DNA of 64,000 nt from Fructobacillus sp. CRL 2054 (GTDB lineage Bacteria > Bacillota > Bacilli > Lactobacillales > Lactobacillaceae): NCBI RefSeq assembly GCF_028764065.1, contig NZ_JACOFN010000001.1, positions 1-64,000 on the forward strand, in the 5' to 3' direction. Below are positions 1 through 64,000 of this stretch, one piece after another. Position numbers and translations under genes: made by a program. Each line of letters begins with the position of its first letter. The first letter of the stretch is position 1. Under the pieces are notes generated by a model. It was given only the letters and a program-made list of their open reading frames with translations. It did not search any database and had not been told where the DNA came from.

Positions 1-46
1 CAATGGCATCTTTGAATTCCTGTGAGTAACGTGGCCTTTTAGTCAT
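1..46 (-). CDS. IS3-family transposase OrfA, N-terminus only (cut by window edge)
   Basis: Reading leftward from the ATG at 44-46, the frame encodes MTKRPRYSQEFKDAI and runs off the window. This matches the start of the HTH_Tnp_1 (OrfA) protein of IS3/IS150-type elements, which typically begins with a basic KRxRYSxEFK stretch. An AGGAAA ribosome binding site lies about 9 bases upstream. Only 15 residues are visible, so the family call is good but subgroup and integrity are unknown. Confidence 0.7.
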   Translation of the reverse strand, partial: MTKRPRYSQEFKDAI

Positions 47-120
47 GTGCTGATTTCCTTTTTAGTCTTGGGATAATTATACAGTGGACGATGCATAAAA
101 TCTGTCCATTTTATCAGCAT
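1..120 (-). mobile_element. Left end of an IS3-type insertion sequence
   Basis: The transposase start and its leader occupy the left edge. The neighbouring DUF4811 gene (77-628) loses similarity to its tandem paralogue after the shared SIKH residues, at about position 130. From there its frame runs through sequence containing GGACAG and GTCCACTG, which resembles an IS3 terminal inverted repeat. The exact end and any target duplication cannot be set, because the other end lies outside the window. The boundary is probably between 110 and 130. Confidence 0.55.
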
Positions 121-628
121 ACGAGCAAACTTGCAGAGTGTGCTTAATTGAAACGGTGTTGTCATCGTTCTTGTGCTTGAAAAGGTTTTTCCAAAGGTCA
201 GACTTGTAGGTCCACTTTGTTGTTACCGTCTTTACTTGAGCATTTTCAACATTCGTCTTTTCATAGTTTGAAGTTGTCTTTGTTGCTTCGACAATCTTCT
301 TTGTGTTTGGCACAAAGTGTGTGCTTGCTTGTGCATCAGATTCTGCATCCTTGTAAACCAAGACGTAGTTATCTGAGCCAATCTTCTTTACGGCAACCGC
401 CTTCACAGGTGACTGTGCTGGTGTTGCAGAGTAAACCTGAGTGGTTGTTGTAACAGAAGTCTTTTCCATTCCAAAATGGTTGTCCATGTTGGCTGAAAGC
501 AATCCGACTGAAACGACAGTCAGGACAGCGAAGATACCGCCCAATGTGTAGGCGACAACCTTGTTTCCAATCAAGAACATTGAGAGGAAAGTCAAAAGCG
601 TTAATCCGGCAATAATCCAAATCATCAT
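77..628 (-). CDS. DUF4811 membrane protein, C-terminus replaced by IS-derived codons
   Basis: 183 residues with two N-terminal membrane segments (about 3-20 and 27-47) followed by a soluble domain. It resembles DUF4811 proteins, which in lactic acid bacteria usually sit beside an EmrB/QacA-type MFS pump; their function is unknown. The ATG follows the pump's stop by one base and its GGAGG lies inside the pump gene, so the two are translationally coupled. A paralogue sits at 2947-3375. The two align through WTYK and on to DNTVSIKH, after which this copy reads about 17 residues that look like read-through into the end of the adjacent insertion sequence. The native last dozen or so residues appear lost. 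Confidence 0.75.
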   Translation of the reverse strand: MMIWIIAGLTLLTFLSMFLIGNKVVAYTLGGIFAVLTVVSVGLLSANMDNHFGMEKTSVTTTTQVYSATPAQSPVKAVAVKKIGSDNYVLVYKDAESDAQASTHFVPNTKKIVEATKTTSNYEKTNVENAQVKTVTTKWTYKSDLWKNLFKHKNDDNTVSIKHTLQVCSYADKMDRFYASSTV

Positions 629-629
629 G

Positions 630-2108
630 TTACTTTTCCTCCTTCTTGTTGTCCTTCATGAAGAAGACAAAGACGAAACCAATTACGGCAAAAATCAATG
701 AAATCAAGAAGGCAGTTTGGAAACCATCCATTGAAGCATTCAAGACTTTACCAGCGTATTGAACAGGGTCAGTCGTCTTCAATGAAGAGCTTGGTGTGTT
801 GTTGTTAATCACGTTTTGCACGATTGATGTCAACAAGGCAACCACAACAGATGATGAAACCTGACGCAATGTGTTGTTGGCAGCAGTACCATCGGCACCC
901 TTTTCATCAGGCAAAGCACCCATGGCGGCCGTCGTCAATGGCATCATAACCAAAGCGATTCCGGCCATACGCAAAGCGTAAAGAACTGAAACAACAACCG
1001 TTGGTGTCGTTGTATTCAAGAAGATGTAAGGAACAGTACCGAGAGTCAAAACACCAAATCCGAAGAAGCAGAGCATCTTAACGCCGACCTTGTTATACAA
1101 AACACCGGCAACTGGTGACATGAATCCCATGAAGAGGGCTCCCCACATCAACGTGATACCTGAATCCAAAGCTGAAAGGCCGCGGACGTTTTGCAAGTAA
1201 GTTGGCAACATCATTTCGACACCGTACATTGCCATCGTTGCCAACAAGAGGGCAACAGTTGGAATTGTAAATTCCTTCTTCATGAAGACGCGCATGTCCA
1301 AGAATGGCACTGGCAACTTCAATTGACGCCATACGAAGATGGCCAAAAGGATAACACCGGCTGCGATTGGCGCGATAACTTGTCCAAAGTCACCCCAACC
1401 CTGTGAGGCAACGTTAGTGAATCCCCAAAGGAAGAGTCCAAATCCGGCAACAGATAGAATAAGTGAAGCGTAATCCAGCTTCAACTTTTTTGTTTCCATC
1501 ACGTTCTTCAACAAGAATGGTGCCAAAATCGTAGCAATCACAATGATGATGAATGGGATGATAAAGATTGAACGCCAGTTGTTTGAAAGGGTCATACCTA
1601 AGATGGTGTGATCCTTATCCAAAATCCAACCAGTCAAAGTAGGGCCAATGGCTGGTGACATACCAACAACCAATCCCATCATACCCATGGCTGCACCACG
1701 TTCCTCAGGCTTGTACATGTTAATGATCAAAACCTGCAACATTGGCATCATAATACCAACGGCCATGGCAGCGACAATACGTCCAGCCACGAACATCCAC
1801 CACATATCCTTTTGCTCTGGTGTAAACATTGAAAGAGCCACACCAATCAAAAGTAGAACGTAGGCAACGATGTGTAAGATTTTCGTTGGTACTCGGTTAG
1901 CCAAATAGGCTGACAAAGGAATCATCATTCCGTTCACAAGCAAGAACCAGGTCGTTGCCTGCTGGGCCGTTGAAAGGTCAATGTTGAAGGCCTTCATCAA
2001 GGTTGGCAAAGCCGTTCCCAATGAAGTCTGCATCAAAGCACCTGACATGGCCGCAATCATCAAAACCGCAAGGATTAACCCACGGTTATATGGACGTTTT
2101 GCTTCCAT
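630..2108 (-). CDS. MFS multidrug efflux transporter, DHA2 (EmrB/QacA, 14 TM) family
   Basis: 492 residues with about 14 predicted membrane helices, the architecture of DHA2 drug:proton antiporters such as LmrB and QacA. The region around residues 130-160 (ERGAAMGMMGLVVGMSPAIGP) carries the antiporter motif C signature GxxxGPxxGG in a relaxed form. The ATG is preceded by GGAGAAATATT. It is transcribed leftward with the DUF4811 gene, from a promoter at 2162-2189 next to a palindromic operator, and diverges from a TetR gene. Export of toxic compounds under TetR control is the likely role; the substrate is unknown. A close paralogue lies at 3369-4850. Confidence 0.9.
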   Translation of the reverse strand: MEAKRPYNRGLILAVLMIAAMSGALMQTSLGTALPTLMKAFNIDLSTAQQATTWFLLVNGMMIPLSAYLANRVPTKILHIVAYVLLLIGVALSMFTPEQKDMWWMFVAGRIVAAMAVGIMMPMLQVLIINMYKPEERGAAMGMMGLVVGMSPAIGPTLTGWILDKDHTILGMTLSNNWRSIFIIPFIIIVIATILAPFLLKNVMETKKLKLDYASLILSVAGFGLFLWGFTNVASQGWGDFGQVIAPIAAGVILLAIFVWRQLKLPVPFLDMRVFMKKEFTIPTVALLLATMAMYGVEMMLPTYLQNVRGLSALDSGITLMWGALFMGFMSPVAGVLYNKVGVKMLCFFGFGVLTLGTVPYIFLNTTTPTVVVSVLYALRMAGIALVMMPLTTAAMGALPDEKGADGTAANNTLRQVSSSVVVALLTSIVQNVINNNTPSSSLKTTDPVQYAGKVLNASMDGFQTAFLISLIFAVIGFVFVFFMKDNKKEEK

Positions 2109-2127
2109 AATATTTCTCCATTTCTAT

Positions 2128-2146
2128 CTGGTACATTTTGTACCAG
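2128..2146. promoter_or_regulatory. TetR-type operator, perfect palindrome
   Basis: CTGGTAC-ATTTT-GTACCAG is a perfect 7-bp inverted repeat lying between the efflux promoter and the efflux start codon. The same half-sites recur at 2192-2220 in inverted order, so the adjacent TetR protein probably binds both to repress the pump and itself. Confidence 0.7.
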
Positions 2147-2161
2147 TTATTAACATTTAAT

Positions 2162-2189
2162 ATTCTAACAGGATATTTAACTGTGTCAA
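2162..2189 (-). promoter_or_regulatory. Promoter of the first MFS-DUF4811 operon
   Basis: On the minus strand a perfect TTGACA (2184-2189) and TAGAAT (2162-2167) are separated by 16 bases. Transcription would start close to the palindromic operator at 2128-2146. Confidence 0.65.
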
Positions 2190-2191
2190 TA

Positions 2192-2220
2192 TGTACCAGT
2201 AAATTCTTTTTTCTGGTACA
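2192..2220. promoter_or_regulatory. Second TetR-type operator, spaced inverted repeat
   Basis: TGTACCAG and CTGGTACA flank 13 bases just upstream of the tetR start. The half-sites are identical to those of the 2128-2146 palindrome. The right half overlaps TACAAT at 2217-2222, a plausible -10 element for tetR, so autorepression is likely. Confidence 0.6.
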
Positions 2221-2250
2221 ATGTCCCTATCAGTAGCTAGGAGAAATATC

Positions 2251-2802
2251 ATGAACTACGGTCAACAAGAAAACGCACGAGTAAAAGAACAGATTGTCCA
2301 AGGACTCTTTAAAGAACTAGAGACAACACCCTTTTCTGAAATCCGAGTTGCTTCATTAATTAAATCCGCCGGCGTTGGCCGTACATCTTACTATCGAAAC
2401 TTTAATAGCAAGGAAGAAATTCTTGATTATTACCTTGCGGAGTTACTAAATAAACGCAGGCAAACAAGCCAACTCCCCACTTGGACAAAGGATTCTGTTA
2501 CCAATAATTTAGAAGATATCTTCGATTTTTTCTTAAAACAAAAAGAACACTTCTTACTATTATTTAACTCGGGACTTTCCTCTTATTTATTTGACTATTT
2601 TCGAAACATTCCTCAGAGTATTCCTGAAGAAAAGAGAAGTCATTTACCGAACCATAACCCCTACCTACTCCCCTTCTTTACCGGGGCTTTACCAGGCGTC
2701 CTGTTTGAATGGTTAAAGCGTAATAGCCCAGAAACACCTAAAGAAATGGCCACAATCATTACTAAAATGCTTCCTCCAGAAATCTTTGTGGATGAAAAGT
2801 AA
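2251..2802 (+). CDS. TetR/AcrR family transcriptional regulator
   Basis: 183 residues from the ATG at 2251. This start was chosen over the ATG at 2221 because AGGAG lies 7 bases before it. The N-terminal helix-turn-helix (about residues 25-55) has the VASLIKSAGVGRTSYYRNF core typical of TetR proteins. The C-terminal half would bind ligand and dimerise. It diverges from the efflux operon, and the intergenic region holds two operator-like repeats with shared half-sites, so it is the probable local repressor. A paralogue (4979-5527) serves the neighbouring cassette. Confidence 0.85.
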   Translation: MNYGQQENARVKEQIVQGLFKELETTPFSEIRVASLIKSAGVGRTSYYRNFNSKEEILDYYLAELLNKRRQTSQLPTWTKDSVTNNLEDIFDFFLKQKEHFLLLFNSGLSSYLFDYFRNIPQSIPEEKRSHLPNHNPYLLPFFTGALPGVLFEWLKRNSPETPKEMATIITKMLPPEIFVDEK

Positions 2803-2810
2803 AAACGAAA

Positions 2811-2839
2811 AAAGCGTGTTAAATCAACACGCTTTTTTT
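2811..2839. terminator. Bidirectional intrinsic terminator
   Basis: AAAGCGTGTT and AACACGCTTT form a hairpin with T-runs on both strands, between the convergent tetR and second DUF4811 genes. Confidence 0.85.
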
Positions 2840-2844
2840 CTACA

Positions 2845-2946
2845 CTATTTTTCAATCACTTGCCAATTTTCCGGCAGAATTAACTGATGCTTAATGGATA
2901 CAATATTATCCTCTTCTTTTTGTTCAAAAAGGAAACGATAGAAATC
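2845..2946 (-). pseudogene. Orphaned C-terminal segment of DUF4811 copy 2, beyond an in-frame TAG
   Basis: Reading in frame past the TAG at 2947-2949 gives 33 further codons (DFYRFLFEQKEEDNIVSIKH and so on to VIEK) before a second TAG at 2845-2847. This segment aligns with residues after WTYK in the 77-628 paralogue (SDLWKNLFKHKNDDNTVSIKH), so it is the genuine C-terminus separated by one nonsense codon. It is either a true truncation or a read-through product. Confidence 0.65.
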
Positions 2947-3375
2947 CTATTTATAAGTCCATTTAACCGTCTTCGTTTGAACTTCAGCCGTTTTTACATC
3001 GGCCTTTTGATAGTTAGCCGAACTTTTAACAGCTTTCACTACTTCTGAAGTATCCGGAACAAAATGCTTTTTAGGCTGTTGATCTTTCTCGTAGTCCTTA
3101 TAAACAAGTACATAATTCCCATCACCAATCTGCTTCACAGCCACGGCCTTGACAGCTGATTGATTGAGCAGCACAGAGTATACCTCATGGCTCGTTGTCG
3201 TCACTGACTTTTCCATACCAAAATGTTGCCCCATGTTTAAGGTCAGCAAAATCACCGCAGCGATAGCTAATAGTGAAAAAGTCGTACCCGCGATAATCTG
3301 TACCAACCGTCCATGAACAAAGAACCAGGAGAAAAAGGCTAGCACAACCAAGACTGCAATCATCCAAATTAACAT
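2947..3375 (-). CDS. DUF4811 membrane protein, copy 2, shortened by a nonsense codon
   Basis: 142 residues with two N-terminal membrane segments and a soluble domain, paralogous to 77-628 (shared GMEKSVTTT, VKAVAVKQIG and NYVLVYKD stretches). The ATG lies inside the end of the pump gene, with AAGGAGG 7 bases upstream. The frame stops at TAG directly after WTYK, where the paralogue continues with conserved sequence; the lost 33 codons are still present downstream. Function is unknown; linkage implies a role with the adjacent pump. Confidence 0.75.
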   Translation of the reverse strand: MLIWMIAVLVVLAFFSWFFVHGRLVQIIAGTTFSLLAIAAVILLTLNMGQHFGMEKSVTTTSHEVYSVLLNQSAVKAVAVKQIGDGNYVLVYKDYEKDQQPKKHFVPDTSEVVKAVKSSANYQKADVKTAEVQTKTVKWTYK

Positions 3376-4850
3376 TCATCATCCTCCTTTTTACCTTGAA
3401 TCCAGAAAGTTAGGATAATTCCTAATAGAGCAATCACCATTGAAATCAGAAAGGCCACGCGAAATCCATCGAGTGAGGCATTGAGTACCATATCCGCGTA
3501 TTGAAGCGGATCGGTCAATTTCAACGAATGGCTTGGTCGCTTAGTATTCACAATGTTTTGAACAACCGATGTTAACACCGCAACCACGATTGAAGCTGAT
3601 ACCTGCCTTAAAGTGTTATTCGCAGCCGTTCCATCCGCGTTCTTATCATCTGGCAGCGCTGCCATTGCAGCAGTTGTTAACGGCATCATGGTCAAGGCAA
3701 TCCCAGCCATTCGAATGGCGTACAAAACTGAAATCAAGATAGTGGGCGTTTCGGCCGTTAGGAAAAGGTAGGGCAATGTTCCCAACGTAAGCATTGAGAA
3801 GCCGATGAATGCCAACTTCTTGATACCGACTTTATTGTACAAAGCCCCGGCAACTGGCGATAGGAATCCCATGAAGAGGGCTCCCCACATTAAAGTTATT
3901 CCAGATTTAAGTGGTGACATACCGCGTACATTTTGCAAATAGGTTGGCAGCATCATTTCGACACCAAACATAGCCATCATGGTTAACAATAACCCGATTG
4001 TTGAAAGGGTAAAGTTCTTGTTTGCAAAAACCCGCACATCTAGGAATGGCACTCGAAGTTTCAGCTGACGCCACACAAAGGCAAGCAATACCAATGCCCC
4101 AATAGCAATTGGCGCAATGACTGAACCAAAATCAGCCCAACCGTAACTAGCCACGTTGGTGAAGCCCCATAAGAATAGACCGAAACCAACCGTTGAAAAG
4201 AGAACAGAAGGCACATCTAAGGAAATCTTCTTGTTTGGCACCACGTTTTTCATCAAAAATGGTGTCAGTACGATGGCAATGAGAATAATGATGAGTGGAA
4301 TCACAAACATCGAACGCCATGAATCTGATAATGTCCGCCCCAAGATACTGTGATTCTTATCCAAAATCCAGCCCGTCAAAGTCGGACCAATGGCAGGCGA
4401 CATGCCAATGACCAAACCAAGCATTCCCATCGCTGCACCACGCTCGTTTTTACCGTACATATTCAGTACCACAATCTGAGAAAGTGGCAACATAATACCA
4501 ACAGCCATGGCCGCTAGGATTCGACCCGCTAGAAACAACCACCAAAAATCCGCATTTTCGGGTGTCCACATACTCGTTAGGATACCCGCAAGTAGTAGCA
4601 GATAAGCCACCAGGTGCAGGGTTCGTGTCTTAATTCTTGTTGCTAAATAGGCGGATAGCGGTACCATCATCCCGTTCACCAACAAAAACCAGGTCGAAGC
4701 TTGCTGTGCCGTTGCCAAATCAATATCAAAAGCTTTCATCAACGTTGGCAGGGCTGTTCCAAGCGATGTCTGCATGAGTGCACCAGCGATTGCCGCGACA
4801 ATCATAACGGCTAGAACGCCCTTTCGCTCCCTTTTTTGTTCATTCGTCAT
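3369..4850 (-). CDS. MFS multidrug efflux transporter, DHA2 family, copy 2
   Basis: 493 residues from the ATG at 4848-4850, chosen because AAGGAGG lies 6 bases upstream; a longer in-frame start at 4898 has no such site. It has about 14 membrane helices and extensive similarity to the pump at 630-2108, including SLGTALPTLMKAFDIDL and ANNTLRQVS. Gene order, divergent TetR and overlap with DUF4811 are the same as in the first cassette, indicating tandem duplication followed by divergence. The substrate is unknown. Confidence 0.9.
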   Translation of the reverse strand: MTNEQKRERKGVLAVMIVAAIAGALMQTSLGTALPTLMKAFDIDLATAQQASTWFLLVNGMMVPLSAYLATRIKTRTLHLVAYLLLLAGILTSMWTPENADFWWLFLAGRILAAMAVGIMLPLSQIVVLNMYGKNERGAAMGMLGLVIGMSPAIGPTLTGWILDKNHSILGRTLSDSWRSMFVIPLIIILIAIVLTPFLMKNVVPNKKISLDVPSVLFSTVGFGLFLWGFTNVASYGWADFGSVIAPIAIGALVLLAFVWRQLKLRVPFLDVRVFANKNFTLSTIGLLLTMMAMFGVEMMLPTYLQNVRGMSPLKSGITLMWGALFMGFLSPVAGALYNKVGIKKLAFIGFSMLTLGTLPYLFLTAETPTILISVLYAIRMAGIALTMMPLTTAAMAALPDDKNADGTAANNTLRQVSASIVVAVLTSVVQNIVNTKRPSHSLKLTDPLQYADMVLNASLDGFRVAFLISMVIALLGIILTFWIQGKKEDDEC

Positions 4851-4866
4851 TTTATCCTCCTTAGAA

Positions 4867-4936
4867 AATGATGCATAATGTCTCATGAATAAAATCAATA
4901 TACTCCTTATCTAAAAATGAGTCAATATGTATCATT
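4867..4936. promoter_or_regulatory. Divergent control region: 20-bp inverted repeat and MFS promoter
   Basis: AATGATGCATAATGTCTCAT (4867-4886) and ATGAGTCAATATGTATCATT (4917-4936) are inverted copies matching at 17 of 20 positions. On the minus strand TTGACT (4920-4925) and TATATT (4897-4902) are spaced by 17 bases, so one arm overlaps the -35 and the other lies downstream of the -10. This is the likely operator of the TetR protein at 4979-5527. Its sequence is unlike the operator of the first cassette. Confidence 0.65.
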
Positions 4937-4978
4937 CTATTTTTTCTGTTATACTAAGAAAAAATAAGGAGTACAAAA

Positions 4979-5527
4979 ATGTCAGAGGCCCTACCCACAA
5001 CGAAACAAAGCGTGAAGGATCAAATTGTAACAGGACTTTTCAAAGAGCTCGAAAGTCGTCCACTGTCGGAGATTCCAGTCGCTTCACTCATTAAAACGGC
5101 TGGGGTTGCCCGAGCTTCTTACTACCGTAATTTTTCAAGTAAAGAAGATATTCTAAATTATTATCTAGATCAATTATTGGGTAAGGACCAGGAGCCAAGC
5201 ATCCCAACCGTTTGGACACGAGGAGAGGCAGCTGCAAAAATCGCTGATATTTTTAACGTTCTTGCAAGGGAAAAATCACGTTTCATTCTTCTCTTTCAAT
5301 CTGGATTGGCTTCCTACGCCTTCGACTATTTTGATACATTTTCGAATCGCAACGGTATTGATAGCCCATTCCCATGGAAAGACGAATACAAACTCCCCTT
5401 CTACTCTGGCGCATTAACTTCCGTTCTCTACCATTGGTTACAGACTGGGGCAAAGCAGCCTGCAAAGGAATTAGCTGAACACTTTGTCAACTTGTTACCG
5501 GACACATTCTTTATTGATGAAAAATAA
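4979..5527 (+). CDS. TetR/AcrR family regulator, copy 2
   Basis: 182 residues; the ATG follows AAGGAG by about 8 bases. The recognition region (about residues 28-50, VASLIKTAGVARASYYRNFS) differs from copy 1 by only a few residues, while the C-terminal ligand half differs more. It diverges from the second efflux operon and probably represses it. The intergenic repeat differs from that of cassette 1, so the two repressors may no longer cross-regulate. Confidence 0.85.
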   Translation: MSEALPTTKQSVKDQIVTGLFKELESRPLSEIPVASLIKTAGVARASYYRNFSSKEDILNYYLDQLLGKDQEPSIPTVWTRGEAAAKIADIFNVLAREKSRFILLFQSGLASYAFDYFDTFSNRNGIDSPFPWKDEYKLPFYSGALTSVLYHWLQTGAKQPAKELAEHFVNLLPDTFFIDEK

Positions 5528-5558
5528 AAAGAGCAGTGCTCATTGCACTGCTCTTTTC
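5526..5558. terminator. Bidirectional terminator between tetR2 and lysR
   Basis: GAGCAGTG and CACTGCTC form a stem flanked by A-runs and T-runs, between two convergent genes. Confidence 0.85.
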
Positions 5559-6427
5559 TATTGTAGCTTTTCCTCATTTTTAATTAAAAAGTCAATGAAA
5601 TACTGACTGGCAATCGGAATACTGGCTTTTTCACGGTAAACAATGGCAATGGGGCGCATAATTTTAGGAATCACTTCTTTCGCCACCACTTTAAAATTCG
5701 TTCGAGAAGAAACGAGTTCGGATAGAATCGAAATTCCCAATCCGGCCTCTACCATAGACATGATTGTGTAATCATCTTGAATTCGGTAGCGGATGTTTGG
5801 CTCCAGTCCCGCATTTTCAAAGGCAACCAGCGGTTCAGCGTAGCCCCCTCCTTCAACCAGAATAAAAGGATCATTGGTTAATTGCTCAATCGCCACCTTG
5901 TCCTGCCTGGCCAAAGGATGCCATTCCGGCAAAAAGGCCTTCATCTCAGTTTCATGCAGTACGACTTTGTTAAATCCATCCCCGTAATTTGCGGTCATTA
6001 ATCCAAAGTCGACCTCCCCATTCTTCAACCAGGTACGAATCATCCCGTAATCACCCTGCTGCAGAACGAACTCAATGTTTGGGTACTTTTCTTGAAAACG
6101 CTTGAAGAGCGCGGGCAACCAGTAACAAGACACCGAGGTAATCGCTCCGATTCGAACCGTTCCGGTTTTCAACCCCTTTAATGAGGCCGCCCGCTCTTCT
6201 AAAGCCTGATACTGGCGCAGTGCCTGCACAACGTAGGGGTAGATTTCCTGGCCCTCGGCAGTTAAACTAACCCCGTTTCGGGAGCGCTTTAAAATCTGAA
6301 TGCCAAACTCCTTTTCCATCCCCGCCACCATCTGTGAAACAGACGACTGTGTGTAACCCAGCACTTCGGCCGCCTTGGTAAAGGACTTCATTTCAATGAT
6401 GGTTTCAAGTACTAAGAGTCGGTTCAT
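5558..6427 (-). CDS. LysR family transcriptional regulator
   Basis: 289 residues, the usual LysR length. The N-terminal winged helix-turn-helix (residues 1-60) contains FTKAAEVLGYTQSSVSQMV, and a periplasmic-binding-like effector domain follows (about 90-285). The gene is transcribed away from the amino-acid permease at 6528 across a 100-bp region, the classic arrangement for a LysR protein controlling its divergent neighbour. The effector cannot be read from the sequence but is plausibly the transported amino acid. Confidence 0.85.
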   Translation of the reverse strand: MNRLLVLETIIEMKSFTKAAEVLGYTQSSVSQMVAGMEKEFGIQILKRSRNGVSLTAEGQEIYPYVVQALRQYQALEERAASLKGLKTGTVRIGAITSVSCYWLPALFKRFQEKYPNIEFVLQQGDYGMIRTWLKNGEVDFGLMTANYGDGFNKVVLHETEMKAFLPEWHPLARQDKVAIEQLTNDPFILVEGGGYAEPLVAFENAGLEPNIRYRIQDDYTIMSMVEAGLGISILSELVSSRTNFKVVAKEVIPKIMRPIAIVYREKASIPIASQYFIDFLIKNEEKLQ

Positions 6428-6527
6428 TATCTATCGTTTTTCCTTATGTATACATTTTATTTATTAATTTTACTTATCGTAGTTTATCAATTATGCTAGT
6501 TAGTATCAATAAGAGAGGTATTCTAAC

Positions 6528-7928
6528 ATGAATATTTTTAAGAAAGAATCCGTTGCATCCTATATGCAAGCTGATTCAAAACTGAAGAAAACACTTCGCA
6601 CAAAGGACCTGATTGGTCTTGGTATTGGTGCCGTTATTGGTACTGGTATCTTCATTTTGCCAGGTAACGAAGCGGCTTCCCACGCTGGCCCAGCCGTTGC
6701 CATCGCCTTCTTGTTAGCGGCCCTGGTTTCTGGCTTGGTCGGAATGGCCTACGCCGAATTTTCATCAGCCATGCCCGTTGCCGGTTCAGCCTACTCATTC
6801 GGTTCCGTTGTCTACGGCGAAATCGTCGGTTGGATTTTAGGCTGGTCATTGATTCTAGAGTACTTCCTGGCTGTATCAGCCGAAGCAACCGGATTTGCCG
6901 CCTACTTCAACAACAACCTGCTATCTGCGGTAGGAATTAACCTACCAAAGGCATTGCAGGCTGGTCCAATGGAAGGTGGGGTTATTAACCTGACTGCCGT
7001 TGTGATTGTGCTTGTTATCGCAGCTATCATTATGCGCGGTTCTGAGATGTCAACAAAGGTCGAAAACTTTGCCGTTGTTGTTAAAGTTGCCATCATCATC
7101 CTTTTCATTGCTGTTGGTATCTTCTACGTGAAATCTGACAACTATGCCCCATTCTACCCATCAGAATTCCATGGCGCTCCATGGGGCATGGGTGGAATCT
7201 TGACTGCCGCAGCCACTGTCTTCTTTGCCTTTATTGGTTTCGATGCCTTGGCCGCTAACTCAGCCGAAACAATCGATCCAGGAAAGAACGTTATCCGTGG
7301 AATTCTTGGAACGGTTGCGATTGCCGTTGTTCTTTACGTATCATTCTCATTCGTTTTGACTGGTATCGTGAACTACAAGGACCTTGGTGTCGATGATCCT
7401 GCCGCTTTTGCCATGCAGGTTATCCACTTAAACATGTTTAACAAATTGATTACTGTTGGTGCCCTCTTCGGTATCTTCACGGCCATGATGACGATGTTCA
7501 TCGGTGGTTCACGTCTTGTTTACGCCCTTGGACGTGATGGACTACTCCCTAAGTCAATGGGTAAGGTTTCAAAGAAGCAGGGTGTTCCTGAAAACGCCAT
7601 CATCGTGGCCACTGTTGTTCAGGCCGTCTTCGCCGGTCTTGTACCACTTGCTCAATTAGCTTCACTAATTAACGCTGGAACATTGATTGCCTTTGCCTTT
7701 ATCTCATTTGGTATTATTCTTCTCCGTCGTCGTAAGGACATTAAGAATGACGGATTCAAGATGCCATGGTACCCATTCCTACCAATCGTTGCTGGATTAT
7801 GTACCATTGTCTTGATCTTCATGCTACCAAGCATCACGAAGATTTCAGTAACCATCTGGTTGGTAATCGGATTTGTCTTCTACTTTACTTATGGTATTCG
7901 CCATTCAAAGTTGCAACAAAAAGACTAA
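6528..7928 (+). CDS. Amino-acid permease, APC superfamily
   Basis: 466 residues with about 12 membrane helices. The start region has the APC signature GLGIGAVIGTGIFILPG (about residues 30-48), and the Glu in AYAEFSSAMP and the segment GFDALAANSAET are typical of cationic-type APC permeases such as YfnA/CAT. The ATG follows AGAGGT. It is probably a proton-coupled amino-acid importer under control of the divergent LysR gene. The substrate is not identifiable from sequence alone. Confidence 0.88.
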   Translation: MNIFKKESVASYMQADSKLKKTLRTKDLIGLGIGAVIGTGIFILPGNEAASHAGPAVAIAFLLAALVSGLVGMAYAEFSSAMPVAGSAYSFGSVVYGEIVGWILGWSLILEYFLAVSAEATGFAAYFNNNLLSAVGINLPKALQAGPMEGGVINLTAVVIVLVIAAIIMRGSEMSTKVENFAVVVKVAIIILFIAVGIFYVKSDNYAPFYPSEFHGAPWGMGGILTAAATVFFAFIGFDALAANSAETIDPGKNVIRGILGTVAIAVVLYVSFSFVLTGIVNYKDLGVDDPAAFAMQVIHLNMFNKLITVGALFGIFTAMMTMFIGGSRLVYALGRDGLLPKSMGKVSKKQGVPENAIIVATVVQAVFAGLVPLAQLASLINAGTLIAFAFISFGIILLRRRKDIKNDGFKMPWYPFLPIVAGLCTIVLIFMLPSITKISVTIWLVIGFVFYFTYGIRHSKLQQKD

Positions 7929-7936
7929 TTATTAAG

Positions 7937-7970
7937 AGTCGCACCCATTCGAGTGCGACTTTTTATTTTA
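7937..7970 (+). terminator. Terminator of the permease gene
   Basis: AGTCGCAC and GTGCGACT form an 8-bp stem followed by TTTTT. About 150 bases of AT-rich sequence without a recognisable feature follow before the next promoter. Confidence 0.85.
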
Positions 7971-8118
7971 TTTTTTAAATTTTTTTACTAAATTCAACAG
8001 AAAATTTCACTCTCATAAAAGTCCTTTAAACATCATAAAAGTAAGATTTATCATTTATTTTTAATAAAGACAAAGCTCAAAAACCATTGATATATTTATA
8101 TTTTCGTTTAAATAAAGC

Positions 8119-8147
8119 TTGCATTATGAAAAAAGCCTGCCTATAAT
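8119..8147 (+). promoter_or_regulatory. Promoter of the T-box/ABC transporter operon
   Basis: TTGCAT (8119-8124) and a perfect TATAAT (8142-8147) are 17 bases apart. Transcription would begin near 8154, just before stem I of the T-box leader. Confidence 0.8.
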
Positions 8148-8154
8148 TAAGCCA

Positions 8155-8425
8155 ACCTTAAAACAAAGCACCGATTAGGAGAGTAGCTTTAGATTCCATT
8201 CTCAGGAAGCTTACGTAGGACTGCGAGTAAGCAATGGATCTTCTGTGAACCACACCTAGGAGCGTGCAGGCGAACTTTAAGTAGTCTGCAACGATTTGTA
8301 CCCGTTACCGTACTAGGCGTCTTTGACGTCTTGAGGTTGGGTCAGCGATGACTCGACAACTATGAGGTGGAACCGCGTTCTTTATCGCCCTCTAAGCACT
8401 AGCTGTGCTTAGAGGGCTTTTTTAT
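8155..8425 (+). ncRNA. T-box riboswitch, probable histidine specifier (CAC)
   Basis: The T-box motif AGGTGGAACCGCG is at 8365-8377, followed by a strong terminator (GCCCTCTAAGCAC paired with GTGCTTAGAGGGC, then TTTTTT, 8387-8425). In stem I, TTAGG (from 8175) pairs with CCTAG (from 8255), and AGATTCCATT pairs with AATGGATCT. The 3' side of the intervening loop reads GAAC-CAC-A, placing CAC (8251-8253) in the specifier position, by analogy with GAAA-GGC-A in glyQS leaders. This predicts antitermination by uncharged tRNA-His and a histidine transporter downstream. An out-of-register reading would give CCA (Pro). Confidence 0.85.
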
Positions 8426-8444
8426 TTACCTGGAGGAATAGATT

Positions 8445-9086
8445 ATGTCAGAAATTGGAAATTACTTGCCGACCATCCTGTCCGGCTTAAACATGACACT
8501 GGGTGTCTTCTTCGTTACCATTATCGGATCAATTCCGCTTGGTATCATTGTCGCATTAGCCATGCGTTCTCAATACTTCATGCTCCGTTGGTTTGTCAAC
8601 GGGTACATCTGGATTATGCGAGGCACGCCATTGCTGCTTCAGTTAATCTTCGTCTACTACGGACTGGGCATGATTGGCATTACCTTCTCCCGTTTCAACG
8701 CGGTGGCCTTTGCCTTTATCATCAACTACGCCGCTTACCTAGCCGAAATCTTCCGAGGTGGTATTCAAGCCATTCCGCAAGGCCAGTTTGAAGCAGCGCA
8801 AGTTCTTGGTCTAAGTAAGACACAGTCTTTCTTCAAAGTCATCCTGCCACAAGTTATCAAGATTGTTGTTCCCGCCTTTGGTAACGAAGTTATCAACCTG
8901 GTCAAAGATACTTCCCTTGTCTACGTCATTGGATTGGGCGACATTCTACGAGCCGGAACAATCGCCGCCAGTCGTGACGTTTCCCTCATTCCTTACTTAA
9001 TTGTTGGTGTCGTTTACCTAATCATGATTGCCATTGTCACTCTCGCCCTACGGGCAAGCGAAAAGAAGCTTAACACTTGGAGGTAA
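8445..9086 (+). CDS. Amino-acid ABC transporter permease (probable histidine)
   Basis: 213 residues with about five membrane helices and the HisMQ-type EAA loop (EIFRGGIQAIPQGQFEAAQVLG, residues about 104-125). GGAGG precedes the ATG by 8 bases. It is the first gene after the T-box terminator; the ATPase and binding protein follow, forming a PAAT-family importer. The T-box specifier suggests histidine, and RNA control of such hisXYZ-type transporters is known in lactobacilli. Substrate assignment is inference. Confidence 0.88.
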   Translation: MSEIGNYLPTILSGLNMTLGVFFVTIIGSIPLGIIVALAMRSQYFMLRWFVNGYIWIMRGTPLLLQLIFVYYGLGMIGITFSRFNAVAFAFIINYAAYLAEIFRGGIQAIPQGQFEAAQVLGLSKTQSFFKVILPQVIKIVVPAFGNEVINLVKDTSLVYVIGLGDILRAGTIAASRDVSLIPYLIVGVVYLIMIAIVTLALRASEKKLNTWR

Positions 9087-9090
9087 GCAG

Positions 9091-9741
9091 ATGATGAAAC
9101 TAAAAAATCTGAGCAAGCAATATGGTGACAATGTCATCTTCAAGAACCTTTCCTTGGAACTCAAGGACGGTGAAATTTTAACCGTCATGGGTCCTTCTGG
9201 AATTGGTAAAACAACGTTGATTAAAGTCCTAACCGGACTCGAAGAAGCCGAGGCCGGCCAGGTAGAAATTAACGGCAACGAATACGAAATCGGTGACCCT
9301 GCCATCAGCGAACAAATCGGATTGGTCTTCCAAGATTTCAACCTCTTCCCCCACTTAACGGTAAAGGAAAACATCGCATTGGCCCCAGTATTGGTTAAAA
9401 AACGTGCTAAGCAAGAAGTTGACCAAAAAGTTAACGAACTGCTTAAGCAGCTGGGTATCACCGAACAAGCTGATTTGTATCCCTATCAGCTCTCCGGTGG
9501 CCAAAAGCAACGTGTCGCCATTGCTCGTGCCTTGGCGATGAACCCTGAAGTGATTATTTACGACGAACCAACTTCTGGTTTGGATGAAAAATCAACGGAA
9601 CAGGTTGAAAAGATTATGCTGGCACTGAAGAAAGAAGGCGTTAGTCAAATGGTTGTCACCCACGACCTGCCATTTGCCGAAAAAGTCGCCGACACCAACT
9701 TTGATTTTCTTAAGGAGATAGAAAATGAAAAAAACAAATAA
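9091..9741 (+). CDS. Amino-acid ABC transporter ATP-binding protein
   Basis: 216 residues from ATG 9091, where GGAGG sits 8 bases upstream; longer in-frame starts lack this and overlap the permease gene. Walker A GPSGIGKTT, signature LSGGQKQRVAIARAL and Walker B VIIYDEPTSGLD are intact. It is slightly shorter than most HisP/GlnQ proteins. Its last 17 bases overlap the binding-protein gene. Confidence 0.92.
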   Translation: MMKLKNLSKQYGDNVIFKNLSLELKDGEILTVMGPSGIGKTTLIKVLTGLEEAEAGQVEINGNEYEIGDPAISEQIGLVFQDFNLFPHLTVKENIALAPVLVKKRAKQEVDQKVNELLKQLGITEQADLYPYQLSGGQKQRVAIARALAMNPEVIIYDEPTSGLDEKSTEQVEKIMLALKKEGVSQMVVTHDLPFAEKVADTNFDFLKEIENEKNK

Positions 9742-10567
9742 TAAGAAAAAAGTAACGGTCAACGCCATTATCGGCCTTGTCCTCATCGCCATCATCGGTT
9801 CCGTATTCTTCTTCATGAAGTCTGGATCAGATAACGGTTCTTCCGGACAAAAGGACCAATGGTCACGTATTGAAAAGAACAAGACCATTACCATTGGTTT
9901 GGACGACACCTTCGTTCCAATGGGATTCCGTGACAACTCCGGTAAGATTGTCGGATTCGATATCGATTTGGCTAACAAGGTCTTTGCTAACCTCGGTATC
10001 AAGGTTAAGTGGCAACCAATTGACTGGTCAATGAAGGAAACCGAATTGAAGACCGGTAACATCGATGCCATCTGGAACGGTTACTCAAAGACGGCCGAAC
10101 GCGCCAAAAAGGTTAACTTCTCAAAGGTTTACCACACAGCTCCAATTTGCTTGGTAACCAAGAAGTCAGCAAACATCAACAAGTATTCCGACATGAAGAA
10201 CAAGGTTTTGGGCGTTCAAACGCAATCATCCCCTGAAACGGCTTTGAACAACCAGCCTAAGGTTTTGAAGCAGTACATCAAAGACCAACAAGCGGTTGGC
10301 TACGATACATTTGACAAGGCCTTCGACGACTTGAACTCAGACCGTATCACAGGTATCTTAGTCGATGAAGACTACGCCCGCTACTACTTGAAGCAGCAGG
10401 GAACGCTCGATAACTACAACATCATTGATGGTCAGTTCGAATCAAACGGCGATGTCGTTGGTTTCCGTAAGAGTGATAAGACACTCCAAAAGAAGGTTAA
10501 CGAACAACTCGAAAAGCTTGAGAAGAACGGCTACATGAAGACGATTGAAAACAAGTGGTTCGGATAA
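9725..10567 (+). CDS. Amino-acid ABC transporter substrate-binding protein with N-terminal anchor
   Basis: 280 residues: a lysine-rich start, one hydrophobic segment (about 12-32) and a family 3 solute-binding domain beginning at KTITIGLDDTFVPMGFRD. There is no lipobox cysteine, so the protein seems tethered by an uncleaved signal anchor. AAGGAG precedes the ATG, inside the end of the ATPase gene. It completes the T-box-controlled transporter. Confidence 0.9.
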   Translation: MKKTNNKKKVTVNAIIGLVLIAIIGSVFFFMKSGSDNGSSGQKDQWSRIEKNKTITIGLDDTFVPMGFRDNSGKIVGFDIDLANKVFANLGIKVKWQPIDWSMKETELKTGNIDAIWNGYSKTAERAKKVNFSKVYHTAPICLVTKKSANINKYSDMKNKVLGVQTQSSPETALNNQPKVLKQYIKDQQAVGYDTFDKAFDDLNSDRITGILVDEDYARYYLKQQGTLDNYNIIDGQFESNGDVVGFRKSDKTLQKKVNEQLEKLEKNGYMKTIENKWFG

Positions 10568-10594
10568 TTAATTAAAATATCTCAGTGCAGCTAA

Positions 10595-10627
10595 AAATGC
10601 CCTACCAAATTGGTAGGGCATTTTTTC
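10595..10627. terminator. Bidirectional terminator
   Basis: TGCCCTACCA and TGGTAGGGCA form a 10-bp stem with T-runs on both strands, ending the transporter operon and the convergent hydrolase gene. Confidence 0.88.
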
Positions 10628-10649
10628 TATTTTATAAATAAAGGACGGA

Positions 10650-11459
10650 TTATTCTTGACTCAAATACGCTTGTACGGTTTCTAAGAAATGGTGAAAGGC
10701 GACTTTGGCCAGTTCGGGCTGATCAATCAGCAAATTATGTCCCGTTTGGTTAAGGAGAAAGAGCTCTCCCATTTCACTTTGCTGCACTAGCTGGCACTGT
10801 TCTTGATAGCCGACAATCTGATCGTTCTTGCCAACCATCATTGTAAGGGGAATCTGATAGTCCCTTTTCTGTAAAATCGGCTCTTCTTCCAAGGTGTAAT
10901 GTTCATGCAGTTTCACCAAATAAGAGTGATTAATGGCGGCCAATCCCGGCAGAATCATTTTCTGGTACTGCTCCCAATGTTCCTGACTAACCTGAACGTT
11001 CATCTTTAAGAAAGCATCATAAGAAGATTCATTTTCATCAACCTGCACTTCATCGACAAAGACATTTTGGTGTTTCGCCAGTTTGCGTTTGGCCTTATCC
11101 GCCATCACCACCGGCCCTGTTAGAAAAAGACCAACCACCTGCTCAGGTAAACGATTGGCTAGCGCTTGTGCCAAGTAACCACCGTATGAATGACCGTAAA
11201 CGGCAAAGGGTTGGTCGCCAATAATTTCATGAATCGCTTCAATCAGTGCCCGTAAGACGGCTTCCGAAGATGCTGCTGTCGTTGGTGCGCTTTGCCCCAT
11301 CCCCGGCAAGTCGAGATAGACCCGTTGCCAATTCGAAGAGCGCATGAAGGGCTCGAAAAACAGCGAAGTCGAACGCTTATCGAGGGCCATCCCATGTAAG
11401 AAAACAATTGGGGTACCAGCACCAACCACCGTATAGTCAATTAAATTACTCGTCTTCAT
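10650..11459 (-). CDS. Alpha/beta hydrolase
   Basis: 269 residues with the fold's hallmarks: an oxyanion segment VFLHGMALD near residue 20, nucleophile elbow GHSYGG (about 88-93), a late acidic residue in VGKNDQIV and catalytic His in QTGHNLLID (about 240). No signal peptide, so cytosolic. No strong ribosome binding site is visible. The substrate is unknown; it may be an esterase, peptidase or lactonase. Confidence 0.8.
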   Translation of the reverse strand: MKTSNLIDYTVVGAGTPIVFLHGMALDKRSTSLFFEPFMRSSNWQRVYLDLPGMGQSAPTTAASSEAVLRALIEAIHEIIGDQPFAVYGHSYGGYLAQALANRLPEQVVGLFLTGPVVMADKAKRKLAKHQNVFVDEVQVDENESSYDAFLKMNVQVSQEHWEQYQKMILPGLAAINHSYLVKLHEHYTLEEEPILQKRDYQIPLTMMVGKNDQIVGYQEQCQLVQQSEMGELFLLNQTGHNLLIDQPELAKVAFHHFLETVQAYLSQE

Positions 11460-11706
11460 CTTCTTTTCCCTACTTCATTCATCATCTTTTACCCAGTTTA
11501 ACATAAGCAATCTTCTGACTTTTATTTAAAGTAAGGAAAAAGGAGTTCATTCGACCTTTGACAAAATATCAATCTCTTCCTTAATAAATGCTCTTCAACC
11601 AGACTTTTTAAAGAACAAAAATTTAATTTTCGTTTGATACTCATTTAATTTTAATATAGGCATTCTATTTTAAACTTAATTTATCCTACTGAAGGAGGCA
11701 AGTCTT

Positions 11707-13944
11707 TTGAAAAAACTATCTTTCAAAAAAACTGACTGGTATCTGACCGGTATTCTTGTCCTCGCTGCATTTTTATACGGCTGGGGAATCTGGGACGCGG
11801 GCTCTGCCAACTCATACTATACCGCCGCGATTACGTCGATGACGCAGTCCTGGCATAATTTCTGGTACGGGGCCTTTGACCCGGCCGGCTTCATCACAGT
11901 TGATAAGCCACCAATCGCCCTCTGGTTCATGGCCATCTCGGCTAAAATCTTCGGAGTACACGGCTGGTCAGTCGTCCTCCCTTCCGTCTTGGCAGGAATT
12001 GGGTCGGTTGCCCTACTTTACAAGCTCATCACCCCTAAGTTCGGCCCATGGGCTGGCCGTCTAGCAGCTTTGGTCATGACCTTGACACCAACCGTTGTTG
12101 CCAACTCACGTACTAACAACATGGATGCCATCTTGGTCTTCTCCCTACTCTTGGCGGTTTACACGCTAACAAGAGCTGTCGCCAAGAAGAAGTTCTGGTT
12201 AGTGCTCCTAGCATTTGCCATTATCGGGATTGCCTTTAACATCAAGATGTTGCAGGCCTTCATGATTCTACCAGCCATGCTTGTCTTCTACTGGGTTGCT
12301 ATCAAGCTTCCATGGAAGAAAAAAGTCGCCTGGTTACTAGCAGCTATGGCTTCCCTCGGTATCTTCACCGTTGCTTACCCAGCAGCCGTTGATTCCGTTT
12401 CAACTTCAAACCGTCCTTACATTGGTTCATCTCAAACGAACTCCTTAATGGAACTAGCCTTTGGCTATAACGGAACAGAACGTCTCTTAGGGCAATCCAC
12501 CGGTACTGGTGGTTCATTCTCCGGTATGGGCGGAAAGAACGCTAAGAAGTCTGGTTCAAACGGTACTGGTAATGGTGCCCCTACAGGTACTAAGCCATCC
12601 GGTTCTAAGAACAGCACGACGAATACAAATAGCAACAACGGCCAGGCTCCAACTGGCAATGGTCAAGCGCCAACAGGTTCAAACAATAAAAACAGCAACA
12701 ACGCTCCTACCCCACCATCTGGTAACAGCAAGGGCCAAGCACCATCTGGATCAAATGGCTCGAAATCAGGTAACGGTGCACCAAGTAAGCCATCCGGTTC
12801 TAAGAACGGTGGACCTGGTGGCACTAAACCATCTGGTAAGATGGGAAACCCTGGTGGCGGTAAAGGTGGCAAGGGCGGCATGGCCGGCGGTGGTAACTCA
12901 GCGTTCGCCATCGGAACAGCCGGTCCATTCCGTCTCTTCCAATCCGACCTTGGTTCACAAATTGGCTGGTTCCTCCCATTCGCCTTCCTAGGTATGGGTG
13001 CTGGCTGGTGGGCTTTCCGTAAGAAGGGCGGCAAATGGTACAGCATCTCTGAAGAACAAGCAGACGTCCTTCTCTGGGCAGGTTGGTTCGTTCCTGTCTA
13101 CGGCTTCTTCTCAGTGGCATCCTTCTTCCACCCTTACTACACCATCATGTTGGCACCTGCAATTGCTGCTTTGACAGCTATCGCCGCAGTCGCAATCGCT
13201 AAGATGGTCAAGGAAGGTGGCAAGAAGCAGGGCTTGATTGCGAAGTCCCTTCTGGCTCTGACACTTACCGGAACAGCCGCATTGCAGGCTTACTACGCTT
13301 GGTCATACTACCCAGTGGCCGGTATTATCATTCTTGTTCTCGCCATCGCTATCTCTGCCCTCTGGTTCGTTAACAAAGTCGTGAACAACAAGTTGAAGAT
13401 TGCACTCTCCATCGTTGTCGTCGCACTACTCTCTGGATTCTGGGCATTGACACCAACGTTGTCACACAACTCAGCAGCCATCCCCGCTGCTAGTCCTTCC
13501 CTTCTTTCTTCCCGTGGCTCATCCGACATGGGTGGTCAAGTTGATTCAGAACTCTTGGCTTACACGAAGAAGAATCAAGGTTCAGCTAAGTACCTCTTTG
13601 CAACAACCGATTCCAACTCCGCTTCCGGCTACATCATTAAGTCTGGTAAGGCTGTCATGGCATTGGGTGGTTACAACGGTACTGATCCAACCATGACGCT
13701 ATCAGAGTTCAAACAATTGGTTAAGTCAGGACAGTTGAAGTACTTCGTCCTTGGTAACACCAAGTCATCAACCGGCGACATCTCAAAGATTCTCGCCTGG
13801 GTCAAGAAGAATGGTAAGCAAGTAAGCTACTCATCATCTTCATCTAAGTCATCGAGCCAATCATCCGGCATGACTGGCGGCATGGGAATGGGCGGTCAAT
13901 CCGGCAGCTCAACCTTGTACGATCTCTCGGCTGCATTTAAGTAA
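11707..13944 (+). CDS. GT39-type membrane glycosyltransferase with a low-complexity insert (YkcB-like)
   Basis: 745 residues. The start is TTG at 11707, with AGGAGG 8 bases upstream. The N-terminal part is a polytopic PMT/ArnT-type domain with the FITVDKPPIALWFM motif (about 61-75), the region of the catalytic acidic residue. Residues about 264-398 are an insert rich in Gly, Ser, Asn, Pro and Lys that interrupts the membrane region; further helices follow, then a soluble C-terminus ending in Ser/Gly/Met repeats. These enzymes transfer sugars from polyprenyl phosphate to envelope acceptors. The next gene is the matching GT2, as in ykcB-ykcC of Bacillus. Confidence 0.82.
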   Translation: MKKLSFKKTDWYLTGILVLAAFLYGWGIWDAGSANSYYTAAITSMTQSWHNFWYGAFDPAGFITVDKPPIALWFMAISAKIFGVHGWSVVLPSVLAGIGSVALLYKLITPKFGPWAGRLAALVMTLTPTVVANSRTNNMDAILVFSLLLAVYTLTRAVAKKKFWLVLLAFAIIGIAFNIKMLQAFMILPAMLVFYWVAIKLPWKKKVAWLLAAMASLGIFTVAYPAAVDSVSTSNRPYIGSSQTNSLMELAFGYNGTERLLGQSTGTGGSFSGMGGKNAKKSGSNGTGNGAPTGTKPSGSKNSTTNTNSNNGQAPTGNGQAPTGSNNKNSNNAPTPPSGNSKGQAPSGSNGSKSGNGAPSKPSGSKNGGPGGTKPSGKMGNPGGGKGGKGGMAGGGNSAFAIGTAGPFRLFQSDLGSQIGWFLPFAFLGMGAGWWAFRKKGGKWYSISEEQADVLLWAGWFVPVYGFFSVASFFHPYYTIMLAPAIAALTAIAAVAIAKMVKEGGKKQGLIAKSLLALTLTGTAALQAYYAWSYYPVAGIIILVLAIAISALWFVNKVVNNKLKIALSIVVVALLSGFWALTPTLSHNSAAIPAASPSLLSSRGSSDMGGQVDSELLAYTKKNQGSAKYLFATTDSNSASGYIIKSGKAVMALGGYNGTDPTMTLSEFKQLVKSGQLKYFVLGNTKSSTGDISKILAWVKKNGKQVSYSSSSSKSSSQSSGMTGGMGMGGQSGSSTLYDLSAAFK

Positions 13945-13969
13945 TTCATTTTAAAGAAAGGAGCTCGCC

Positions 13970-15055
13970 ATGCTCACACAAGTTAAAAAGGCACCCAAGT
14001 TAGCACTAATCCTTCCCGCTTATAACGAAGAGGAAATGTTCAACCACACGGTCGCCAAATTACAGAGCATCAAGGAAAACTTGATTCAAGAGAATCGCAT
14101 TGCGACCGGCTCCTTCATTCTAATTGTTGATGATGGCTCAAAGGATCAAACCTACTCCATCATGCAAACGCTGGAAGGTGAAAACAACGACGTCTTCATC
14201 GTTAAACTATCCCGTAACTTTGGACACCAGCCAGCCTTAATCGCTGGTTTGACCGAAGCAATCAAGTTAGCTGATATCACCATTACCTTGGATGCCGATT
14301 TACAAGATTCTCCCGAAATCATTGGTCAGATGGTAGATAAGTACCTGGAAGGAAACGAAATCGTATACGCCGTTCGTTCTTCCCGGCAAACCGATACCTG
14401 GTTCAAGAAAAACTCAGCCCTAGCCTTCTATAAAATGGCCGATTGGCTCGGTATCGAAATGGTACCAAACCACGCCGACTTCCGGCTCATGTCAAAGGTT
14501 GCCGTCCAAGCACTCTTATCCATGCCAGAGCGAAACCTCTTCTTGCGAGCCATGGTTCCCCTACTAGGTTATAAATCCGATAAGGTCTACTACGAGCGGG
14601 CCAAACGTGAAGCCGGTACTTCGAAATATCCATTAAAGAAGATGATTAACTTCGCGGTTGATGGCATCACGTCCTTCTCCGTCAAGCCTATCAAGTTACT
14701 CTTCAACTTAGGACTTGTAGTCTCATCAATTGCCGGTATTGAAATTGCCTACACAATCATTGAGAAACTGATTGGTAACCCAACCGCTGGTTGGTCGTCA
14801 CTCATGATTTCCATCTGGCTCCTCGGTGGCTTAAACCTAATGGCCATCGGTGTCATCGGAACTTACGTTGGTAAGGTCTTTACCGAAGTTAAGTCACGCC
14901 CCCTCTTCCGTATTGAAGCCGAAACCGGTGTATTAGCATCTGCCAGCCCGGAAGGAAGTTCAAACGAACGGTTAATCACCGTTGCCGAACAACCAATCGG
15001 CGCCCCACACATTGCGAGTAGCAATCAAAGCAACTGGTACAAACGAGCCCAGTAA
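13970..15055 (+). CDS. GT2 polyprenyl-phosphate glycosyltransferase (YkcC/GtrB-like)
   Basis: 361 residues. The N-terminal GT-A domain has LILPAYNEEEMF and the metal-binding DADLQDSPE (about residues 104-112), followed by two C-terminal membrane helices (about 240-300) as in GtrB and YkcC. AAAGGAG precedes the ATG, and the gene lies 25 bases behind the GT39 gene. It probably makes the polyprenyl-phosphate-linked sugar that the GT39 enzyme transfers outside the cell. The acceptor, for example teichoic acid, is unknown. Confidence 0.88.
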   Translation: MLTQVKKAPKLALILPAYNEEEMFNHTVAKLQSIKENLIQENRIATGSFILIVDDGSKDQTYSIMQTLEGENNDVFIVKLSRNFGHQPALIAGLTEAIKLADITITLDADLQDSPEIIGQMVDKYLEGNEIVYAVRSSRQTDTWFKKNSALAFYKMADWLGIEMVPNHADFRLMSKVAVQALLSMPERNLFLRAMVPLLGYKSDKVYYERAKREAGTSKYPLKKMINFAVDGITSFSVKPIKLLFNLGLVVSSIAGIEIAYTIIEKLIGNPTAGWSSLMISIWLLGGLNLMAIGVIGTYVGKVFTEVKSRPLFRIEAETGVLASASPEGSSNERLITVAEQPIGAPHIASSNQSNWYKRAQ

Positions 15056-15061
15056 ATAAGA

Positions 15062-15099
15062 AAAAGGACGTCCCCACTCTTTTGGGGGCGTCCTTTTTT
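15062..15099 (+). terminator. Terminator of the GT39-GT2 operon
   Basis: GGACGTCCCC pairs with GGGGGCGTCC around ACTCTTTT, followed by TTTTTT. A second, weaker hairpin on the minus strand (15111-15140, AGGCA with TGCCT) ends the neighbouring oxidoreductase gene. Confidence 0.85.
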
Positions 15100-15138
15100 A
15101 CTTCATAAATAAAAAAAGGCAAGCAGATGCCTGTCTTT

Positions 15139-15744
15139 TTAATCGACCAAAGGATCATTATCGTTTACCGGTTGAACCGCAAAAGTTTTAATCTGTTGGT
15201 AGCACTGTTCCATGAAGGCTAAGCGCTTCTTTTCATCGTTTACCCAACGTGCGCCACCCATAATGTGGACTTTCGCCATTTTGATACCTGATAGTCCCAA
15301 GATATCTCTCTTCCAACGAGTGACAATACCACCATACCGGCGATGGTAATAAGCCGGATCATCGGCTGTCATAAAGAGACTGGCCTTTTTACCCTTCAAG
15401 AAGCCAGTAACCCTTAATGGCCCCATGCGCTCATAAGCAAAGCTAGGCATCAACGCGCGATCAATCATCCCCTTCAAAATTGAAGGTTCGGCGCCCCACC
15501 AGACAGGGAAAAAGAAACAGATATGGTCAGCCCATAGGATCTTTTGCTGTACTTGGTTAATGAAACCCTGTTCTTTCATATGTATTCGATAACCATAGCG
15601 AAGAACCGGGTCAAAGTCGGCAATCGCTAAATCAATAATTTGGACACTCATCCCATCATGACGTAAGGTTTCGTACGTGTGAAGGGCATTTGAATGAGTG
15701 AATGATTGGTCATCCGGATGCCCTTGGATGATTAATATGTTCAT
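15139..15744 (-). CDS. FMN-dependent NAD(P)H oxidoreductase, flavodoxin-like fold
   Basis: 201 residues from the ATG at 15742-15744, which follows AGGAG by 8 bases; the longer frame to 15801 has no such site. MNILIIQGHPDDQSF at the N-terminus and FFFPVWWGAEPSILKGMIDR (about 81-100) are diagnostic of the NQO1/KefF-like quinone reductase family. It is a cytosolic FMN enzyme reducing quinones or similar electrophiles with NAD(P)H. It stands alone. Confidence 0.85.
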   Translation of the reverse strand: MNILIIQGHPDDQSFTHSNALHTYETLRHDGMSVQIIDLAIADFDPVLRYGYRIHMKEQGFINQVQQKILWADHICFFFPVWWGAEPSILKGMIDRALMPSFAYERMGPLRVTGFLKGKKASLFMTADDPAYYHRRYGGIVTRWKRDILGLSGIKMAKVHIMGGARWVNDEKKRLAFMEQCYQQIKTFAVQPVNDNDPLVD

Positions 15745-16019
15745 TGGTACTGCTCCTTTTTTCCATTTAGGAGCTGCTTGTATAAATGACGCGGTAAGCA
15801 ACTCAAATACATCAAACTATTTCAATATACCACAAAAACATTACTTTTATTTCAAAAAGCAACGTACATAATATTACAGATTTCTAAAAACAAAAACAAG
15901 CGACAGATGTGTTACATTAGAATAATATTATATAATTTTATCAGTACAGCTTTATATTGATTTCATGTATACTCAATAGGTTGCTAATATTAGCGAAACA
16001 ATTAAAAAAGGAAAAAATA

Positions 16020-16628
16020 ATGTTCATTCAATCTCACAAAGCAAAGACCCTCTATCGCACCTTGTTAGTGATTATTGGAATCGTCGGTGTCTGCATCAAT
16101 ACCAAACTCAGCCCCGCTATGTTTCTTTATTACACCACCCTCTCAAACGTGCTCTGCATCCTTTACTTCATCTATGCACTAGCACAATCCGGTAAAGTGT
16201 TAAACGAGAACGTTAAAGGCGCCGTTACACTCGCCATTACAGTCACCATGTTAATCTACTGGGGTGTCTTAGCACCCTATTCCTTCCACATGGATAGCAC
16301 ACTCGATTACTGCGGAACCTTCATGGTCCACTTAATTGTCCCTTTGATGGTTATCTTCGACTGGTTCCTCTTCGACCAAAAGGGAAACTTTTCTAAGAAA
16401 GCGCCTCTCTACTGGTTGTTGATTCCACTTATCTACTACGTCTTCACGGTTATCGCCGCACAATTTAAGATTGTCTACCCACTTTCCGGCAATCACTATC
16501 CCTACTACTTCATCAATAACGAAATGATTGGCTGGGGAATGGTCGCCGTCTTCGTTTTCGGCCTAACCCTCTTCTTCCTCATCTTCGGCTACCTTTTCTA
16601 CGCCTTAGATAAGAAACTAGCCAAATAA
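16020..16628 (+). CDS. Polytopic membrane protein, Pr6Pr-like
   Basis: 202 residues from the ATG at 16020, with AGGAAA about 7 bases upstream; an earlier in-frame start at 15957 lacks a site. About six membrane helices fill the protein, and YYTTLSNVLCILYF near residue 40 resembles the Pr6Pr/FAR-17a family of bacterial membrane proteins. Function is unknown. It is monocistronic, with its own terminator. Confidence 0.65.
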   Translation: MFIQSHKAKTLYRTLLVIIGIVGVCINTKLSPAMFLYYTTLSNVLCILYFIYALAQSGKVLNENVKGAVTLAITVTMLIYWGVLAPYSFHMDSTLDYCGTFMVHLIVPLMVIFDWFLFDQKGNFSKKAPLYWLLIPLIYYVFTVIAAQFKIVYPLSGNHYPYYFINNEMIGWGMVAVFVFGLTLFFLIFGYLFYALDKKLAK

Positions 16629-16632
16629 ATAC

Positions 16633-16669
16633 AAAAAGACCAGTAAACAAAATGTTTACTGGTCTTTTT
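16633..16669. terminator. Bidirectional terminator
   Basis: AAAGACCAGTAAAC and GTTTACTGGTCTTT form a long stem with T-runs on both sides, separating the membrane-protein gene from the convergent phosphoesterase operon. Confidence 0.9.
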
Positions 16670-16671
16670 AT

Positions 16672-18237
16672 TTATTTATCAATATGAAAGTTATCCTGGT
16701 GTTCAATAACTAGGCCTTCGTGCTGTTTCAAGTAATCCAATAGTAAGGTAGTTAACGGCTCTGAGTAGCGCTTGACGACTTTTCCCTTAGAAAAAACTTC
16801 GTTTCCTGCACCGGTTGCACGATAATTATTAACCGCAACCGTGTAGGTCTTTTCGGAATCAAAAGGCTGACCCTTGATGTCTTCAATCGTTACCCGCTCG
16901 CCTTCTGGCTTCGTTAGGTCAAACCGGTAATTTAATCCCGACCAAAGATCGTAGTTATAATCCTGCTTTTTTGGATAGTAATAAGGCTTGCTAATCATCA
17001 CATCCCCATCCTGAAGGGTGAAGTAACCAGCGTTAACTTCCAAGGCCGTTTTCAACTGTTTCCCAGTCAGCGCAATATCCACCAAGGTGTTGGGGAATGG
17101 ATAGTTTCCTAGCAATTCGCGACGAGTTACATCCTTATGAAAACCAGGCATCTCATCGTTAAAGAGTGCCGTTGCCGAAAGGTCAGCCCCCGTTGCATCC
17201 AGCTGAACCTGGTTAATTAAATCAACGAACGCATGCCCTTCCTGCCGAGCTTTTGGAACATAACCCAAAGTCATATCAGCACCCAAAGAAACAATCACTT
17301 CATCCAACCACTTATCCAAGTCTGCCTTCAAATTAGCCGTTTCACTCACAAGCTGAGCCTTCTCAGGCCAGTTCGCTGTCTTGATTAAGCGGGAGGCGGG
17401 CAGTTCAACAGAATCGTCCGCTGCTTGATCCGTGCCAGCATCCAAATCCACTGTCAACTGGCCAACCGTTTCTGCTCGATAACCTGGTTGGCTAATTGGC
17501 ACCCCATTATAAACACCGGTTAGCAAACGGTGCTGGTGACCGGTTACCAAGGCCGAAACCCCTGGAATTGCTAGGAGTTCGTTTCCTTGGTTTTCACCAG
17601 TTTCCTTTTCCAAAACCGCCCCAGTATCAAGGTCCCGTGAAAAGCCGCCGTGGTAGGCAATCAAAACGGCATCGGCCTTTTTCTGCAGTTTTGAAACGAG
17701 GCGTTTAGCGACTTTTACAGGGTCTTCAAAGAAGAGCCCCGGAATGTTTTCAGGGCGTTCCCAGTTTGGCACGTACTTGGTGGTTAAACCAATCACCGCA
17801 ACCCTCTTGCCCTTCTTTTCATAGATTTTATAGGCTTTTCCAATAAATGGTAGATTGGTCGTCGCATCCAAAACATTGGCGTTCAACAGGGAATCATCAT
17901 CCTTAAAGATGCTCTCCAAGTATTCACGACCATAGTTAAACTCGTGGTTTCCCAAAATACGAGCATCATAACCCATTTCCTGTGGAATAGTCTCGAAAAC
18001 CTTGGACTTATCCACCGCTACGTTAGCCAAATAAGTTCCCAAAGGAGAGCCCTGAATGAAGTCCCCGTTTTCAATCTTTAGAACAAAGTCGCCTTCGGCA
18101 CGGGCGATACTTTCAATCACCGACATGGTTGAGGCAGCACGGAAAAGGCCGTATGGCTTAATCGCATCCTTATCAATAATATTACTTGCCCACCAAAAGG
18201 TGTGGCTATCAGATGTTGATAATACCTGTAATTTCAT
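16672..18237 (-). CDS. UshA/YfkN-like bifunctional metallophosphoesterase (5'-nucleotidase family)
   Basis: 521 residues from the ATG at 18235-18237, with GGAG 7 bases upstream. The N-terminal calcineurin-like domain shows TSDSH (about 9-13), ILGNHEFNYG (about 93-102), YHGGFSRD and GHQHRL (about 236-241), the ordered metal-binding motifs. The C-terminal half is a 5'-nucleotidase C domain with TVAVNNYRATGAGNEVFS. There is no signal peptide, so it should act in the cytosol, unlike secreted UshA. It is the last gene of the phnDCEE cluster, 57 bases behind the second permease, suggesting that it cleaves the imported phosphate ester or cyclic nucleotide. Confidence 0.85.
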   Translation of the reverse strand: MKLQVLSTSDSHTFWWASNIIDKDAIKPYGLFRAASTMSVIESIARAEGDFVLKIENGDFIQGSPLGTYLANVAVDKSKVFETIPQEMGYDARILGNHEFNYGREYLESIFKDDDSLLNANVLDATTNLPFIGKAYKIYEKKGKRVAVIGLTTKYVPNWERPENIPGLFFEDPVKVAKRLVSKLQKKADAVLIAYHGGFSRDLDTGAVLEKETGENQGNELLAIPGVSALVTGHQHRLLTGVYNGVPISQPGYRAETVGQLTVDLDAGTDQAADDSVELPASRLIKTANWPEKAQLVSETANLKADLDKWLDEVIVSLGADMTLGYVPKARQEGHAFVDLINQVQLDATGADLSATALFNDEMPGFHKDVTRRELLGNYPFPNTLVDIALTGKQLKTALEVNAGYFTLQDGDVMISKPYYYPKKQDYNYDLWSGLNYRFDLTKPEGERVTIEDIKGQPFDSEKTYTVAVNNYRATGAGNEVFSKGKVVKRYSEPLTTLLLDYLKQHEGLVIEHQDNFHIDK

Positions 18238-18294
18238 GTCTTTCTCCAATCAAAAAGCAGGCCAGCCAACCTGGCCCCTGCTTTTAAATAACCT

Positions 18295-19089
18295 TTACTT
18301 CAATAATTGTTTACGGATTGTTCCGGATAACCAATCGATAACCGTCACCATGACGACAATACCAATCAAGATAATCCCAACACGTGACCACGAACGCGTT
18401 GACAGTGCGAAAATCAAAGGCGCACCGACACCACCAGCACCAACAATACCAAGGATGGAAGCGGAACGAACCGCGATTTCAAAACGGTAAAGGGTGAAGT
18501 TAATGAATTCTGGCATAACAGTTGGTAGCGTTGCCCAGTTCAAGGCATCAAAGCGGTTACCACCGGCTGAAATAATGGCTTCTTCAGGTCCACGATCAAT
18601 GTTTTCAATCGCTTCTGAGAAAAGCTTTCCCATCATTCCAATCGAGTGAACACCCATTGCCAAGACACCAGCAAAGGCGCCTGGTCCAACGGCCTTTATG
18701 AACATAATAGCCAACACCAATTCAGGGAAAACACGGATAACCGTCAAAACGAACTTTCCAGAAGAAGAACGCACTGAGAACTTCTTAGTCGTCCGTGCTG
18801 CCCAAAAGGCGAATGGCACAGCGATAAAGGAAGAAATAATCGTTCCGAGGAAAGCAATGGCCAGCGTTTCAATCAAAGCTGAAACCAAGTCTTCTCCGTG
18901 TCCTGAATAAACGTATGACCAGTCTGGGTGAAAAAGTCCTGAGAAGATTGAACCAAGAATCTGTCCAGCAGAAGACTTAATACCAGAGAATTGAATACCT
19001 GAGAAAGCCCAAATCACAATCAGCAATACGATTAATGAAATGATGTATGGACGACTTTGCTCATAAAATGAACGTTTCTTTACCATCAT
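18295..19089 (-). CDS. phnE: Phosphonate-type ABC transporter permease (second PhnE)
   Basis: 264 residues with about six membrane helices and the binding-protein-dependent transport loop (EAIENIDRGPEEAIISAGG, about 166-184). Its start overlaps the stop of the preceding phnE by 4 bases, indicating translational coupling. With the other PhnE it should form a heterodimeric channel for a phosphonate, phosphite or phosphate-ester substrate. Confidence 0.9.
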   Translation of the reverse strand: MMVKKRSFYEQSRPYIISLIVLLIVIWAFSGIQFSGIKSSAGQILGSIFSGLFHPDWSYVYSGHGEDLVSALIETLAIAFLGTIISSFIAVPFAFWAARTTKKFSVRSSSGKFVLTVIRVFPELVLAIMFIKAVGPGAFAGVLAMGVHSIGMMGKLFSEAIENIDRGPEEAIISAGGNRFDALNWATLPTVMPEFINFTLYRFEIAVRSASILGIVGAGGVGAPLIFALSTRSWSRVGIILIGIVVMVTVIDWLSGTIRKQLLK

Positions 19090-19871
19090 GACAAAGCCTC
19101 CCGTAGTTTATTCGATAGTGCATCAACCAGAACAACAACCACTAGAATTCCTAGAATAACCACTGCTGTTCGATCGTAACGGAACATTTCTAGGGTCGTG
19201 TTCAAGTAAAGTCCAATTCCACCGGCACCAAGGTAACCAAGCACGGCAGAAGCACGGACGTTGATTTCCAATGTGTAAAGGAAGAAGGACAAATACTGGT
19301 TCAAGACCTGTGGGATGACTGCGAAAACAATGACTTGGTTGCGGTTACCACCGGCAGCACGCATCGCTTCGATTGGCCCTTGGTCAACCGTTTCAATCGC
19401 TTCGTAAAGCAACTTAAACATCATTCCGAAAGAGAACACTGACAAGGCGCAAACCCCTGACAACGCACCAATTCCGACAACGGCAACAAAGAGCGCTGCC
19501 AAAAGCATTTCAGGAATCGAACGGACCAGGTTCATAATAAAGCGAACCACGCCACGGACGTATGGATTCCGGACAATGTTAGAGGCTGACACGAGGGCAA
19601 CTGGAATGGCTGCCACACAACCAATTAAGGTTCCAACGATGGCCATTTGAATGGTCTGAAGGAGTGGCGTAATAATGTCGGGAATGTAAGACCAATCCGG
19701 ATTAGCCATCTTAGCCCAGAGATCAAAGAACTGCTCAGATGAAAAGTCCTGACCAACCCCCGTTGCTTGTGCCGAAAGAATCACCGCAAAGACGAGTAGC
19801 AAGAAAATAGTAAAGCCAATGACGTGCCATTCCTTCATCATTGGACGTTTTGGTATTGATTGTTTCATCAA
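19086..19871 (-). CDS. phnE: Phosphonate-type ABC transporter permease (first PhnE)
   Basis: 261 residues with about six membrane helices and the cytosolic coupling loop EAIETVDQGPIEAMRAAGG (about 164-182), closely matching that of its paralogous neighbour. It overlaps phnC and the second phnE by 4 bases each. Confidence 0.9.
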   Translation of the reverse strand: MMKQSIPKRPMMKEWHVIGFTIFLLLVFAVILSAQATGVGQDFSSEQFFDLWAKMANPDWSYIPDIITPLLQTIQMAIVGTLIGCVAAIPVALVSASNIVRNPYVRGVVRFIMNLVRSIPEMLLAALFVAVVGIGALSGVCALSVFSFGMMFKLLYEAIETVDQGPIEAMRAAGGNRNQVIVFAVIPQVLNQYLSFFLYTLEINVRASAVLGYLGAGGIGLYLNTTLEMFRYDRTAVVILGILVVVVLVDALSNKLREALS

Positions 19872-20668
19872 TCTTCCTCCACATCGTTGCCAGCTTCAAC
19901 ACTGCTGTCGTCTCCTGCTTCACGATAAATTTCCTTGAAGTCGCGCTTATCGACTTCTGCGATTGGCTTATCGTAAATAATACGGCCTTCCTTCAAACCG
20001 ACAATTCGGCTTGAATACTTCAAAGCCAAACCGATGGAGTGAACGTTTAAGATGATAGTCATCCCATCTTCTTCATTCAATTTCTTCAAATCATTCATTA
20101 CCAACTTTGTCGTCTTAGGATCCAAACCAGAAACTGGTTCATCCGCTAAGATAACAGATGGTTCCTGCATCATCGCACGGGCAATTCCAACACGTTGTTG
20201 TTGACCACCAGAAAGATCGCGGGCCTTAACGTAATACTTATCGAGCAAGTTAACACGGGCCAGGTTTGTCTTCACCATTTCCTGGTCTTCCTTTGTGAAA
20301 AGTCCAAGAGCAGCCTTCCATGCTGGATAGTAGCCGACGCGTCCGGACATGACATTACGATAAACAGAAGAAGTCTTGACCAAGTTATAATTCTGGAAAA
20401 TCATCGCTGTTGAACGGCGAATCTTATGCAGCTTATTTCCCGTTGCCTTCGTGATATCCTGCCCATCAATGAGAATTTCACCGTCAGTAACATCATGTAA
20501 ACGGTTAATGGAACGGAGAAGCGTTGACTTTCCGGAACCTGATAAACCAACAATCATGACGAATTCGCCCTGTTTGATGTTTAGGTTGATGTCCTTCAAT
20601 CCTACTGTACCGTTTGGATACACTTTCGAGACATTCTTGATTTCAATGTTGCCCTTTTTTTCAGTCAT
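19868..20668 (-). CDS. phnC: Phosphonate-type ABC transporter ATP-binding protein
   Basis: 266 residues. Walker A GLSGSGKST (about 43-51), signature [15 protein letters not shown] and Walker B VILADEPVSGLD are complete. The sequence is typical of PhnC, including IFQNYNLV near the Q-loop. It energises the two PhnE permeases. Confidence 0.93.
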   Translation of the reverse strand: MTEKKGNIEIKNVSKVYPNGTVGLKDINLNIKQGEFVMIVGLSGSGKSTLLRSINRLHDVTDGEILIDGQDITKATGNKLHKIRRSTAMIFQNYNLVKTSSVYRNVMSGRVGYYPAWKAALGLFTKEDQEMVKTNLARVNLLDKYYVKARDLSGGQQQRVGIARAMMQEPSVILADEPVSGLDPKTTKLVMNDLKKLNEEDGMTIILNVHSIGLALKYSSRIVGLKEGRIIYDKPIAEVDKRDFKEIYREAGDDSSVEAGNDVEED

Positions 20669-20721
20669 AACTTCCTCTTAGTTGTCAGATTTCAAACTGT
20701 CCTATACCGCACAAAATGGCC

Positions 20722-20756
20722 GTCCACCATTGGTGGCGACCATCTTGGCCCAATTA
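20722..20756 (-). other. Intercistronic stem-loop between phnD and phnC
   Basis: On the minus strand GCCACC-AAT-GGTGG, with flanking complementary bases, forms a hairpin just after the phnD stop, without a following T-run. It may stabilise the binding-protein mRNA or partly attenuate downstream expression, as is usual for binding-protein genes that need higher expression than their permeases. Confidence 0.5.
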
Positions 20757-20760
20757 GTCT

Positions 20761-21699
20761 TTATTGCATTTTCTGAAGTTGGCTCTGGTACTTACGTACA
20801 ATATCAAAGTTTGAATCCTTTGAATCAATTACGCCATCCCATGAGTAGACGTCGTGCAAAACTTGCTTTCCTTCGTCCGTCTTTGAAATCTTTTCCATGG
20901 CCTTCTTAATCTTTTCAGAATCTGAAGAGCTGACACCCTTACGAAGTGAAATGGTGTCGTTTGGAATACCACTCGTTGTGTAAAGGATACGAGTCTTATC
21001 GAAGACGTCCGGTTGATCCTTCTTTACAATGTTACGTGCGTCACCGAAGATAAAGGCGGCATCCGTATCACCGTTCAATACTGAGAGGACACCTTGATCG
21101 TGACCCTTTACTTGAACAAGGGTTGAGTCCTTAATGACGTTCACACCCTTCTTGTTTAATTCAACGGCTGGGAAGATATATCCCGCATCCGAAGTAGGAC
21201 CTTGAACGGCAATCTTCTTGCCCTTCAAATCCTTCACTGACTTAATGTTTGAATCCTTCTTAACGATAACCATGGCATCATAGTTATCAACTAGCTTATC
21301 AGTCTTATCACCAGTGTTATCATTCTTAACACCGTAACGAGCAGCTTGCAAAATCACCTTTGCACCGTACTGCTTGTGTGCCATGACGTAGGCATCTGGT
21401 GACAAGAATCCCATGTCGACCTTCTTGGCACCCATCGCTTCAATCACTGAGTTCGTGTCGGTTGACAATGACACGTGCACTGGAATACCCAGTTGCTTAC
21501 TCAACAACTTTTCAAGTGGCTTAGCCTTGGCTAGCAAAGTATCTGACTGAGATGAAGGGATGAACTGAACGTTCAACTCCTTCAAATCCATCTTAGAACT
21601 TGACTTTCCTGAATCCGATTTCTTTCCACCAGAAGTAAAGGCAAAGAAACCACCAACAGCGATAATCAACACTGCAACAGCAACAAGAAGTTTTTTCAT
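20761..21699 (-). CDS. phnD: Phosphonate-type ABC transporter substrate-binding protein, signal-anchored
   Basis: 312 residues from the ATG at 21697-21699. One hydrophobic segment (about 4-19) follows MKK, with no cysteine after it, so no lipobox. The domain has NVQFIPSSQSD and the VDMGFLSPDAYVMA stretch typical of PhnD proteins. It should capture a phosphonate, phosphite or phosphate ester; the operon's terminal phosphoesterase favours an ester. The 250-bp upstream region contains a TATAAT but no convincing riboswitch. Confidence 0.88.
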   Translation of the reverse strand: MKKLLVAVAVLIIAVGGFFAFTSGGKKSDSGKSSSKMDLKELNVQFIPSSQSDTLLAKAKPLEKLLSKQLGIPVHVSLSTDTNSVIEAMGAKKVDMGFLSPDAYVMAHKQYGAKVILQAARYGVKNDNTGDKTDKLVDNYDAMVIVKKDSNIKSVKDLKGKKIAVQGPTSDAGYIFPAVELNKKGVNVIKDSTLVQVKGHDQGVLSVLNGDTDAAFIFGDARNIVKKDQPDVFDKTRILYTTSGIPNDTISLRKGVSSSDSEKIKKAMEKISKTDEGKQVLHDVYSWDGVIDSKDSNFDIVRKYQSQLQKMQ

Positions 21700-21914
21700 T
21701 TTTCCGTTTTTCTCCCAATAAGCAGACAATTAACAAAATAATTCGCATTTTAACGATTATAGTTAATCAAGAACACTCTTCATTCGTTACGAGTCAAGTA
21801 TCTCTCATTTTCAGATTCCCTTCAATATAAATTTTAAACTTTATTTAATCTACAACCGAACATTAAACGAATTTTATATAATTTAAAGTAAAAAGCCGAA
21901 CATTCACCCAACAA

Positions 21915-21946
21915 AAAAGCACCACCTTCACGGCAGTGCTACATTT
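21915..21946 (-). terminator. Terminator of the 21948-22604 gene
   Basis: On the minus strand AGCACTGCC and GGTGGTGCT form a stem followed by TTTTTT. Confidence 0.8.
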
Positions 21947-21947
21947 T

Positions 21948-22604
21948 CTAATCTTTTTTCTTCAATGGGACCCCATAATGAGACAGGATCGTTTTCAAAT
22001 AGTCGACTGGACTTTGTCCAAGCAAATCATTGTCCTGCTTTGACAAGGTCACGTTGGCAAAGTCATTCTCGGGCATCCCCTTAAAATGAATGGCAAAAGT
22101 CTGACTATAGTCGGACTCAAACTGAGTAAAGTACTTTTGGATATCTTTAAACTCCGCTTCTAGATAATCATCGTTGTCATCATCCCCTAGAATCAGTAAT
22201 ACTTTCTGGTTAGCTTGATCAACCCAAAGGCCATCTCCTAGGTTCAAGGCTTGATTCTGCTTAAAGAGCGTTTCAACTTGGTTCAACGAGCGCTTAAATG
22301 GATGGTTTGGCTTCTTTTGCCTGGCCATGCTTGGTTGGTCATCATGAACTGTCTTAGGTTCTTCATTGGTTCTTGAAAAATGCTGTCCCTGCTGTTCGGA
22401 CTTTTCAGACCGCTGTTTCTTGACGAAATAGGAGATTCCCCAAAGCACCGCGATAAGCAAGAGGATTGGCAGCAGGTGGGTAAAGATAAACACAACCCCC
22501 AATATAAGCAACAAAATAAGTAAAATTGCCGGCATCCAAGTTAGGAATACAAAGCAAAGATAAAGAAGGAAAATAAATAAAATTAGGAATGAAAAGAGAA
22601 TCAT
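21948..22604 (-). CDS. Membrane protein of unknown function
   Basis: 218 residues. Two hydrophobic segments fill residues 1-60, then a charged linker (KKQRSEKSEQQ) leads to a soluble C-terminal domain of about 120 residues with the acidic run LGDDDNDDYLEAEF. AAAGGA precedes the ATG. I do not recognise the family. It lies alone between the phn cluster and the tmRNA gene, with its own terminator. Confidence 0.7.
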   Translation of the reverse strand: MILFSFLILFIFLLYLCFVFLTWMPAILLILLLILGVVFIFTHLLPILLLIAVLWGISYFVKKQRSEKSEQQGQHFSRTNEEPKTVHDDQPSMARQKKPNHPFKRSLNQVETLFKQNQALNLGDGLWVDQANQKVLLILGDDDNDDYLEAEFKDIQKYFTQFESDYSQTFAIHFKGMPENDFANVTLSKQDNDLLGQSPVDYLKTILSHYGVPLKKKD

Positions 22605-22687
22605 CAGGTACGTCCTTTCTTCTGTTGAAAGTATTTTAGCACTCTTAATTCGTAAGTGCTAGTTTTTTATAAAATATTTTTTGGAAA

Positions 22688-22734
22688 AGAAAAAAGGTCT
22701 AACAGTAATACCTTCCAGTACTACTGCTAGACCT
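22688..22734 (-). terminator. Terminator of ssrA
   Basis: On the minus strand AGGTCTAGCAGTA pairs with TACTGTTAGACCT, followed by TTTTTTC. It lies immediately after the tmRNA acceptor stem. Confidence 0.9.
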
Positions 22735-22739
22735 CACAA

Positions 22740-23095
22740 TGGATCTGAGGGGAGTCGAACCCCTGTCCAAACCGCCCGCCACGCCAGCGTCTACATTCAT
22801 AGGGCAATCATTGTTACCGCAACCAAAGCAGCCATTGTCCAGAACTTGACTTTGGCTGGGATCGAATTGGGTTTAAAGGGCAAGGCGCCGACATCGTCTT
22901 ACACTCGAGCTAACCATTTATAAGAGCAAAATCCACCATGTTAGCCTAACGGACATGCCCACGTGTCACTGGTTTTTAGGCAGCGACAGCGTAAGAGTTA
23001 TTGTTTTTTGCAGTTAAATAGTCTGCCTGCTTTACGCCCAGACGGCGGAATGCAGCTAGCGCTCGAAACAGCCTGTCGAATTCCGGGACAGACCC
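22740..23095 (-). ncRNA. ssrA: tmRNA (ssrA)
   Basis: The 5' end GGGTCTG pairs with CAGATCC at the 3' end, and the T arm reads GGTTCGACTCC, the tRNA-like fold of tmRNA. The tag frame GCA AAA AAC AAT AAC TCT TAC GCT GTC GCT GCC TAA encodes AKNNNSYAVAA, ending in the usual protease degron. The CCA tail is not encoded. It rescues stalled ribosomes with SmpB. A TATAAT preceded by TG (extended -10) is at 23131-23136, about 36 bases upstream. Confidence 0.96.
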
Positions 23096-23123
23096 AAATA
23101 AAAAGCACTAAGGATAAAATCCT
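23096..23123 (-). terminator. Terminator at the end of the fab operon
   Basis: ACTAAGGAT and ATCCTTAGT form a stem followed by GCTTTTTATTT, on the minus strand after accA. The ssrA -10 element lies just upstream, so the hairpin is also at the 5' end of the ssrA precursor. Confidence 0.7.
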
Positions 23124-23171
23124 TAGTACCATTATAACATCTTCCTTCTCTCAAGAAAGCCCTTCTCTTGC

Positions 23172-23969
23172 TTAGAAAGCGCGGTAGCGTGCACGACGTG
23201 CCGCAACGATTTCTTCGCCAGACATTTGCTGCATCTGCTTGAATTCTTCATCAAGCTTATCCTGCATGCCTTCAAAAATCTTGGCATGGTGGCGACCCTC
23301 AGGGATAATCTGGTCGATGACATGCTTCTCTAACAAGTCACTGGGCGTGATTCCCATGATGGCGGCCGCTTCATCAGAACGCTTGGCATCCTTCCAAAGG
23401 ATGGAAGCGAAACCTTCTGGTGATAGGATTGAATACGTGGCGTTTTCAAACATCCAAATTTGGTCAGCAGTAGCCAAAGCCAATGCACCACCTGATCCAC
23501 CTTCTCCGTAGATGATGGCAATCATTGGTACCGTCAACTTCATTGACTCAAGAATGGAATTCGCAATGGCCTCTCCTTGCCCTTGCGCTTCAGCATCCTT
23601 ACCCGGGAAGGCCCCAGGCGTGTTAATCAATGTGATAATTGGACGGTTAAACTTTGCTGCTTGCTTCATCAAGCGCTGGGCCTTACGGTATCCCCAAGGC
23701 TCTGGTGAGCCGTTACGCTTTGAAATCTTATCTTGGATGTCCGTTCCCTTATCAATGGCGATAATTGTCACAGGGCGTCCCTTCAAACGACCAATTCCAC
23801 CGATAACGGAAGAATCATCGGATGACAAACGGTCACCGTGTAACTCAACGAAATCACTTACCAAACCGTTGATCAATTCCCGTGCCATAAAACGGTCTTC
23901 ACGGGACTTCTTCACGATTTCGGCTGGATTAACATCCTTTTGGAACATCGTTTTAATGAAATCAAACAT
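23172..23969 (-). CDS. accA: Acetyl-CoA carboxylase carboxyltransferase subunit alpha
   Basis: 265 residues with the carboxyltransferase core (GRPVTIIAIDKGTD, then INTPGAFPGKDAEAQGQ and IYGEGGSGGALAL). It lacks the long N-terminal extension of the E. coli protein, as in other Lactobacillales. With AccD it transfers carboxyl from biotin to acetyl-CoA to make malonyl-CoA. It overlaps accD by 8 bases and ends the operon. Confidence 0.95.
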   Translation of the reverse strand: MFDFIKTMFQKDVNPAEIVKKSREDRFMARELINGLVSDFVELHGDRLSSDDSSVIGGIGRLKGRPVTIIAIDKGTDIQDKISKRNGSPEPWGYRKAQRLMKQAAKFNRPIITLINTPGAFPGKDAEAQGQGEAIANSILESMKLTVPMIAIIYGEGGSGGALALATADQIWMFENATYSILSPEGFASILWKDAKRSDEAAAIMGITPSDLLEKHVIDQIIPEGRHHAKIFEGMQDKLDEEFKQMQQMSGEEIVAARRARYRAF

Positions 23970-24813
23970 CGGCTACCTCCTGCTTGTGCATTGAAACAAT
24001 CTTTCCAATCATTTCTGCCATATTCTGACGAGGTACAATCTTATCCACAAAGCCGTTCTTCAAAAGCGTTTCAGCACGCTGGAAGTCCTTCGGTAGCTTT
24101 TCATGAATGGTTGATTCAATCACTCGGGCACCGGCAAATCCAACCAGGGCGTGTGGTTCTGCTAAAGTCACATCCCCTTGCATGGCAAAGGAAGCGGTCA
24201 CACCACCGGTCGTTGGGTCAGTCAAGACAACCAAGTAAAGCAAACCGGCTTCTTGGTGTGTGGCAACAGCTCCAGAAATCTTAGCCATCTGCATCAAGGA
24301 ATTAATTCCTTCTTGCATACGGGCACCACCAGAAGCGGTAAACATGACAACAGGTAATTGATTAGCCGTTGCGTGTTCAAAGAGGCGAGTAATCTTCTCA
24401 CCAGTCTTTGAACCAAGTGACCCCATCATGAAGTATGAGTCCATGATACCGAGGTCAACCTCTTCGCCAGCAATCTTACCAGAACCAGTCAAGACTGATT
24501 CGTTCATGTTTGTTTGCTTCTTGGCACGGTCCAACTTTCCTTGATAACCAGGAAAATCCGTTTGGTCAATTGTTAGGTCCGCATCAAACTCAACGAAGTC
24601 CGTTGCAAAAAGTCCCAAACGTTCGCGTGCCTGCAAACGGAAACCATAGTTACACTCAGGGCAGACACGGTAATCCCCAAGTTGCTTGTTATAAATCTGA
24701 GTCCCACAGTATGGGCAGGCCAAGAAAAGGCCATCAGGAATTCGATCACGAACGGCGTCCGTCACCTTAATTTTAGTATTATCGACTTTATTGTCAGATG
24801 AAAACAATTCCAT
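23962..24813 (-). CDS. accD: Acetyl-CoA carboxylase carboxyltransferase subunit beta
   Basis: 283 residues. An N-terminal four-cysteine zinc ribbon (CPYCG about 34-38 and CPECN about 53-57) precedes the crotonase-like carboxyltransferase domain with FTASGGARMQEG. The start at 24811-24813 is odd: the GAGGAG sequence is 19 bases upstream and a GGGC-GTA-GCCC hairpin fills the gap. Looping it out would bring the site to normal distance. Confidence 0.94.
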   Translation of the reverse strand: MELFSSDNKVDNTKIKVTDAVRDRIPDGLFLACPYCGTQIYNKQLGDYRVCPECNYGFRLQARERLGLFATDFVEFDADLTIDQTDFPGYQGKLDRAKKQTNMNESVLTGSGKIAGEEVDLGIMDSYFMMGSLGSKTGEKITRLFEHATANQLPVVMFTASGGARMQEGINSLMQMAKISGAVATHQEAGLLYLVVLTDPTTGGVTASFAMQGDVTLAEPHALVGFAGARVIESTIHEKLPKDFQRAETLLKNGFVDKIVPRQNMAEMIGKIVSMHKQEVADV

Positions 24814-24820
24814 ATCGTCT

Positions 24821-24861
24821 GGGCTACGCCCACTCCTCTCTTTATGGGTAGTTACACTACC
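24821..24861 (-). promoter_or_regulatory. Two stem-loops in the accD translation start region
   Basis: On the minus strand GGTAGT-GTA-ACTACC (24847-24861) and GGGC-GTA-GCCC (24821-24831) flank the only GAGGAG (24833-24838) before accD. In E. coli the carboxyltransferase is known to bind its own mRNA; whether that applies here is speculation, but the spacing is abnormal enough to suggest translational control. Confidence 0.5.
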
Positions 24862-24873
24862 GTTGAAAAGATT

Positions 24874-26250
24874 TTACTGTTCTTCTGCCAATGAGGCTTC
24901 CCATTCTGGCAAGAACTTGTTTTCTAAGTACTTCGTCGTGAACTTGTCTTGAAGGACACCCTCGTCCTTCAACAAAGCCTTTTGGAAGTTCTTAGAAGTT
25001 GCGACACCGGAAACTGAAGTTTCATCGATGATACGAGCCAACTTCGCAATTGCTTCTTCACGAGTATCATCGTGAGCAATCAACTTAGCGATCATTGAGT
25101 CGTAGAAAGGTTGAATCATATCGCCGTTGTAAAGGGCAGAATCGATGCGGACACCAGGTCCACCAGTTGGCAAGAAGACAAAGTCAACCCGACCAGCTGA
25201 TGGTGCGAACTGTGCTTCAGGCTTTTCCGCCGTCAAACGCATTTCGACAGCGTGACCTTGAATCTTAACGTCTTCTTGTTTCAAAGGTAATTCTTCGCCA
25301 GCCGCTACAAGAACCTGCAAGCGAACCAGATCAAGGCCCGTCACCATTTCAGTAACCGGATGTTCAACTTGAATACGAGTGTTCATTTCCATGAAGAAGA
25401 AGTTTCCTTCTTGGTCTTGTAAGAACTCAATCGTTCCCGTGTTTTCGTAATCAATTGCGTTAACAGCCTTCGTCACCACATCAACCATGTCGGCACGCAT
25501 TTCAGGTGTCATGGAAGCGGCAGGTGATTCTTCCATCACCTTTTGGTTACGACGTTGCAAAGAACAGTTACGTTCTGGGAAACAAACGACGTTACCAAAT
25601 TGATCACGGATGACCTGCATCTCAATGTGACGGCAATCCAGCATCACCTTTTCGATGTACATATGGTCATCCCCATAGTTCATCTTGGCTTCAGTCTGGG
25701 CGTTGGTAAAGTTTTCCTGCATTTCTTCATCGTGGTAAATGAAACGCATTCCCTTACCACCACCACCGGCAGCGGCCTTCAACAAGACTGGGTAGCCAAT
25801 TTCGTGGGCAACTTCAAGTGCTTCGTCAACGTTGTGAATGTACCCCAATGAACCAGGAATAACTGGTACGTCGGCCTGACGCATTTCGTTACGGGCGTGT
25901 TCCTTGTTTCCCATCAAATCAATGGTTTCAGGACGTGGACCAATCCACTTAATGCCCACATCGCCAACCATTTCGGCGAAGAGATCGTTTTCTGAAAGAA
26001 AACCGTAACCGGGGTGAATGGCTTCAGAACCTGTCAAAACGGCAGCTGAAATCACATTTTTCATGTTGATGTATGAATCAACTGGCTTAGGGCCACCCAC
26101 ACAAATTGCTTCATCAGCGATTTGTACGTGTAGCGAATTCTTATCCGCCGTTGAGTAAATGGCTACCGTTTTGATACCCATTTCCTTCAAGGTACGGATA
26201 ACTCGCACCGCGACTTCACCACGGTTTGCTACCAATACTTTTTTGAACAT
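24874..26250 (-). CDS. accC: Biotin carboxylase subunit of acetyl-CoA carboxylase
   Basis: 458 residues from the ATG at 26248-26250, with GGAG 6 bases upstream inside the end of fabZ. The N-terminal VLVANRGEVAVRVIR, ATP-grasp glycine loop AAAGGGGKGMRF (about 160-171) and FFMEMNTRIQVEHPVTEM (about 284-301) are diagnostic. It carboxylates the biotin of AccB using ATP and bicarbonate. Confidence 0.96.
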   Translation of the reverse strand: MFKKVLVANRGEVAVRVIRTLKEMGIKTVAIYSTADKNSLHVQIADEAICVGGPKPVDSYINMKNVISAAVLTGSEAIHPGYGFLSENDLFAEMVGDVGIKWIGPRPETIDLMGNKEHARNEMRQADVPVIPGSLGYIHNVDEALEVAHEIGYPVLLKAAAGGGGKGMRFIYHDEEMQENFTNAQTEAKMNYGDDHMYIEKVMLDCRHIEMQVIRDQFGNVVCFPERNCSLQRRNQKVMEESPAASMTPEMRADMVDVVTKAVNAIDYENTGTIEFLQDQEGNFFFMEMNTRIQVEHPVTEMVTGLDLVRLQVLVAAGEELPLKQEDVKIQGHAVEMRLTAEKPEAQFAPSAGRVDFVFLPTGGPGVRIDSALYNGDMIQPFYDSMIAKLIAHDDTREEAIAKLARIIDETSVSGVATSKNFQKALLKDEGVLQDKFTTKYLENKFLPEWEASLAEEQ

Positions 26251-26251
26251 T

Positions 26252-26683
26252 TTATTCTCCAATAATAAAGGTCAGTTCGGCCGTTGTTGCCTTCTTTCCG
26301 TCAACCCAAGCGATTCCCTTTCCGGAACCGACAGGGCCACGCAAACGATCCAAAGTCACTTCAAGGCGAACTTGGTCACCAGGGCGAACCATCTTACGGT
26401 AGCGAGCCTTCTTGATACCACCAAAGTAAGCGGTCTTACCCTTAAATTCTGGCATTGAGAGGAGGGCAACGGCACCAGCTTGTGCCAAGGCTTCAACAGT
26501 CAAAGCACCTGGGAAAGTTGGGTTACCTGGAAAGTGTCCTTGGAAGATTTCTTCGTTAATTGAAATGTTCTTGATGGCAACACATTTTTCACCAGGAACG
26601 AGTTCTTCAACCGTGTCCAACATGAGCATTGGGTAACGGTGTGGAAGGATTTCTTGAATTTCTTGTGCGTTCATTAAAGACAT
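26252..26683 (-). CDS. fabZ: 3-hydroxyacyl-ACP dehydratase FabZ (second copy, mid-operon)
   Basis: 143 residues; AGGAG lies 8 bases before the ATG. The hot-dog fold catalytic His is in FQGHFPGNPTFPG (about 48-60) and the Glu in VEALAQAG (about 63-70). A second dehydratase begins the operon at 33507. In Enterococcus one such copy (FabN) is also an isomerase that starts unsaturated fatty-acid synthesis. Sequence alone does not show which copy, if either, does so here. Confidence 0.92.
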   Translation of the reverse strand: MSLMNAQEIQEILPHRYPMLMLDTVEELVPGEKCVAIKNISINEEIFQGHFPGNPTFPGALTVEALAQAGAVALLSMPEFKGKTAYFGGIKKARYRKMVRPGDQVRLEVTLDRLRGPVGSGKGIAWVDGKKATTAELTFIIGE

Positions 26684-26713
26684 GTTTCTTCTCCTTTTAT
26701 GCCTATGTATGCC

Positions 26714-26737
26714 AAGTAAACCTTTGAGAGTTTACTT
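26714..26737 (-). other. Intercistronic stem-loop between accB and fabZ
   Basis: AAGTAAAC-TCTCAAAG-GTTTACTT is a perfect 8-bp hairpin on the minus strand without a T-run, in an 84-base gap. It may be an mRNA processing or stabilising element that raises accB message relative to distal genes. Confidence 0.5.
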
Positions 26738-26767
26738 AGCCTAAGGCCAACTATTCAAGTAAGACGG

Positions 26768-27253
26768 TTAGTCCGTCGTTACTCGGTAAAGTGGCTTGTC
26801 GTAATCAACGACTTCTTCGTTTTCAACTAAGATTTCAGCAATCGTACCTGAAACATCAGACTTAATTTCAGTCATCAACTTCATGGCTTCAATGATGGCA
26901 ACCGTTTCGCCCTTTTCGACGTGGTCCCCAACGGCCTTGAAGTCTGGTTCTTCTGGCTTTGGCTTCAAGTAAACCGTACCAACCATTGGCGCCTTGATTT
27001 CCTTACCAGCTGCTGGTGCAGCAGGTGCAGGAGCAGCAGCTGCCTCAGATGCGGCGGCAGGACTAGCTTCGTTTGAAACAGGCGCACTGGCAGCTGCCGT
27101 AGGAGCCGCGACTGCAACTGGGGCAGCAGGTGCAACTTGTTCGTTCTTTGAAAGGTGGAGTGAAAAGTCACCATCTTGGATGGCAATATCGCGGAGCGAT
27201 GACTTTTCAAGATCTGACATCAACTCACGAATTTCATTAACATTTAAATTCAT
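26768..27253 (-). CDS. accB: Biotin carboxyl carrier protein
   Basis: 161 residues: a short N-terminal helical region, an Ala/Pro/Val-rich flexible linker (about 38-85) and the biotinyl domain with EAMKLMTEI, whose Lys (about 122) carries biotin. It is the mobile carrier between AccC and the AccA-AccD carboxyltransferase. Confidence 0.95.
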   Translation of the reverse strand: MNLNVNEIRELMSDLEKSSLRDIAIQDGDFSLHLSKNEQVAPAAPVAVAAPTAAASAPVSNEASPAAASEAAAAPAPAAPAAGKEIKAPMVGTVYLKPKPEEPDFKAVGDHVEKGETVAIIEAMKLMTEIKSDVSGTIAEILVENEEVVDYDKPLYRVTTD

Positions 27254-27267
27254 TTGGAGTGTTCCCC

Positions 27268-28518
27268 TTAAAACTTCTTGAAGATGATAGCGGCGTTGTG
27301 GCCACCAAATCCATAGTTAGCTGACATAACGTATTTAGGCGCTTGGTCTTGGTTAGTCTTGTTAACCAAGTTCACCTTCTTTGTGTGCTCATCTGCTTCA
27401 TCGAAGCCAACGTTTTCAGGTAAGATACCACGATCAATGGCACCAACTGATACAACAGCTTCAACGGCACCAGCAGCACCAAGCAAGTGACCAGTCATAC
27501 CCTTTGTTGATGAAACAGGCACTGAGTTTTCACCGAAAACAGCAGCGATGGCTTCAGCTTCACCTGAATCGTTGGCACCAGTTGCAGTACCGTGGGCGTT
27601 GATGTAAGAGATGTCTTCTGGTTTGATGTTGGCATCTTCGATGGCTTCCTTGAAAGCACGGATAACGCCTTCACCATCAGGAGCTGGTGATGTCATGTGG
27701 TAAGCATCGGCAGTCGTACCATAACCAACAACTTCGGCCAAGATTTTGGCACCACGTGCTTCGGCGTGTTCCAGTGATTCAAGAACTAAGACACCAGAAC
27801 CTTCACCAAGGACGAAGCCATGACGGTTCTTGTCGAATGGCTTTGAAGCTTCCTTAGGATCCTTTTCAGTTGACAATGCAGTCAAAGCGGCGAAACCAGC
27901 GATTCCGATTTCGTTCACAGCCGCTTCGGCTCCACCAGTCAAGACAACGTCTTCCTTACCAGATTGGATACGCCAGAAGGCTTCTCCAATGGCGTTTGTT
28001 GCAGAGGCACAGGCAGTAACGATTGTCATATTGCTTCCCTTAGCACCGAAACGCAATGACACGTTACCAGAAACCATGTTAGGGATTGCTTCAGGAACGA
28101 ACAATGGTGACACACGTTGTGGCCCCTTGTCGTGCATCTTGATAATCTGTTCTTGCATGGTTGTCAAACCACCAATTCCGTTACCCAAGATAACACCGAA
28201 ACGGTTAGGATTTTCGACCTTTGATTGCTCTTCAGAATCTTCGTCAGGCAAAAGTCCCGCTTGTTCCATTGCCTGAGTTGAGGCATCAATGGCGTACTGT
28301 GAGAACAAATCCAACTTACGGGCCGCACGCTTTCCAACGCGTGTCGTGGCATCGAAGCCATCCACTTGACCAGCAACTGCGATACCAGTTTCTGTTGGGT
28401 CAAACTTTGTAATTGGCTTAATCCCACTTTGACCAGCAAAGATGGCATCCAAGAAAGCCTTTGTATCATTTCCGTTAGGAGCAATTGCACCCATTCCAGT
28501 AACTACAACTCGTGTCAT
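27268..28518 (-). CDS. fabF: 3-oxoacyl-ACP synthase II
   Basis: 416 residues from the ATG at 28516-28518 (AAAGG upstream). The thiolase-fold catalytic triad is visible: Cys in VTACASATNAIG (about 163), His in INAHGTATGAND and His in GMTGHLLGAAGA. It condenses malonyl-ACP with acyl-ACP during chain elongation. It lies between fabG and accB in the operon. Confidence 0.96.
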   Translation of the reverse strand: MTRVVVTGMGAIAPNGNDTKAFLDAIFAGQSGIKPITKFDPTETGIAVAGQVDGFDATTRVGKRAARKLDLFSQYAIDASTQAMEQAGLLPDEDSEEQSKVENPNRFGVILGNGIGGLTTMQEQIIKMHDKGPQRVSPLFVPEAIPNMVSGNVSLRFGAKGSNMTIVTACASATNAIGEAFWRIQSGKEDVVLTGGAEAAVNEIGIAGFAALTALSTEKDPKEASKPFDKNRHGFVLGEGSGVLVLESLEHAEARGAKILAEVVGYGTTADAYHMTSPAPDGEGVIRAFKEAIEDANIKPEDISYINAHGTATGANDSGEAEAIAAVFGENSVPVSSTKGMTGHLLGAAGAVEAVVSVGAIDRGILPENVGFDEADEHTKKVNLVNKTNQDQAPKYVMSANYGFGGHNAAIIFKKF

Positions 28519-28556
28519 TATGTTTCCTTTCAACTTCTTGTTTAAAGAATTGTTAA

Positions 28557-29285
28557 TTAGATGTAAAGTCCACCGTCAACCGTAATCGTTTGACCAGTGA
28601 TGTAATCATTACCCGCTAAGAACAAGGCAACGTCAGCAACGTCATCCACTGTTCCAAAACGTGACAATGGAATCTCGTTCAAGATGGCTTCCTTCGCCTT
28701 GTCTGACAAAGCATCCGTCATGTCTGAAACAATCATTCCAGGCGCAATCGCGTTTACGCGAATGTTACGACGAGCACCTTCCTTGGCCAAGGACTTAGTC
28801 AAGCCAATCACACCAGCCTTTGAAGCGGCATAGTTGGCCTGACCCATGTTTCCCATCAAACCAACAACGGAAGCCATGTTGATGATGACACCGTGCTTTT
28901 GACGGATCATCTTCTTGAAGACTGGCTGTGTCACGTTGAAAGTTCCGGTCAAGTTCGTGTTTACAACAGCAGCAAAGTCTTCCAACTTCATCCCCATTGC
29001 CAACTGGTCCTTTGTAATACCAGCGTTGTTGACCAAAATGTCGATACCATCGAAGTCTTCTTCCTTGTACAAGGCCTTCAAGGCAGCTTCAGCAGCTTCC
29101 CCGTCGGCAATGTCAAATTGTAGAGTACGTGGTGTCTTTGAGAAAGAATTAATCACTTCTTCCTTCAAAGGGGAACGGCCGTGCAAGATAATGTTCGCGC
29201 CAGCCTTATCAAAGGCGTGGGCAACAGCTAAACCGATTCCACGTGAAGAACCAGTAACCAAGACAGTTTGATTAGTAAAATCCAT
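28557..29285 (-). CDS. fabG: 3-oxoacyl-ACP reductase
   Basis: 242-residue short-chain dehydrogenase. The NADPH-binding TGSSRGIG is at about 11-18, the Ser of MASVVGLMG and the YAASKAG Tyr/Lys pair supply the catalytic residues, and the C-terminus ends TVDGGLYI. It performs the first reduction of elongation. Confidence 0.96.
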   Translation of the reverse strand: MDFTNQTVLVTGSSRGIGLAVAHAFDKAGANIILHGRSPLKEEVINSFSKTPRTLQFDIADGEAAEAALKALYKEEDFDGIDILVNNAGITKDQLAMGMKLEDFAAVVNTNLTGTFNVTQPVFKKMIRQKHGVIINMASVVGLMGNMGQANYAASKAGVIGLTKSLAKEGARRNIRVNAIAPGMIVSDMTDALSDKAKEAILNEIPLSRFGTVDDVADVALFLAGNDYITGQTITVDGGLYI

Positions 29286-29287
29286 TT

Positions 29288-30229
29288 TTATCCTTCTTCC
29301 TTGACTGCTGAAACGACTTTTTCAAAAGTCGTCCAATCCGTTACGGAATAACGAGTAATTTCTTTTGAAACAATCTTTCGGGCAAACTTTGAAAGAGTCA
29401 CACCAGGGCCAATTTCAAGCAGCGCATCTACCTTGTTGTCCTTCACCATTTCGTCCAAACACTGGGCAAAATAGGTTGGTGAAACGATTTGCTTTGTCAG
29501 CGTGTCCTTCAAGCTGGCTACCGTAAAGACCTGCTTCGTTGTGTTCGAGTAAACCGGGTAAGTTGCTTGCGCAAACTTTTCATCAGCAAAACGCGTCGCC
29601 ATCTTATCAGCCGCTTCTTTCAGAAGTGGTGTGTGGAAGGCACCGGAAACTGGCAAAGGAATCATCTTCTTGACACCAGCAGCTGTTAAAGCTTCCACAG
29701 CTTGATCAACATCGGCTTCTTTTCCGCCAATCACCAATTGAGCAAAAGTATTGAAGTTAGCAGGGTAAACGGCTAATCCTTCGTTTTGCAGTTTTTGAAC
29801 AGTTTCAACAATCATTTCCTGGTTGTCGTCCAAAACCGCTACCATCTTGCCCGGGTTGGCATCCCCAACCGTCTGCATGTATTCGCCACGGTCCTTTACT
29901 AGGGCGATTGCCTGTTCAAAAGTCATCATACCGTTAGCAACTAATGCAGGATATTCGCCAAGGGAAAGTCCCAATCCGGCAACCACCGGACGAACGCCAG
30001 CTTCCACTAGGCAGGCAGCCAAAGCGGCATCGAAGGCCACGATGGCAGGTTGCGCCCACTTTGTTTGACCAATCTTGTCTTCATCATTGAAAACTTCCAC
30101 CAGGTCATAACCCAAAATTTCTGAAGCCTGATCAATCTTACTTTTAAAGGTGGGTAAATTGTCGTAGAGGTCTTGCCCCATTCCGGCCTTTTGTGAACCT
30201 TGACCGTTAAATAGTAATCCGATGCGCAT
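29288..30229 (-). CDS. fabD: Malonyl-CoA:ACP transacylase
   Basis: 313 residues. The nucleophile Ser lies in GLSLGEYPAL (about 90), where the usual GHSLGE has Leu for His, as in several streptococcal and lactobacillal FabD proteins. The later His is in PVSGAFHTPLL (about 199). It loads malonyl onto ACP. Confidence 0.95.
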   Translation of the reverse strand: MRIGLLFNGQGSQKAGMGQDLYDNLPTFKSKIDQASEILGYDLVEVFNDEDKIGQTKWAQPAIVAFDAALAACLVEAGVRPVVAGLGLSLGEYPALVANGMMTFEQAIALVKDRGEYMQTVGDANPGKMVAVLDDNQEMIVETVQKLQNEGLAVYPANFNTFAQLVIGGKEADVDQAVEALTAAGVKKMIPLPVSGAFHTPLLKEAADKMATRFADEKFAQATYPVYSNTTKQVFTVASLKDTLTKQIVSPTYFAQCLDEMVKDNKVDALLEIGPGVTLSKFARKIVSKEITRYSVTDWTTFEKVVSAVKEEG

Positions 30230-30243
30230 AGAAAATCCTTACC

Positions 30244-31209
30244 TTACTTCGTTGTGTTTGGAATACCCAAGATATCTGTCGCTTGTGCCCAAGTGTCAGC
30301 CAAAATGTCAGCGACTGCCTTCTCTTCATGAATCAAACCAGAGATTTGGCCGGCCATGAAGGCTCCGCCATCCTTGTCACCCTGTTGTACAGCTGCACGG
30401 AGAGTACCTGATTCAAGCTTTTCAACCGTTTCGTAATCTGGAGCAGGCTTTTGAGCTTCTTCGATTTCCTTCTTCACGTATTCCTTGGCCATCTTATTCT
30501 TCAAGACACGGGCACGTGAACCGGCAATGTTACCAGTAACGATGGTGTCGATATCACGGGCCTTAATAATCTTCTTCTTGAAGTTTTCATGCACTTCAGA
30601 TTCTGGTGAAGCAAGGAAACGTGTTCCCATTTGGACACCTGAGGCGCCCAAGCAAAGGGCTGCAGCAACCCCGCGTCCATCAGCAATTCCACCAGCGGCG
30701 ATAACAGGAATATCAACAGCGTCAACAACCTGTGGTACCAAGGCCATGGTTGTCATCTGACCAATGTGACCACCAGATTCCATACCTTCGGCGATAACGG
30801 CATCGACACCCTTACGCTGCATCATCTTAGCGAGTGAAACAGATGGAACAACGGGCATCACAACGATGCCAGCGGCGTGCAATTCGTCCAAGAATGGTGA
30901 TGGATCACCTGCACCAGTGGCAACAACTTTAACACCTTCTTCGATGATGACATCGAACACTTCTCGGATGTGACGTGACATCAACATCACGTTGACACCA
31001 AATGGCTTATCAGTCAAAGCCTTGGCACGACGAACTTCCTTACGAACGTCGTCTCCGTGCCAGTAACCCGTTCCGATGAACCCAAGTCCACCAGCTTCTG
31101 AAATGGCTGCTGCCAATGCACCAGTTCCGGCCCAAGTCATTCCACCTTCAACGATGGGGTACTTCATGCCGAGCTTATCAAAAATTTCGTTTCCAACTTT
31201 TACAGTCAT
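30244..31209 (-). CDS. fabK: Enoyl-ACP reductase II (FMN-dependent)
   Basis: 321 residues of the nitronate monooxygenase/FabK family: an N-terminal YPIVEGGMTW start, PVIAAGGIADGRGVAAAL (about 171-188) and GASGVQMGTRFLASPES (phosphate binding, about 193-209). It replaces FabI, so the final reduction of the cycle should resist triclosan-type FabI inhibitors, as is known for FabK organisms. Confidence 0.95.
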   Translation of the reverse strand: MTVKVGNEIFDKLGMKYPIVEGGMTWAGTGALAAAISEAGGLGFIGTGYWHGDDVRKEVRRAKALTDKPFGVNVMLMSRHIREVFDVIIEEGVKVVATGAGDPSPFLDELHAAGIVVMPVVPSVSLAKMMQRKGVDAVIAEGMESGGHIGQMTTMALVPQVVDAVDIPVIAAGGIADGRGVAAALCLGASGVQMGTRFLASPESEVHENFKKKIIKARDIDTIVTGNIAGSRARVLKNKMAKEYVKKEIEEAQKPAPDYETVEKLESGTLRAAVQQGDKDGGAFMAGQISGLIHEEKAVADILADTWAQATDILGIPNTTK

Positions 31210-31271
31210 AATATGCCCTTACCCTTAAATTTAATATGTACACGGCGACGAGCGCCGCCTAATAAGAAGGA

Positions 31272-31514
31272 TTACTTCTTGTCAGTTTGTTCCTTGATCT
31301 TGTTTACCAAGTCAGCAACAGTTGATACTTCTTCAGTATCTTCCAACTTAATGTCGAATTCGTCTTCCACTTGGTTCAAAACTTCGAACAAGTCCAATGA
31401 ATCGGCATCGATATCATCAGTCATGTTAGTAGTCATTGTAACTTCTGAGTCTTCCAAATCGAATTGGTCAACCAAGATGTCCTTTACCTTGTCAAAAATC
31501 TCTTCTTGTGTCAT
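31272..31514 (-). CDS. acpP: Acyl carrier protein
   Basis: 80 residues from the ATG at 31512-31514, which follows GGAG by about 10 bases. The phosphopantetheine Ser is in DADSLDLFEV (about 39). The protein is strongly acidic, as expected. A 97-base gap with two dyad elements separates it from fabH. Confidence 0.95.
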   Translation of the reverse strand: MTQEEIFDKVKDILVDQFDLEDSEVTMTTNMTDDIDADSLDLFEVLNQVEDEFDIKLEDTEEVSTVADLVNKIKEQTDKK

Positions 31515-31535
31515 GAGCACAGTCTCCTATAGGTT

Positions 31536-31581
31536 CGTATTGCAATACGTTAGATTTTTACGGTGCAGCCTCCTACACCGT
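31536..31581 (-). promoter_or_regulatory. Two dyad elements between fabH and acpP
   Basis: CGTATTGCAATACG (31536-31549) is a perfect 14-base palindrome. ACGGTGCAGCCTCCTACACCGT (31560-31581) is a hairpin that, on the minus strand, displays AGGAGGC in its loop. Neither has a terminator T-run. They may separate ACP expression from upstream genes by processing, or bind a protein. Confidence 0.45.
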
Positions 31582-31611
31582 AATTGAATAATAATGTTGT
31601 AAAAGTCTTAC

Positions 31612-32586
31612 TTAAAGCTTCCAGATTTGAGCGCCAATTGCTAGGCCGCCACCGAAACCAACAAAGGCGACGGTCATACCCGGCTTAACTTGACCAGACT
31701 TGTAAAGTTCATCCAAGAGGATGGCAGTTGAGGCGGCAGAAGTGTTCCCGTATTCAACCATGTTGGTTGGGAACTTATCCATTGATTGGCCAAAGTTCTT
31801 GGCAATGGATTCAATGATTCGGTGGTTGGCTTGGTGGGCAAAGTAGAAGTCCACGTCATCTGCTGATAAATTTGCCTTTTTGAGAGCCTTATCCAAGGCC
31901 TTTGGCACTTCCCGTGTGGCAAATGAATAAACGCCTCGGCCATCTTGATGGAAGTAAGGATCCAATGGCGAAATTTCACCGGAAAAGGCGTTCTTATTGG
32001 CAAAGCGTCCAGTCAGAATGGCTTCACCACGGTCACCAAAGGTTTCTAACTCTTCGGCCAGAAGTCCTTGTTCTTCGTCACTCGCTTCGAGTAAGACACC
32101 ACCGGCACCATCCCCGAAGAGAACAGAAACCGTTCGATCTTTCCAGTCAATCAACTTTGAAAGCACTTCAGCCCCAATAAACATTCCCTTCTGATAACGA
32201 CCAGAAGAAAGGAAGGAAGAAGCGACGGACATTCCGTAAACAAATCCTGAACAGGCCGCGTTGATATCAAAAGCGAAGGCTTTTTCCGCCCCAATGTTTC
32301 CCTGCACGATGGCAGAAGTATGGGGTGAGAGAGCATCCGGTGACATGGTCGAAACAATAATGAAATCCAAGTCTGATGCATCCCAACCAGCTTCCTTTAG
32401 GAGCTTTTCAGCAACTGAAGTTGCTAAATCAGATGTATTTTCATCGGTCACAACGTGACGGTTATGAATCCCAGTACGTGGGTAAATCCAGTCGTCTGAT
32501 GTTTCCATCAAATCGGCTAAGTCATCATTCGTAACAACTCGCTCAGGCACTTGCTTAGCGGTTGCCACAATCTTCATCTTTTCCAT
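31612..32586 (-). CDS. fabH: 3-oxoacyl-ACP synthase III, operon copy
   Basis: 324 residues from the ATG at 32584-32586, preceded by AAAGG 8 bases upstream; a GTG at 32607 is less likely. The catalytic Cys is in NAACSGFVYGM (about 112), His in FAHQANHRIIE and Asn in YGNTSAAS. It starts chains from acyl-CoA and malonyl-ACP. A second fabH lies at 56682-57650. Confidence 0.95.
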   Translation of the reverse strand: MEKMKIVATAKQVPERVVTNDDLADLMETSDDWIYPRTGIHNRHVVTDENTSDLATSVAEKLLKEAGWDASDLDFIIVSTMSPDALSPHTSAIVQGNIGAEKAFAFDINAACSGFVYGMSVASSFLSSGRYQKGMFIGAEVLSKLIDWKDRTVSVLFGDGAGGVLLEASDEEQGLLAEELETFGDRGEAILTGRFANKNAFSGEISPLDPYFHQDGRGVYSFATREVPKALDKALKKANLSADDVDFYFAHQANHRIIESIAKNFGQSMDKFPTNMVEYGNTSAASTAILLDELYKSGQVKPGMTVAFVGFGGGLAIGAQIWKL

Positions 32587-32603
32587 GTTCAATCCTTTTA
32601 TGC

Positions 32604-33077
32604 TCACTCTTTCAGTAAGTCTTGAAGGTAGTTTTTCAAATTGCCCAGCGCTTTTTCGAGCACCTCGGCTGCGTCTTCACTAAAGCCAGTAAACATGGCC
32701 TTCGTCAATTGCATGTGGAAGGCTCGATGAGCACGGTACAAAATACGACCTTGATGGGTCAAACCAAGTTTGACAACCCGTCGGTCCGTTTTGGAACGGC
32801 GTCGTTCCACATAACCCTTTTGCACTAAGCGATCGATGGCCGTTGTCATCGCTGACGGTGACAAGTGCACCGCCTTAGCGAGTTGGGAAGCCGTCTTTTC
32901 TTCATACATTGAAATGGCATAAATCGTATGCACATCTCTTACTGTCAGCGCAGAAAAGGGGCCCTGCTTTAGTGCCCCCTCTTCAACCCAAGCAATGTTG
33001 GCAATCAAATCGACCAAAGTTTGGCTGGCCGTTTTAAAATCAATATTTGAAGCGGGTGCTAAATCAGTCTTTTTCAT
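32604..33077 (-). CDS. fabT: MarR-family fatty-acid repressor FabT
   Basis: 157 residues from the ATG at 33075-33077, overlapping fabZ by 14 bases. The winged-helix recognition part reads TASQLAKAVHLSPSAMTTAIDRL (about 63-85). Position as second gene of the fab operon and MarR type match FabT of streptococci and lactococci, which binds DNA with acyl-ACP as co-repressor. A FabT-like box overlaps the -35 of this operon. The ribosome binding site is weak. Confidence 0.9.
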   Translation of the reverse strand: MKKTDLAPASNIDFKTASQTLVDLIANIAWVEEGALKQGPFSALTVRDVHTIYAISMYEEKTASQLAKAVHLSPSAMTTAIDRLVQKGYVERRRSKTDRRVVKLGLTHQGRILYRAHRAFHMQLTKAMFTGFSEDAAEVLEKALGNLKNYLQDLLKE

Positions 33078-33507
33078 CAGGAGCCACCACAAACATCAGC
33101 TCCGCCTTAGTTGCGACTTTATCGTCAACCTTAGCCACAACTTCAACAGTTCCCATGTTTTCACGAACCTTGCCGAATGTAGCATGTAGCTTCAAAACAT
33201 CACCAGGAACAACCATTTTCTTAAACTTCGCGTCGTTAATTCCAGTCATGTAAGCCGTCTTCCCCTTAAACTGTGGTGAAGACAAAATCAAAATAGAAGC
33301 AGCCTGTGCCAATGACTCAATAATCAATACACCAGGCATAACAGGGTTACCAGGGAAGTGTCCTTGGAAGAACTGTTCGTTAATCGTTACGTTCTTAACG
33401 GCAACGATTGATTCATCAGGCACCATTTCCTCGACGTAGTCCATGTAAATGATTGGGTAACGGTTCGGAATCAAATCCATGATTTCCGTAGTTGTTAACA
33501 CTGGCAT
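33064..33507 (-). CDS. fabZ: 3-hydroxyacyl-ACP dehydratase FabZ-like, first gene of operon
   Basis: 147 residues with FQGHFPGNPVMPG and IESLAQAAS containing the catalytic His and Glu. It differs clearly from the mid-operon FabZ (NRYPIIYMDYV against HRYPMLMLDTV). Two dehydratases in one operon often divide dehydration and cis-isomerisation between them; no fabM gene is seen in the window. Which copy isomerises is not readable. Confidence 0.9.
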   Translation of the reverse strand: MPVLTTTEIMDLIPNRYPIIYMDYVEEMVPDESIVAVKNVTINEQFFQGHFPGNPVMPGVLIIESLAQAASILILSSPQFKGKTAYMTGINDAKFKKMVVPGDVLKLHATFGKVRENMGTVEVVAKVDDKVATKAELMFVVAPDEKD

Positions 33508-33566
33508 TAGCTGTTCCTTTCTTGGGGCAAAGTCGCCCGCTATAAAGAATTATTCAAGATAATGAT

Positions 33567-33597
33567 AGTCTACCATAAATACTTCGATAGTCAAACT
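33567..33597 (-). promoter_or_regulatory. fab operon promoter with overlapping FabT box
   Basis: On the minus strand TTGACT (33589-33594) and TAGACT (33567-33572) are 16 bases apart. AGTTTGACTATCGAAGT (33581-33597) covers the -35 and resembles the FabT operator core TTTGAnnnTCAAA with one mismatch. Binding there should block RNA polymerase, giving feedback control by long-chain acyl-ACP. Confidence 0.8.
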
Positions 33598-33624
33598 ATC
33601 TCTCCATCGAAGCATTATCTAATA

Positions 33625-33664
33625 GAAAAAGAGCCGCTTGTGCCAAGGCATGAGCGGCTCTTTT
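33625..33664 (-). terminator. Terminator of the adhesin gene
   Basis: GAGCCGCT and AGCGGCTC with an inner GCC/GGC pairing form a long stem, followed on the minus strand by TTTTTC. Confidence 0.85.
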
Positions 33665-33693
33665 AACATTAATCTGTTTAGTTTAGGTAAAGA

Positions 33694-35348
33694 TTATTCA
33701 TCTTCATGACGCTTCTTAGTGAAGACATAGCTAATACCCGCTACAGCTCCTGTGACAGCTGGCCAGACGGAACGGATAACCTTCTTACCGGTATTTGGTA
33801 AAGCAGATAGTATTTTCGATGCCTTATTTGTCGAAACAGGCTGCTGGTTAGCTGGAGTTGAGCCTGAAGTAGCACTACCAGCGTTATTTCCACTGTTGGC
33901 ATTAGCACCATTAGTGCCATTACCACCATTGTTATTGCTTGGTTTTACGGCACTCTTCTGATAATGAACAGTTACCGTCTTATCAGTATCATTCAGGCCA
34001 ACTTGTTCTTGCGCAACCGTCTTCTTGTCGGGGTTATCATAACCCGCAACAGCTGGTGAATCTTGGCTAGCCCAAACATTTCCGGTTGTTGTTCCCCATT
34101 GGCTAAAGCCAATCAACTGGTGGGTGACCATGTCCTCTTGGGCTGTTCGCTCAAAGTCAACGGTTTGAACAACGTCTGGGGCAATCTTTTGCCCTTCGCT
34201 ATTCTCATAGCGAATCGTTCGAGTAATTTTCTTAGATAGCTCTGCACGATACTTTTTTGAAAGTCCTGCCGTCTGGGAAGTAACGTTATCTTTTTGATGG
34301 TGATAGGCGAGTGTCGCTGCGTCATCCGACGTTGTTCCTGTAACCGCCTGTTCACTGATAGAGTTCGTGGGGTTAACATAGCCATCGCTCGACTTATCGG
34401 GAGCAGTATAAGCAGCCCAGTCCTTATCGGCCGATGTGGCAGTCCAATCACCATAAACAATTTGATTCTTAACCAAATCAAAGTACTCGGCTTGGCGGTG
34501 CAAGTGTACCGTTTGCTTTGTCTGACCCAATGAATGGTTGTTATCATCAGCATCAACCAAGTTAATCGTACGAGTAACATCCTTGTCAGTCACAGCCTTA
34601 TCAGCTGGTACAACAGCGCGACGTGCGTGCTGGTAGTAAACCGTTACCTGTTCATCCGCTTGGTCAGGTGTGATAAGTTGAGTGTTAGGAATTTGCTGTT
34701 CACCAACTGTTGGCTGATCTGGATCAGTAAATCCTTGAGAAGTAAGAACAGGAGAAACTTGAGCTGGAAAATCTGCGGAATAACCATCAGGGTTATACGA
34801 TGCGTCGCAGTGGCTATACGCCCCCAACCGACTACCTTATTGGTAGTGTAATCATAGGTAGCCCAACGCACCAATGAAACAGGCTGTGTTGCTGAAGGGG
34901 CAATATCAGGGCCGTTTGGATTTTCCGCATCCTTATAGTGGATAACGCGGTTGTAGGTTTTCAAAAAGTCCGACAAAGGCACACCCGCTGGAATGTTTCC
35001 GGGATGAATCAGGCCCAGGTTGTCCTTAACCGGCGTAGTCGCAGCAGCGCTGTTATTAGTAGCATTACCAGTCGTGTCGCTGTTAGTTAACTCACTCTGC
35101 TTAGCGTGCATTTTCGTTATCATTGACCGGTAGGCAGTAGTACTTGGTGCGCTCGCTACTACCTTCGTTTCTTCTGCATCGGTTCCTTCAACCTTTGGCT
35201 GTTGGATTAATGAAACTCCGCCAGCAAAAGTAAAAGCAGCAACGGACAGTACGGCCCACTCCTTTTCAATCTTATGCAGATACTTTTTGTTCAGGTGTGT
35301 ATATTTATGGGTTAGTTCCCAATCAATCTTTTTGATGTCTTTTAACAT
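33694..35348 (-). pseudogene. LPxTG-anchored surface protein (mucin-binding-like), split by a frameshift
   Basis: Two frames join into one protein of about 550 residues. The first (35348 to about 34826) starts MLKDIKKIDW, has a hydrophobic signal segment near residues 31-47 and runs to TTNKVVGWG. The second (from about 34825 to 33694) continues with AYSHCDASYNPDGYSADF, repeated Mub/MucBP-type units (VTVYYQHA, ATLAYHHQK, VTVHYQKS) and a sorting signal ALPNTG with hydrophobic span and KKRHEDE tail. The break is in a run of five G (34821-34825): one extra G would restore the frame. It may be a mutation, a phase-variable switch or a sequencing error. Confidence 0.75.
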
Positions 35349-35556
35349 ATTAAAGCCCTACCTTATACCTAAGTTGTACTCTCCTGTTCGCTTTATTTCA
35401 ACGTTTAACTTTCATTCTAAGACCATATATTCAAATCGTTATCTTCTCGTAATACTGGGCGTAATATTATTAATAAAAAACTCCGAAAATGTAAAGAAGC
35501 GTAATTTTTTACACCCGCATTTTCGAAGCCTTATTTTCTAAATAAATTAACCTATA

Positions 35557-36372
35557 TTATAAGAAGAAAACAATTAAAAAGCTGGCAAAATAAATCAAAA
35601 AAATCGTAATGGCAACTAGGCCTTGCTGCAGATTTAACAGCGCCAGATATTCTCGCAATCGTCCCCGCCAACGAACTCGAAAAGTTGTTTTAGCACCAAT
35701 CACTTGGGTTGGAAGTCCAACTCGCCGGGCCAAAAAGGAAGCACGTAAAACATGGTAGTCTGAGGTGGCAATTAAAATGGTTTGACTTAAATCATGTAGT
35801 TTTTCCTTTGAAAATGTCAGGTTTTGAAAAGTATTGCGACTACGACTTTCCACTAATAACTGCCCTTTGGGATAATCAAAAGTCTTTTCCGCGTATTTTT
35901 TCATCGCCAAGCCTTCCGGCAGCTCTTCGTCAAATCCCTGTCCACCAGTAAAAATGATTGTTGCTCGACATCCTTGATCAACTGCTACCTGCATTGCTCG
36001 ATTAATCCGTCCCGCCAAAATAGGTCCAACTTCATGGCCGTCTTTCAAGTAAGCACCAAGGACAATCATATCCTGAACCTGAGGAATTTTACGGTGACGG
36101 TAGTCGTAAACCTTCATCGCTAGCAAAGTCAGACACCAGCCTGCATCAAGTAGGAACAAATTCCCGAGGGAACCCGTCCAGAGTGCTTTTAGTATTTCGC
36201 TTTGAATTGCGAACACCGCGCCCAACCAGGCAACCCCTAATAGGCAAAGCAAAAAGATGGTCAAAATGAACATCATCGGACGCATCCGCAATCGCCACCA
36301 AATCCCCCAGGATAACCAAGCTAAGGAAAGAACTAGAACTGAAGTTAAAGATAGTAGAACAATAAGTAACAT
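35557..36372 (-). CDS. DUF218 (YdcF/SanA-like) membrane protein
   Basis: 271 residues. Three or four hydrophobic segments (within 1-105) precede a DUF218 domain with MIVLGAYLKDGHEVGPILAGR, VESRSRNTFQNL and ATSDYHVLRA (about 203-212), and a last hydrophobic segment closes the protein. Family members are implicated in envelope metabolism, but the biochemical role is unsettled. It lies alone; the 208 bases between it and the adhesin start show no clear feature. Confidence 0.8.
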   Translation of the reverse strand: MLLIVLLSLTSVLVLSLAWLSWGIWWRLRMRPMMFILTIFLLCLLGVAWLGAVFAIQSEILKALWTGSLGNLFLLDAGWCLTLLAMKVYDYRHRKIPQVQDMIVLGAYLKDGHEVGPILAGRINRAMQVAVDQGCRATIIFTGGQGFDEELPEGLAMKKYAEKTFDYPKGQLLVESRSRNTFQNLTFSKEKLHDLSQTILIATSDYHVLRASFLARRVGLPTQVIGAKTTFRVRWRGRLREYLALLNLQQGLVAITIFLIYFASFLIVFFL

Positions 36373-36544
36373 AACAATGCCTCAAATCAAAAGCTTTACC
36401 CACATTATAAACCAGCAGGAATGAAATCAATCGGAACCTTTTAAGATAACACTATGGCATTTTACTGCTATAATCATTCTCGTAAGTTTTCTTAAAACGA
36501 ACGCATTTTACACTGCATCAAAATTTCTAAATGGAGATAACATC

Positions 36545-37366
36545 GTGCGTGATTTACAAAGCAAAATCATTTCAGAATTAAAGGTACAACCAGTCATTGA
36601 CCCACAAGCTGAAATCCGTCGTTCAATCGACTTTTTAAAGCAGTACTTGCTCCACAGTCAGTACAAGGGACTGTTACTAGCCATCTCAGGCGGTCAAGAT
36701 TCGACCTTAGCTGGAAAAATTGCGCAACTTGCTATCAACGAATTACGCGAGGAAAATCAAAACAATTACCAATTCATCGCCGTTCGCCAACCCTATGGTG
36801 AACAAAAAGATGAAGAAGATGCACAAGCTGCCCTCGATTTCATTCAACCTGACAGGACTATTACTACTGATATTCAAGCTAGTACCGATGCTATGGTTAT
36901 CTCCCTCCGAAAGGCCGGGCTCAAGGTCGACGATCTCAGTCGGGGATCAATCAAGCCAAAGATACGGATGATTGCTCAGTATGCCGTAGCTCGCGAACAT
37001 AACCTGGCTGTCATCGGAACCGACCATGCCGCTGAATCAGTGACCGGCTTTTTCACAAAATACGGCGATGGTGGAACGGATATTAATCCCCTCTGGCGAC
37101 TCAATAAGCGACAGGGCCAAGCAATGCTCGTCGAACTAAAGGCACCCACTCACCTATATAAGAAAGTGCCAACCGCTGATTTAGAAGATGATCATCCACA
37201 ACTACCAGATGAGGTCGCCCTCGGTCTTACTTACGATAGTATCGATGACTATCTCGAAGGAAAAGAAATCGATCGAAAAGATGCTCAGCGTATTGAAGAA
37301 CTCTACCTTGCATCACAACACAAACGCCACGAACCAGTCACCATTTATGATACTTGGTTTTACTAA
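36545..37366 (+). CDS. nadE: Ammonia-dependent NAD+ synthetase
   Basis: 273 residues starting with GTG at 36545, supported by GGAG 8 bases upstream. The pyrophosphatase loop [11 protein letters not shown] is at about 45-55, and GTDHAAE and [17 protein letters not shown] match NadE. There is no glutaminase domain, so ammonia is the nitrogen donor. It converts deamido-NAD to NAD in the cytosol. Confidence 0.95.
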
Positions 37367-37376
37367 AATCATTCAA

Positions 37377-37405
37377 AAAAGGACATAACGATTGTTATGT
37401 CCTTT
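37377..37405 (+). terminator. Terminator of nadE
   Basis: AAAAGGACATAAC and GTTATGTCCTTTT form a 13-bp stem ending in TTTT. Confidence 0.88.
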
Positions 37406-37430
37406 TGTTTCGCTTTAAAACTGGGAACAA

Positions 37431-37457
37431 AAAAAGAACCGCCAAAAGGCAGTTCTT
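37431..37457 (-). terminator. Terminator of gap
   Basis: AAGAACTGCC and GGCGGTTCTT form a stem on the minus strand followed by TTTTTTT. Confidence 0.85.
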
Positions 37458-37478
37458 CGAAAAAATTAATTTTTAATT

Positions 37479-38501
37479 TTAGCCGATGTGTGCGAAGTGC
37501 AACAAAGTACGAATCATGTTTGAAGTGAAACCGTATTCGTTGTCGTACCAAGCAGCAATCTTAACCAATTGTTGACCGTCACCTTCGATGATTTCAGTCT
37601 GTGTTGGGTCAAAGACAGTACCGTGAGTGTCGTTGATGATATCGTTTGATACCAATCCGTCACCGTTGTATCCGAATGAATCAGATTCGTACTTCTTCAT
37701 AGCTGCGTTGATTTCTTCAACAGTAGCATCCTTCTTCAAAACAGCAGTCAATTCAGTGATTGAGCCATCAGGAACAGGAACACGGATAGCTGAACCAGTC
37801 AACTTACCATCCAATGAAGGAACAACCTTTCCGATTGCCTTAGCGGCACCAGATGAGTGTGGCAATGAGTTTGATGCAGCATCGCGGTTTGCTTGACGCT
37901 TTTCAAACTTTGGTGACTTTGGTCCATCTTGCAAGCTTTGTGAAGCTGTGTAAGCGTGGATAGTCAACATCAAACCAGTCTTAACACCGAATTCCTTTTC
38001 AAGTGCGTTGGCCATTGGAGCCAATGACTGAGTAGTACATGAACCAGCAGAAACAATCTTATCTGATGACTTCAAGATGTCTTGGTTAACACCATAGACA
38101 ACAGTAGGAACGTCACCGGCTGGTGCAGAAATCAAAACCTTCTTAGCACCTGCGTCCAAGTGGGCTTGTGACTTTTCGGCTGAAGTATAGAAACCAGTAG
38201 TTTCCAATACGTAGTCAACGCCATCGTTTTCAACCCACTTCAAGTCAGCAGCGTTACGTTCTGCATAAACAGTGTAGTGCTTTCCGTTAACGATGATTCC
38301 AGTTTCGTCAGCTGAAACATCCGCGTTCAAAGTACCGTGAATTGAGTCATACTTAAACAAGTATGCCAACATTTCAGGGCTAGTCAAATCGTTGATGGCT
38401 GCAACTTCAACATCAGCAGCTGAGTCACCCAATTCCAAGATACGGCGGAATGCCAAACGACCAATACGACCGAATCCGTTAATACCAATCTTCACAGTCA
38501 T
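37479..38501 (-). CDS. gap: Glyceraldehyde-3-phosphate dehydrogenase
   Basis: 340 residues from the ATG at 38499-38501, with GGAGG 9 bases upstream. NAD binding is marked by INGFGRIGRLAFR, and the catalytic Cys is in SAGSCTTQSLAP (about 155-166), where most GAPDH proteins have SCTTNCLAP. WYDNEYGFTSNMIRT marks the C-terminus. It is a central glycolytic enzyme, transcribed alone from a strong extended -10 promoter. Confidence 0.95.
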   Translation of the reverse strand: MTVKIGINGFGRIGRLAFRRILELGDSAADVEVAAINDLTSPEMLAYLFKYDSIHGTLNADVSADETGIIVNGKHYTVYAERNAADLKWVENDGVDYVLETTGFYTSAEKSQAHLDAGAKKVLISAPAGDVPTVVYGVNQDILKSSDKIVSAGSCTTQSLAPMANALEKEFGVKTGLMLTIHAYTASQSLQDGPKSPKFEKRQANRDAASNSLPHSSGAAKAIGKVVPSLDGKLTGSAIRVPVPDGSITELTAVLKKDATVEEINAAMKKYESDSFGYNGDGLVSNDIINDTHGTVFDPTQTEIIEGDGQQLVKIAAWYDNEYGFTSNMIRTLLHFAHIG

Positions 38502-38546
38502 GTGTGTAGACCTCCAAATAATTTTTTGACCTATGTCAACACCCAT

Positions 38547-38577
38547 ATTATAACACAATGGCTAGTTAGCAGTGCAA
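38547..38577 (-). promoter_or_regulatory. gap promoter
   Basis: On the minus strand TTGCAC (38572-38577) is 19 bases from a perfect TATAAT (38547-38552) carrying an upstream TG (extended -10), which compensates for the long spacer. Confidence 0.65.
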
Positions 38578-38713
38578 GTCGAATATATATTTCCTCACAA
38601 GCCTGACCATACCATTTACTATAATATATGGGTGTTTATTAAATTATCATGGTAAAATAAAAAGAATATTTAAATTTTCCTTTCTAAATAAGGAAACATA
38701 AGGGAGAGAGACT

Positions 38714-39202
38714 ATGAAAACTTGGTCAAGTAAAAAAATTACGATCTTAGCAGCAATAATCGCCCTCAATGTGGCCCTATCCTATGTGGTTCACATTCCC
38801 GTTCCAGCAACCTCTGGCTTTGTAAACCTGGTTGAAGCCGGCATCTTTGTCGCCGCTTTAACCATGGGATCAGGTGCTGGTTTCTTGGTTGGGGCCTTCT
38901 CAGGTGGACTTCTTGATTTATTCGCGGGTTATCCACAGTGGTTAATCTTTTCATTCGTTATCCACGGACTAGAAGGTTACATCGCCGGCATGGCCATCGC
39001 CAAGTCTACTTGGGCGCAAGCAATCGCTCTTATCGTCGCTTCGATCGTGATGATCATCGGATACGTCTTTGCTGGCGCCATCCTATATAACTGGGCCGCT
39101 GGTTGGGCTTCTATCGTTGGAAACCTTGGTCAATGTGTCTTTGGGGCCGTTATTGCACTCATCATCTTACCTTTCTTAAAAGGACGCATCAGCATCAAGT
39201 AA
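38714..39202 (+). CDS. ECF transporter S component (ECF-ribofla_trS/DUF1393-like)
   Basis: 162 residues with about five membrane helices. VHIPVPATSGFVNLVEAGIF (about 26-45), GAGFLVGAFSGGLLDLFAGYPQW and HGLEGYIAG match the ECF S-component family that includes HmpT-like and related vitamin transporters. It would bind a vitamin or precursor and use the shared EcfAA'T module encoded elsewhere. The substrate cannot be set, and no riboswitch was recognised in the 150 bases upstream. Confidence 0.82.
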   Translation: MKTWSSKKITILAAIIALNVALSYVVHIPVPATSGFVNLVEAGIFVAALTMGSGAGFLVGAFSGGLLDLFAGYPQWLIFSFVIHGLEGYIAGMAIAKSTWAQAIALIVASIVMIIGYVFAGAILYNWAAGWASIVGNLGQCVFGAVIALIILPFLKGRISIK

Positions 39203-39206
39203 TTAT

Positions 39207-39236
39207 AAGCAGACCCCTGGGTCTGCTTTTTATTTT
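39207..39236 (+). terminator. Terminator of the ECF gene
   Basis: AAGCAGACCC and GGTCTGCTT pair around a short loop, followed by a T-rich tail. Confidence 0.85.
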
Positions 39237-39301
39237 TTAGAAAGTTTTTATTTTCTTAATATTCATGGGATAATGTAAAGAAGGAAACAAGGAGGAAATT
39301 C

Positions 39302-40639
39302 ATGTCACAAACATTTGATTATGACGTTGTTTTCATCGGTGCCGGTCACGGTGCCTTTGATGGTGCACCTGCACTTACTGCTGCAGGCAAGACCGTTGCC
39401 TTTATCGAAGAAGATAAAGTAGGTGGAACTTGTCCAAACTGGGGTTGCAACGCCAAAATTATTTTGGAAGCGCCTGCTAAGGCTGTTCAAACAGCTAAGC
39501 AGTCAGACGGTGTCATCGCCGGTGATACGCACATTGACTGGCCAACAGCCATGAAGCGTAAGCAAGAAATTATCAATGGATTCGCTCCTGCCATTCAGGG
39601 TGCCATGGAGTCTGCCGGTGTTGACTTCATCTTCGGCCATGCATCATTTATTGATGCCCACACCCTTCAAGTTGGCGACCGTAAGGTAAATGCCGACAAA
39701 GTCGTTATCGCCACAGGTCAGCACTCACACCGCTTGGACCTACCCGGAAAAGAATTCCTACACGATTCAAAGGACTTCTTGAGCATCCCCGTTGTTCCAA
39801 AGAAGATGGTTATCATCGGCGCTGGTTTCATCGGATTGGAGGCTGCTTCCATCATGCGCGCTGCCGGTTCACAGGTAACGGTTATCATGCGCGACCAACA
39901 AGCACTGCCAGCCTTTAACCGTGACTACACGGAAGAATTGCTGAAGGCTTTGGCTAAACAAGGTGTTCTCTTCATCAAGAACACAACGGTTGAAAAGATT
40001 GAACAAAATGGTTCATCTTACTCAATCTCAACCAACACCGGTTCATTCCCTGCCGACTACATTCTTGATGCAACCGGTCGTATTCCTAATACCGATGGTC
40101 TTAACTTGGCCGAACTCGGCATCAAATACGATCACAAGGGAATTGAAGTCAACGAATTCCTTCAAACCGCCGTTTCAAACATCTACGCTTCTGGTGACGT
40201 CATCAAGAAGTCCCAACCAAAGTTAACGCCAACGGCAACCTTTGAATCACAGTACATTGTTTCCCACATTCTAGGTGAAGATAAAGAAGCCATCAACTAC
40301 CCAGCCATCGGTGAAAACCTTTTCACAACGCCACGCTTGGCACAGGCCGGTGTGACGGTTGATGAAGCCAAGGCCCATCCTGATCAGTTCGACATTATTG
40401 AACAGGACGTCATGGATGACTGGTACCGTCTGGTTGACTTTGAAAAGGCCGGTAAACGCTCTTTGATTTACAACAAGAATAAGCAATTAGTCGGTGTGAT
40501 TGAATTGTCAGACAAGGCCGAAAACGTGGTCAACGCCCTTCTTCCAGCCATCGAATTCGGTTACACACCCGCTCAAATCAAGCGTTTAGTAACGATTTTC
40601 CCATCAATCGGATACTCAGCCTTGGATAACTTGCAGTAA
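39302..40639 (+). CDS. FAD-dependent pyridine nucleotide-disulfide oxidoreductase
   Basis: 445 residues. FAD binding FIGAGHGAFDGA is at the N-terminus, the redox pair is in GGTCPNWGCNAKI (about 42-54), and an NAD(P) Rossmann motif VIIGAGFIGLEAAS follows (about 170-183). The domain order is that of dihydrolipoamide dehydrogenase and glutathione reductase. However, the C-terminus reads TIFPSIGYSALDNL, without the HxHPT...E catalytic base motif. No pyruvate dehydrogenase genes adjoin it. It may be a disulfide reductase of another type. Confidence 0.85.
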   Translation: MSQTFDYDVVFIGAGHGAFDGAPALTAAGKTVAFIEEDKVGGTCPNWGCNAKIILEAPAKAVQTAKQSDGVIAGDTHIDWPTAMKRKQEIINGFAPAIQGAMESAGVDFIFGHASFIDAHTLQVGDRKVNADKVVIATGQHSHRLDLPGKEFLHDSKDFLSIPVVPKKMVIIGAGFIGLEAASIMRAAGSQVTVIMRDQQALPAFNRDYTEELLKALAKQGVLFIKNTTVEKIEQNGSSYSISTNTGSFPADYILDATGRIPNTDGLNLAELGIKYDHKGIEVNEFLQTAVSNIYASGDVIKKSQPKLTPTATFESQYIVSHILGEDKEAINYPAIGENLFTTPRLAQAGVTVDEAKAHPDQFDIIEQDVMDDWYRLVDFEKAGKRSLIYNKNKQLVGVIELSDKAENVVNALLPAIEFGYTPAQIKRLVTIFPSIGYSALDNLQ

Positions 40640-40666
40640 GCAGGTCACTTTTCAACAAAGCAATGT

Positions 40667-40706
40667 AAAAAAGCACCTCATTTCATTACGAAACGAGGCG
40701 CTTTTT
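40667..40706. terminator. Terminator between the oxidoreductase gene and metG
   Basis: AAGCACCTCATTTC and GAAACGAGGCGCTT form a stem flanked by A- and T-runs, serving both convergent genes. Confidence 0.8.
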
Positions 40707-40718
40707 TATTTATACTTT

Positions 40719-42758
40719 TTATTCAATGCCTGAACCAGCTTCAATTGAATCTGGCAAGATTGTCACGGTCACAATACCGTTCTTTTCTGCAGACAAAACC
40801 ATTCCTTCGGAAAGTTCGCCGGCCATCTTACGTGGCTTCATGTTCGCCACGATGGCAACCGTCTTACCAACCAAAACTTCTGGTTCTGGGTACCACTGAC
40901 GGATTCCAGAAAGAATCTGACGTGGCTTGTCAGAACCATCATCCAAAGTAAACTTAATCAACTTCTTTGACTTTGGCAAAAGTTCAGCAGCCGTAATCTT
41001 AGCGGCTAAGATTTCCACCTTATCAAAGTCATCGTATTCGATGGCAGGCTTGTGTTCAACCGCTGCAGCTTCCTTCTCTTGTTCAGCTTGCTTAGCGGCT
41101 TCCTTAACGGCACGGCCCTTACCCTTGGTATCCTTAGATACCAAACCAGCAATGAAGGCCACTTCCTGTTCAACATCCAAACGTGGGAAGATTGGCTGTC
41201 CCTTCTTCACGACAGTGGCACCGGCAGGAAGGTCAGCCATAGCCAAGTCTTCCAAGCTCACGCCCTCTGCTGGCAAAGTCAAACCTAACTGCTCGAAGAT
41301 TTCCTTTGGAGCATCAACCATGACTGGTTGCAAGGTTGCGGCAATGACACGGAGAGCAGCAGCCAAGTGGGCCATGACAGCTGACAAAGTTTCCTTTGCA
41401 GCAGGATCTTCTGCAGCCGTCTTGGCCAAGACCCAAGGAGCCGTTTCGTCGATGTACTTGTTAGCACGGCGAACGATGGCCCAAACAGATTCAAGCGCAT
41501 CGGCCGTGTGCACGGCAGTCATCTGTTCGTTAAAGGCTGCGACTTTTTCGGCAACCAATTCTTCAAAGTCAGAATCGAATTCTGTCTTATCTGAAACGAA
41601 CTCAGGAATCACGCCACCTTCGTACTTGTTAATCATGGCAACCGTACGGTTTAACAAGTTTCCAAGGTCGTTTGCCAAGTCAAAGTTGACGCGGTCAACG
41701 AAGTCTTCGGGTGAGAAGACACCATCGTTTCCAAATGGCATCGCGCGGAGCAAGTAGTAACGAACCGCGTCCAAGCTGTAACGGCTAGTCAAATCTTCAG
41801 GGTAAATTACATTTCCCTTGGACTTGGACATCTTACCGTCCTTCATGACCAACCAACCGTGTCCGATGATTTCCTTTGGCAATTCCAATCCAAGGGCGTG
41901 GAGCATGATTGGCCAGTAGATAATGTGGAAACGAACGATTTCCTTACCCACCAACTGGACGTTAGCAGGCCAGAACTTCTTCAACAATTCATCGTTATCT
42001 GAACCGTATCCCAAGGCTGTAATATAGTTAGCCAAAGCATCAATCCAAACGTAAATAACGTGCTTTTCATCACCCGGAACCGGTACACCCCAGTCAAATG
42101 ACGTACGGGTAACGGCCAAATCTTCCAATCCTGGTAAGATAAAGTTTTGAAGCATTTCGTTCATACGTGATTCAGGTTGAACGAATTCTGGGTGGTTCTT
42201 GTAGTAGTCAACCAACCAGTCGGCGTACTTTGACATTTTGAAGAAGTAAGTTTCTTCTTGAATCTTTTCCACGTCGTGGCCAGATGGCGCCTTACCACCA
42301 ATCATGTTGCCATCGGCATCTCGGTAAACTTCGGCCAATTGTGATTCGGTAAAGTACTCTTCATCAGAAACTGAATACCAGCCTTCATAAGTTCCCTTGT
42401 AGATGTCGCCTTGATCAAGCAACTTCTGGAAAATCTTTTGGACGGCCTTTTCGTGGTCGACGTCCGTCGTACGAATGAACTTGTCGTAAGAAATGTGCAT
42501 CAAAGACCAGAGTTCCTTGATGTCCTTGGCCATCTTGTCCAAGTATTCCTTTTCGCTCGTTCCAGCGGCTGCGGCCTTCTTCTGAATCTTTTCACCGTGT
42601 TCATCGGTTCCAGTTAAGAAGAAAACATCGTCACCGAGCAAACGGTGGTAACGAGCTGCGGCATCGGCCAAAACAGTCGTGTAAGTGTTACCCAATTGGA
42701 GCTTTCCTGATGGATAGTAAATTGGGGTTGTAATATAGAAGGTATTTTTTTCTGACAT
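40719..42758 (-). CDS. metG: Methionyl-tRNA synthetase
   Basis: 679 residues: class I catalytic domain with the KMSKSKGN loop (about 308-315), a helical anticodon domain and a C-terminal OB-fold tRNA-binding domain (FDKVEILAAKITAAELLPKSK). The first signature reads SGKLQLGNTYTT, with Gln where the HIGH motif normally has its first His. It has its own extended -10 promoter (minus-strand TGCTATAAT near 42800) and no T-box or S-box leader that I can recognise. Confidence 0.95.
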   Translation of the reverse strand: MSEKNTFYITTPIYYPSGKLQLGNTYTTVLADAAARYHRLLGDDVFFLTGTDEHGEKIQKKAAAAGTSEKEYLDKMAKDIKELWSLMHISYDKFIRTTDVDHEKAVQKIFQKLLDQGDIYKGTYEGWYSVSDEEYFTESQLAEVYRDADGNMIGGKAPSGHDVEKIQEETYFFKMSKYADWLVDYYKNHPEFVQPESRMNEMLQNFILPGLEDLAVTRTSFDWGVPVPGDEKHVIYVWIDALANYITALGYGSDNDELLKKFWPANVQLVGKEIVRFHIIYWPIMLHALGLELPKEIIGHGWLVMKDGKMSKSKGNVIYPEDLTSRYSLDAVRYYLLRAMPFGNDGVFSPEDFVDRVNFDLANDLGNLLNRTVAMINKYEGGVIPEFVSDKTEFDSDFEELVAEKVAAFNEQMTAVHTADALESVWAIVRRANKYIDETAPWVLAKTAAEDPAAKETLSAVMAHLAAALRVIAATLQPVMVDAPKEIFEQLGLTLPAEGVSLEDLAMADLPAGATVVKKGQPIFPRLDVEQEVAFIAGLVSKDTKGKGRAVKEAAKQAEQEKEAAAVEHKPAIEYDDFDKVEILAAKITAAELLPKSKKLIKFTLDDGSDKPRQILSGIRQWYPEPEVLVGKTVAIVANMKPRKMAGELSEGMVLSAEKNGIVTVTILPDSIEAGSGIE

Positions 42759-42970
42759 ATGAGTCCCTTTCCTGGCTAATGGAGCCTGTTCTGCTCACTA
42801 TTATAGCAAAGTCGCCCCATCCAGGCCAAGTAAAGCGGGTTAATCAATATTCAAAGTTCTAATAAACCATTTTTGAGCATTTATTCACTAATTGCTTTAT
42901 AATGGCCTTTAATTGAATTATCTTATAAAACCAATTCCCTCCAACTTTATCTAATATTTACTAAACTGTA

Positions 42971-42999
42971 TTGACAAAAAAAACGCCCCCCGGTACACT
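42971..42999 (+). promoter_or_regulatory. Promoter of the cysteine-attenuated operon
   Basis: A perfect TTGACA (42971-42976) and TACACT (42994-42999) are spaced by 17 bases, with transcription expected near 43006, about 20 bases before the leader-peptide ATG. About 200 AT-rich bases between the metG promoter and this one show nothing else. Confidence 0.85.
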
Positions 43000-43027
43000 T
43001 AGTGCATATCACAAAAGGAGACAACCT

Positions 43028-43102
43028 ATGAACGCGAACATTCGAAACAACCAACAACTTACGACGACTCTTATGGTTTGCTGTTGCGCACCTCTTTTTT
43101 AG
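43028..43102 (+). CDS. 24-residue leader peptide with three consecutive Cys codons
   Basis: ATG at 43028, preceded by AAAAGGAG 7 bases upstream, opens a frame encoding MNANIRNNQQ, then LTTTLMVCCCAPLF and TAG (43100-43102). The codons TGC TGT TGC occupy 43079-43087, four codons before the last sense codon is passed. The stop codon overlaps the first base of the antiterminator arm. Placement between promoter and terminator, consensus initiation signals and the clustered rare amino acid mark it as an attenuation leader sensing charged tRNA-Cys. Confidence 0.88.
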   Translation: MNANIRNNQQLTTTLMVCCCAPLF

Positions 43103-43170
43103 GGTGGCGTTTATAGGCTAAAAACCACCCACTAGCAGAGGATAATCTGCTGAATGGGTGGTTTTTATTT
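43102..43170 (+). promoter_or_regulatory. Transcription attenuator: antiterminator and terminator hairpins
   Basis: GGGTGG (43102-43107) can pair with CCACCC (43125-43130), with a second stem TTTA/TAAA inside, forming an antiterminator. Alternatively ACCACCCA (43124-43131) pairs with TGGGTGGT (43155-43162), enclosing GCAG/CTGC and followed by TTTTTATTTT, a strong terminator. The two share 43125-43130 and exclude each other. A ribosome stalled on the Cys codons leaves GGGTGG free and permits read-through; one reaching the stop codon covers it and lets the terminator form. Confidence 0.87.
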
Positions 43171-43193
43171 TGCAAAAATTTAGGAGTATACAA

Positions 43194-43988
43194 ATGAATA
43201 AGAAAATGGCAATTATCCTCGCAGGTCTCATCGTTATCATTGGCGGTATCTTTGGTATCGTGAAAATGACCTCGTCGAACTCAGAATCAACAACCATCAA
43301 GTCCGGCACCTTCACCGTTGGACTGGAGGGGACTTACGCGCCCTTCTCCTACCACGACGATAAAGGGAAGCTAACCGGATTCGAAGTTGAAATCGCCGAA
43401 GCGCTGGCTAAGAAAATGGACATGAAGGTCAACTTTGTTCAGTCTAAGTGGGACTCATTAATCGCTGGCCTCAACTCCAAGCGCTACGATGCCGTCATTA
43501 ACAACATCGGCATCACAGACGAGCGTAAGAAGAACTACCGCATGTCAACAGCCTACCTGTATCCACGCGCGGCGTTGATCAAGCGTACTGGTGATACTTC
43601 CCTGAACAACCTGTCCGACATCAAGGGAAATACGATGGCTCAATCCGTTACTTCCAACTATGGTAAGAAGGCCAAAGCCGAAGGAGCCAACATCAAGGCC
43701 GTTGCCGGTATCATCGAGGCCATGAACTTAGTCACAACAAACCGTGCCGATGGTTCACTAAACGACATGGGGGCCTTTGAAAACTGGAAGCAGTCCAACC
43801 CCAACGCCGATGTGGAAGCCGTCGATATTTCAAAAGAAATGGGCTCAACGCCTGACGGTGTCTTGATGAACAAGGACAGCAAGAAGTTGCAGTCCAAGGT
43901 CAACAAGGCCATGCAGGAGCTTCGCGACGACGGGACTTTGACAAAGCTTTCAAAGAAATACTTTAACAAGGACCTAACCAAGGAATAA
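43194..43988 (+). CDS. Cystine-type ABC transporter substrate-binding protein, signal-anchored
   Basis: 264 residues from ATG 43194 (AGGAG 7 bases upstream). One N-terminal hydrophobic segment (about 5-23) lacks a lipobox Cys. The mature domain starts GTFTVGLEGTYAPFSYHDD and has GFEVEIAEALAKKM and VINNIGITDERKK, closely resembling FliY/TcyJ-type cystine-binding proteins. It is the first structural gene after the Cys-codon attenuator, which independently supports cystine or cysteine as ligand. Confidence 0.9.
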   Translation: MNKKMAIILAGLIVIIGGIFGIVKMTSSNSESTTIKSGTFTVGLEGTYAPFSYHDDKGKLTGFEVEIAEALAKKMDMKVNFVQSKWDSLIAGLNSKRYDAVINNIGITDERKKNYRMSTAYLYPRAALIKRTGDTSLNNLSDIKGNTMAQSVTSNYGKKAKAEGANIKAVAGIIEAMNLVTTNRADGSLNDMGAFENWKQSNPNADVEAVDISKEMGSTPDGVLMNKDSKKLQSKVNKAMQELRDDGTLTKLSKKYFNKDLTKE

Positions 43989-44016
43989 GCAAGACACTTA
44001 CAGATAGGAAGAAAAG

Positions 44017-44715
44017 ATGATTGACTTTTTCAACCTGGCAGTCAAATACCTGCCCGAGCTCTTCATGACAGCGCTCAAATATACCCTCCCATTAACGGCC
44101 ATTGCCTTCTTCTTTGGTATCATCCTGGCCTCCATTACCGCCATCATTCGAGTGGCTAAATTACCACAAAACGAATGGGCAGCAGCTGCGCTTCAACTAC
44201 TTAAGTGGTTAGCAGCAGCCTACGTTTGGTTCTTCCGTTCCACACCACTTTTGGTGCAACTCTTCATTGTTTTTTACGGTTTGCCAAACGCTCACATCGC
44301 TCTTTTCCAATCTGCTTGGGTTTCAGCAATCACCGTCTTTTCACTCAATACTGGGGCCTACGCTTCCGAAACGATTCGAGCAAGCATCGCCTCCGTACCC
44401 GAAGTACAAAAGCAGGCAGCCGAATCCTTAGGGATGACAAGCGCACAGGTCTATTGGAACGTGGTTTTACCACAGGCAGCACGGATTTCCATCCCACCGC
44501 TCTCCAACTCACTGATTTCACTGTTAAAGGACACTTCCTTGGCATCCGTTATCACAATTGTCGAAATTTTCTACCTAGCCCAACAAATTGCCGCGGCGAA
44601 CTATAAGGTTCTATCCATGTACATCTTAGTGGCTATGGTTTACGCCTTCTTCACGTCAATCCTAGCGATTGCCCAACATTACTTAGAGAAGTACACATCG
44701 AGGTTCGCACAATGA
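44017..44715 (+). CDS. Cystine-type ABC transporter permease
   Basis: 232 residues with about five membrane helices and the loop GAYASETIRASIASVPEVQK with downstream AAESLG (about 111-137), the EAA motif of HisM-type permeases. FFRSTPLLVQLFIVFYG is the family signature near residue 74. It overlaps the ATPase gene by 4 bases. Confidence 0.9.
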   Translation: MIDFFNLAVKYLPELFMTALKYTLPLTAIAFFFGIILASITAIIRVAKLPQNEWAAAALQLLKWLAAAYVWFFRSTPLLVQLFIVFYGLPNAHIALFQSAWVSAITVFSLNTGAYASETIRASIASVPEVQKQAAESLGMTSAQVYWNVVLPQAARISIPPLSNSLISLLKDTSLASVITIVEIFYLAQQIAAANYKVLSMYILVAMVYAFFTSILAIAQHYLEKYTSRFAQ

Positions 44716-45446
44716 TTCAAGTTGAACATCTTTTCAAGCACTATCCTGATAAAGTCGCCCTCGACGACATCAATCTCACCTTCCCGGCCGAACAAACCAT
44801 AGCCATCGTGGGTCCTTCTGGTTCTGGTAAGTCCACCCTGCTTCGTTCGCTGAACCTACTGGAACGGCCGGACCAGGGAAAGTTGCAAATCGATGATTTG
44901 ACTTTGGACCTTTCACAGCCAATCACGACAAGCCAAATCTTACAGATTCGGCAAAAAACGGCGATGGTCTTCCAGGAAAAGGCTTTGTTCACGCACTTAA
45001 CGGTGATGCGTAATTTGACCGAAGGTCCCATTAAGGTTCAAAAGAAGAACAAGCAAGAAGCCGAAGCAAAGGCCAGCGAACTCCTCGAACAATTTGGTAT
45101 GTCCGAACTAGCCGACCGCTATCCTTACCAACTTTCTGGAGGACAGCAACAGCGTGTTGCCATTTTACGAGCGCTGGCTATGTCACCAAAATACCTACTA
45201 TTAGACGAACCAACATCCGCTCTCGATCCCGAGTTAGAGGCACAGGTTCTGCGTGTTCTGAAAGACTTAGCAAAAAAAGATACTTCGATGGTTGTCGTCA
45301 CACACAACATGGCCTTTGCAGAACAAGTCGCCGACCAGATTGTTTTCATTGATGATGGTAAAGTTGGCTATAATGGAGCTACGGAAACTTTCTTCCACTC
45401 TGATAGCGAACGCATTCAACAATTCTTGGGAGCAATGTCCTTCTAA
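44712..45446 (+). CDS. Cystine-type ABC transporter ATP-binding protein
   Basis: 244 residues with Walker [10 protein letters not shown], signature [15 protein letters not shown] and Walker [13 protein letters not shown]. Its length and sequence are those of polar amino-acid importers (TcyC/GlnQ). The stop codon shares a base with the start of the following nuclease gene. Confidence 0.92.
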
Positions 45447-46351
45447 TGGCCAAACGTCGAAAACAATCTAAATCCCGCTTTTCTCAAACCATTGCAATTA
45501 TCATCGCAATTGCTGCTGTACTCTCCTACCAAGCCTTTGGTCAGGATAATCACAAGCACAAATCAAGTACCGGGCAAAGTCAGTCCAAGGTACTTCAATC
45601 GGCAAAGAAAGCCAATAAGTCTGCCAATACCCCATCAAGTTCTGCCTCTAACGATGCTGATTTATTAAACATCAAATGGGACGGCACCCTTGATGGCGAT
45701 ATTGTTCATTTGAATAATAACCAGGCGACTTTTACAGCGACTGAAATGCAGGAAACCTTTCCCGGCAACGGCAGTAAGCTAAACCCAGTCGATGGTCTTT
45801 CACTATCGGCTCTTGATTCCTTAGGCCGTTCTCAGCAAGCTAACTTTGTCGCTTCTAAGGCTGCTATGGATCAGGTTACCAAGCGTCCTAGCCAAATCCC
45901 ACAGTCAGTTCGACCATCCGGTTGGAACCAAAACGATCACTTTAACGGGACCGCCTGGATTGGTGGCTACCACAACAATCCCAAGGTTACCCTTGGCGGT
46001 AGCAAGCAAGCCCTCTGGAATAAGTCCCACATCGTCGGTTACCAGTTCTTTGGTATGCCTACTATGGTGACGGAAAACATGACAACCGGGACCCGCGTTG
46101 AAAACGCCTATCCAGGTCAGTTAGTACCGGAGGATGATATCCGCTATGCCATTAAGCAGAACCCAAATATCACCATCCGCGGACAGGTAACTCCTGTTTA
46201 CTCAGGTAACGAACTCGTACCCCGTGGTGTTCACTACATGGCCAAATCGGTTGAAGATAATGGGGCTAGTCTCAACCTGAACTACTGGATATTTAATGTT
46301 CAACCTGGTGTTACGATTAACTACAATACCGGCTCATCAACAATCAATTAA
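45446..46351 (+). CDS. Secreted or membrane-anchored DNA/RNA non-specific endonuclease
   Basis: 301 residues. A basic N-terminus and one hydrophobic segment (about 14-31) are followed by a Ser/Lys/Asn-rich linker (to about 70) and a nuclease domain of the EndA/NUC2 type. The catalytic His lies in NKSHIVGYQFFG (about 191-202), where many relatives have DRGHLLGY, followed by TGTRVENAYPGQ. It begins within the ATPase stop (TAATG), so it is co-expressed with the cystine transporter. It could scavenge extracellular DNA; the link to cysteine starvation is unexplained. Confidence 0.85.
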   Translation: MAKRRKQSKSRFSQTIAIIIAIAAVLSYQAFGQDNHKHKSSTGQSQSKVLQSAKKANKSANTPSSSASNDADLLNIKWDGTLDGDIVHLNNNQATFTATEMQETFPGNGSKLNPVDGLSLSALDSLGRSQQANFVASKAAMDQVTKRPSQIPQSVRPSGWNQNDHFNGTAWIGGYHNNPKVTLGGSKQALWNKSHIVGYQFFGMPTMVTENMTTGTRVENAYPGQLVPEDDIRYAIKQNPNITIRGQVTPVYSGNELVPRGVHYMAKSVEDNGASLNLNYWIFNVQPGVTINYNTGSSTIN

Positions 46352-46355
46352 AGAC

Positions 46356-46395
46356 AAAAAGGGCACTTCCTATTAAATAGGAAGTGCCCTTTTTC
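46356..46395 (+). terminator. Terminator of the cystine transporter operon
   Basis: AAAGGGCACTTCCTATT and AATAGGAAGTGCCCTTT form a perfect long stem with TTTTT. Confidence 0.92.
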
Positions 46396-46451
46396 TTTAC
46401 CTATATAGCTGCATTTTATTTAAAGGAATGAATATCAAATAATTATCTAAA

Positions 46452-46483
46452 AAAAGAGAAACGATTTCTCGTTTCTCTTTTGA
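46452..46483 (-). terminator. Terminator of the tRNA-Leu gene
   Basis: GAGAAACGA and TCGTTTCTC form a stem on the minus strand followed by TTTTTTT. Confidence 0.85.
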
Positions 46484-46485
46484 GA

Positions 46486-46569
46486 TGCCCTCGGTGGGAG
46501 TCGAACCCACACGGTGTTGCCACCACTGGATTTTGAGTCCAGCGCGTCTGCCAATTCCGCCACAAGGGC
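46486..46569 (-). tRNA. tRNA-Leu(CAA)
   Basis: The minus strand folds into an 84-base class II tRNA: acceptor GCCCTTG with CGAGGGC, anticodon stem CTGGA/TCCAG with loop CTCAAAA (anticodon CAA, reading UUG), a long variable arm and T arm GTGGGTTCGACTCCCAC. The CCA end is not encoded. Confidence 0.95.
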
Positions 46570-46636
46570 AATTCGTTTTTTACAACTATATCAGTTTATC
46601 AAGGGGAGCACTCCCTGTCAAGAATAAAACGATATT

Positions 46637-46981
46637 TTATTTGGAATTTTTACGAGATGTCTCGTCAGCTAACCACTCGGCATGCGTTTCGTTTTTAACT
46701 AAGTGTCCAACGTGTTCTTCGGCGTTTTCTAACAGATCAATAATGTGGGAATCGGTTAAACGGTAAGTAACTGTCCGTCCGACTTTTTCATCCGTTACCA
46801 CTTGTTCTTCACGCAAAGCCTTCAATTGGTGTGAGACAGCCGATTGTTCCATTCCAAGCTCTTCTACTAGCTCGGAAACAGTATACGTTCGCTCCTGTAA
46901 TAGCATCAAAATTGCTAAACGCTTTTCAGCCGAAAGCAATTTAAAGATATGGCTTAATTCTTCAAGGATTCTTTTTTGCAT
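46637..46981 (-). CDS. ArsR/SmtB-family metal-sensing regulator, CzrA-like
   Basis: 114 residues from the ATG at 46979-46981; a longer frame to 47086 crosses a promoter and a terminator. The helix-turn-helix reads TVSELVEELGMEQSAVSHQLKAL. Near the C-terminus DSH, ten residues, then HVGH fits the alpha-5 zinc site DxHx10HxxH of CzrA/SmtB sensors, and the protein has no cysteine. A TATAAT with upstream TG ends 6 bases before the ATG, so the mRNA is probably leaderless. The likely target is the CDF exporter at 49393-50427. Confidence 0.88.
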   Translation of the reverse strand: MQKRILEELSHIFKLLSAEKRLAILMLLQERTYTVSELVEELGMEQSAVSHQLKALREEQVVTDEKVGRTVTYRLTDSHIIDLLENAEEHVGHLVKNETHAEWLADETSRKNSK

Positions 46982-46987
46982 ATCCCT

Positions 46988-46995
46988 ATTATAGC
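46988..46995 (-). promoter_or_regulatory. Extended -10 promoter of the ArsR gene
   Basis: TGCTATAAT on the minus strand places transcription start at or next to the A of the ATG. No clear -35 is seen. The 6-base spacing implies a leaderless transcript. Confidence 0.6.
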
Positions 46996-47033
46996 AAAAG
47001 CAATCGAAGTCAGACCGACCTAAAATAGACAAC

Positions 47034-47064
47034 AAAAAAAGCCCCTGCCGAAGCAGGGACTTTT
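47034..47064 (-). terminator. Terminator of mntH-usp
   Basis: GTCCCTGC and GCAGGGGC form a stem on the minus strand followed by TTTTTTT. Confidence 0.88.
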
Positions 47065-47072
47065 CAAATCTT

Positions 47073-47534
47073 TTAGTCTTGAACAATCAAAACAGAAATC
47101 TTTGAGTTACGTGCGATGTAAGCAGCTTGAGAACCGATTGATCCCCAGAAGCCTTGACGTGAGTGGGCACCCACAACAAGAAGGTCAGCCTTCACAGAAG
47201 GAGCAATGTCCTCGACCATGATTTGGCCAGCCTTGTCACCGTCATCAAAGACAGTGTCAACTTGCTTTACGCCTTGTGATTCAGCGTATGCACGGTACTT
47301 TTCCAAGTTCTTTTCAATTTCTTCGCGCTTTTCCTTGATAGCGTCCAAGTGCAAAGCGGCAATGGCTGACAAGTCACCCATTTCCAAAATTGAAGCAATA
47401 ATCAAGTGTGCGTTATCTTCGCGCGCTTGGTGGATGGCGTTTGCCAAGGCGTTGTAGCCTTGTTCTGATTCATCAACACCAACCAAAATTGTCTTGAAAT
47501 GCTTTGGTTCAACATTCAATTGTAATTCAGCCAT
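47073..47534 (-). CDS. Universal stress protein UspA family
   Basis: 153 residues, taking the second of two adjacent ATGs because AGGAGG would lie only 2 bases from the first. The Usp fold is recognisable from ILVGVDESEQGYNAL at the N-terminus and the nucleotide-binding region GAHSRQGFWGSIGSQAAYI (about 122-140), which is a loose version of Gx2Gx9GS. It follows mntH by 26 bases, suggesting co-expression with manganese uptake. Confidence 0.88.
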   Translation of the reverse strand: MAELQLNVEPKHFKTILVGVDESEQGYNALANAIHQAREDNAHLIIASILEMGDLSAIAALHLDAIKEKREEIEKNLEKYRAYAESQGVKQVDTVFDDGDKAGQIMVEDIAPSVKADLLVVGAHSRQGFWGSIGSQAAYIARNSKISVLIVQD

Positions 47535-47560
47535 CATAGCCTCCTAAATTCTACTCGCTT

Positions 47561-48943
47561 TTATCCGGCAAACATGTTCCAGACAAGAACGATGTTGATA
47601 ATCGTCAATCCAACGAAGCAGAGCCAACCAACCCACTTTACCCAAGCAGAGTTAGCAAACTGTCCCATAATCTTCTTTGAAGAAGTAAAGTAAATCAATG
47701 GGGCCATTGAGAATGGCAAGGCGATTGACAAGAATACCTGTGTTGATTCAATCAAGGCATCCATTTGTGATTCGTTACCACCGTACATGATCGCAATGAT
47801 CAATACAGGCGTGATGGCGATACCACGGGTAATCACACGACGAAGCCACATTGGGATACGGAAGTGCAAGAACCCTTCCATGATGATTTCACCGGTAAGA
47901 GTACCAGTAATCGTTGAGTTCTGACCTGAAGCCAAGAGGGCCAAGGCGAACAATGTTGACAAAACAGGTGATGCAATTGCACCAGCGATGTTGTGGTCGT
48001 TCAATGCGTCGTACAATTGGTGGAAACCGTCCAATTCAGTAGCGTGACCGAAGAACAAAGCGGCACCAACAATCAACAACATTGAGTTGATGAAGAAGGC
48101 CAAAGTCAATTGGAGGTTTGAATCCCAAGTCATCAACTTGATAGCTTCCTTCACTTCAGCAGGATCATCATGGTTCACTTGACGTGTTTGTGAAATTGAT
48201 GAGTGCAAGTAAAGGTTGTGAGGCATAACCGTGGCACCAATGATACCAGCAGTCAATGTGATTGGGCTGTCCAATCCGTGAAGTGCGTCAGTTGACAAAG
48301 TCTGTGGACGAGGTACGTAGTTACCCATAACCGCTGCCCAGTCAGGCTTTGACAAGACTGTCAAGTAAACGAAGACAACCAAGATCGTCAAAATCAAAGT
48401 CATAACAATCGCTTCAATCTTACGGAATCCAAACTTCATCAAGAGAAGAAGGATGATAACATCGAAGGCAGTCAAGAAGATGGTAACCAATAGTGGCCAA
48501 CTAAACAACAATGACATGGCAATGGCACCACCAACAACTTCGGCGATATCCGTTGCGACCAAGGCCAATTCGGTCATGATCCAGAGTGCGTAACGGCCGA
48601 ACTTGTTCGTACGGTTACCAGTGGCTTGGGCCAAATCTTCTTGCTTAACGATTCCAAGCTTACCAGCCATGTACTGCAAGAGCATGGCAATCAATGATGA
48701 AATCAAGATAACTGAAAGCAACAAGTAGTGGTATGCAGCTCCACCCTTGATTGATGTAACCCAGTTACCTGGATCCATATAACCAACGGCAACCAAGGCA
48801 CCTGGCCCTGAGAAAGCTAACAAACGGCGCCAGAAAGATCCATCCTTTGGAACTTCAATCGAACCGTTTACTTCTGCCAATGACTTCTCACCGGCGTGCT
48901 CAATCAATGAATGATGAGTCTTTTTATTCATGGAATTGTCCAT
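47561..48943 (-). CDS. mntH: Nramp-family divalent metal transporter MntH
   Basis: 460 residues from the ATG at 48941-48943, with AAGGAG 7 bases upstream. About 11 membrane helices carry the metal-binding motifs DPGNW (helix 1) and MPHNLYLHSS (helix 6). It imports Mn2+ with protons, important in lactic acid bacteria that rely on manganese against oxidative stress. It is transcribed with the usp gene from a promoter at 49184-49211 through a long leader. Confidence 0.94.
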   Translation of the reverse strand: MDNSMNKKTHHSLIEHAGEKSLAEVNGSIEVPKDGSFWRRLLAFSGPGALVAVGYMDPGNWVTSIKGGAAYHYLLLSVILISSLIAMLLQYMAGKLGIVKQEDLAQATGNRTNKFGRYALWIMTELALVATDIAEVVGGAIAMSLLFSWPLLVTIFLTAFDVIILLLLMKFGFRKIEAIVMTLILTILVVFVYLTVLSKPDWAAVMGNYVPRPQTLSTDALHGLDSPITLTAGIIGATVMPHNLYLHSSISQTRQVNHDDPAEVKEAIKLMTWDSNLQLTLAFFINSMLLIVGAALFFGHATELDGFHQLYDALNDHNIAGAIASPVLSTLFALALLASGQNSTITGTLTGEIIMEGFLHFRIPMWLRRVITRGIAITPVLIIAIMYGGNESQMDALIESTQVFLSIALPFSMAPLIYFTSSKKIMGQFANSAWVKWVGWLCFVGLTIINIVLVWNMFAG

Positions 48944-49183
48944 AATTGTCTCCTTTGGAATTCTCCTTAGGAAGGTGGTCATTGAATGTCGTTAAAAACG
49001 AACGCAGCAAAAAAGTTCACAAGACTTTCTTGCTTAATATCGAGTTATTCTAAAGTAGATAGAATAGCAGAATGCTATCGTTTTTTACGCTAAATAATTT
49101 TCATAAAGGATTTCATTCAACTTGGTTGTTGAAAGCTTATGAAAGGTACTTAACCCAATGACTTTTTCCTAAGTCTAGAATTA
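48944..49183 (-). other. About 240-base 5' leader of mntH
   Basis: From the promoter at 49184-49211 (TTGACC, 16 bases, TAATAT on the minus strand) a leader of about 235 bases precedes mntH. It contains a small hairpin ATAGCA-TTC-TGCTAT (49064-49078), but I do not find the conserved parts of the yybP-ykoY manganese riboswitch, nor a clear MntR box. Confidence 0.5.
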
Positions 49184-49211
49184 ATATTACACGAGCAGCA
49201 GAACAGGTCAA
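49184..49211 (-). promoter_or_regulatory. mntH promoter
   Basis: TTGACC (49206-49211) and TAATAT (49184-49189), minus strand, spaced by 16 bases. Confidence 0.6.
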
Positions 49212-49257
49212 GTGTAATTTTTGTCATCTATTTCCCTTTTTTGTCTCATATTTATAT

Positions 49258-49288
49258 AAAAAGGCTTAGGAACAAGCCCTAAGCCTCT
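49258..49288 (-). terminator. Terminator of the CDF exporter gene
   Basis: AGGCTTAGG and CCTAAGCCT form a 9-bp stem followed by TTTTT on the minus strand. The 104 bases between it and the CDF stop hold no other recognisable feature. Confidence 0.85.
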
Positions 49289-49392
49289 TTTATGATTTAA
49301 TCTTAATTTAACATTTCTTTGTAATTCTCTCATATAAGTGAGAACCATTCTTATTTAACCAGAAACAGAGAATATTTAGCGTACAATACAGC

Positions 49393-50427
49393 TTAAATTG
49401 TATTGCAATTTTCTTGATGATTAGCCTCTTCAATTTGGATCGTTACGTGGCTAATTCCAAAGTCATGTTTTAATTCATCCTCAATAATGGAGAGTAATTT
49501 TTGACCATGATTATTTTCTAAGACGTCATCTGAAAATGCGAGATGCACCGTCAAAGCAGTTTCCGTCGTCGATAATGGCCAAATATGCAAATCATGCAAA
49601 GAAACAACTCCTGGTTTCTTCGTTAAATAGTCATAAATCGCATCTTCATCGATTTCATCTGGTACACCATTAATGGCTAAGTTGACCGTTTCTTTCATCA
49701 CAGGCCAAGCTGTAATTAGAATAATCAAACCAATTAACAAAGAAACGATTGGGTCAATCAACTGCCAACCAGTGACTTTAATCAACCAACCCGCAAGGAT
49801 CACGCCAATCGAAACACCCGCATCAGACAGCAGATGGATGTAGGCCGTCTTCGCATTCAAATCTTGGCCATCCCCGTGTCCATGACCGTGTCCACCGTGG
49901 CTGTGACCATGCTCGTCTGGTACACCAGAAGCCTTAAAGAGCATGGCTGTTGAAACGTTCACAACAATGCCAATGGCAGCCACTATGGTAATCATGACAC
50001 CATTCGTATGAATATGACCAGGGTTCAATAAATCACTCATTCCCTCAACAAAGATTGTTCCAACAGCAAAGAGCAACAGAACAGTGTTAAAAATTGAAGC
50101 TAGAATGGAAACATTGTGCCAACCGTAAGTTTTACTACGCGTGGCTTTGATACCAAAAACCAAGACTGCTAACCAGGCGATCACGAGTGCTAACACGTCT
50201 GATAAATTGTGAAAGGCATCGGCAAACAATGCCGTTGAATGGGCTAACTTTGCAAAGACTAACTCAGACAAAACGAAAATCAGGTTCAAACTAATCCCAA
50301 TTAGATAGGGTTTCTGCGAAGGCTGTGCAGCCTGGTGTGCATGCTCGTGAACATGATTTTCCTTCGGTTGAGTTGCAGTACTGGAGTGGCCCTTCTCTGA
50401 ATCATGCCACTCTTCTTGTTTAGACAT
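49393..50427 (-). CDS. Cation diffusion facilitator (CzcD/ZitB-like metal exporter)
   Basis: 344 residues with six membrane helices. FADAFHNLSDV (helix 2) and HLLSDAGVS (helix 5) supply the HxxxD metal sites. A cytosolic His/Gly-rich loop (HGHSHGGHGHGHG, about 172-184) and a His-rich N-terminus would collect zinc, and the C-terminal ferredoxin-like domain contains HDLHIWPLS. It exports Zn2+ or related cations in exchange for protons, and is probably regulated by the CzrA-like protein at 46637-46981. Confidence 0.92.
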   Translation of the reverse strand: MSKQEEWHDSEKGHSSTATQPKENHVHEHAHQAAQPSQKPYLIGISLNLIFVLSELVFAKLAHSTALFADAFHNLSDVLALVIAWLAVLVFGIKATRSKTYGWHNVSILASIFNTVLLLFAVGTIFVEGMSDLLNPGHIHTNGVMITIVAAIGIVVNVSTAMLFKASGVPDEHGHSHGGHGHGHGDGQDLNAKTAYIHLLSDAGVSIGVILAGWLIKVTGWQLIDPIVSLLIGLIILITAWPVMKETVNLAINGVPDEIDEDAIYDYLTKKPGVVSLHDLHIWPLSTTETALTVHLAFSDDVLENNHGQKLLSIIEDELKHDFGISHVTIQIEEANHQENCNTI

Positions 50428-50465
50428 ATACTCTTCCTCCTTTTTGTATCATACCTTTTTTCTAA

Positions 50466-50488
50466 ATAAAAAAAAGCCTTTCGGCTTA
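50466..50488 (-). terminator. Terminator of the ppx-mvaA-sirtuin operon
   Basis: AAGCC-GAAA-GGCTT with TTTTTTT on the minus strand, overlapping the sirtuin stop region. Confidence 0.75.
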
Positions 50489-51196
50489 ATTTTTCAATTG
50501 ACTAAAGAAATTAGTGGCATCTCCAATTACCTGTTCAACACCCGGCATACTTGGCAATGGTGTTAAATTCACAGCAAAAATAGGCACTTGGTTATGCGCG
50601 TAATTTAGCAATCCAGCAAATGGATACACCTTAAAAGAAGTACCAACCAGACAAATCAAATCGGCATCGGCCACCCAAGAAACCGCCTCTTCCACACGGA
50701 ATGGTACTTCACCATAAAAGGTGATTCGAGGGCGAATCTTGGCATGATCTGAGGCCCGGTAAAGCGACTGTTGATACTCAGCAAGAGTTGCTTTCCGCCC
50801 ATCCTTTGGACAGTAGAGGTCGTAAAGAGAGCCGTGAAAGCGAATCAATTGCTTATCAGAAAGGCCTGCTTTCACGTCCAAATCATCAATATTTTGAGTA
50901 ATCACACGGGCACGTCCTTCACGAACAAAGTCGGCCATCTTTTCATGGATGACATTCGGCTTGGCGTCCGGGAAGTAGAGGTTATCCTGCATGAATTGAT
51001 ATTGAATCTCTGGAATGCCTTGGAAAGCCTGGTCAGATAAAAGATACTCTGGCGAATACTGTAAACCCTGATAGACTCCGTTCTTTGAACGATAATCAGG
51101 AATACCCGACGCCGTTGAAACCCCTGCCCCAGTCAAAAAAACAATTTTCTTTGCATGGTCAAAGGCTTCTTGGATTCTTTCATCAACCATTTCCAT
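50486..51196 (-). CDS. Sir2-family NAD-dependent deacylase lacking the zinc cysteines
   Basis: 236 residues from the ATG at 51194-51196 (GGGGG upstream). The NAD-binding GAGVSTASGIPDYRS (about 23-37), TQNIDDLD and catalytic His in RFHGSLYDLYC are intact, as is VGTSFKVYPFAG. The zinc module normally has two CxxC pairs after the catalytic His; here only one Cys remains (YCPKD), so zinc is probably not bound. It ends an operon with ppx, mvaA and an IpaB/EvcA-like gene. The substrate is unknown. Confidence 0.85.
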   Translation of the reverse strand: MEMVDERIQEAFDHAKKIVFLTGAGVSTASGIPDYRSKNGVYQGLQYSPEYLLSDQAFQGIPEIQYQFMQDNLYFPDAKPNVIHEKMADFVREGRARVITQNIDDLDVKAGLSDKQLIRFHGSLYDLYCPKDGRKATLAEYQQSLYRASDHAKIRPRITFYGEVPFRVEEAVSWVADADLICLVGTSFKVYPFAGLLNYAHNQVPIFAVNLTPLPSMPGVEQVIGDATNFFSQLKN

Positions 51197-51209
51197 TCGT
51201 TTATCCCCC

Positions 51210-52181
51210 TTATTTACGCACAATGTATGGTAGGGCCAATTTTTCCAGCAAGTCCTTCACTGGTAATTCGTACAGTTCCTTAAAGAACTTAGGACGATCT
51301 GCCGGATTTTTAGGTGGTGCGATAACAAAGGTATTTTGTTGATCCTGCTTTCCTAATCCAACATAGGCCTTTTCCTTTGAAGCAAAGTCCGTCATATCAG
51401 AATGGAAAATCTCAAATAGGTTCTTAACAGGTCCTGCCAATTGACGTTCTGACAATACCGGTGCCAAAGTGACATACTGCTTCGCATTAACCGTTGGCAA
51501 CTGATCTTTTTCAAGTAATTCGTCAAGGCCAGCAAAGAGTCGAACAATCGTCTTACGAATCGTTCGGGAGTCCTTCAAATCGGCTGTCATAATTGGCTCG
51601 GCCAAAGCCTTGGCTTCAGCATTTGCCTTTGGATAGAGCTTTGAAAAGGCCTTTTCTGCACCCTTAGCTTCTTCAAGAAGTCCCTGTTCTTTCAATACAG
51701 CTAGCAAAATTTGAGCATCAACAAGTGAAAGCAAGCGGAATAGATGTTGACCATCAATTTCGCCTTCTTCAGCCGTTAACTCATCTTCAATTCCCGCCTG
51801 GAAAGCACTGGCAGTATCAGCAGTCAAATAGCCCTGCTTAGCCATTTCACGGTAGGTAATACCGTGCATCACCATCTTGTGCAAGCGGCTAGCGATGGTC
51901 ACCAGCTGTTGGTCCAGCGCATCATCTTCAAAAGTCAGTCCGAAGAAAATTTGAGGGACAATGCCATTCAAAGAAAGCATTAACTGCAAGAGTTCGTTAC
52001 CAATCACAAAATCAGCTTCCGTTTGATCTGGCACTTCAATTAACAAGCGGTCTGCTAAAAAAGACTGCTTGGCTTGGTCCAAACGTAAACGTCCTGACTT
52101 TTCTTGACCCGTACGTACCATAACCGTTCCAGGATAGGTCTGGTTCACTTGTTCGAGTAAAACTTCCAATTTTGGCGTCAT
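51210..52181 (-). CDS. IpaB/EvcA-like family protein of unknown function
   Basis: 323 residues, no signal peptide or membrane segment, acidic and mostly helical in appearance. Similar proteins in lactobacilli are labelled IpaB/EvcA family, a name without functional support here. Its start overlaps the mvaA stop by 4 bases, so it is translated with the mevalonate enzyme. The N-terminus (TYPGTVMVRTGQEKSGRLRL) may form a small alpha/beta domain. Confidence 0.65.
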   Translation of the reverse strand: MTPKLEVLLEQVNQTYPGTVMVRTGQEKSGRLRLDQAKQSFLADRLLIEVPDQTEADFVIGNELLQLMLSLNGIVPQIFFGLTFEDDALDQQLVTIASRLHKMVMHGITYREMAKQGYLTADTASAFQAGIEDELTAEEGEIDGQHLFRLLSLVDAQILLAVLKEQGLLEEAKGAEKAFSKLYPKANAEAKALAEPIMTADLKDSRTIRKTIVRLFAGLDELLEKDQLPTVNAKQYVTLAPVLSERQLAGPVKNLFEIFHSDMTDFASKEKAYVGLGKQDQQNTFVIAPPKNPADRPKFFKELYELPVKDLLEKLALPYIVRK

Positions 52182-53401
52182 GGTCTTCTTAATTCTCCTA
52201 AGATTCTTTCTGCGTTTTCTTGGTCAATTTGTCCCGACTGGGCTAACTCATCGGCCACCGCCATGATTTCATCAGGGCGGGCACCCGCTTGAACAGCCAG
52301 TACACGAGCCTGCATCTTCATATGTCCAGACTGAATTCCCTTACCTGAAACTGCTTTTAAAGCAGCCAGATTATTGGCCAATCCGGTTGCTAAAATAACC
52401 TTCTTTAATTCATCAACCGTTGGATTGCCAAGCAATTCTAAATTTTTCTGTGCCATTGGCAAAGCGGCAATCGCCCCTCCAAGGACACCTATATTGAGAG
52501 GCATCGTTAATTGACCAACCAATGCCTCCTTATCATCGCTCAATTGCCAGGTTGACAATGATTGATACTTACCAGACTTAGCCGCATAGGCATGCCCAGC
52601 CGCTTCAACAGCCCGGTAGTCATTACCAGTAGCCATAACTACTGCCGATAAGCCGTTAAAAATACCCTTATTCTCTGTCACCGCACGGTCAACATCGTCT
52701 TTCGAAAAGTCCGAAAGTGAAACGATTTTTTCGGCAGCCATTTCACCGCCCACCGCTTCAACGGGCACAGAACCTTGAACTGTCACCAGCGCATCTCGGC
52801 CGGAATTAGTCAGGATAGCTGCAACGATATTGTCCTGATAGGGTTGTAGACAAGATTTTACCGCTTCCAAAATGGTGTTCACGGCATTGGCTCCCATCGC
52901 CTTTCCTGTCTGTACAGTTAGGTCTAGAGCAGCCTGTTCTTCACCCACAAAACGAAGGTTTACCTTTTTAAGGCCGTCGCCACGTTCCACCATGGAAGGC
53001 TTAGCCTTTTCCGCAGCAGCAAAAATAGCTGCCTTATTTTGATCAACGAAGGCCTGCAGTTTGAACTGGTTAACGCCTTTAAAGAGAATTTGACCACCTA
53101 ATAATGGCTGACTGGCCTTTTTTGAGCTAAAGCCACCAGCTAAGCCAATCATTCGAGCACCGTTATTAGCAGCGGCGACCACGGATGGTTCTTCCGTGAC
53201 CATTGGCACTTCGTAAACCTTACCATCGACAACAAGGTGATGTAAAAGTCCCTCAGGTAACCTGAAGTCAGCTAAGTAGTTCTCAATTATATTTTCTAAT
53301 TCAACAGACTGCTGTCCCTTATAAAAGTCAGCTAAGTCAGTTGGTAAATCTAACGTTTCCAGCCTTTCGGCAGGTGATAATTGGTAAAACTTTTTTGTCA
53401 T
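52178..53401 (-). CDS. mvaA: HMG-CoA reductase, class II
   Basis: 407 residues. The N-terminal LENIIENYLADFRLPEGL contains the region of the catalytic Glu; TENKGIFNG carries the Lys, VVMATGNDYRAVEAAGHA the Asp, and SGHMKMQAR the C-terminal His. This is the class II bacterial enzyme making mevalonate for isoprenoids. It overlaps ppx and the downstream gene by 4 bases each. Confidence 0.93.
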   Translation of the reverse strand: MTKKFYQLSPAERLETLDLPTDLADFYKGQQSVELENIIENYLADFRLPEGLLHHLVVDGKVYEVPMVTEEPSVVAAANNGARMIGLAGGFSSKKASQPLLGGQILFKGVNQFKLQAFVDQNKAAIFAAAEKAKPSMVERGDGLKKVNLRFVGEEQAALDLTVQTGKAMGANAVNTILEAVKSCLQPYQDNIVAAILTNSGRDALVTVQGSVPVEAVGGEMAAEKIVSLSDFSKDDVDRAVTENKGIFNGLSAVVMATGNDYRAVEAAGHAYAAKSGKYQSLSTWQLSDDKEALVGQLTMPLNIGVLGGAIAALPMAQKNLELLGNPTVDELKKVILATGLANNLAALKAVSGKGIQSGHMKMQARVLAVQAGARPDEIMAVADELAQSGQIDQENAERILGELRRP

Positions 53402-54342
53402 GAATGACTAAATTCCTTTTGAATCAATTCGAAAATAAGACCTTCGCGAACGCCTGACTCCGAGAAAATAACCTTAGGAGAATGAAGCACGCGAATCAAA
53501 TTCAAGACGGGCAGTAAGCCAGAAATAATAATATCTGCTCGGTTCTTTTCCAAGCCCGCCAAGTGTTCTCGTTCCTTGCGGTTCATCTGAGAAATCTCAG
53601 AGAAAACCTGCTCCACTCGATCAGCAGAGAGAAATAGACCGTGTAAACTTGTCTGGTGCTGCTTAGCCCAGCCTTTCTTTTCCGCCATTTTTGCCAGTGA
53701 ACGATTTGCCCCGCCCAATAAGATAACCGGTTGATCCTGGTTATCTTTAATAAAGGGCAGCTTTTCATAATCAGCATGGATTTGCTGACAGGCGTTCTTA
53801 ATATCTTTTTCTGAAATCACATCCGCAAGGTGGTATTTTTCAGATAAATTAACAGCTCCAAAGGGCAGCGATACCTCTGCTTCGGCCATTTTTTGATGGT
53901 AGGGTATCAGTTCTACCGACGCGCCACCGGTATCTAAAATCACAGCTGACTGTTCATCTGGCAAGGAGGACAAAACACCTAGAAAATCATAGTGGGCTTC
54001 TTCTTCTCCGGTCAGCACACGCAATCGCACGCCAATCGCCTGATACACGCGATCTAAAAAGTCCTGTTGGTTCTTAGCCGTTCGAACAGCGGCCGTCGTA
54101 ATACCATAGATGGCTTCAACAGAAAACTTTGTCAGTCGTTCACGATAGTCCGTTAAAACACGTAACGTTCGCTGGATTGGTTCTTCTTGAAGCATGAGGG
54201 AGTCCCCCATGCCCTGAGAGAGGCGGGTATCTTCTTTTACCCGAAAAATCTCTTGGTAAGTGCCGTCTTCTTTCAACTTCTCGACGACCATTCGGGCTGA
54301 ATTACTCCCTAAGTCGATAATTGCAATTGTCTTTTCTCGCAT
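53398..54342 (-). CDS. ppx: Ppx/GppA-family exopolyphosphatase
   Basis: 314 residues with the actin-like ATPase fold: IAIIDLGSNSARMVV (about 6-20), GITTAAVRTAKN, the conserved acidic residue in TGEEEAHYDF and ILDTGGASVELI. The short form lacks the HD domain of the E. coli enzyme. It hydrolyses polyphosphate or pppGpp. It leads the operon with mvaA, an association whose logic is unclear. Confidence 0.88.
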   Translation of the reverse strand: MREKTIAIIDLGSNSARMVVEKLKEDGTYQEIFRVKEDTRLSQGMGDSLMLQEEPIQRTLRVLTDYRERLTKFSVEAIYGITTAAVRTAKNQQDFLDRVYQAIGVRLRVLTGEEEAHYDFLGVLSSLPDEQSAVILDTGGASVELIPYHQKMAEAEVSLPFGAVNLSEKYHLADVISEKDIKNACQQIHADYEKLPFIKDNQDQPVILLGGANRSLAKMAEKKGWAKQHQTSLHGLFLSADRVEQVFSEISQMNRKEREHLAGLEKNRADIIISGLLPVLNLIRVLHSPKVIFSESGVREGLIFELIQKEFSHS

Positions 54343-54394
54343 AGCGGCCCCATTTAGTGATTATTGTCCAGTATAACACGGATATTCGTTAAAG

Positions 54395-54427
54395 AAAAAA
54401 GCATTAGACGGCTGTCTAATGCTTTTA
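54395..54427. terminator. Bidirectional-type terminator of the LCP gene
   Basis: AAGCATTAGAC and GTCTAATGCTT form an 11-bp stem with T-runs on both strands. Confidence 0.85.
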
Positions 54428-54435
54428 TTAGTTGA

Positions 54436-55596
54436 TTATTCATCAACCGTTTCATTAATTTGTGATAAGTAAGTTTGGGCAATACTCAAGCCACTTGATG
54501 GCACGTCGCCTCCGAACTGTGAACCAGTTTCCTTAGCAGACAATCCCAACTGCTTACGAAGCTTATCCGTTACACGTTGCTTTTCCGTATCCGTTACGGC
54601 CTGGTATGACACGCCACTAAGCATGACACCAGTTCCCTGCATATGATCGGAATCCTGGTGCTTTGCAGCAGAACGATACTTCTGAGCAATCTTCACGATA
54701 TCGTTAAAGGAAAGATCAGTTTGTGCGTACTTTGACAAAGATTTGATGAAAGATGAGTTCAACAACGTATCCGCGTTGATTGCCTTCTTAATCATTGCCT
54801 GCATAACCAAACGTTGACGTTGCTGACGTCCGTAATCCCCTTGCGGATCATCATAACGCATACGTGAAAAGGCCAAAGCCGCATCACCATCCAGCTTAGT
54901 CTTTGATGATGACCAAGTAACACCGTTATCATCGGACTTCTCCCACTTAGTAGAACCCTTGTGGAAACGATACAAGTTTGGACCATAATCATGGGCCGTA
55001 TCTTGACTATATTGGAAATCCATTGGGGATTCAACAGAAACACCACCAACCTTATTAACCAAAGTCTCCAAGCCCTTCATGTTGACCAATGCGTAGGAAT
55101 CGACTGGAACGTTCAAATAGTTCTGAACGGCCTTCATTGTCGCTCCAACGCCACCAAAGGCGTAAGCTGAGTTCAACTTTTGTGGGAAGGAATCCTCGTA
55201 GCCAGGAATGGCCGTCAAGATATCACGTGGAATCGACACCATCGTGGTCTTGTTTGTTTTTGGATTAACCGTTACCAACATCATGGAATCCGTTAATCCA
55301 GTTCGATCACGGTTTAATTCACCAACATCAGTTCCCAATACCAAAATTGAGAAAGGCTTTCCGCGGGCAATTAGGTTTGATACGTTACGGGTCTTATTAA
55401 TGTGAGCAGATTTTTGGATATCATCAATAGCACCTTTATACTGGGCATAAAGGTAGGTTCCCCATCCAGCGGTACCAAGAATAATAACCGTTAAAATCCA
55501 AAAAATCCACTTACGAATACGACTTCGCTTTTTACGCTTTGCACGTATGCCTTCATTACGAACTGCACGTGAAAGCTGTTTTGGCTCTTCTTGCAT
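54436..55596 (-). CDS. LytR-CpsA-Psr family glycopolymer ligase
   Basis: 386 residues: a basic cytosolic N-terminus, one membrane helix (about 31-51) and an extracellular LCP domain. LVLGTDVGELNRDRTGLTDSMML and TTMVSIPRDI hold the Asp and Arg residues that bind polyprenyl pyrophosphate; GDYGRQQRQRLVMQA is the conserved second motif. It attaches teichoic acid or polysaccharide to peptidoglycan. It is monocistronic. Confidence 0.92.
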   Translation of the reverse strand: MQEEPKQLSRAVRNEGIRAKRKKRSRIRKWIFWILTVIILGTAGWGTYLYAQYKGAIDDIQKSAHINKTRNVSNLIARGKPFSILVLGTDVGELNRDRTGLTDSMMLVTVNPKTNKTTMVSIPRDILTAIPGYEDSFPQKLNSAYAFGGVGATMKAVQNYLNVPVDSYALVNMKGLETLVNKVGGVSVESPMDFQYSQDTAHDYGPNLYRFHKGSTKWEKSDDNGVTWSSSKTKLDGDAALAFSRMRYDDPQGDYGRQQRQRLVMQAMIKKAINADTLLNSSFIKSLSKYAQTDLSFNDIVKIAQKYRSAAKHQDSDHMQGTGVMLSGVSYQAVTDTEKQRVTDKLRKQLGLSAKETGSQFGGDVPSSGLSIAQTYLSQINETVDE

Positions 55597-55734
55597 AAAT
55601 ATTTTTGCTCCGCTTCTAACGAATTTGAGATTTACTCTTAACTTTTATTATTCTATCACAGTGCATGTTAAACCAAGGTTAAAAACCGTCAAAGAGCGCA
55701 TTCTTAGTAAAAGCTTTACTTTTAAAATATAAAA

Positions 55735-55764
55735 AAAGACGACTAGGAAATCCTAGTCGTCGTT
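55735..55764 (-). terminator. Terminator of the LysM/CAP gene
   Basis: GACGACTAGG and CCTAGTCGTC form a stem followed by TTTTTTT on the minus strand. Confidence 0.9.
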
Positions 55765-55777
55765 ATTTATAAAGTGA

Positions 55778-56524
55778 TTAGCCAGCGATACCAACGATAG
55801 TGTCACCAACGATACCAAATCCAACCTTAGTGAATGAGGCGTTCATCAACCAGTTATGGTGAGCAGGTGCTGCAACCATTCCAGTTTCGTTGTACCATGC
55901 ATCAACGACTGATGATGGTGACCATTGGATAGCAACAACTTCAGGTCCGGCAACTTGTTGGAAGTGACCAGTTGGCAATCCGCCGTTTGCTTCAGCGTTT
56001 TGTGCACGTGAAACAGCAGTTGCGGCCAATGAAGCATCGTATGATACAGGTGCCAATCCAGCAGCTGCACGCTTAGCGTTCATAGCGTTAATGATTGTTT
56101 GAACTGAACCAGAAGCACCAGCTGAGTAAGCTGTGTAGTTAGTTGAAGCAGTTGTAGCTGCTTGTGCTTGTGTGTTCGTGTTTGTAGTAGCTTGTGTGTT
56201 AGCTGAATCATCAGAAGTTGATGCAGTAACGTTTTCATCAGCAGCTGCTGCAACTGAAGCAGTTGCTGTGGCAGTAGTTGATGCGGCTTGTGAAGCAACA
56301 CCATCAGTTGAGATTGTGTTACCAGCGATGATCAAGTCAGCGTTAGCAATGTTGTTCTTAGCAACCAATTCTTCAACAGTTGTGTTGTTATCTTCGGCGA
56401 TCTGTGACAAAGTGTCACCAGCCTTGATTGTGATATCGTTGGCTGAAGCTGAATGACCTGCTGCCGCAAAGGCAGTAGCTGAAGCTAAAGTAGCCAAGAT
56501 TGTCTTAGTAAGTTTATTCTTCAT
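55778..56524 (-). CDS. Secreted LysM protein with C-terminal CAP/SCP-like domain
   Basis: 248 residues. A signal peptide ends near ASA-N (about 28); one LysM follows (ITIKAGDTLSQIAEDNNTTVEELVAKNN, with only the first part needed to recognise it, about 31-75). A long Ala/Thr/Ser/Gln linker (about 76-135) leads to a domain with MNAKRAAAGLAPVSYDASLA, GHFQQVAGPE and APAHHNWLMN typical of small CAP/SCP proteins of lactobacilli. It should bind peptidoglycan at the surface. Confidence 0.87.
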   Translation of the reverse strand: MKNKLTKTILATLASATAFAAAGHSASANDITIKAGDTLSQIAEDNNTTVEELVAKNNIANADLIIAGNTISTDGVASQAASTTATATASVAAAADENVTASTSDDSANTQATTNTNTQAQAATTASTNYTAYSAGASGSVQTIINAMNAKRAAAGLAPVSYDASLAATAVSRAQNAEANGGLPTGHFQQVAGPEVVAIQWSPSSVVDAWYNETGMVAAPAHHNWLMNASFTKVGFGIVGDTIVGIAG

Positions 56525-56681
56525 GAGAGACTCTCCATATTTTTCTACTTATTTTTTAAATAATTGGCTTGCTTAATCAATAAGCGCTCAATCTATATAC
56601 CTATTCTAGGACACCTGCGTTACCACATAATATCCCATAGGTTACGTTTATATTACAATATTTCAACCGTAAATGCAAATT

Positions 56682-57650
56682 TTATAGGCTCAACAAAAGA
56701 GAACCATAGGTGAAGCCAGCACCAAACCCGGTTAGCAAAACTTTCTTTCCCGATAAATCGACTTTTTGATTTAACTGATCAAAGGCCATCGCAATCCCTG
56801 CCGATGAGGAATTACCATAATGCTGGACGTTCGTTACGAACTTTGTCATTGGTTGGCCTAAAATTTCAGCCACCTTCTCAATCATTCGTAAGTTGGCCTG
56901 GTGTAGGACAAAATAGTCAACATCATCAACCGTCAATCCCTCTTGATTCAAAATCGATTGAATATGCTCAGGAATCAAAGTCGTCACTTCATTATAAACC
57001 GCTCGTCCCTCTTGGGCAAAAGCATCAATTTTAGGATAATTATCTGCCGAGAGCTTTGTCAATGGTGCGATGCGTCCTGAGTGCACAACTTCAGCATCAC
57101 CACGTGTATGCATCTCTTCTGCTTGGATGAACTCGCCATCATCCTTAGCCAAAAGGACAGCACCCGCCCCGTCTCCAAAGAAGACAGTCGATGTTCGGTC
57201 TTTGAAATCCATCATCTTAGAATTTACTTCCGCAGAAATAACCAAACCATATCGGTAATCACCCGTACGCATAAATTTATCAGCTGTCGACAGACCAAAA
57301 ACAAATCCAGCACAGGCTGTTGATAAGTCATAACCCCAAGCATTATTGGCCCCAAGGTTTCGTTGAACTAAAGCAGCTGTAGAAGGTGCCAATCCATCCG
57401 GTGTAAAAGTCGTGACGATAATAAAGTCAACTTCATCGGCCGCTACACCCGCCCGTTCCAAAGCCTGTTCAGCCGCCTTGGTTGCTAAATCAGAGGTGTT
57501 CTCCCCTTGAAGTGAAACATGGCGAGACTCAATTCCAGTGTGTGAAACAATCCACTCATCACTAGTATCAACGACTTTGGCAAGATCGTCGTTAGTTACT
57601 ATATCTTTTGGCACATAGTGGCCGCTGGCCAGTATCTTACTTCCAATCAT
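56682..57650 (-). CDS. fabH: 3-oxoacyl-ACP synthase III, second copy outside the fab cluster
   Basis: 322 residues from the ATG at 57648-57650, with AGGA 6 bases upstream. The catalytic Cys (STACAGFVFGL, about 112), His (VLHQANLRMIE) and Asn (YGNSSSAG) are all present. It differs substantially from the operon copy and has no FabT-like box upstream, so it may provide constitutive initiation or use a different acyl-CoA primer. Confidence 0.93.
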   Translation of the reverse strand: MIGSKILASGHYVPKDIVTNDDLAKVVDTSDEWIVSHTGIESRHVSLQGENTSDLATKAAEQALERAGVAADEVDFIIVTTFTPDGLAPSTAALVQRNLGANNAWGYDLSTACAGFVFGLSTADKFMRTGDYRYGLVISAEVNSKMMDFKDRTSTVFFGDGAGAVLLAKDDGEFIQAEEMHTRGDAEVVHSGRIAPLTKLSADNYPKIDAFAQEGRAVYNEVTTLIPEHIQSILNQEGLTVDDVDYFVLHQANLRMIEKVAEILGQPMTKFVTNVQHYGNSSSAGIAMAFDQLNQKVDLSGKKVLLTGFGAGFTYGSLLLSL

Positions 57651-57737
57651 AATCATTCCTATATTGAATTGGAGCAAATGTCTACTAAAAGACGAAAGTG
57701 CTCACTAAGAGATTAACGAATCTATACTAAATTAACA

Positions 57738-57765
57738 TAAAAACCCCACCAAAGGGTGAGGATTT
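57738..57765 (-). terminator. Terminator of valS
   Basis: CCTCACCC and GGTGGGG pair imperfectly on the minus strand, followed by TTTTT. Confidence 0.65.
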
Positions 57766-57791
57766 TATCCGATATTCATTATAGCGATATC

Positions 57792-60470
57792 TTAAGCCTT
57801 CTTCAAATCAGCAAGACGCTTCTCGGTTGATTGGGCTTTTTCTTGCCAGTCGACTAACTTAGCCTTTTCCTTGGCAACAACGGCTTCAGGGGCAGAAGAT
57901 ACAAACTTTTCGTTTGATAACTTACCTTCAGCACGTTTAACTTCCTTTTGGAACTTAGATAATTCGCCTTGCAAACGTTCAATTTCAGCATCGATATCAA
58001 TCAAACCAGCCAATGGTACGTAGACTTCAGCACCAGTGATGACCTGTGACATGGCCAAATCAGGAACATCGACGTCAGCTGCAATCGTCAATGACTTTGG
58101 CTTTACGAAACGTTGGATATAATCCGCGTTATCGTTGAAGACCTTAACCAAGCTTTCGTCCTTCACCTTAATCATCACGTCAATTTCCTTAGACATTGGC
58201 GCCTTAGCTTCGGCACGAATAGTACGAACCGCAACAATCAAATCCTGCAAAGACTTAAAGGCCTTGGCAGCTTCTTCATTTTCCAATTCTTTCTTATAAG
58301 TAGGATAAGCCTGGATACCCAAGTGTGCATCCTTACCAACCTGAGTTGGCATTTCTTGCCAGATGGCTTCTGACATGAATGGCATGATTGGTTGGAGCAA
58401 ACGCAAAGTCTGATCCAAGACGTAGGCCAACGTTTCTTGAACGGCAGTCTTGTCGCCGTCCCCGTTCAAGGATTCCTTGGTCATTTCGATGTACCAGTCG
58501 GCAAAGTCAGACCAGATGAAGTTGTACAAGTCACGGCCAGCTTCACCGAATTCAAACTTCTCAAAGTTATCCGTCACCTTCTTAACCGTCTTGTTCAAAC
58601 GTTCCAAAATCCACTTGTCGGCCAATGACAACTTAGAAGCATCTGGAATACGGGCAACTGTATCGTCATCCAAGTTCATGATTACATAACGGGAAGCGTT
58701 CCAAATCTTGTTGATGAAGTTCCAAGCTGAGTCCATCTTTTCATAAGTAAAGCGGACGTCTTGACCCGGTGTTGAACCAGTAGCCAAGAACCAACGTAAA
58801 GCATCGGCACCGTACTTTTCAATCACGTCCATTGGGTCAACACCGTTACCCAATGACTTTGACATCTTGCGGCCCTCACCGTCACGAATCAAACCGTGAA
58901 TCAAGACGTTCTTAAATGGTCGTTCGCCGGTAAATTCCTTACCTTGGAACATCATACGAGCAACCCAGAAGAAGATGATGTCGTAACCAGTTACCAATGT
59001 GTTGGTTGGGTAGTACTTGGCAAAGTCGCCGTCCAACTTGTTAGGCCAGCCCATCGTTGAAAATGGCCAAAGAGCAGATGAGAACCAAGTGTCCAAAACG
59101 TCTGGATCGCGTTCCCAGTCATCCCCAGGCGCCTTTTCTCCAACGTAGATTTCTTCTTGATCAGTTCCCTTGTTCTTGTACCAAGCTGGGATTTGGTGTC
59201 CCCACCAAAGCTGACGAGAGATAACCCAGTCACGGATGTTTTCCATCCAACGGGTGAAGGTATCTTCGAAACGACCAGGCACAAAGTTAACCTTTTCATC
59301 AGGGTTTTGTTGCATGGCCAGGATTTGCTTAGCCAATGGCTCCATCTTAACGAACCACTGCGTTGACAAACGTGATTCAATGGCAACACCAGTACGTTCT
59401 GAGTGACCAACCGAGTGGGTGTATGGTTCGATACGAAGCATGTCGCCTGCTTCTTCCATGTCAGCAACCATGGCCTTACGGGCTTCGAAACGGTCCAAGC
59501 CTTCGTACTTACCAGCGTTGGCGTTCATGTGGGCATCTTCAGTCATCGTGTTGATGCGTTCCAAGTTATGACGGTTACCAACTTGGAAATCGTTTGGATC
59601 GTGGGCTGGTGTAATCTTCACCATCCCAGTTCCAAAGTCCTTTTCAACGTATTCGTCGGCAATGATTGGAATCTCGCGACCAAGCAATGGCACACGGACC
59701 GTCTTACCAACGATGTCCTTGTATCGTTCATCAGTTGGGTTAACGGCAACGGCAACATCCCCAAACATCGTTTCTGGACGAGTCGTGGCAATTTCGATGT
59801 AATCCTTACCGTTCAAAGTCGTACCATCCGTAAATGGATACTTAACGTGGTAGAAGGCGCCTTCGTCATCTTGGTAGATAACTTCGATATCAGACAAAGC
59901 AGTACGAGCCTGTGGGTCCCAGTTGATGATGTATTCACCACGGTAAATCAAGCCCTTGTTGTAAAGGTCGATGAAGACTTTGTTAACCGCTTCGTTCAAA
60001 CCAGAATCAAGGGTAAAGCGTTCGCGGCTATAATCCAAAGCCAAGCCCATCTTTCCCCACTGCTGCTTGATAGTCGAAGCGTATTCGTTCTTCCAGTCCC
60101 ACACTTGTTCCACGAACTTTTCGCGTCCAAGGTCGTAACGGGAGATACCTTCCTTACGCAAACGTTGTTCAACCTTCGCCTGTGTAGCAATTCCGGCGTG
60201 GTCCATTCCTGGCAACCAGAGCGTATCAAAACCTTGCATCCGCTTTTGACGAATCAACATGTCTTGCAAAGTCGTGTCCCAGGCGTGTCCCAAGTGCAAC
60301 TTTCCAGTAACGTTTGGTGGTGGGATAACCACTGAATAAGGTTCTGGTTCGTTTCCCTGGATAGCCTTGTTGGCTTCAGGAGAAAAGAGATCGTTCTTTA
60401 ACCAATCTTCGTAGCGACCAGCTTCAACCGCTGTTGGGTCGTACTTGGTCGACATGTTTACATCGCGCAT
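57792..60470 (-). CDS. valS: Valyl-tRNA synthetase
   Basis: 892 residues from the ATG at 60468-60470 with GAGG 7 bases upstream. Signature [16 protein letters not shown] (about 51-66) and [11 protein letters not shown] are intact; an editing domain and a C-terminal coiled coil ([21 protein letters not shown]) complete the family layout. It is controlled by the T-box leader upstream. Confidence 0.97.
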
Positions 60471-60520
60471 AGTCTGTCCTCACTTCTATTTTTTTGAAGA
60501 GTATTTTAGGCTTTCTATAT

Positions 60521-60716
60521 AAAAAAAAGCGCCCTAATCTTTCGATTAGGACGCTTACACGTGGTACCACCTAAATTGTGTTCACTAACTTATCGTTAGA
60601 AAACACCACTTCATTTAAATCAATTATTAACCCCTAGCAACCTTCCGCATTAACTCTCCTACTTCACAGCTTCCAGTAGGTCTCTTTCAGTAGCGCTTGC
60701 GTACTCCTCTAGGTTG
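60521..60716 (-). ncRNA. T-box riboswitch of valS, specifier GUU (Val)
   Basis: On the minus strand the T-box motif AGGTGGTACCACG (60560-60572) is followed by a terminator, AAGCGTCCTAATC-GAAA-GATTAGGGCGCTT and TTTTTT (60521-60556). In stem I, CCTA/TAGG and CGCA/TGCG enclose GAAG-GTT-G, placing the valine codon GTT (60639-60641) in the specifier position. Uncharged tRNA-Val would promote read-through into valS. Confidence 0.9.
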
Positions 60717-60721
60717 TACTT

Positions 60722-60750
60722 AGTTTACAAAGACTTGCTCAAATAGTCAA
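60722..60750 (-). promoter_or_regulatory. valS promoter
   Basis: TTGACT (60745-60750) and TAAACT (60722-60727) on the minus strand, 17 bases apart. The promoter lies just after the stop of the upstream gene, which has no terminator of its own that I can see. Confidence 0.7.
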
Positions 60751-60756
60751 GGTCAA

Positions 60757-61524
60757 TCACTTAAATGCGCTGCTTAGGGTATCTGATGCCTTGAATTGAT
60801 CATCATACTCCTTCTTTACAGCGTCAACGTTGGACTTTGAAACATTAATAGCTGAAGAATTCACTTTCAAAACCGGTAATTCAGATGAATTTTCCGGATT
60901 TTGATCATAAATACCATATGCATCCCCGGAGACAACCTGTCCTGGTGTTAATTTCCAACACATCCACTGAAAATTAGCACTTTCCCCAAGGATAGCTCCA
61001 CCTGACTTTTGCAGTTGATTACTAATCATATTATTATCCTGCAACTTTCCCTGGTCATCACTGAACTGGCTAATACTTGAAGTCCAACGCTCTTCACTGA
61101 TGTCATCAGTAAGCAGGCCAGAAAAGCTGCCACCAGTATTCGATTTAGCCAGTCCTGTATTAAAAGCACCTTTTGGGGCAGCTGCAATAATATACATATC
61201 TTTTTTGGTTGTATTCTTAACCTCCATCTCAACCTTAGCTAAAGGACGGCTATTTGCCGTTTTGTAATCAGTAGCTGTAATAGACTTAACGTTAATTTTT
61301 AATCCGTTGACCGTCTTGCTCTTACCACTAGCAATGCTAATTGGTTTACTATCATCTTCCTCGTCGGAAGATGAAGAAGACTCGGCCTTCGACTTCGTAG
61401 TAGAACTTTTTTGTGTAGCACTGTTATTATTAGATGATTTTGATTGATTATTCTTAATAAATACAACACCTAAAACAACAACAATAATAGCAATAACTAT
61501 CCAAATCCATTGTTTCTTTTTCAT
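60757..61524 (-). CDS. Membrane-anchored protein with DUF5067/DUF4352-like extracellular domain
   Basis: 255 residues: MKKK, one hydrophobic segment (about 5-24), a Ser/Asn/Lys linker (25-62) and a soluble beta-rich domain with VNGLKINVKSITATDYK, VEVKNTTKK-like VEMEVKNTTKKDMYIIA and WMCWKLTPGQVVSG. Such domains resemble telokin-like DUF4352/DUF5067 proteins of unknown role. A tandem paralogue lies upstream at 61558-62304. Confidence 0.7.
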   Translation of the reverse strand: MKKKQWIWIVIAIIVVVLGVVFIKNNQSKSSNNNSATQKSSTTKSKAESSSSSDEEDDSKPISIASGKSKTVNGLKINVKSITATDYKTANSRPLAKVEMEVKNTTKKDMYIIAAAPKGAFNTGLAKSNTGGSFSGLLTDDISEERWTSSISQFSDDQGKLQDNNMISNQLQKSGGAILGESANFQWMCWKLTPGQVVSGDAYGIYDQNPENSSELPVLKVNSSAINVSKSNVDAVKKEYDDQFKASDTLSSAFK

Positions 61525-61557
61525 TTTTCTCTCCCTATATTTTTATAACACCGATCT

Positions 61558-62304
61558 TTATTCACTATCCGTGTTCGTATCCGCTGTAGCTTGTCGTTGG
61601 TACTCATCCTTATAGATATCAACCGTCGACTTAGCAACCCCAATCTGATCAGGGTTAACCTTCAAAACTGGTAGCTGATCCGGATTGTTTGAGTCTTGAT
61701 CGTAAGCACCGTAGGCCGTTCCAGAAACACTTTGACCAGGCGTTAATTTCCAGCACATGTACTTATAATTGGCGCCAATTCCAAGAATAACCCCTGACTT
61801 CTTTTGAAGTTGGTTACTAATCAAATGATCGTCAGAAAGTTTTCCCTTATCGTTAGCAATGGAAGCAACACTAGACGTCCAATGGGAATCTGTGATGCTA
61901 TCCGTGGCAAGACCGGCCAAGTTCCAACTATCTGACTTAGCAAAGCCGGTATCAAAAGCACCGTGCGGTGCAGAGGCAACAACGTACAAGTCTTTCTTCG
62001 TGGTGTTTTTGACCGACATTTTCACCTTTACCACGTTTCGCTTGCTATAAGCCTTGTAGTCCGTTTTGGAAATCGATTTCACGTCAATTTGAAGGCCGTT
62101 CACAACCTTTTCTTGGCCAGATTTCATGTTAATCATCTTTGTTGTCGCATTTGTTCGCAATCCGGAGGTGGATTGTGATGTATTGATTTTCTCAACCTTA
62201 TTCTTAGATGATTCTTGCTTGGTACATACAAGGGTTACTGTACCGGCAATCGCGACAAGAAGAATCACAATCGCCCAAATCCAAAGCCACTTTTTCCGTT
62301 TCAT
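61558..62304 (-). CDS. Membrane-anchored protein, tandem paralogue of 60757-61524
   Basis: 248 residues with the same plan: N-terminal anchor (about 6-26), linker and a domain with VNGLQIDVKSISKTDYK, VKNTTKKDLYVVASAPHGAFDTG and YMCWKLTPGQSVSGTAYG. The two genes are 33 bases apart and clearly arose by duplication. Function is unknown; export and anchoring are predicted. Confidence 0.7.
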   Translation of the reverse strand: MKRKKWLWIWAIVILLVAIAGTVTLVCTKQESSKNKVEKINTSQSTSGLRTNATTKMINMKSGQEKVVNGLQIDVKSISKTDYKAYSKRNVVKVKMSVKNTTKKDLYVVASAPHGAFDTGFAKSDSWNLAGLATDSITDSHWTSSVASIANDKGKLSDDHLISNQLQKKSGVILGIGANYKYMCWKLTPGQSVSGTAYGAYDQDSNNPDQLPVLKVNPDQIGVAKSTVDIYKDEYQRQATADTNTDSE

Positions 62305-62363
62305 TTTTCATTCCTACTTTTATTATTAACAGGAATAATTATACTCCTCTTTTTGAACATAAT

Positions 62364-62393
62364 AAAAAGACCAACGTAATTCGTTGGTCTTTC
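62364..62393 (-). terminator. Terminator of the Ala/Ser-rich protein gene
   Basis: AAAGACCAACGA and CGTTGGTCTTT form a stem followed by a T-run on the minus strand. Confidence 0.85.
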
Positions 62394-62400
62394 ATAAAAT

Positions 62401-62895
62401 TTATTGTTGTTTCTGTTCGTGTTGTTGCTGTTGTGGTTGTGACGATGAAGTAGAAGATGATGATTGACTTTGAGCAGCCGCCTTACTTGAAGATTCAGCA
62501 GCAGCCTTTGCCGCAGCATCAGAGCTCGACTTAGCGGCAGCTTCTGCGGCAGCACGTGATGACTGAGCGGCATTGGCAGCAGCCCGTTCCGCAGCAGCTT
62601 GAGAACTTGCCTTTGCAGCAGCGGCAGCGTTTGCTGAAGCAGCATCGGCAGCCGCCTCTTCTTGTTCCTTATTATCAGAAGAACTAGATGTTTCAGAAGA
62701 AGTGTGGTGCTTCTTAGATGAGTAAGAAATATCAGGTGTTGGTGAATCATCATCATCAGACTTTGATGATGCAGATCCGACCATGTAGAAGGCAACCCCT
62801 CCAGCAATAATAACGATGATTAGCCAGAACCACCACTTCTTATAAAAAGTCACGCCTCGCTTAGATGTTTGGCGTCGTTTTGCACGTGATAACAT
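62401..62895 (-). CDS. Membrane-anchored Ala/Ser-rich low-complexity protein
   Basis: 164 residues: a basic N-terminus, one hydrophobic segment (about 23-43), an acidic Asp stretch, then about 90 residues almost entirely of Ala, Ser, Lys and Glu in heptad-like spacing, ending in a Gln-rich tail. The extracellular part could form a long helix or coiled coil. I do not recognise a family. Confidence 0.65.
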   Translation of the reverse strand: MLSRAKRRQTSKRGVTFYKKWWFWLIIVIIAGGVAFYMVGSASSKSDDDDSPTPDISYSSKKHHTSSETSSSSDNKEQEEAAADAASANAAAAAKASSQAAAERAAANAAQSSRAAAEAAAKSSSDAAAKAAAESSSKAAAQSQSSSSTSSSQPQQQQHEQKQQ

Positions 62896-62923
62896 AATTT
62901 AAATCCTTTCGAGAATAAATAAA

Positions 62924-63334
62924 TCAGCGACCTAAACGGTTGAGCAGACCGCGAATTTCTTTACGATAGTAAATGATAAAGCCAGCAAAGACAATTGGCC
63001 AGGCATCCTGGGTTACAATCGCCATTAATAGTTTACCGACATAATTAAATAAATCCGTCAATAAGCTAGCAAAAAGCACCCGCAGGACAACCAACAGAAA
63101 GACGGCAGCAATCACAACAACCACCGGGTTGGACCATTCTGACCGTTCTTTTACTTTATCAAAAACTTGCTTTGTTGAATCAGCTGCAGCCTGTGCACCC
63201 CTTTGGGCAGCACTGACTGCTTCTTGCATTTGATCAGCCGAAGAAGACGTTTGTGCTTGGTCTTCAGAAACTTTTTTACTTTCTTCTGTTTGCACACCAT
63301 CATTCGTAACTGGCTTTTTATTTTTCTTCGCCAT
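62924..63334 (-). CDS. Small membrane protein of unknown function
   Basis: 136 residues from the ATG at 63332-63334, with AAGGA 9 bases upstream; the longer frame to 63412 runs across a terminator. A charged, Gln/Ala-rich amphipathic N-terminal half (about 20-65) precedes two hydrophobic segments (about 72-92 and 100-122) and a basic C-terminus (RKEIRGLLNRLGR). The family is not recognised. It lies 28 bases upstream of the Ala/Ser-rich gene and may share its transcript. Confidence 0.6.
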   Translation of the reverse strand: MAKKNKKPVTNDGVQTEESKKVSEDQAQTSSSADQMQEAVSAAQRGAQAAADSTKQVFDKVKERSEWSNPVVVVIAAVFLLVVLRVLFASLLTDLFNYVGKLLMAIVTQDAWPIVFAGFIIYYRKEIRGLLNRLGR

Positions 63335-63412
63335 CGGCAAAATCCTTTCAAAACAAGTTGATATCACAATCCATTTTAGCAGGAATGTCATAAAAGGGCC
63401 AATGGCAATCAA

Positions 63413-63440
63413 AAAGTCGGCTGGGGGACAGCCGACTTTT
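63413..63440 (-). terminator. Second terminator downstream of the nucleoside transporter
   Basis: AAAGTCGGCTG and CAGCCGACTTT pair around a C-rich loop, followed by TT and A/T-rich sequence on the minus strand. Confidence 0.8.
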
Positions 63441-63446
63441 AAAAAG

Positions 63447-63475
63447 GAAAAAAGCGAGCAGGGCCCGCCTTTTTA
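63447..63475 (-). terminator. First terminator downstream of the nucleoside transporter
   Basis: GGCGGGC and GCTCGC pair on the minus strand, followed by TTTTTT. It stands in tandem with the hairpin at 63413-63440. Confidence 0.75.
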
Positions 63476-63483
63476 ATTTACTT

Positions 63484-64000
63484 TTACCAAACGAAGAGTC
63501 CGACCATGGCCGCTGAGAAGAGCGATACCAAGATACCAGACAAGAGCAAGTAACCAACGTTTTTGGCAACAACACGGCTCTTGTCCTCTGAAACCATCCC
63601 CTTAAAGCAACCAACAATCATACCGACCGTCGAGAAGTTGGCAAAGGATGTTAAGAAGACCGTTAAGACCGCTGCGTAGTGGTCTGAGAAGTGACTAATC
63701 TTGTTTGTCACAGAACCCATAACAACGAATTCGTTGGTAATCAACTTCGTTCCCATCAACTGGGCCAAGTCAAAGGCTTGTGAGCCAACACCAAGCAACC
63801 AAGCAAATGGATACATGATGATTCCCAAGATGTGTTCAAGGGAAAGCCATGGATTAACCAAACCAAGCAACTTATCAACCATGGCCGCCAAAGCAACAAA
63901 GGCGATAACGTTCGCGGCGATGATCAAGATCAACTTTCCAGCACCCAAGATAGAATCTCCAAGGAAGGAGAAGAATGGTTCGCGTTCAACCTTAGTTGCT
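63484..64000 (-). CDS. Concentrative nucleoside transporter (NupC/CNT family), C-terminal part
   Basis: The frame is open to the window edge, giving 171 C-terminal residues. It begins ATKVEREPFFSFLGDSILG, followed by GAGKLILIIAANVIAFVAL; SFANFSTVGMIVGCFKG near the end matches the CNT C-terminal domain (GFANFSSIGI in relatives). These proteins import nucleosides with protons or sodium. The 5' portion lies outside the window. Confidence 0.88.
   Translation of the reverse strand, partial: ATKVEREPFFSFLGDSILGAGKLILIIAANVIAFVALAAMVDKLLGLVNPWLSLEHILGIIMYPFAWLLGVGSQAFDLAQLMGTKLITNEFVVMGSVTNKISHFSDHYAAVLTVFLTSFANFSTVGMIVGCFKGMVSEDKSRVVAKNVGYLLLSGILVSLFSAAMVGLFVW

Follow-up and report, generated by a model that had tools for sequence, protein, structure and literature searches.

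Ribosome-mediated attenuators of the trp, his, leu, ilv and phe operons of proteobacteria combine a leader ORF with protector (1:2), antiterminator (2:3) and terminator (3:4) pairings, and in E. coli trp the leader RBS is masked. The leader described here, which precedes an operon for a cystine-type ABC transporter in Fructobacillus sp. CRL 2054, resembles them in its leader ORF with regulatory codons and in candidate pairings of the same three kinds, and differs in its cysteine codons, its transport operon, its place in the Lactobacillaceae and a predicted closing stem that holds the leader start codon. Poly-Cys leaders of cys operons were reportedly the subject of Canestrari et al. in 2020, a study cited in PMC9094748 and PMC13236596. 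In actinobacteria, Cys-codon runs near the stop of a short uORF are described at the cys operons of Mycobacterium and P. acnes and at cbs of B. longum, with no conserved terminator hairpin found and Rho-dependent termination proposed (PMC1262725). The present leader shares with these the Cys codons near a short uORF stop and the link to cysteine genes, but carries an intrinsic terminator and a candidate antiterminator (PMC1262725).

Three further sources concern the Firmicutes: bacilli have a His leader at hisZ/hisS* (PMC2965389), Listeria has the leader-peptide attenuator Rli60 at ilv (PMC5864092), and S. aureus has a leader rich in Leu at ilv (PMC5794164). These systems likewise pair an amino-acid leader peptide with attenuation, whereas they serve other amino acids and biosynthetic or synthetase genes, and the likeness is one of description rather than of sequence (PMC2965389, PMC5864092, PMC5794164). 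We searched Rfam and open-licence PMC text and found, among the matches listed, neither a cysteine attenuator in lactic acid bacteria (PMC text) nor cysteine sensing by leader translation coupled to an intrinsic terminator (both resources). The features that set it apart within this known kind are the use of cysteine, the lineage, the intrinsic terminator and the control of a transport operon. We conclude that the leader is very probably a ribosome-mediated, Cys-codon transcription attenuator that gauges charged tRNA-Cys, and the evidence that we regard as decisive is comparative, coming from the sequences of related genomes.

Anatomy of the leader and its operon

The window, by which we mean the whole 64,000-nucleotide stretch analyzed (positions 1 to 64,000 of contig NZ_JACOFN010000001.1), comes from a 1.33-Mb draft genome of 27 contigs that is 91.8% complete. 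The features of the locus are as follows.

42971..42999, + strand: sigma-70-type promoter, -35 TTGACA at 42971-42976, -10 TACACT at 42994-42999, spacer 17 bases (read directly)
43015..43020, + strand: ribosome-binding site AAGGAG of the leader ORF (read directly)
43025..43035, + strand: 5' strand of the closing stem, CCTATGAACGC, start codon within, predicted partner 43107-43117 (fold)
43028..43102, + strand: leader ORF, 24 codons plus TAG, MNANIRNNQQLTTTLMVCCCAPLF* (read directly; relatives)
43079..43087, + strand: regulatory codons TGC TGT TGC, codons 18-20 (read directly)
43089..43093, + strand: segment 1, predicted protector strand, partner 43102-43106 (fold)
43102..43107, + strand: segment 2, GGGTGG, candidate antiterminator strand over the stop codon (read directly; duplex test)
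43107..43117, + strand: 3' strand of the closing stem, GCGTTTATAGG, directly behind segment 2 (fold)
43119..43167, + strand: predicted intrinsic terminator hairpin (segments 3 and 4) with U-tract (fold, dG -25.9)
43125..43130, + strand: segment 3, CCACCC, common to antiterminator and terminator (read directly)
43194..43988, + strand: extracellular solute-binding protein, family 3, putatively cystine type (PF00497, 141 bits; NCBIfam cystine model best, under its cut-off; best PDB match 2YLN)
44017..44715, + strand: ABC permease (cystine permease model best in NCBIfam, under its cut-off)
44712..45446, + strand: ABC ATPase (TcyN model best in NCBIfam, under its cut-off and narrowly above ArtP and GlnQ)

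Direct reading confirmed every letter and position that had been predicted for the promoter, the RBS, the 24-codon ORF, the Cys codons and the GGGTGG/CCACCC/GGGTGG series. The leader peptide ends in VCCCAPLF* (asterisk, stop), with its stop codon at 43100-43102, and segment 4 is the GGGTGG at 43156-43161, with TTTTTATTTT behind it. Folding of the 169-nt leader gives -54.1 kcal/mol, far below the average of -33.6 for its shuffles (z -5.8; equaled by 0 of 200 shuffles), and its minimum-energy fold contains both the closing and the protector pairings, which were absent from the earlier reading. Among relatives, a leader ORF with an RBS, one mark of ribosome-mediated attenuators, is predicted in the window and in 23 of 23; a promoter-like match precedes the leader in 15 of the 23 extracts, the remainder being unmatched or too short; and an intrinsic terminator lies between leader and first gene in the window and in the folded relatives, damaged in L052/L102.

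From this arrangement we infer the following mechanism. Transcription would start near 43006, as placed by the promoter, and a ribosome following RNA polymerase would translate the 24 codons of the leader. If Cys-tRNA ran short, the ribosome would stall on codons 18-20 and cover segment 1 while leaving segment 2 free, so that GGGTGG at 43102 could pair with CCACCC at 43125, the terminator would be blocked and the transporter operon transcribed. When Cys-tRNA is ample, the ribosome would reach the stop codon and cover segment 2, CCACCC would pair with GGGTGG at 43156, and transcription would stop near 43166. With no ribosome present, the closing stem may, together with segment 1, keep segment 2 bound and make re-initiation less frequent.

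The original prediction described the next gene as resembling cystine-binding proteins, and profile comparisons back it: the best NCBIfam model of the binding protein is cystine (168.6 bits, under the model cut-off of 312), and the best solved relative of its profile is 2YLN, with 6A80 ranking fifth. In the tabulated part of one source, 2YLN appears as a cystine binder at 0.021 uM and 6A80 likewise as cystine (PMC9824665). Similarity thus supports assignment of the operon as a cystine-type ABC transporter, and the Cys regulatory codons, which are kept, match the amino acid of an operon that is of cystine type by similarity. The binding protein is 96% identical to its counterpart in Fructobacillus durionis DSM 19113 (L085). 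A gene for a DNA/RNA non-specific endonuclease-like protein (45446-46351, + strand; PF13930), which may be part of the cystine operon, starts right where the ATPase gene ends.

Cysteine codons in related leaders

Taking a binding-protein match with E below 1e-80 as the criterion, we found orthologues in 29 genomes of five genera: all 13 of the genus Fructobacillus and, outside it, two of Convivina (g6), two of a further genus (g39), seven of 19 of Leuconostoc (g16) and five of 28 of Weissella (g18). Conservation in Fructobacillus, Leuconostoc and Weissella had been named beforehand as the check on the attenuator, and it bore the idea out: all 29 orthologue-carrying genomes have a short leader ORF with Cys, and the Cys codons vary synonymously between TGT and TGC. 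The first ORF listings were filtered for Cys, and the search was therefore redone without that filter on 23 leaders; this Cys-blind call, which takes the first ORF to follow an RBS-like motif, again gave Cys in 23 of 23. A further Cys-blind call on eight loci returned a Cys ORF in all of them, four (L156, L158, L160 and L161) being repeats of leaders already counted, and in L159 the listing puts an overlapping three-codon ORF ahead of the Cys ORF. For L013 and L017 the evidence comes from the Cys-filtered listing. That listing also gave a Cys leader in 21 of 21 named records whose binding protein is at least 53% identical (L037-L056 and L085, mostly the same species). The leader MVFNYDKCQTC* of L057/L024, with a binding protein 49% identical, was left out of the 29.

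The leader endings differ by lineage. Clade 1 of Fructobacillus has VCCC[ATP]PL[FI] in seven of seven genomes, clade 2 has V[KM]C.LP[LF]F in five (L014 with an additional early Cys), and one genome of the genus (L012/L045) has MFVSQSATTCC*; endings in Convivina are ..VCLTPGAC*, in Leuconostoc ..YCS.[RW]R..* or ..NCVHRR.., and in Weissella ..[YIGS]C... An alignment of 11 non-Fructobacillus leaders, built without Cys as an anchor, shows bases one and two of the Cys codon to be invariant in all 11. Anchored on the first Cys, 14 non-Fructobacillus leaders place it at codon 11 in 13 cases, written TGT in eight and TGC in six, and the start is the sole other residue kept. For comparison, Cys makes up 35 of 13,654 residues (0.26%) in six-frame window ORFs over 250 aa. 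The number of regulatory Cys per leader is three, two or one, and many leaders have one; such leaders would have to stall at a single codon, a point against the attenuator. The original reading of a Cys attenuator, with its predicted response to cysteine, is supported by the conserved Cys leader, with the qualifications that three Cys codons are not general and that the antiterminator of the window is no stronger than shuffles (p 0.26).

A chance origin of the ORF was considered and rejected on conservation. Markov resampling of the window, repeated 200 times, yielded 16,824 short RBS-preceded ORFs, of which 13 contained CCC, about 0.07 per window; an RBS-preceded CCC ORF on its own is uncommon yet not decisive, and it is conservation that decides.

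We used covariance models for retrieval. Model R1, built from 11 leaders, was run against 397 genomes from the family and matched 16 of them below 1e-4, every match adjoining the gene for this binding protein; these comprise the 11 training leaders, three near copies (G082, G252, G327) and two clearly independent leaders (L107 and L108), which are Weissella leaders unlike the training set and both contain Cys. Across Leuconostoc and Weissella, the 12 orthologue-carrying genomes are the same as the 12 with an R1 match, among the genomes listed. Another model, trained on clade 1 alone and run at E 0.1, found matches in 12 of the 13 genomes of the genus, including the seven training leaders; it weakly retrieved all five clade 2 leaders (G010 at 1.7e-4, G005 at 3.0e-4, G001 at 0.005, G012 at 0.024 and G003 at 0.042), with noise starting at 0.010, and missed G011. 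Of the weaker R1 matches, at E 3.8e-4 and above, the five that were read (L120, L109, L121, L122 and L110) showed no leader and were dismissed as noise.

Two loci depart from the common layout. In Leuconostoc pseudomesenteroides KCTC 3652 (L052:2325-2479) and in L102, the terminator 5' arm misses bases found in L. falkenbergense (L051/L020), and the attenuator therefore appears damaged, with the Cys leader still there. In Leuconostocaceae bacterium ESL0958 (L045/L012), MFVSQSATTCC* stops just ahead of a first terminator-like hairpin and a second hairpin follows; this could be a rearranged form that would let a stalled ribosome cover the terminator directly.

Helices, switch point and rival readings

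Shuffle tests of duplexes and folding covered 24 leaders. L052, with its damaged terminator, and L004, a near copy of L003, were set aside from the duplex tests; L012/L045, whose hairpin order differs, was counted for Cys and kept outside the structure tests; and L010, L011, L014 and L015 were trimmed at the terminator before folding. The closing duplex of the window reaches dG -17.7 against a shuffle mean of -9.3 (p 0.002), and 14 of the 24 leaders have p below 0.05. An antiterminator helix sharing the terminator 5' arm was found in each of the 24. Its support is the better of two tests: a generic one, the probability that the terminator 5' arm pairs upstream, came first and exceeded shuffles in just 2/24, and the specific duplex test came after and gave p below 0.05 in 12/24, the window itself being no stronger than its shuffles at the p given above. 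The letters of this helix change by genus, among GGGTGG:CCACCC, GGCGCT:AGCGCC, GGGCG:CGCCC and GCUUGUG:CACAAGC. Of the cells in the Leuconostoc-type alignment, 83.6% are paired and 27 carry changes on both sides, and 0 of 500 shuffles, which do not preserve relatedness, reach the covariation score; one of five measures (further pair types) was no better than shuffles. Two-sided changes fall in the terminator and protector, and the closing stem has none. In clade 1 covariation was not above shuffles (93/500): across seven sequences every closing-stem cell is paired and the changes are one-sided only, and the four counted pairs of the protector are invariant.

To place the switch, we measured pairing of the terminator 5' arm with upstream RNA while a ribosome was set codon by codon, in a rough equilibrium model. 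Counting only RNA ahead of the ribosome, all 11 Fructobacillus rows showed pairing of at least 0.59 at the Cys codons and at most 0.30 at the stop (0.66 and 0.02 in the window), which puts the Fructobacillus switch point predicted by this model just after the Cys codons. A further 11 rows, those of other genera whose terminator is intact, gave 0.29-0.64 at the first Cys and 0.00-0.36 at the stop; outside Fructobacillus the drop starts at the Cys codon itself in most rows and is slight in L020 and L021. Keeping the upstream RNA gave a much weaker picture, with 0.66, 0.26 and 0.15 across the three Cys codons of the window and 0.14 at its stop, and 0.21, 0.13 and 0.13 across the Cys codons of L004. 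The contrast between stall and stop exceeded shuffles in 2/24 only, with L107 and L108 under their own shuffle means. Ribosome-free pairing was 0.40 in the window, 0.01-0.20 in L004, L009, L011, L050 and L053-L055, and 0.64-0.81 in L005, L007, L008, L010, L014-L016 and L022; it equals or nearly equals the ribosome-at-Cys value in L005, L008, L014, L015, L022 and others and exceeds it in L016. Because such pairing is high in several relatives, the model suggests that termination would not be a general ribosome-free default.

Several tests that came out no better than shuffles, together with related orthologues whose leaders share letters, would suit a plain uORF plus terminator that sets a constant level, its Cys codons kept by descent only. 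We judge this improbable, since in the leaders outside Fructobacillus the codons from start to Cys have diverged while Cys is kept through synonymous change, and the antiterminator helix has been rebuilt from other letters. Quite as improbable, in our estimate, is a nascent-peptide arrest leader akin to erm or tna, in which the peptide and some ligand rather than tRNA-Cys charging would halt the ribosome: the conserved C-termini of clades 1 and 2 are what such a peptide could show, but the 14 leaders of other genera keep nothing except Cys and the start Met, and the APL codons of the window lie partly within the protector strand, an overlap that offers an alternative reason for their conservation.

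Direct binding of tRNA-Cys by a T-box-like RNA, with AGGGTGG as its bulge, is barely credible to us. At E 0.001 the genome shows 19 T-box matches, six of them over the cut-off, and AGGGTGGCG at 43101-43109 resembles a T-box antiterminator bulge; yet none of those matches lies at the cystine leader, no T-box match was found at the locus at the gathering score or, with E allowed up to 5, in 13 loci that carry such leaders, and the motif is missing from the aligned Leuconostoc, Convivina and Weissella leaders, in which the ORF and an in-frame Cys codon are kept instead. A T-box riboswitch proper (RF00230) was rejected, the locus having no covariance-model match. More broadly, no Rfam family matched at gathering score at the leader, in the window or at the relatives' loci, and one sub-threshold Trp_leader match lies elsewhere in L016. 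The earlier statement that T-boxes are commoner in Firmicutes fits the count in this genome, but His and branched-chain leader-peptide attenuators have already been reported in the phylum. The reading that best accommodates these observations is the Cys-codon attenuator.

T-boxes do occur elsewhere in the window and at one related locus. The window holds a T-box leader (RF00230) at 8162-8395 on the + strand (98.5 bits) and a match under the cut-off at 60544-60720 on the - strand (77.3 bits), and the contig of cysS has no T-box match. Among 20 loci with less similar binding proteins, a T-box was found in one, Lacticaseibacillus zeae (L069:1183-1433, + strand, 94 bits), where it precedes genes for the permease and binding protein of a related transporter and then a metC/cgl-like gene, named by eye. 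Its bulge reads GGTGGTAA, which by the discriminator rule does not suit tRNA-Cys. One T-box among these 20 loci does not show that an older T-box gave way to the Cys leader.

A possible second leader type in Weissella and wider meaning

At 15 Weissella loci with a less similar binding protein (42-45%), a uORF ends in RC* in eight and in GCCC* in one, five have a longer Cys-free ORF, and one has an ORF holding one Cys. The Cys-terminal uORFs (L169, L171, L173, L175, L176, L178, L174, L177 and L172) read M..MRC*, MKTLMNRC*, MTILRDRC* or ..TGCCC*; the unfiltered ORF call gives the RC* ORF in six, usually not first, and for L172, L174, L177 and L168 the reading was by eye or guided by Cys. In six of these loci a predicted stem joins the uORF stop to the Shine-Dalgarno region of the gene, with 93% of cells paired and one two-sided pair, at a covariation no better than shuffles (102/500). 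A search with model R3, made for this second type, returned its own eight training loci and one weak match. These uORFs are possible cysteine-specific translational attenuators, which we offer as a lead only. It is tentative, and on balance doubtful, that this branch of the lactic acid bacteria controls cystine uptake by Cys-codon leaders rather than T-boxes in two mechanically different ways, namely attenuation of transcription, with a closing stem that masks the leader RBS, at the orthologues and amino-acid-specific attenuation of translation at the related cystine-type binding-protein gene of some Weissella.

No cysK/cysM match rises above 26.1 bits in any of the 13 Fructobacillus genomes, and a cysE-like gene (189-201 bits, under the cut-off of 210.65) occurs in five of them, which are exactly clade 2 (G001, G003, G005, G010 and G012). 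Clade 2 leaders carry one Cys codon near the end, and the CCC and CC leaders accompany weak or no cysE matches; a link between auxotrophy and Cys codon number is possible and rests on few splits.

The leaders form a natural series, with three, two or one regulatory Cys codons and diverged helices, in which the minimal stall signal of attenuation would be measurable, and they may provide a cysteine-responsive expression switch for food bacteria. For the Firmicutes, the cystine leader would add cysteine to the amino acids served by leader-peptide attenuators, and it would do so in a genome with 19 T-box matches.
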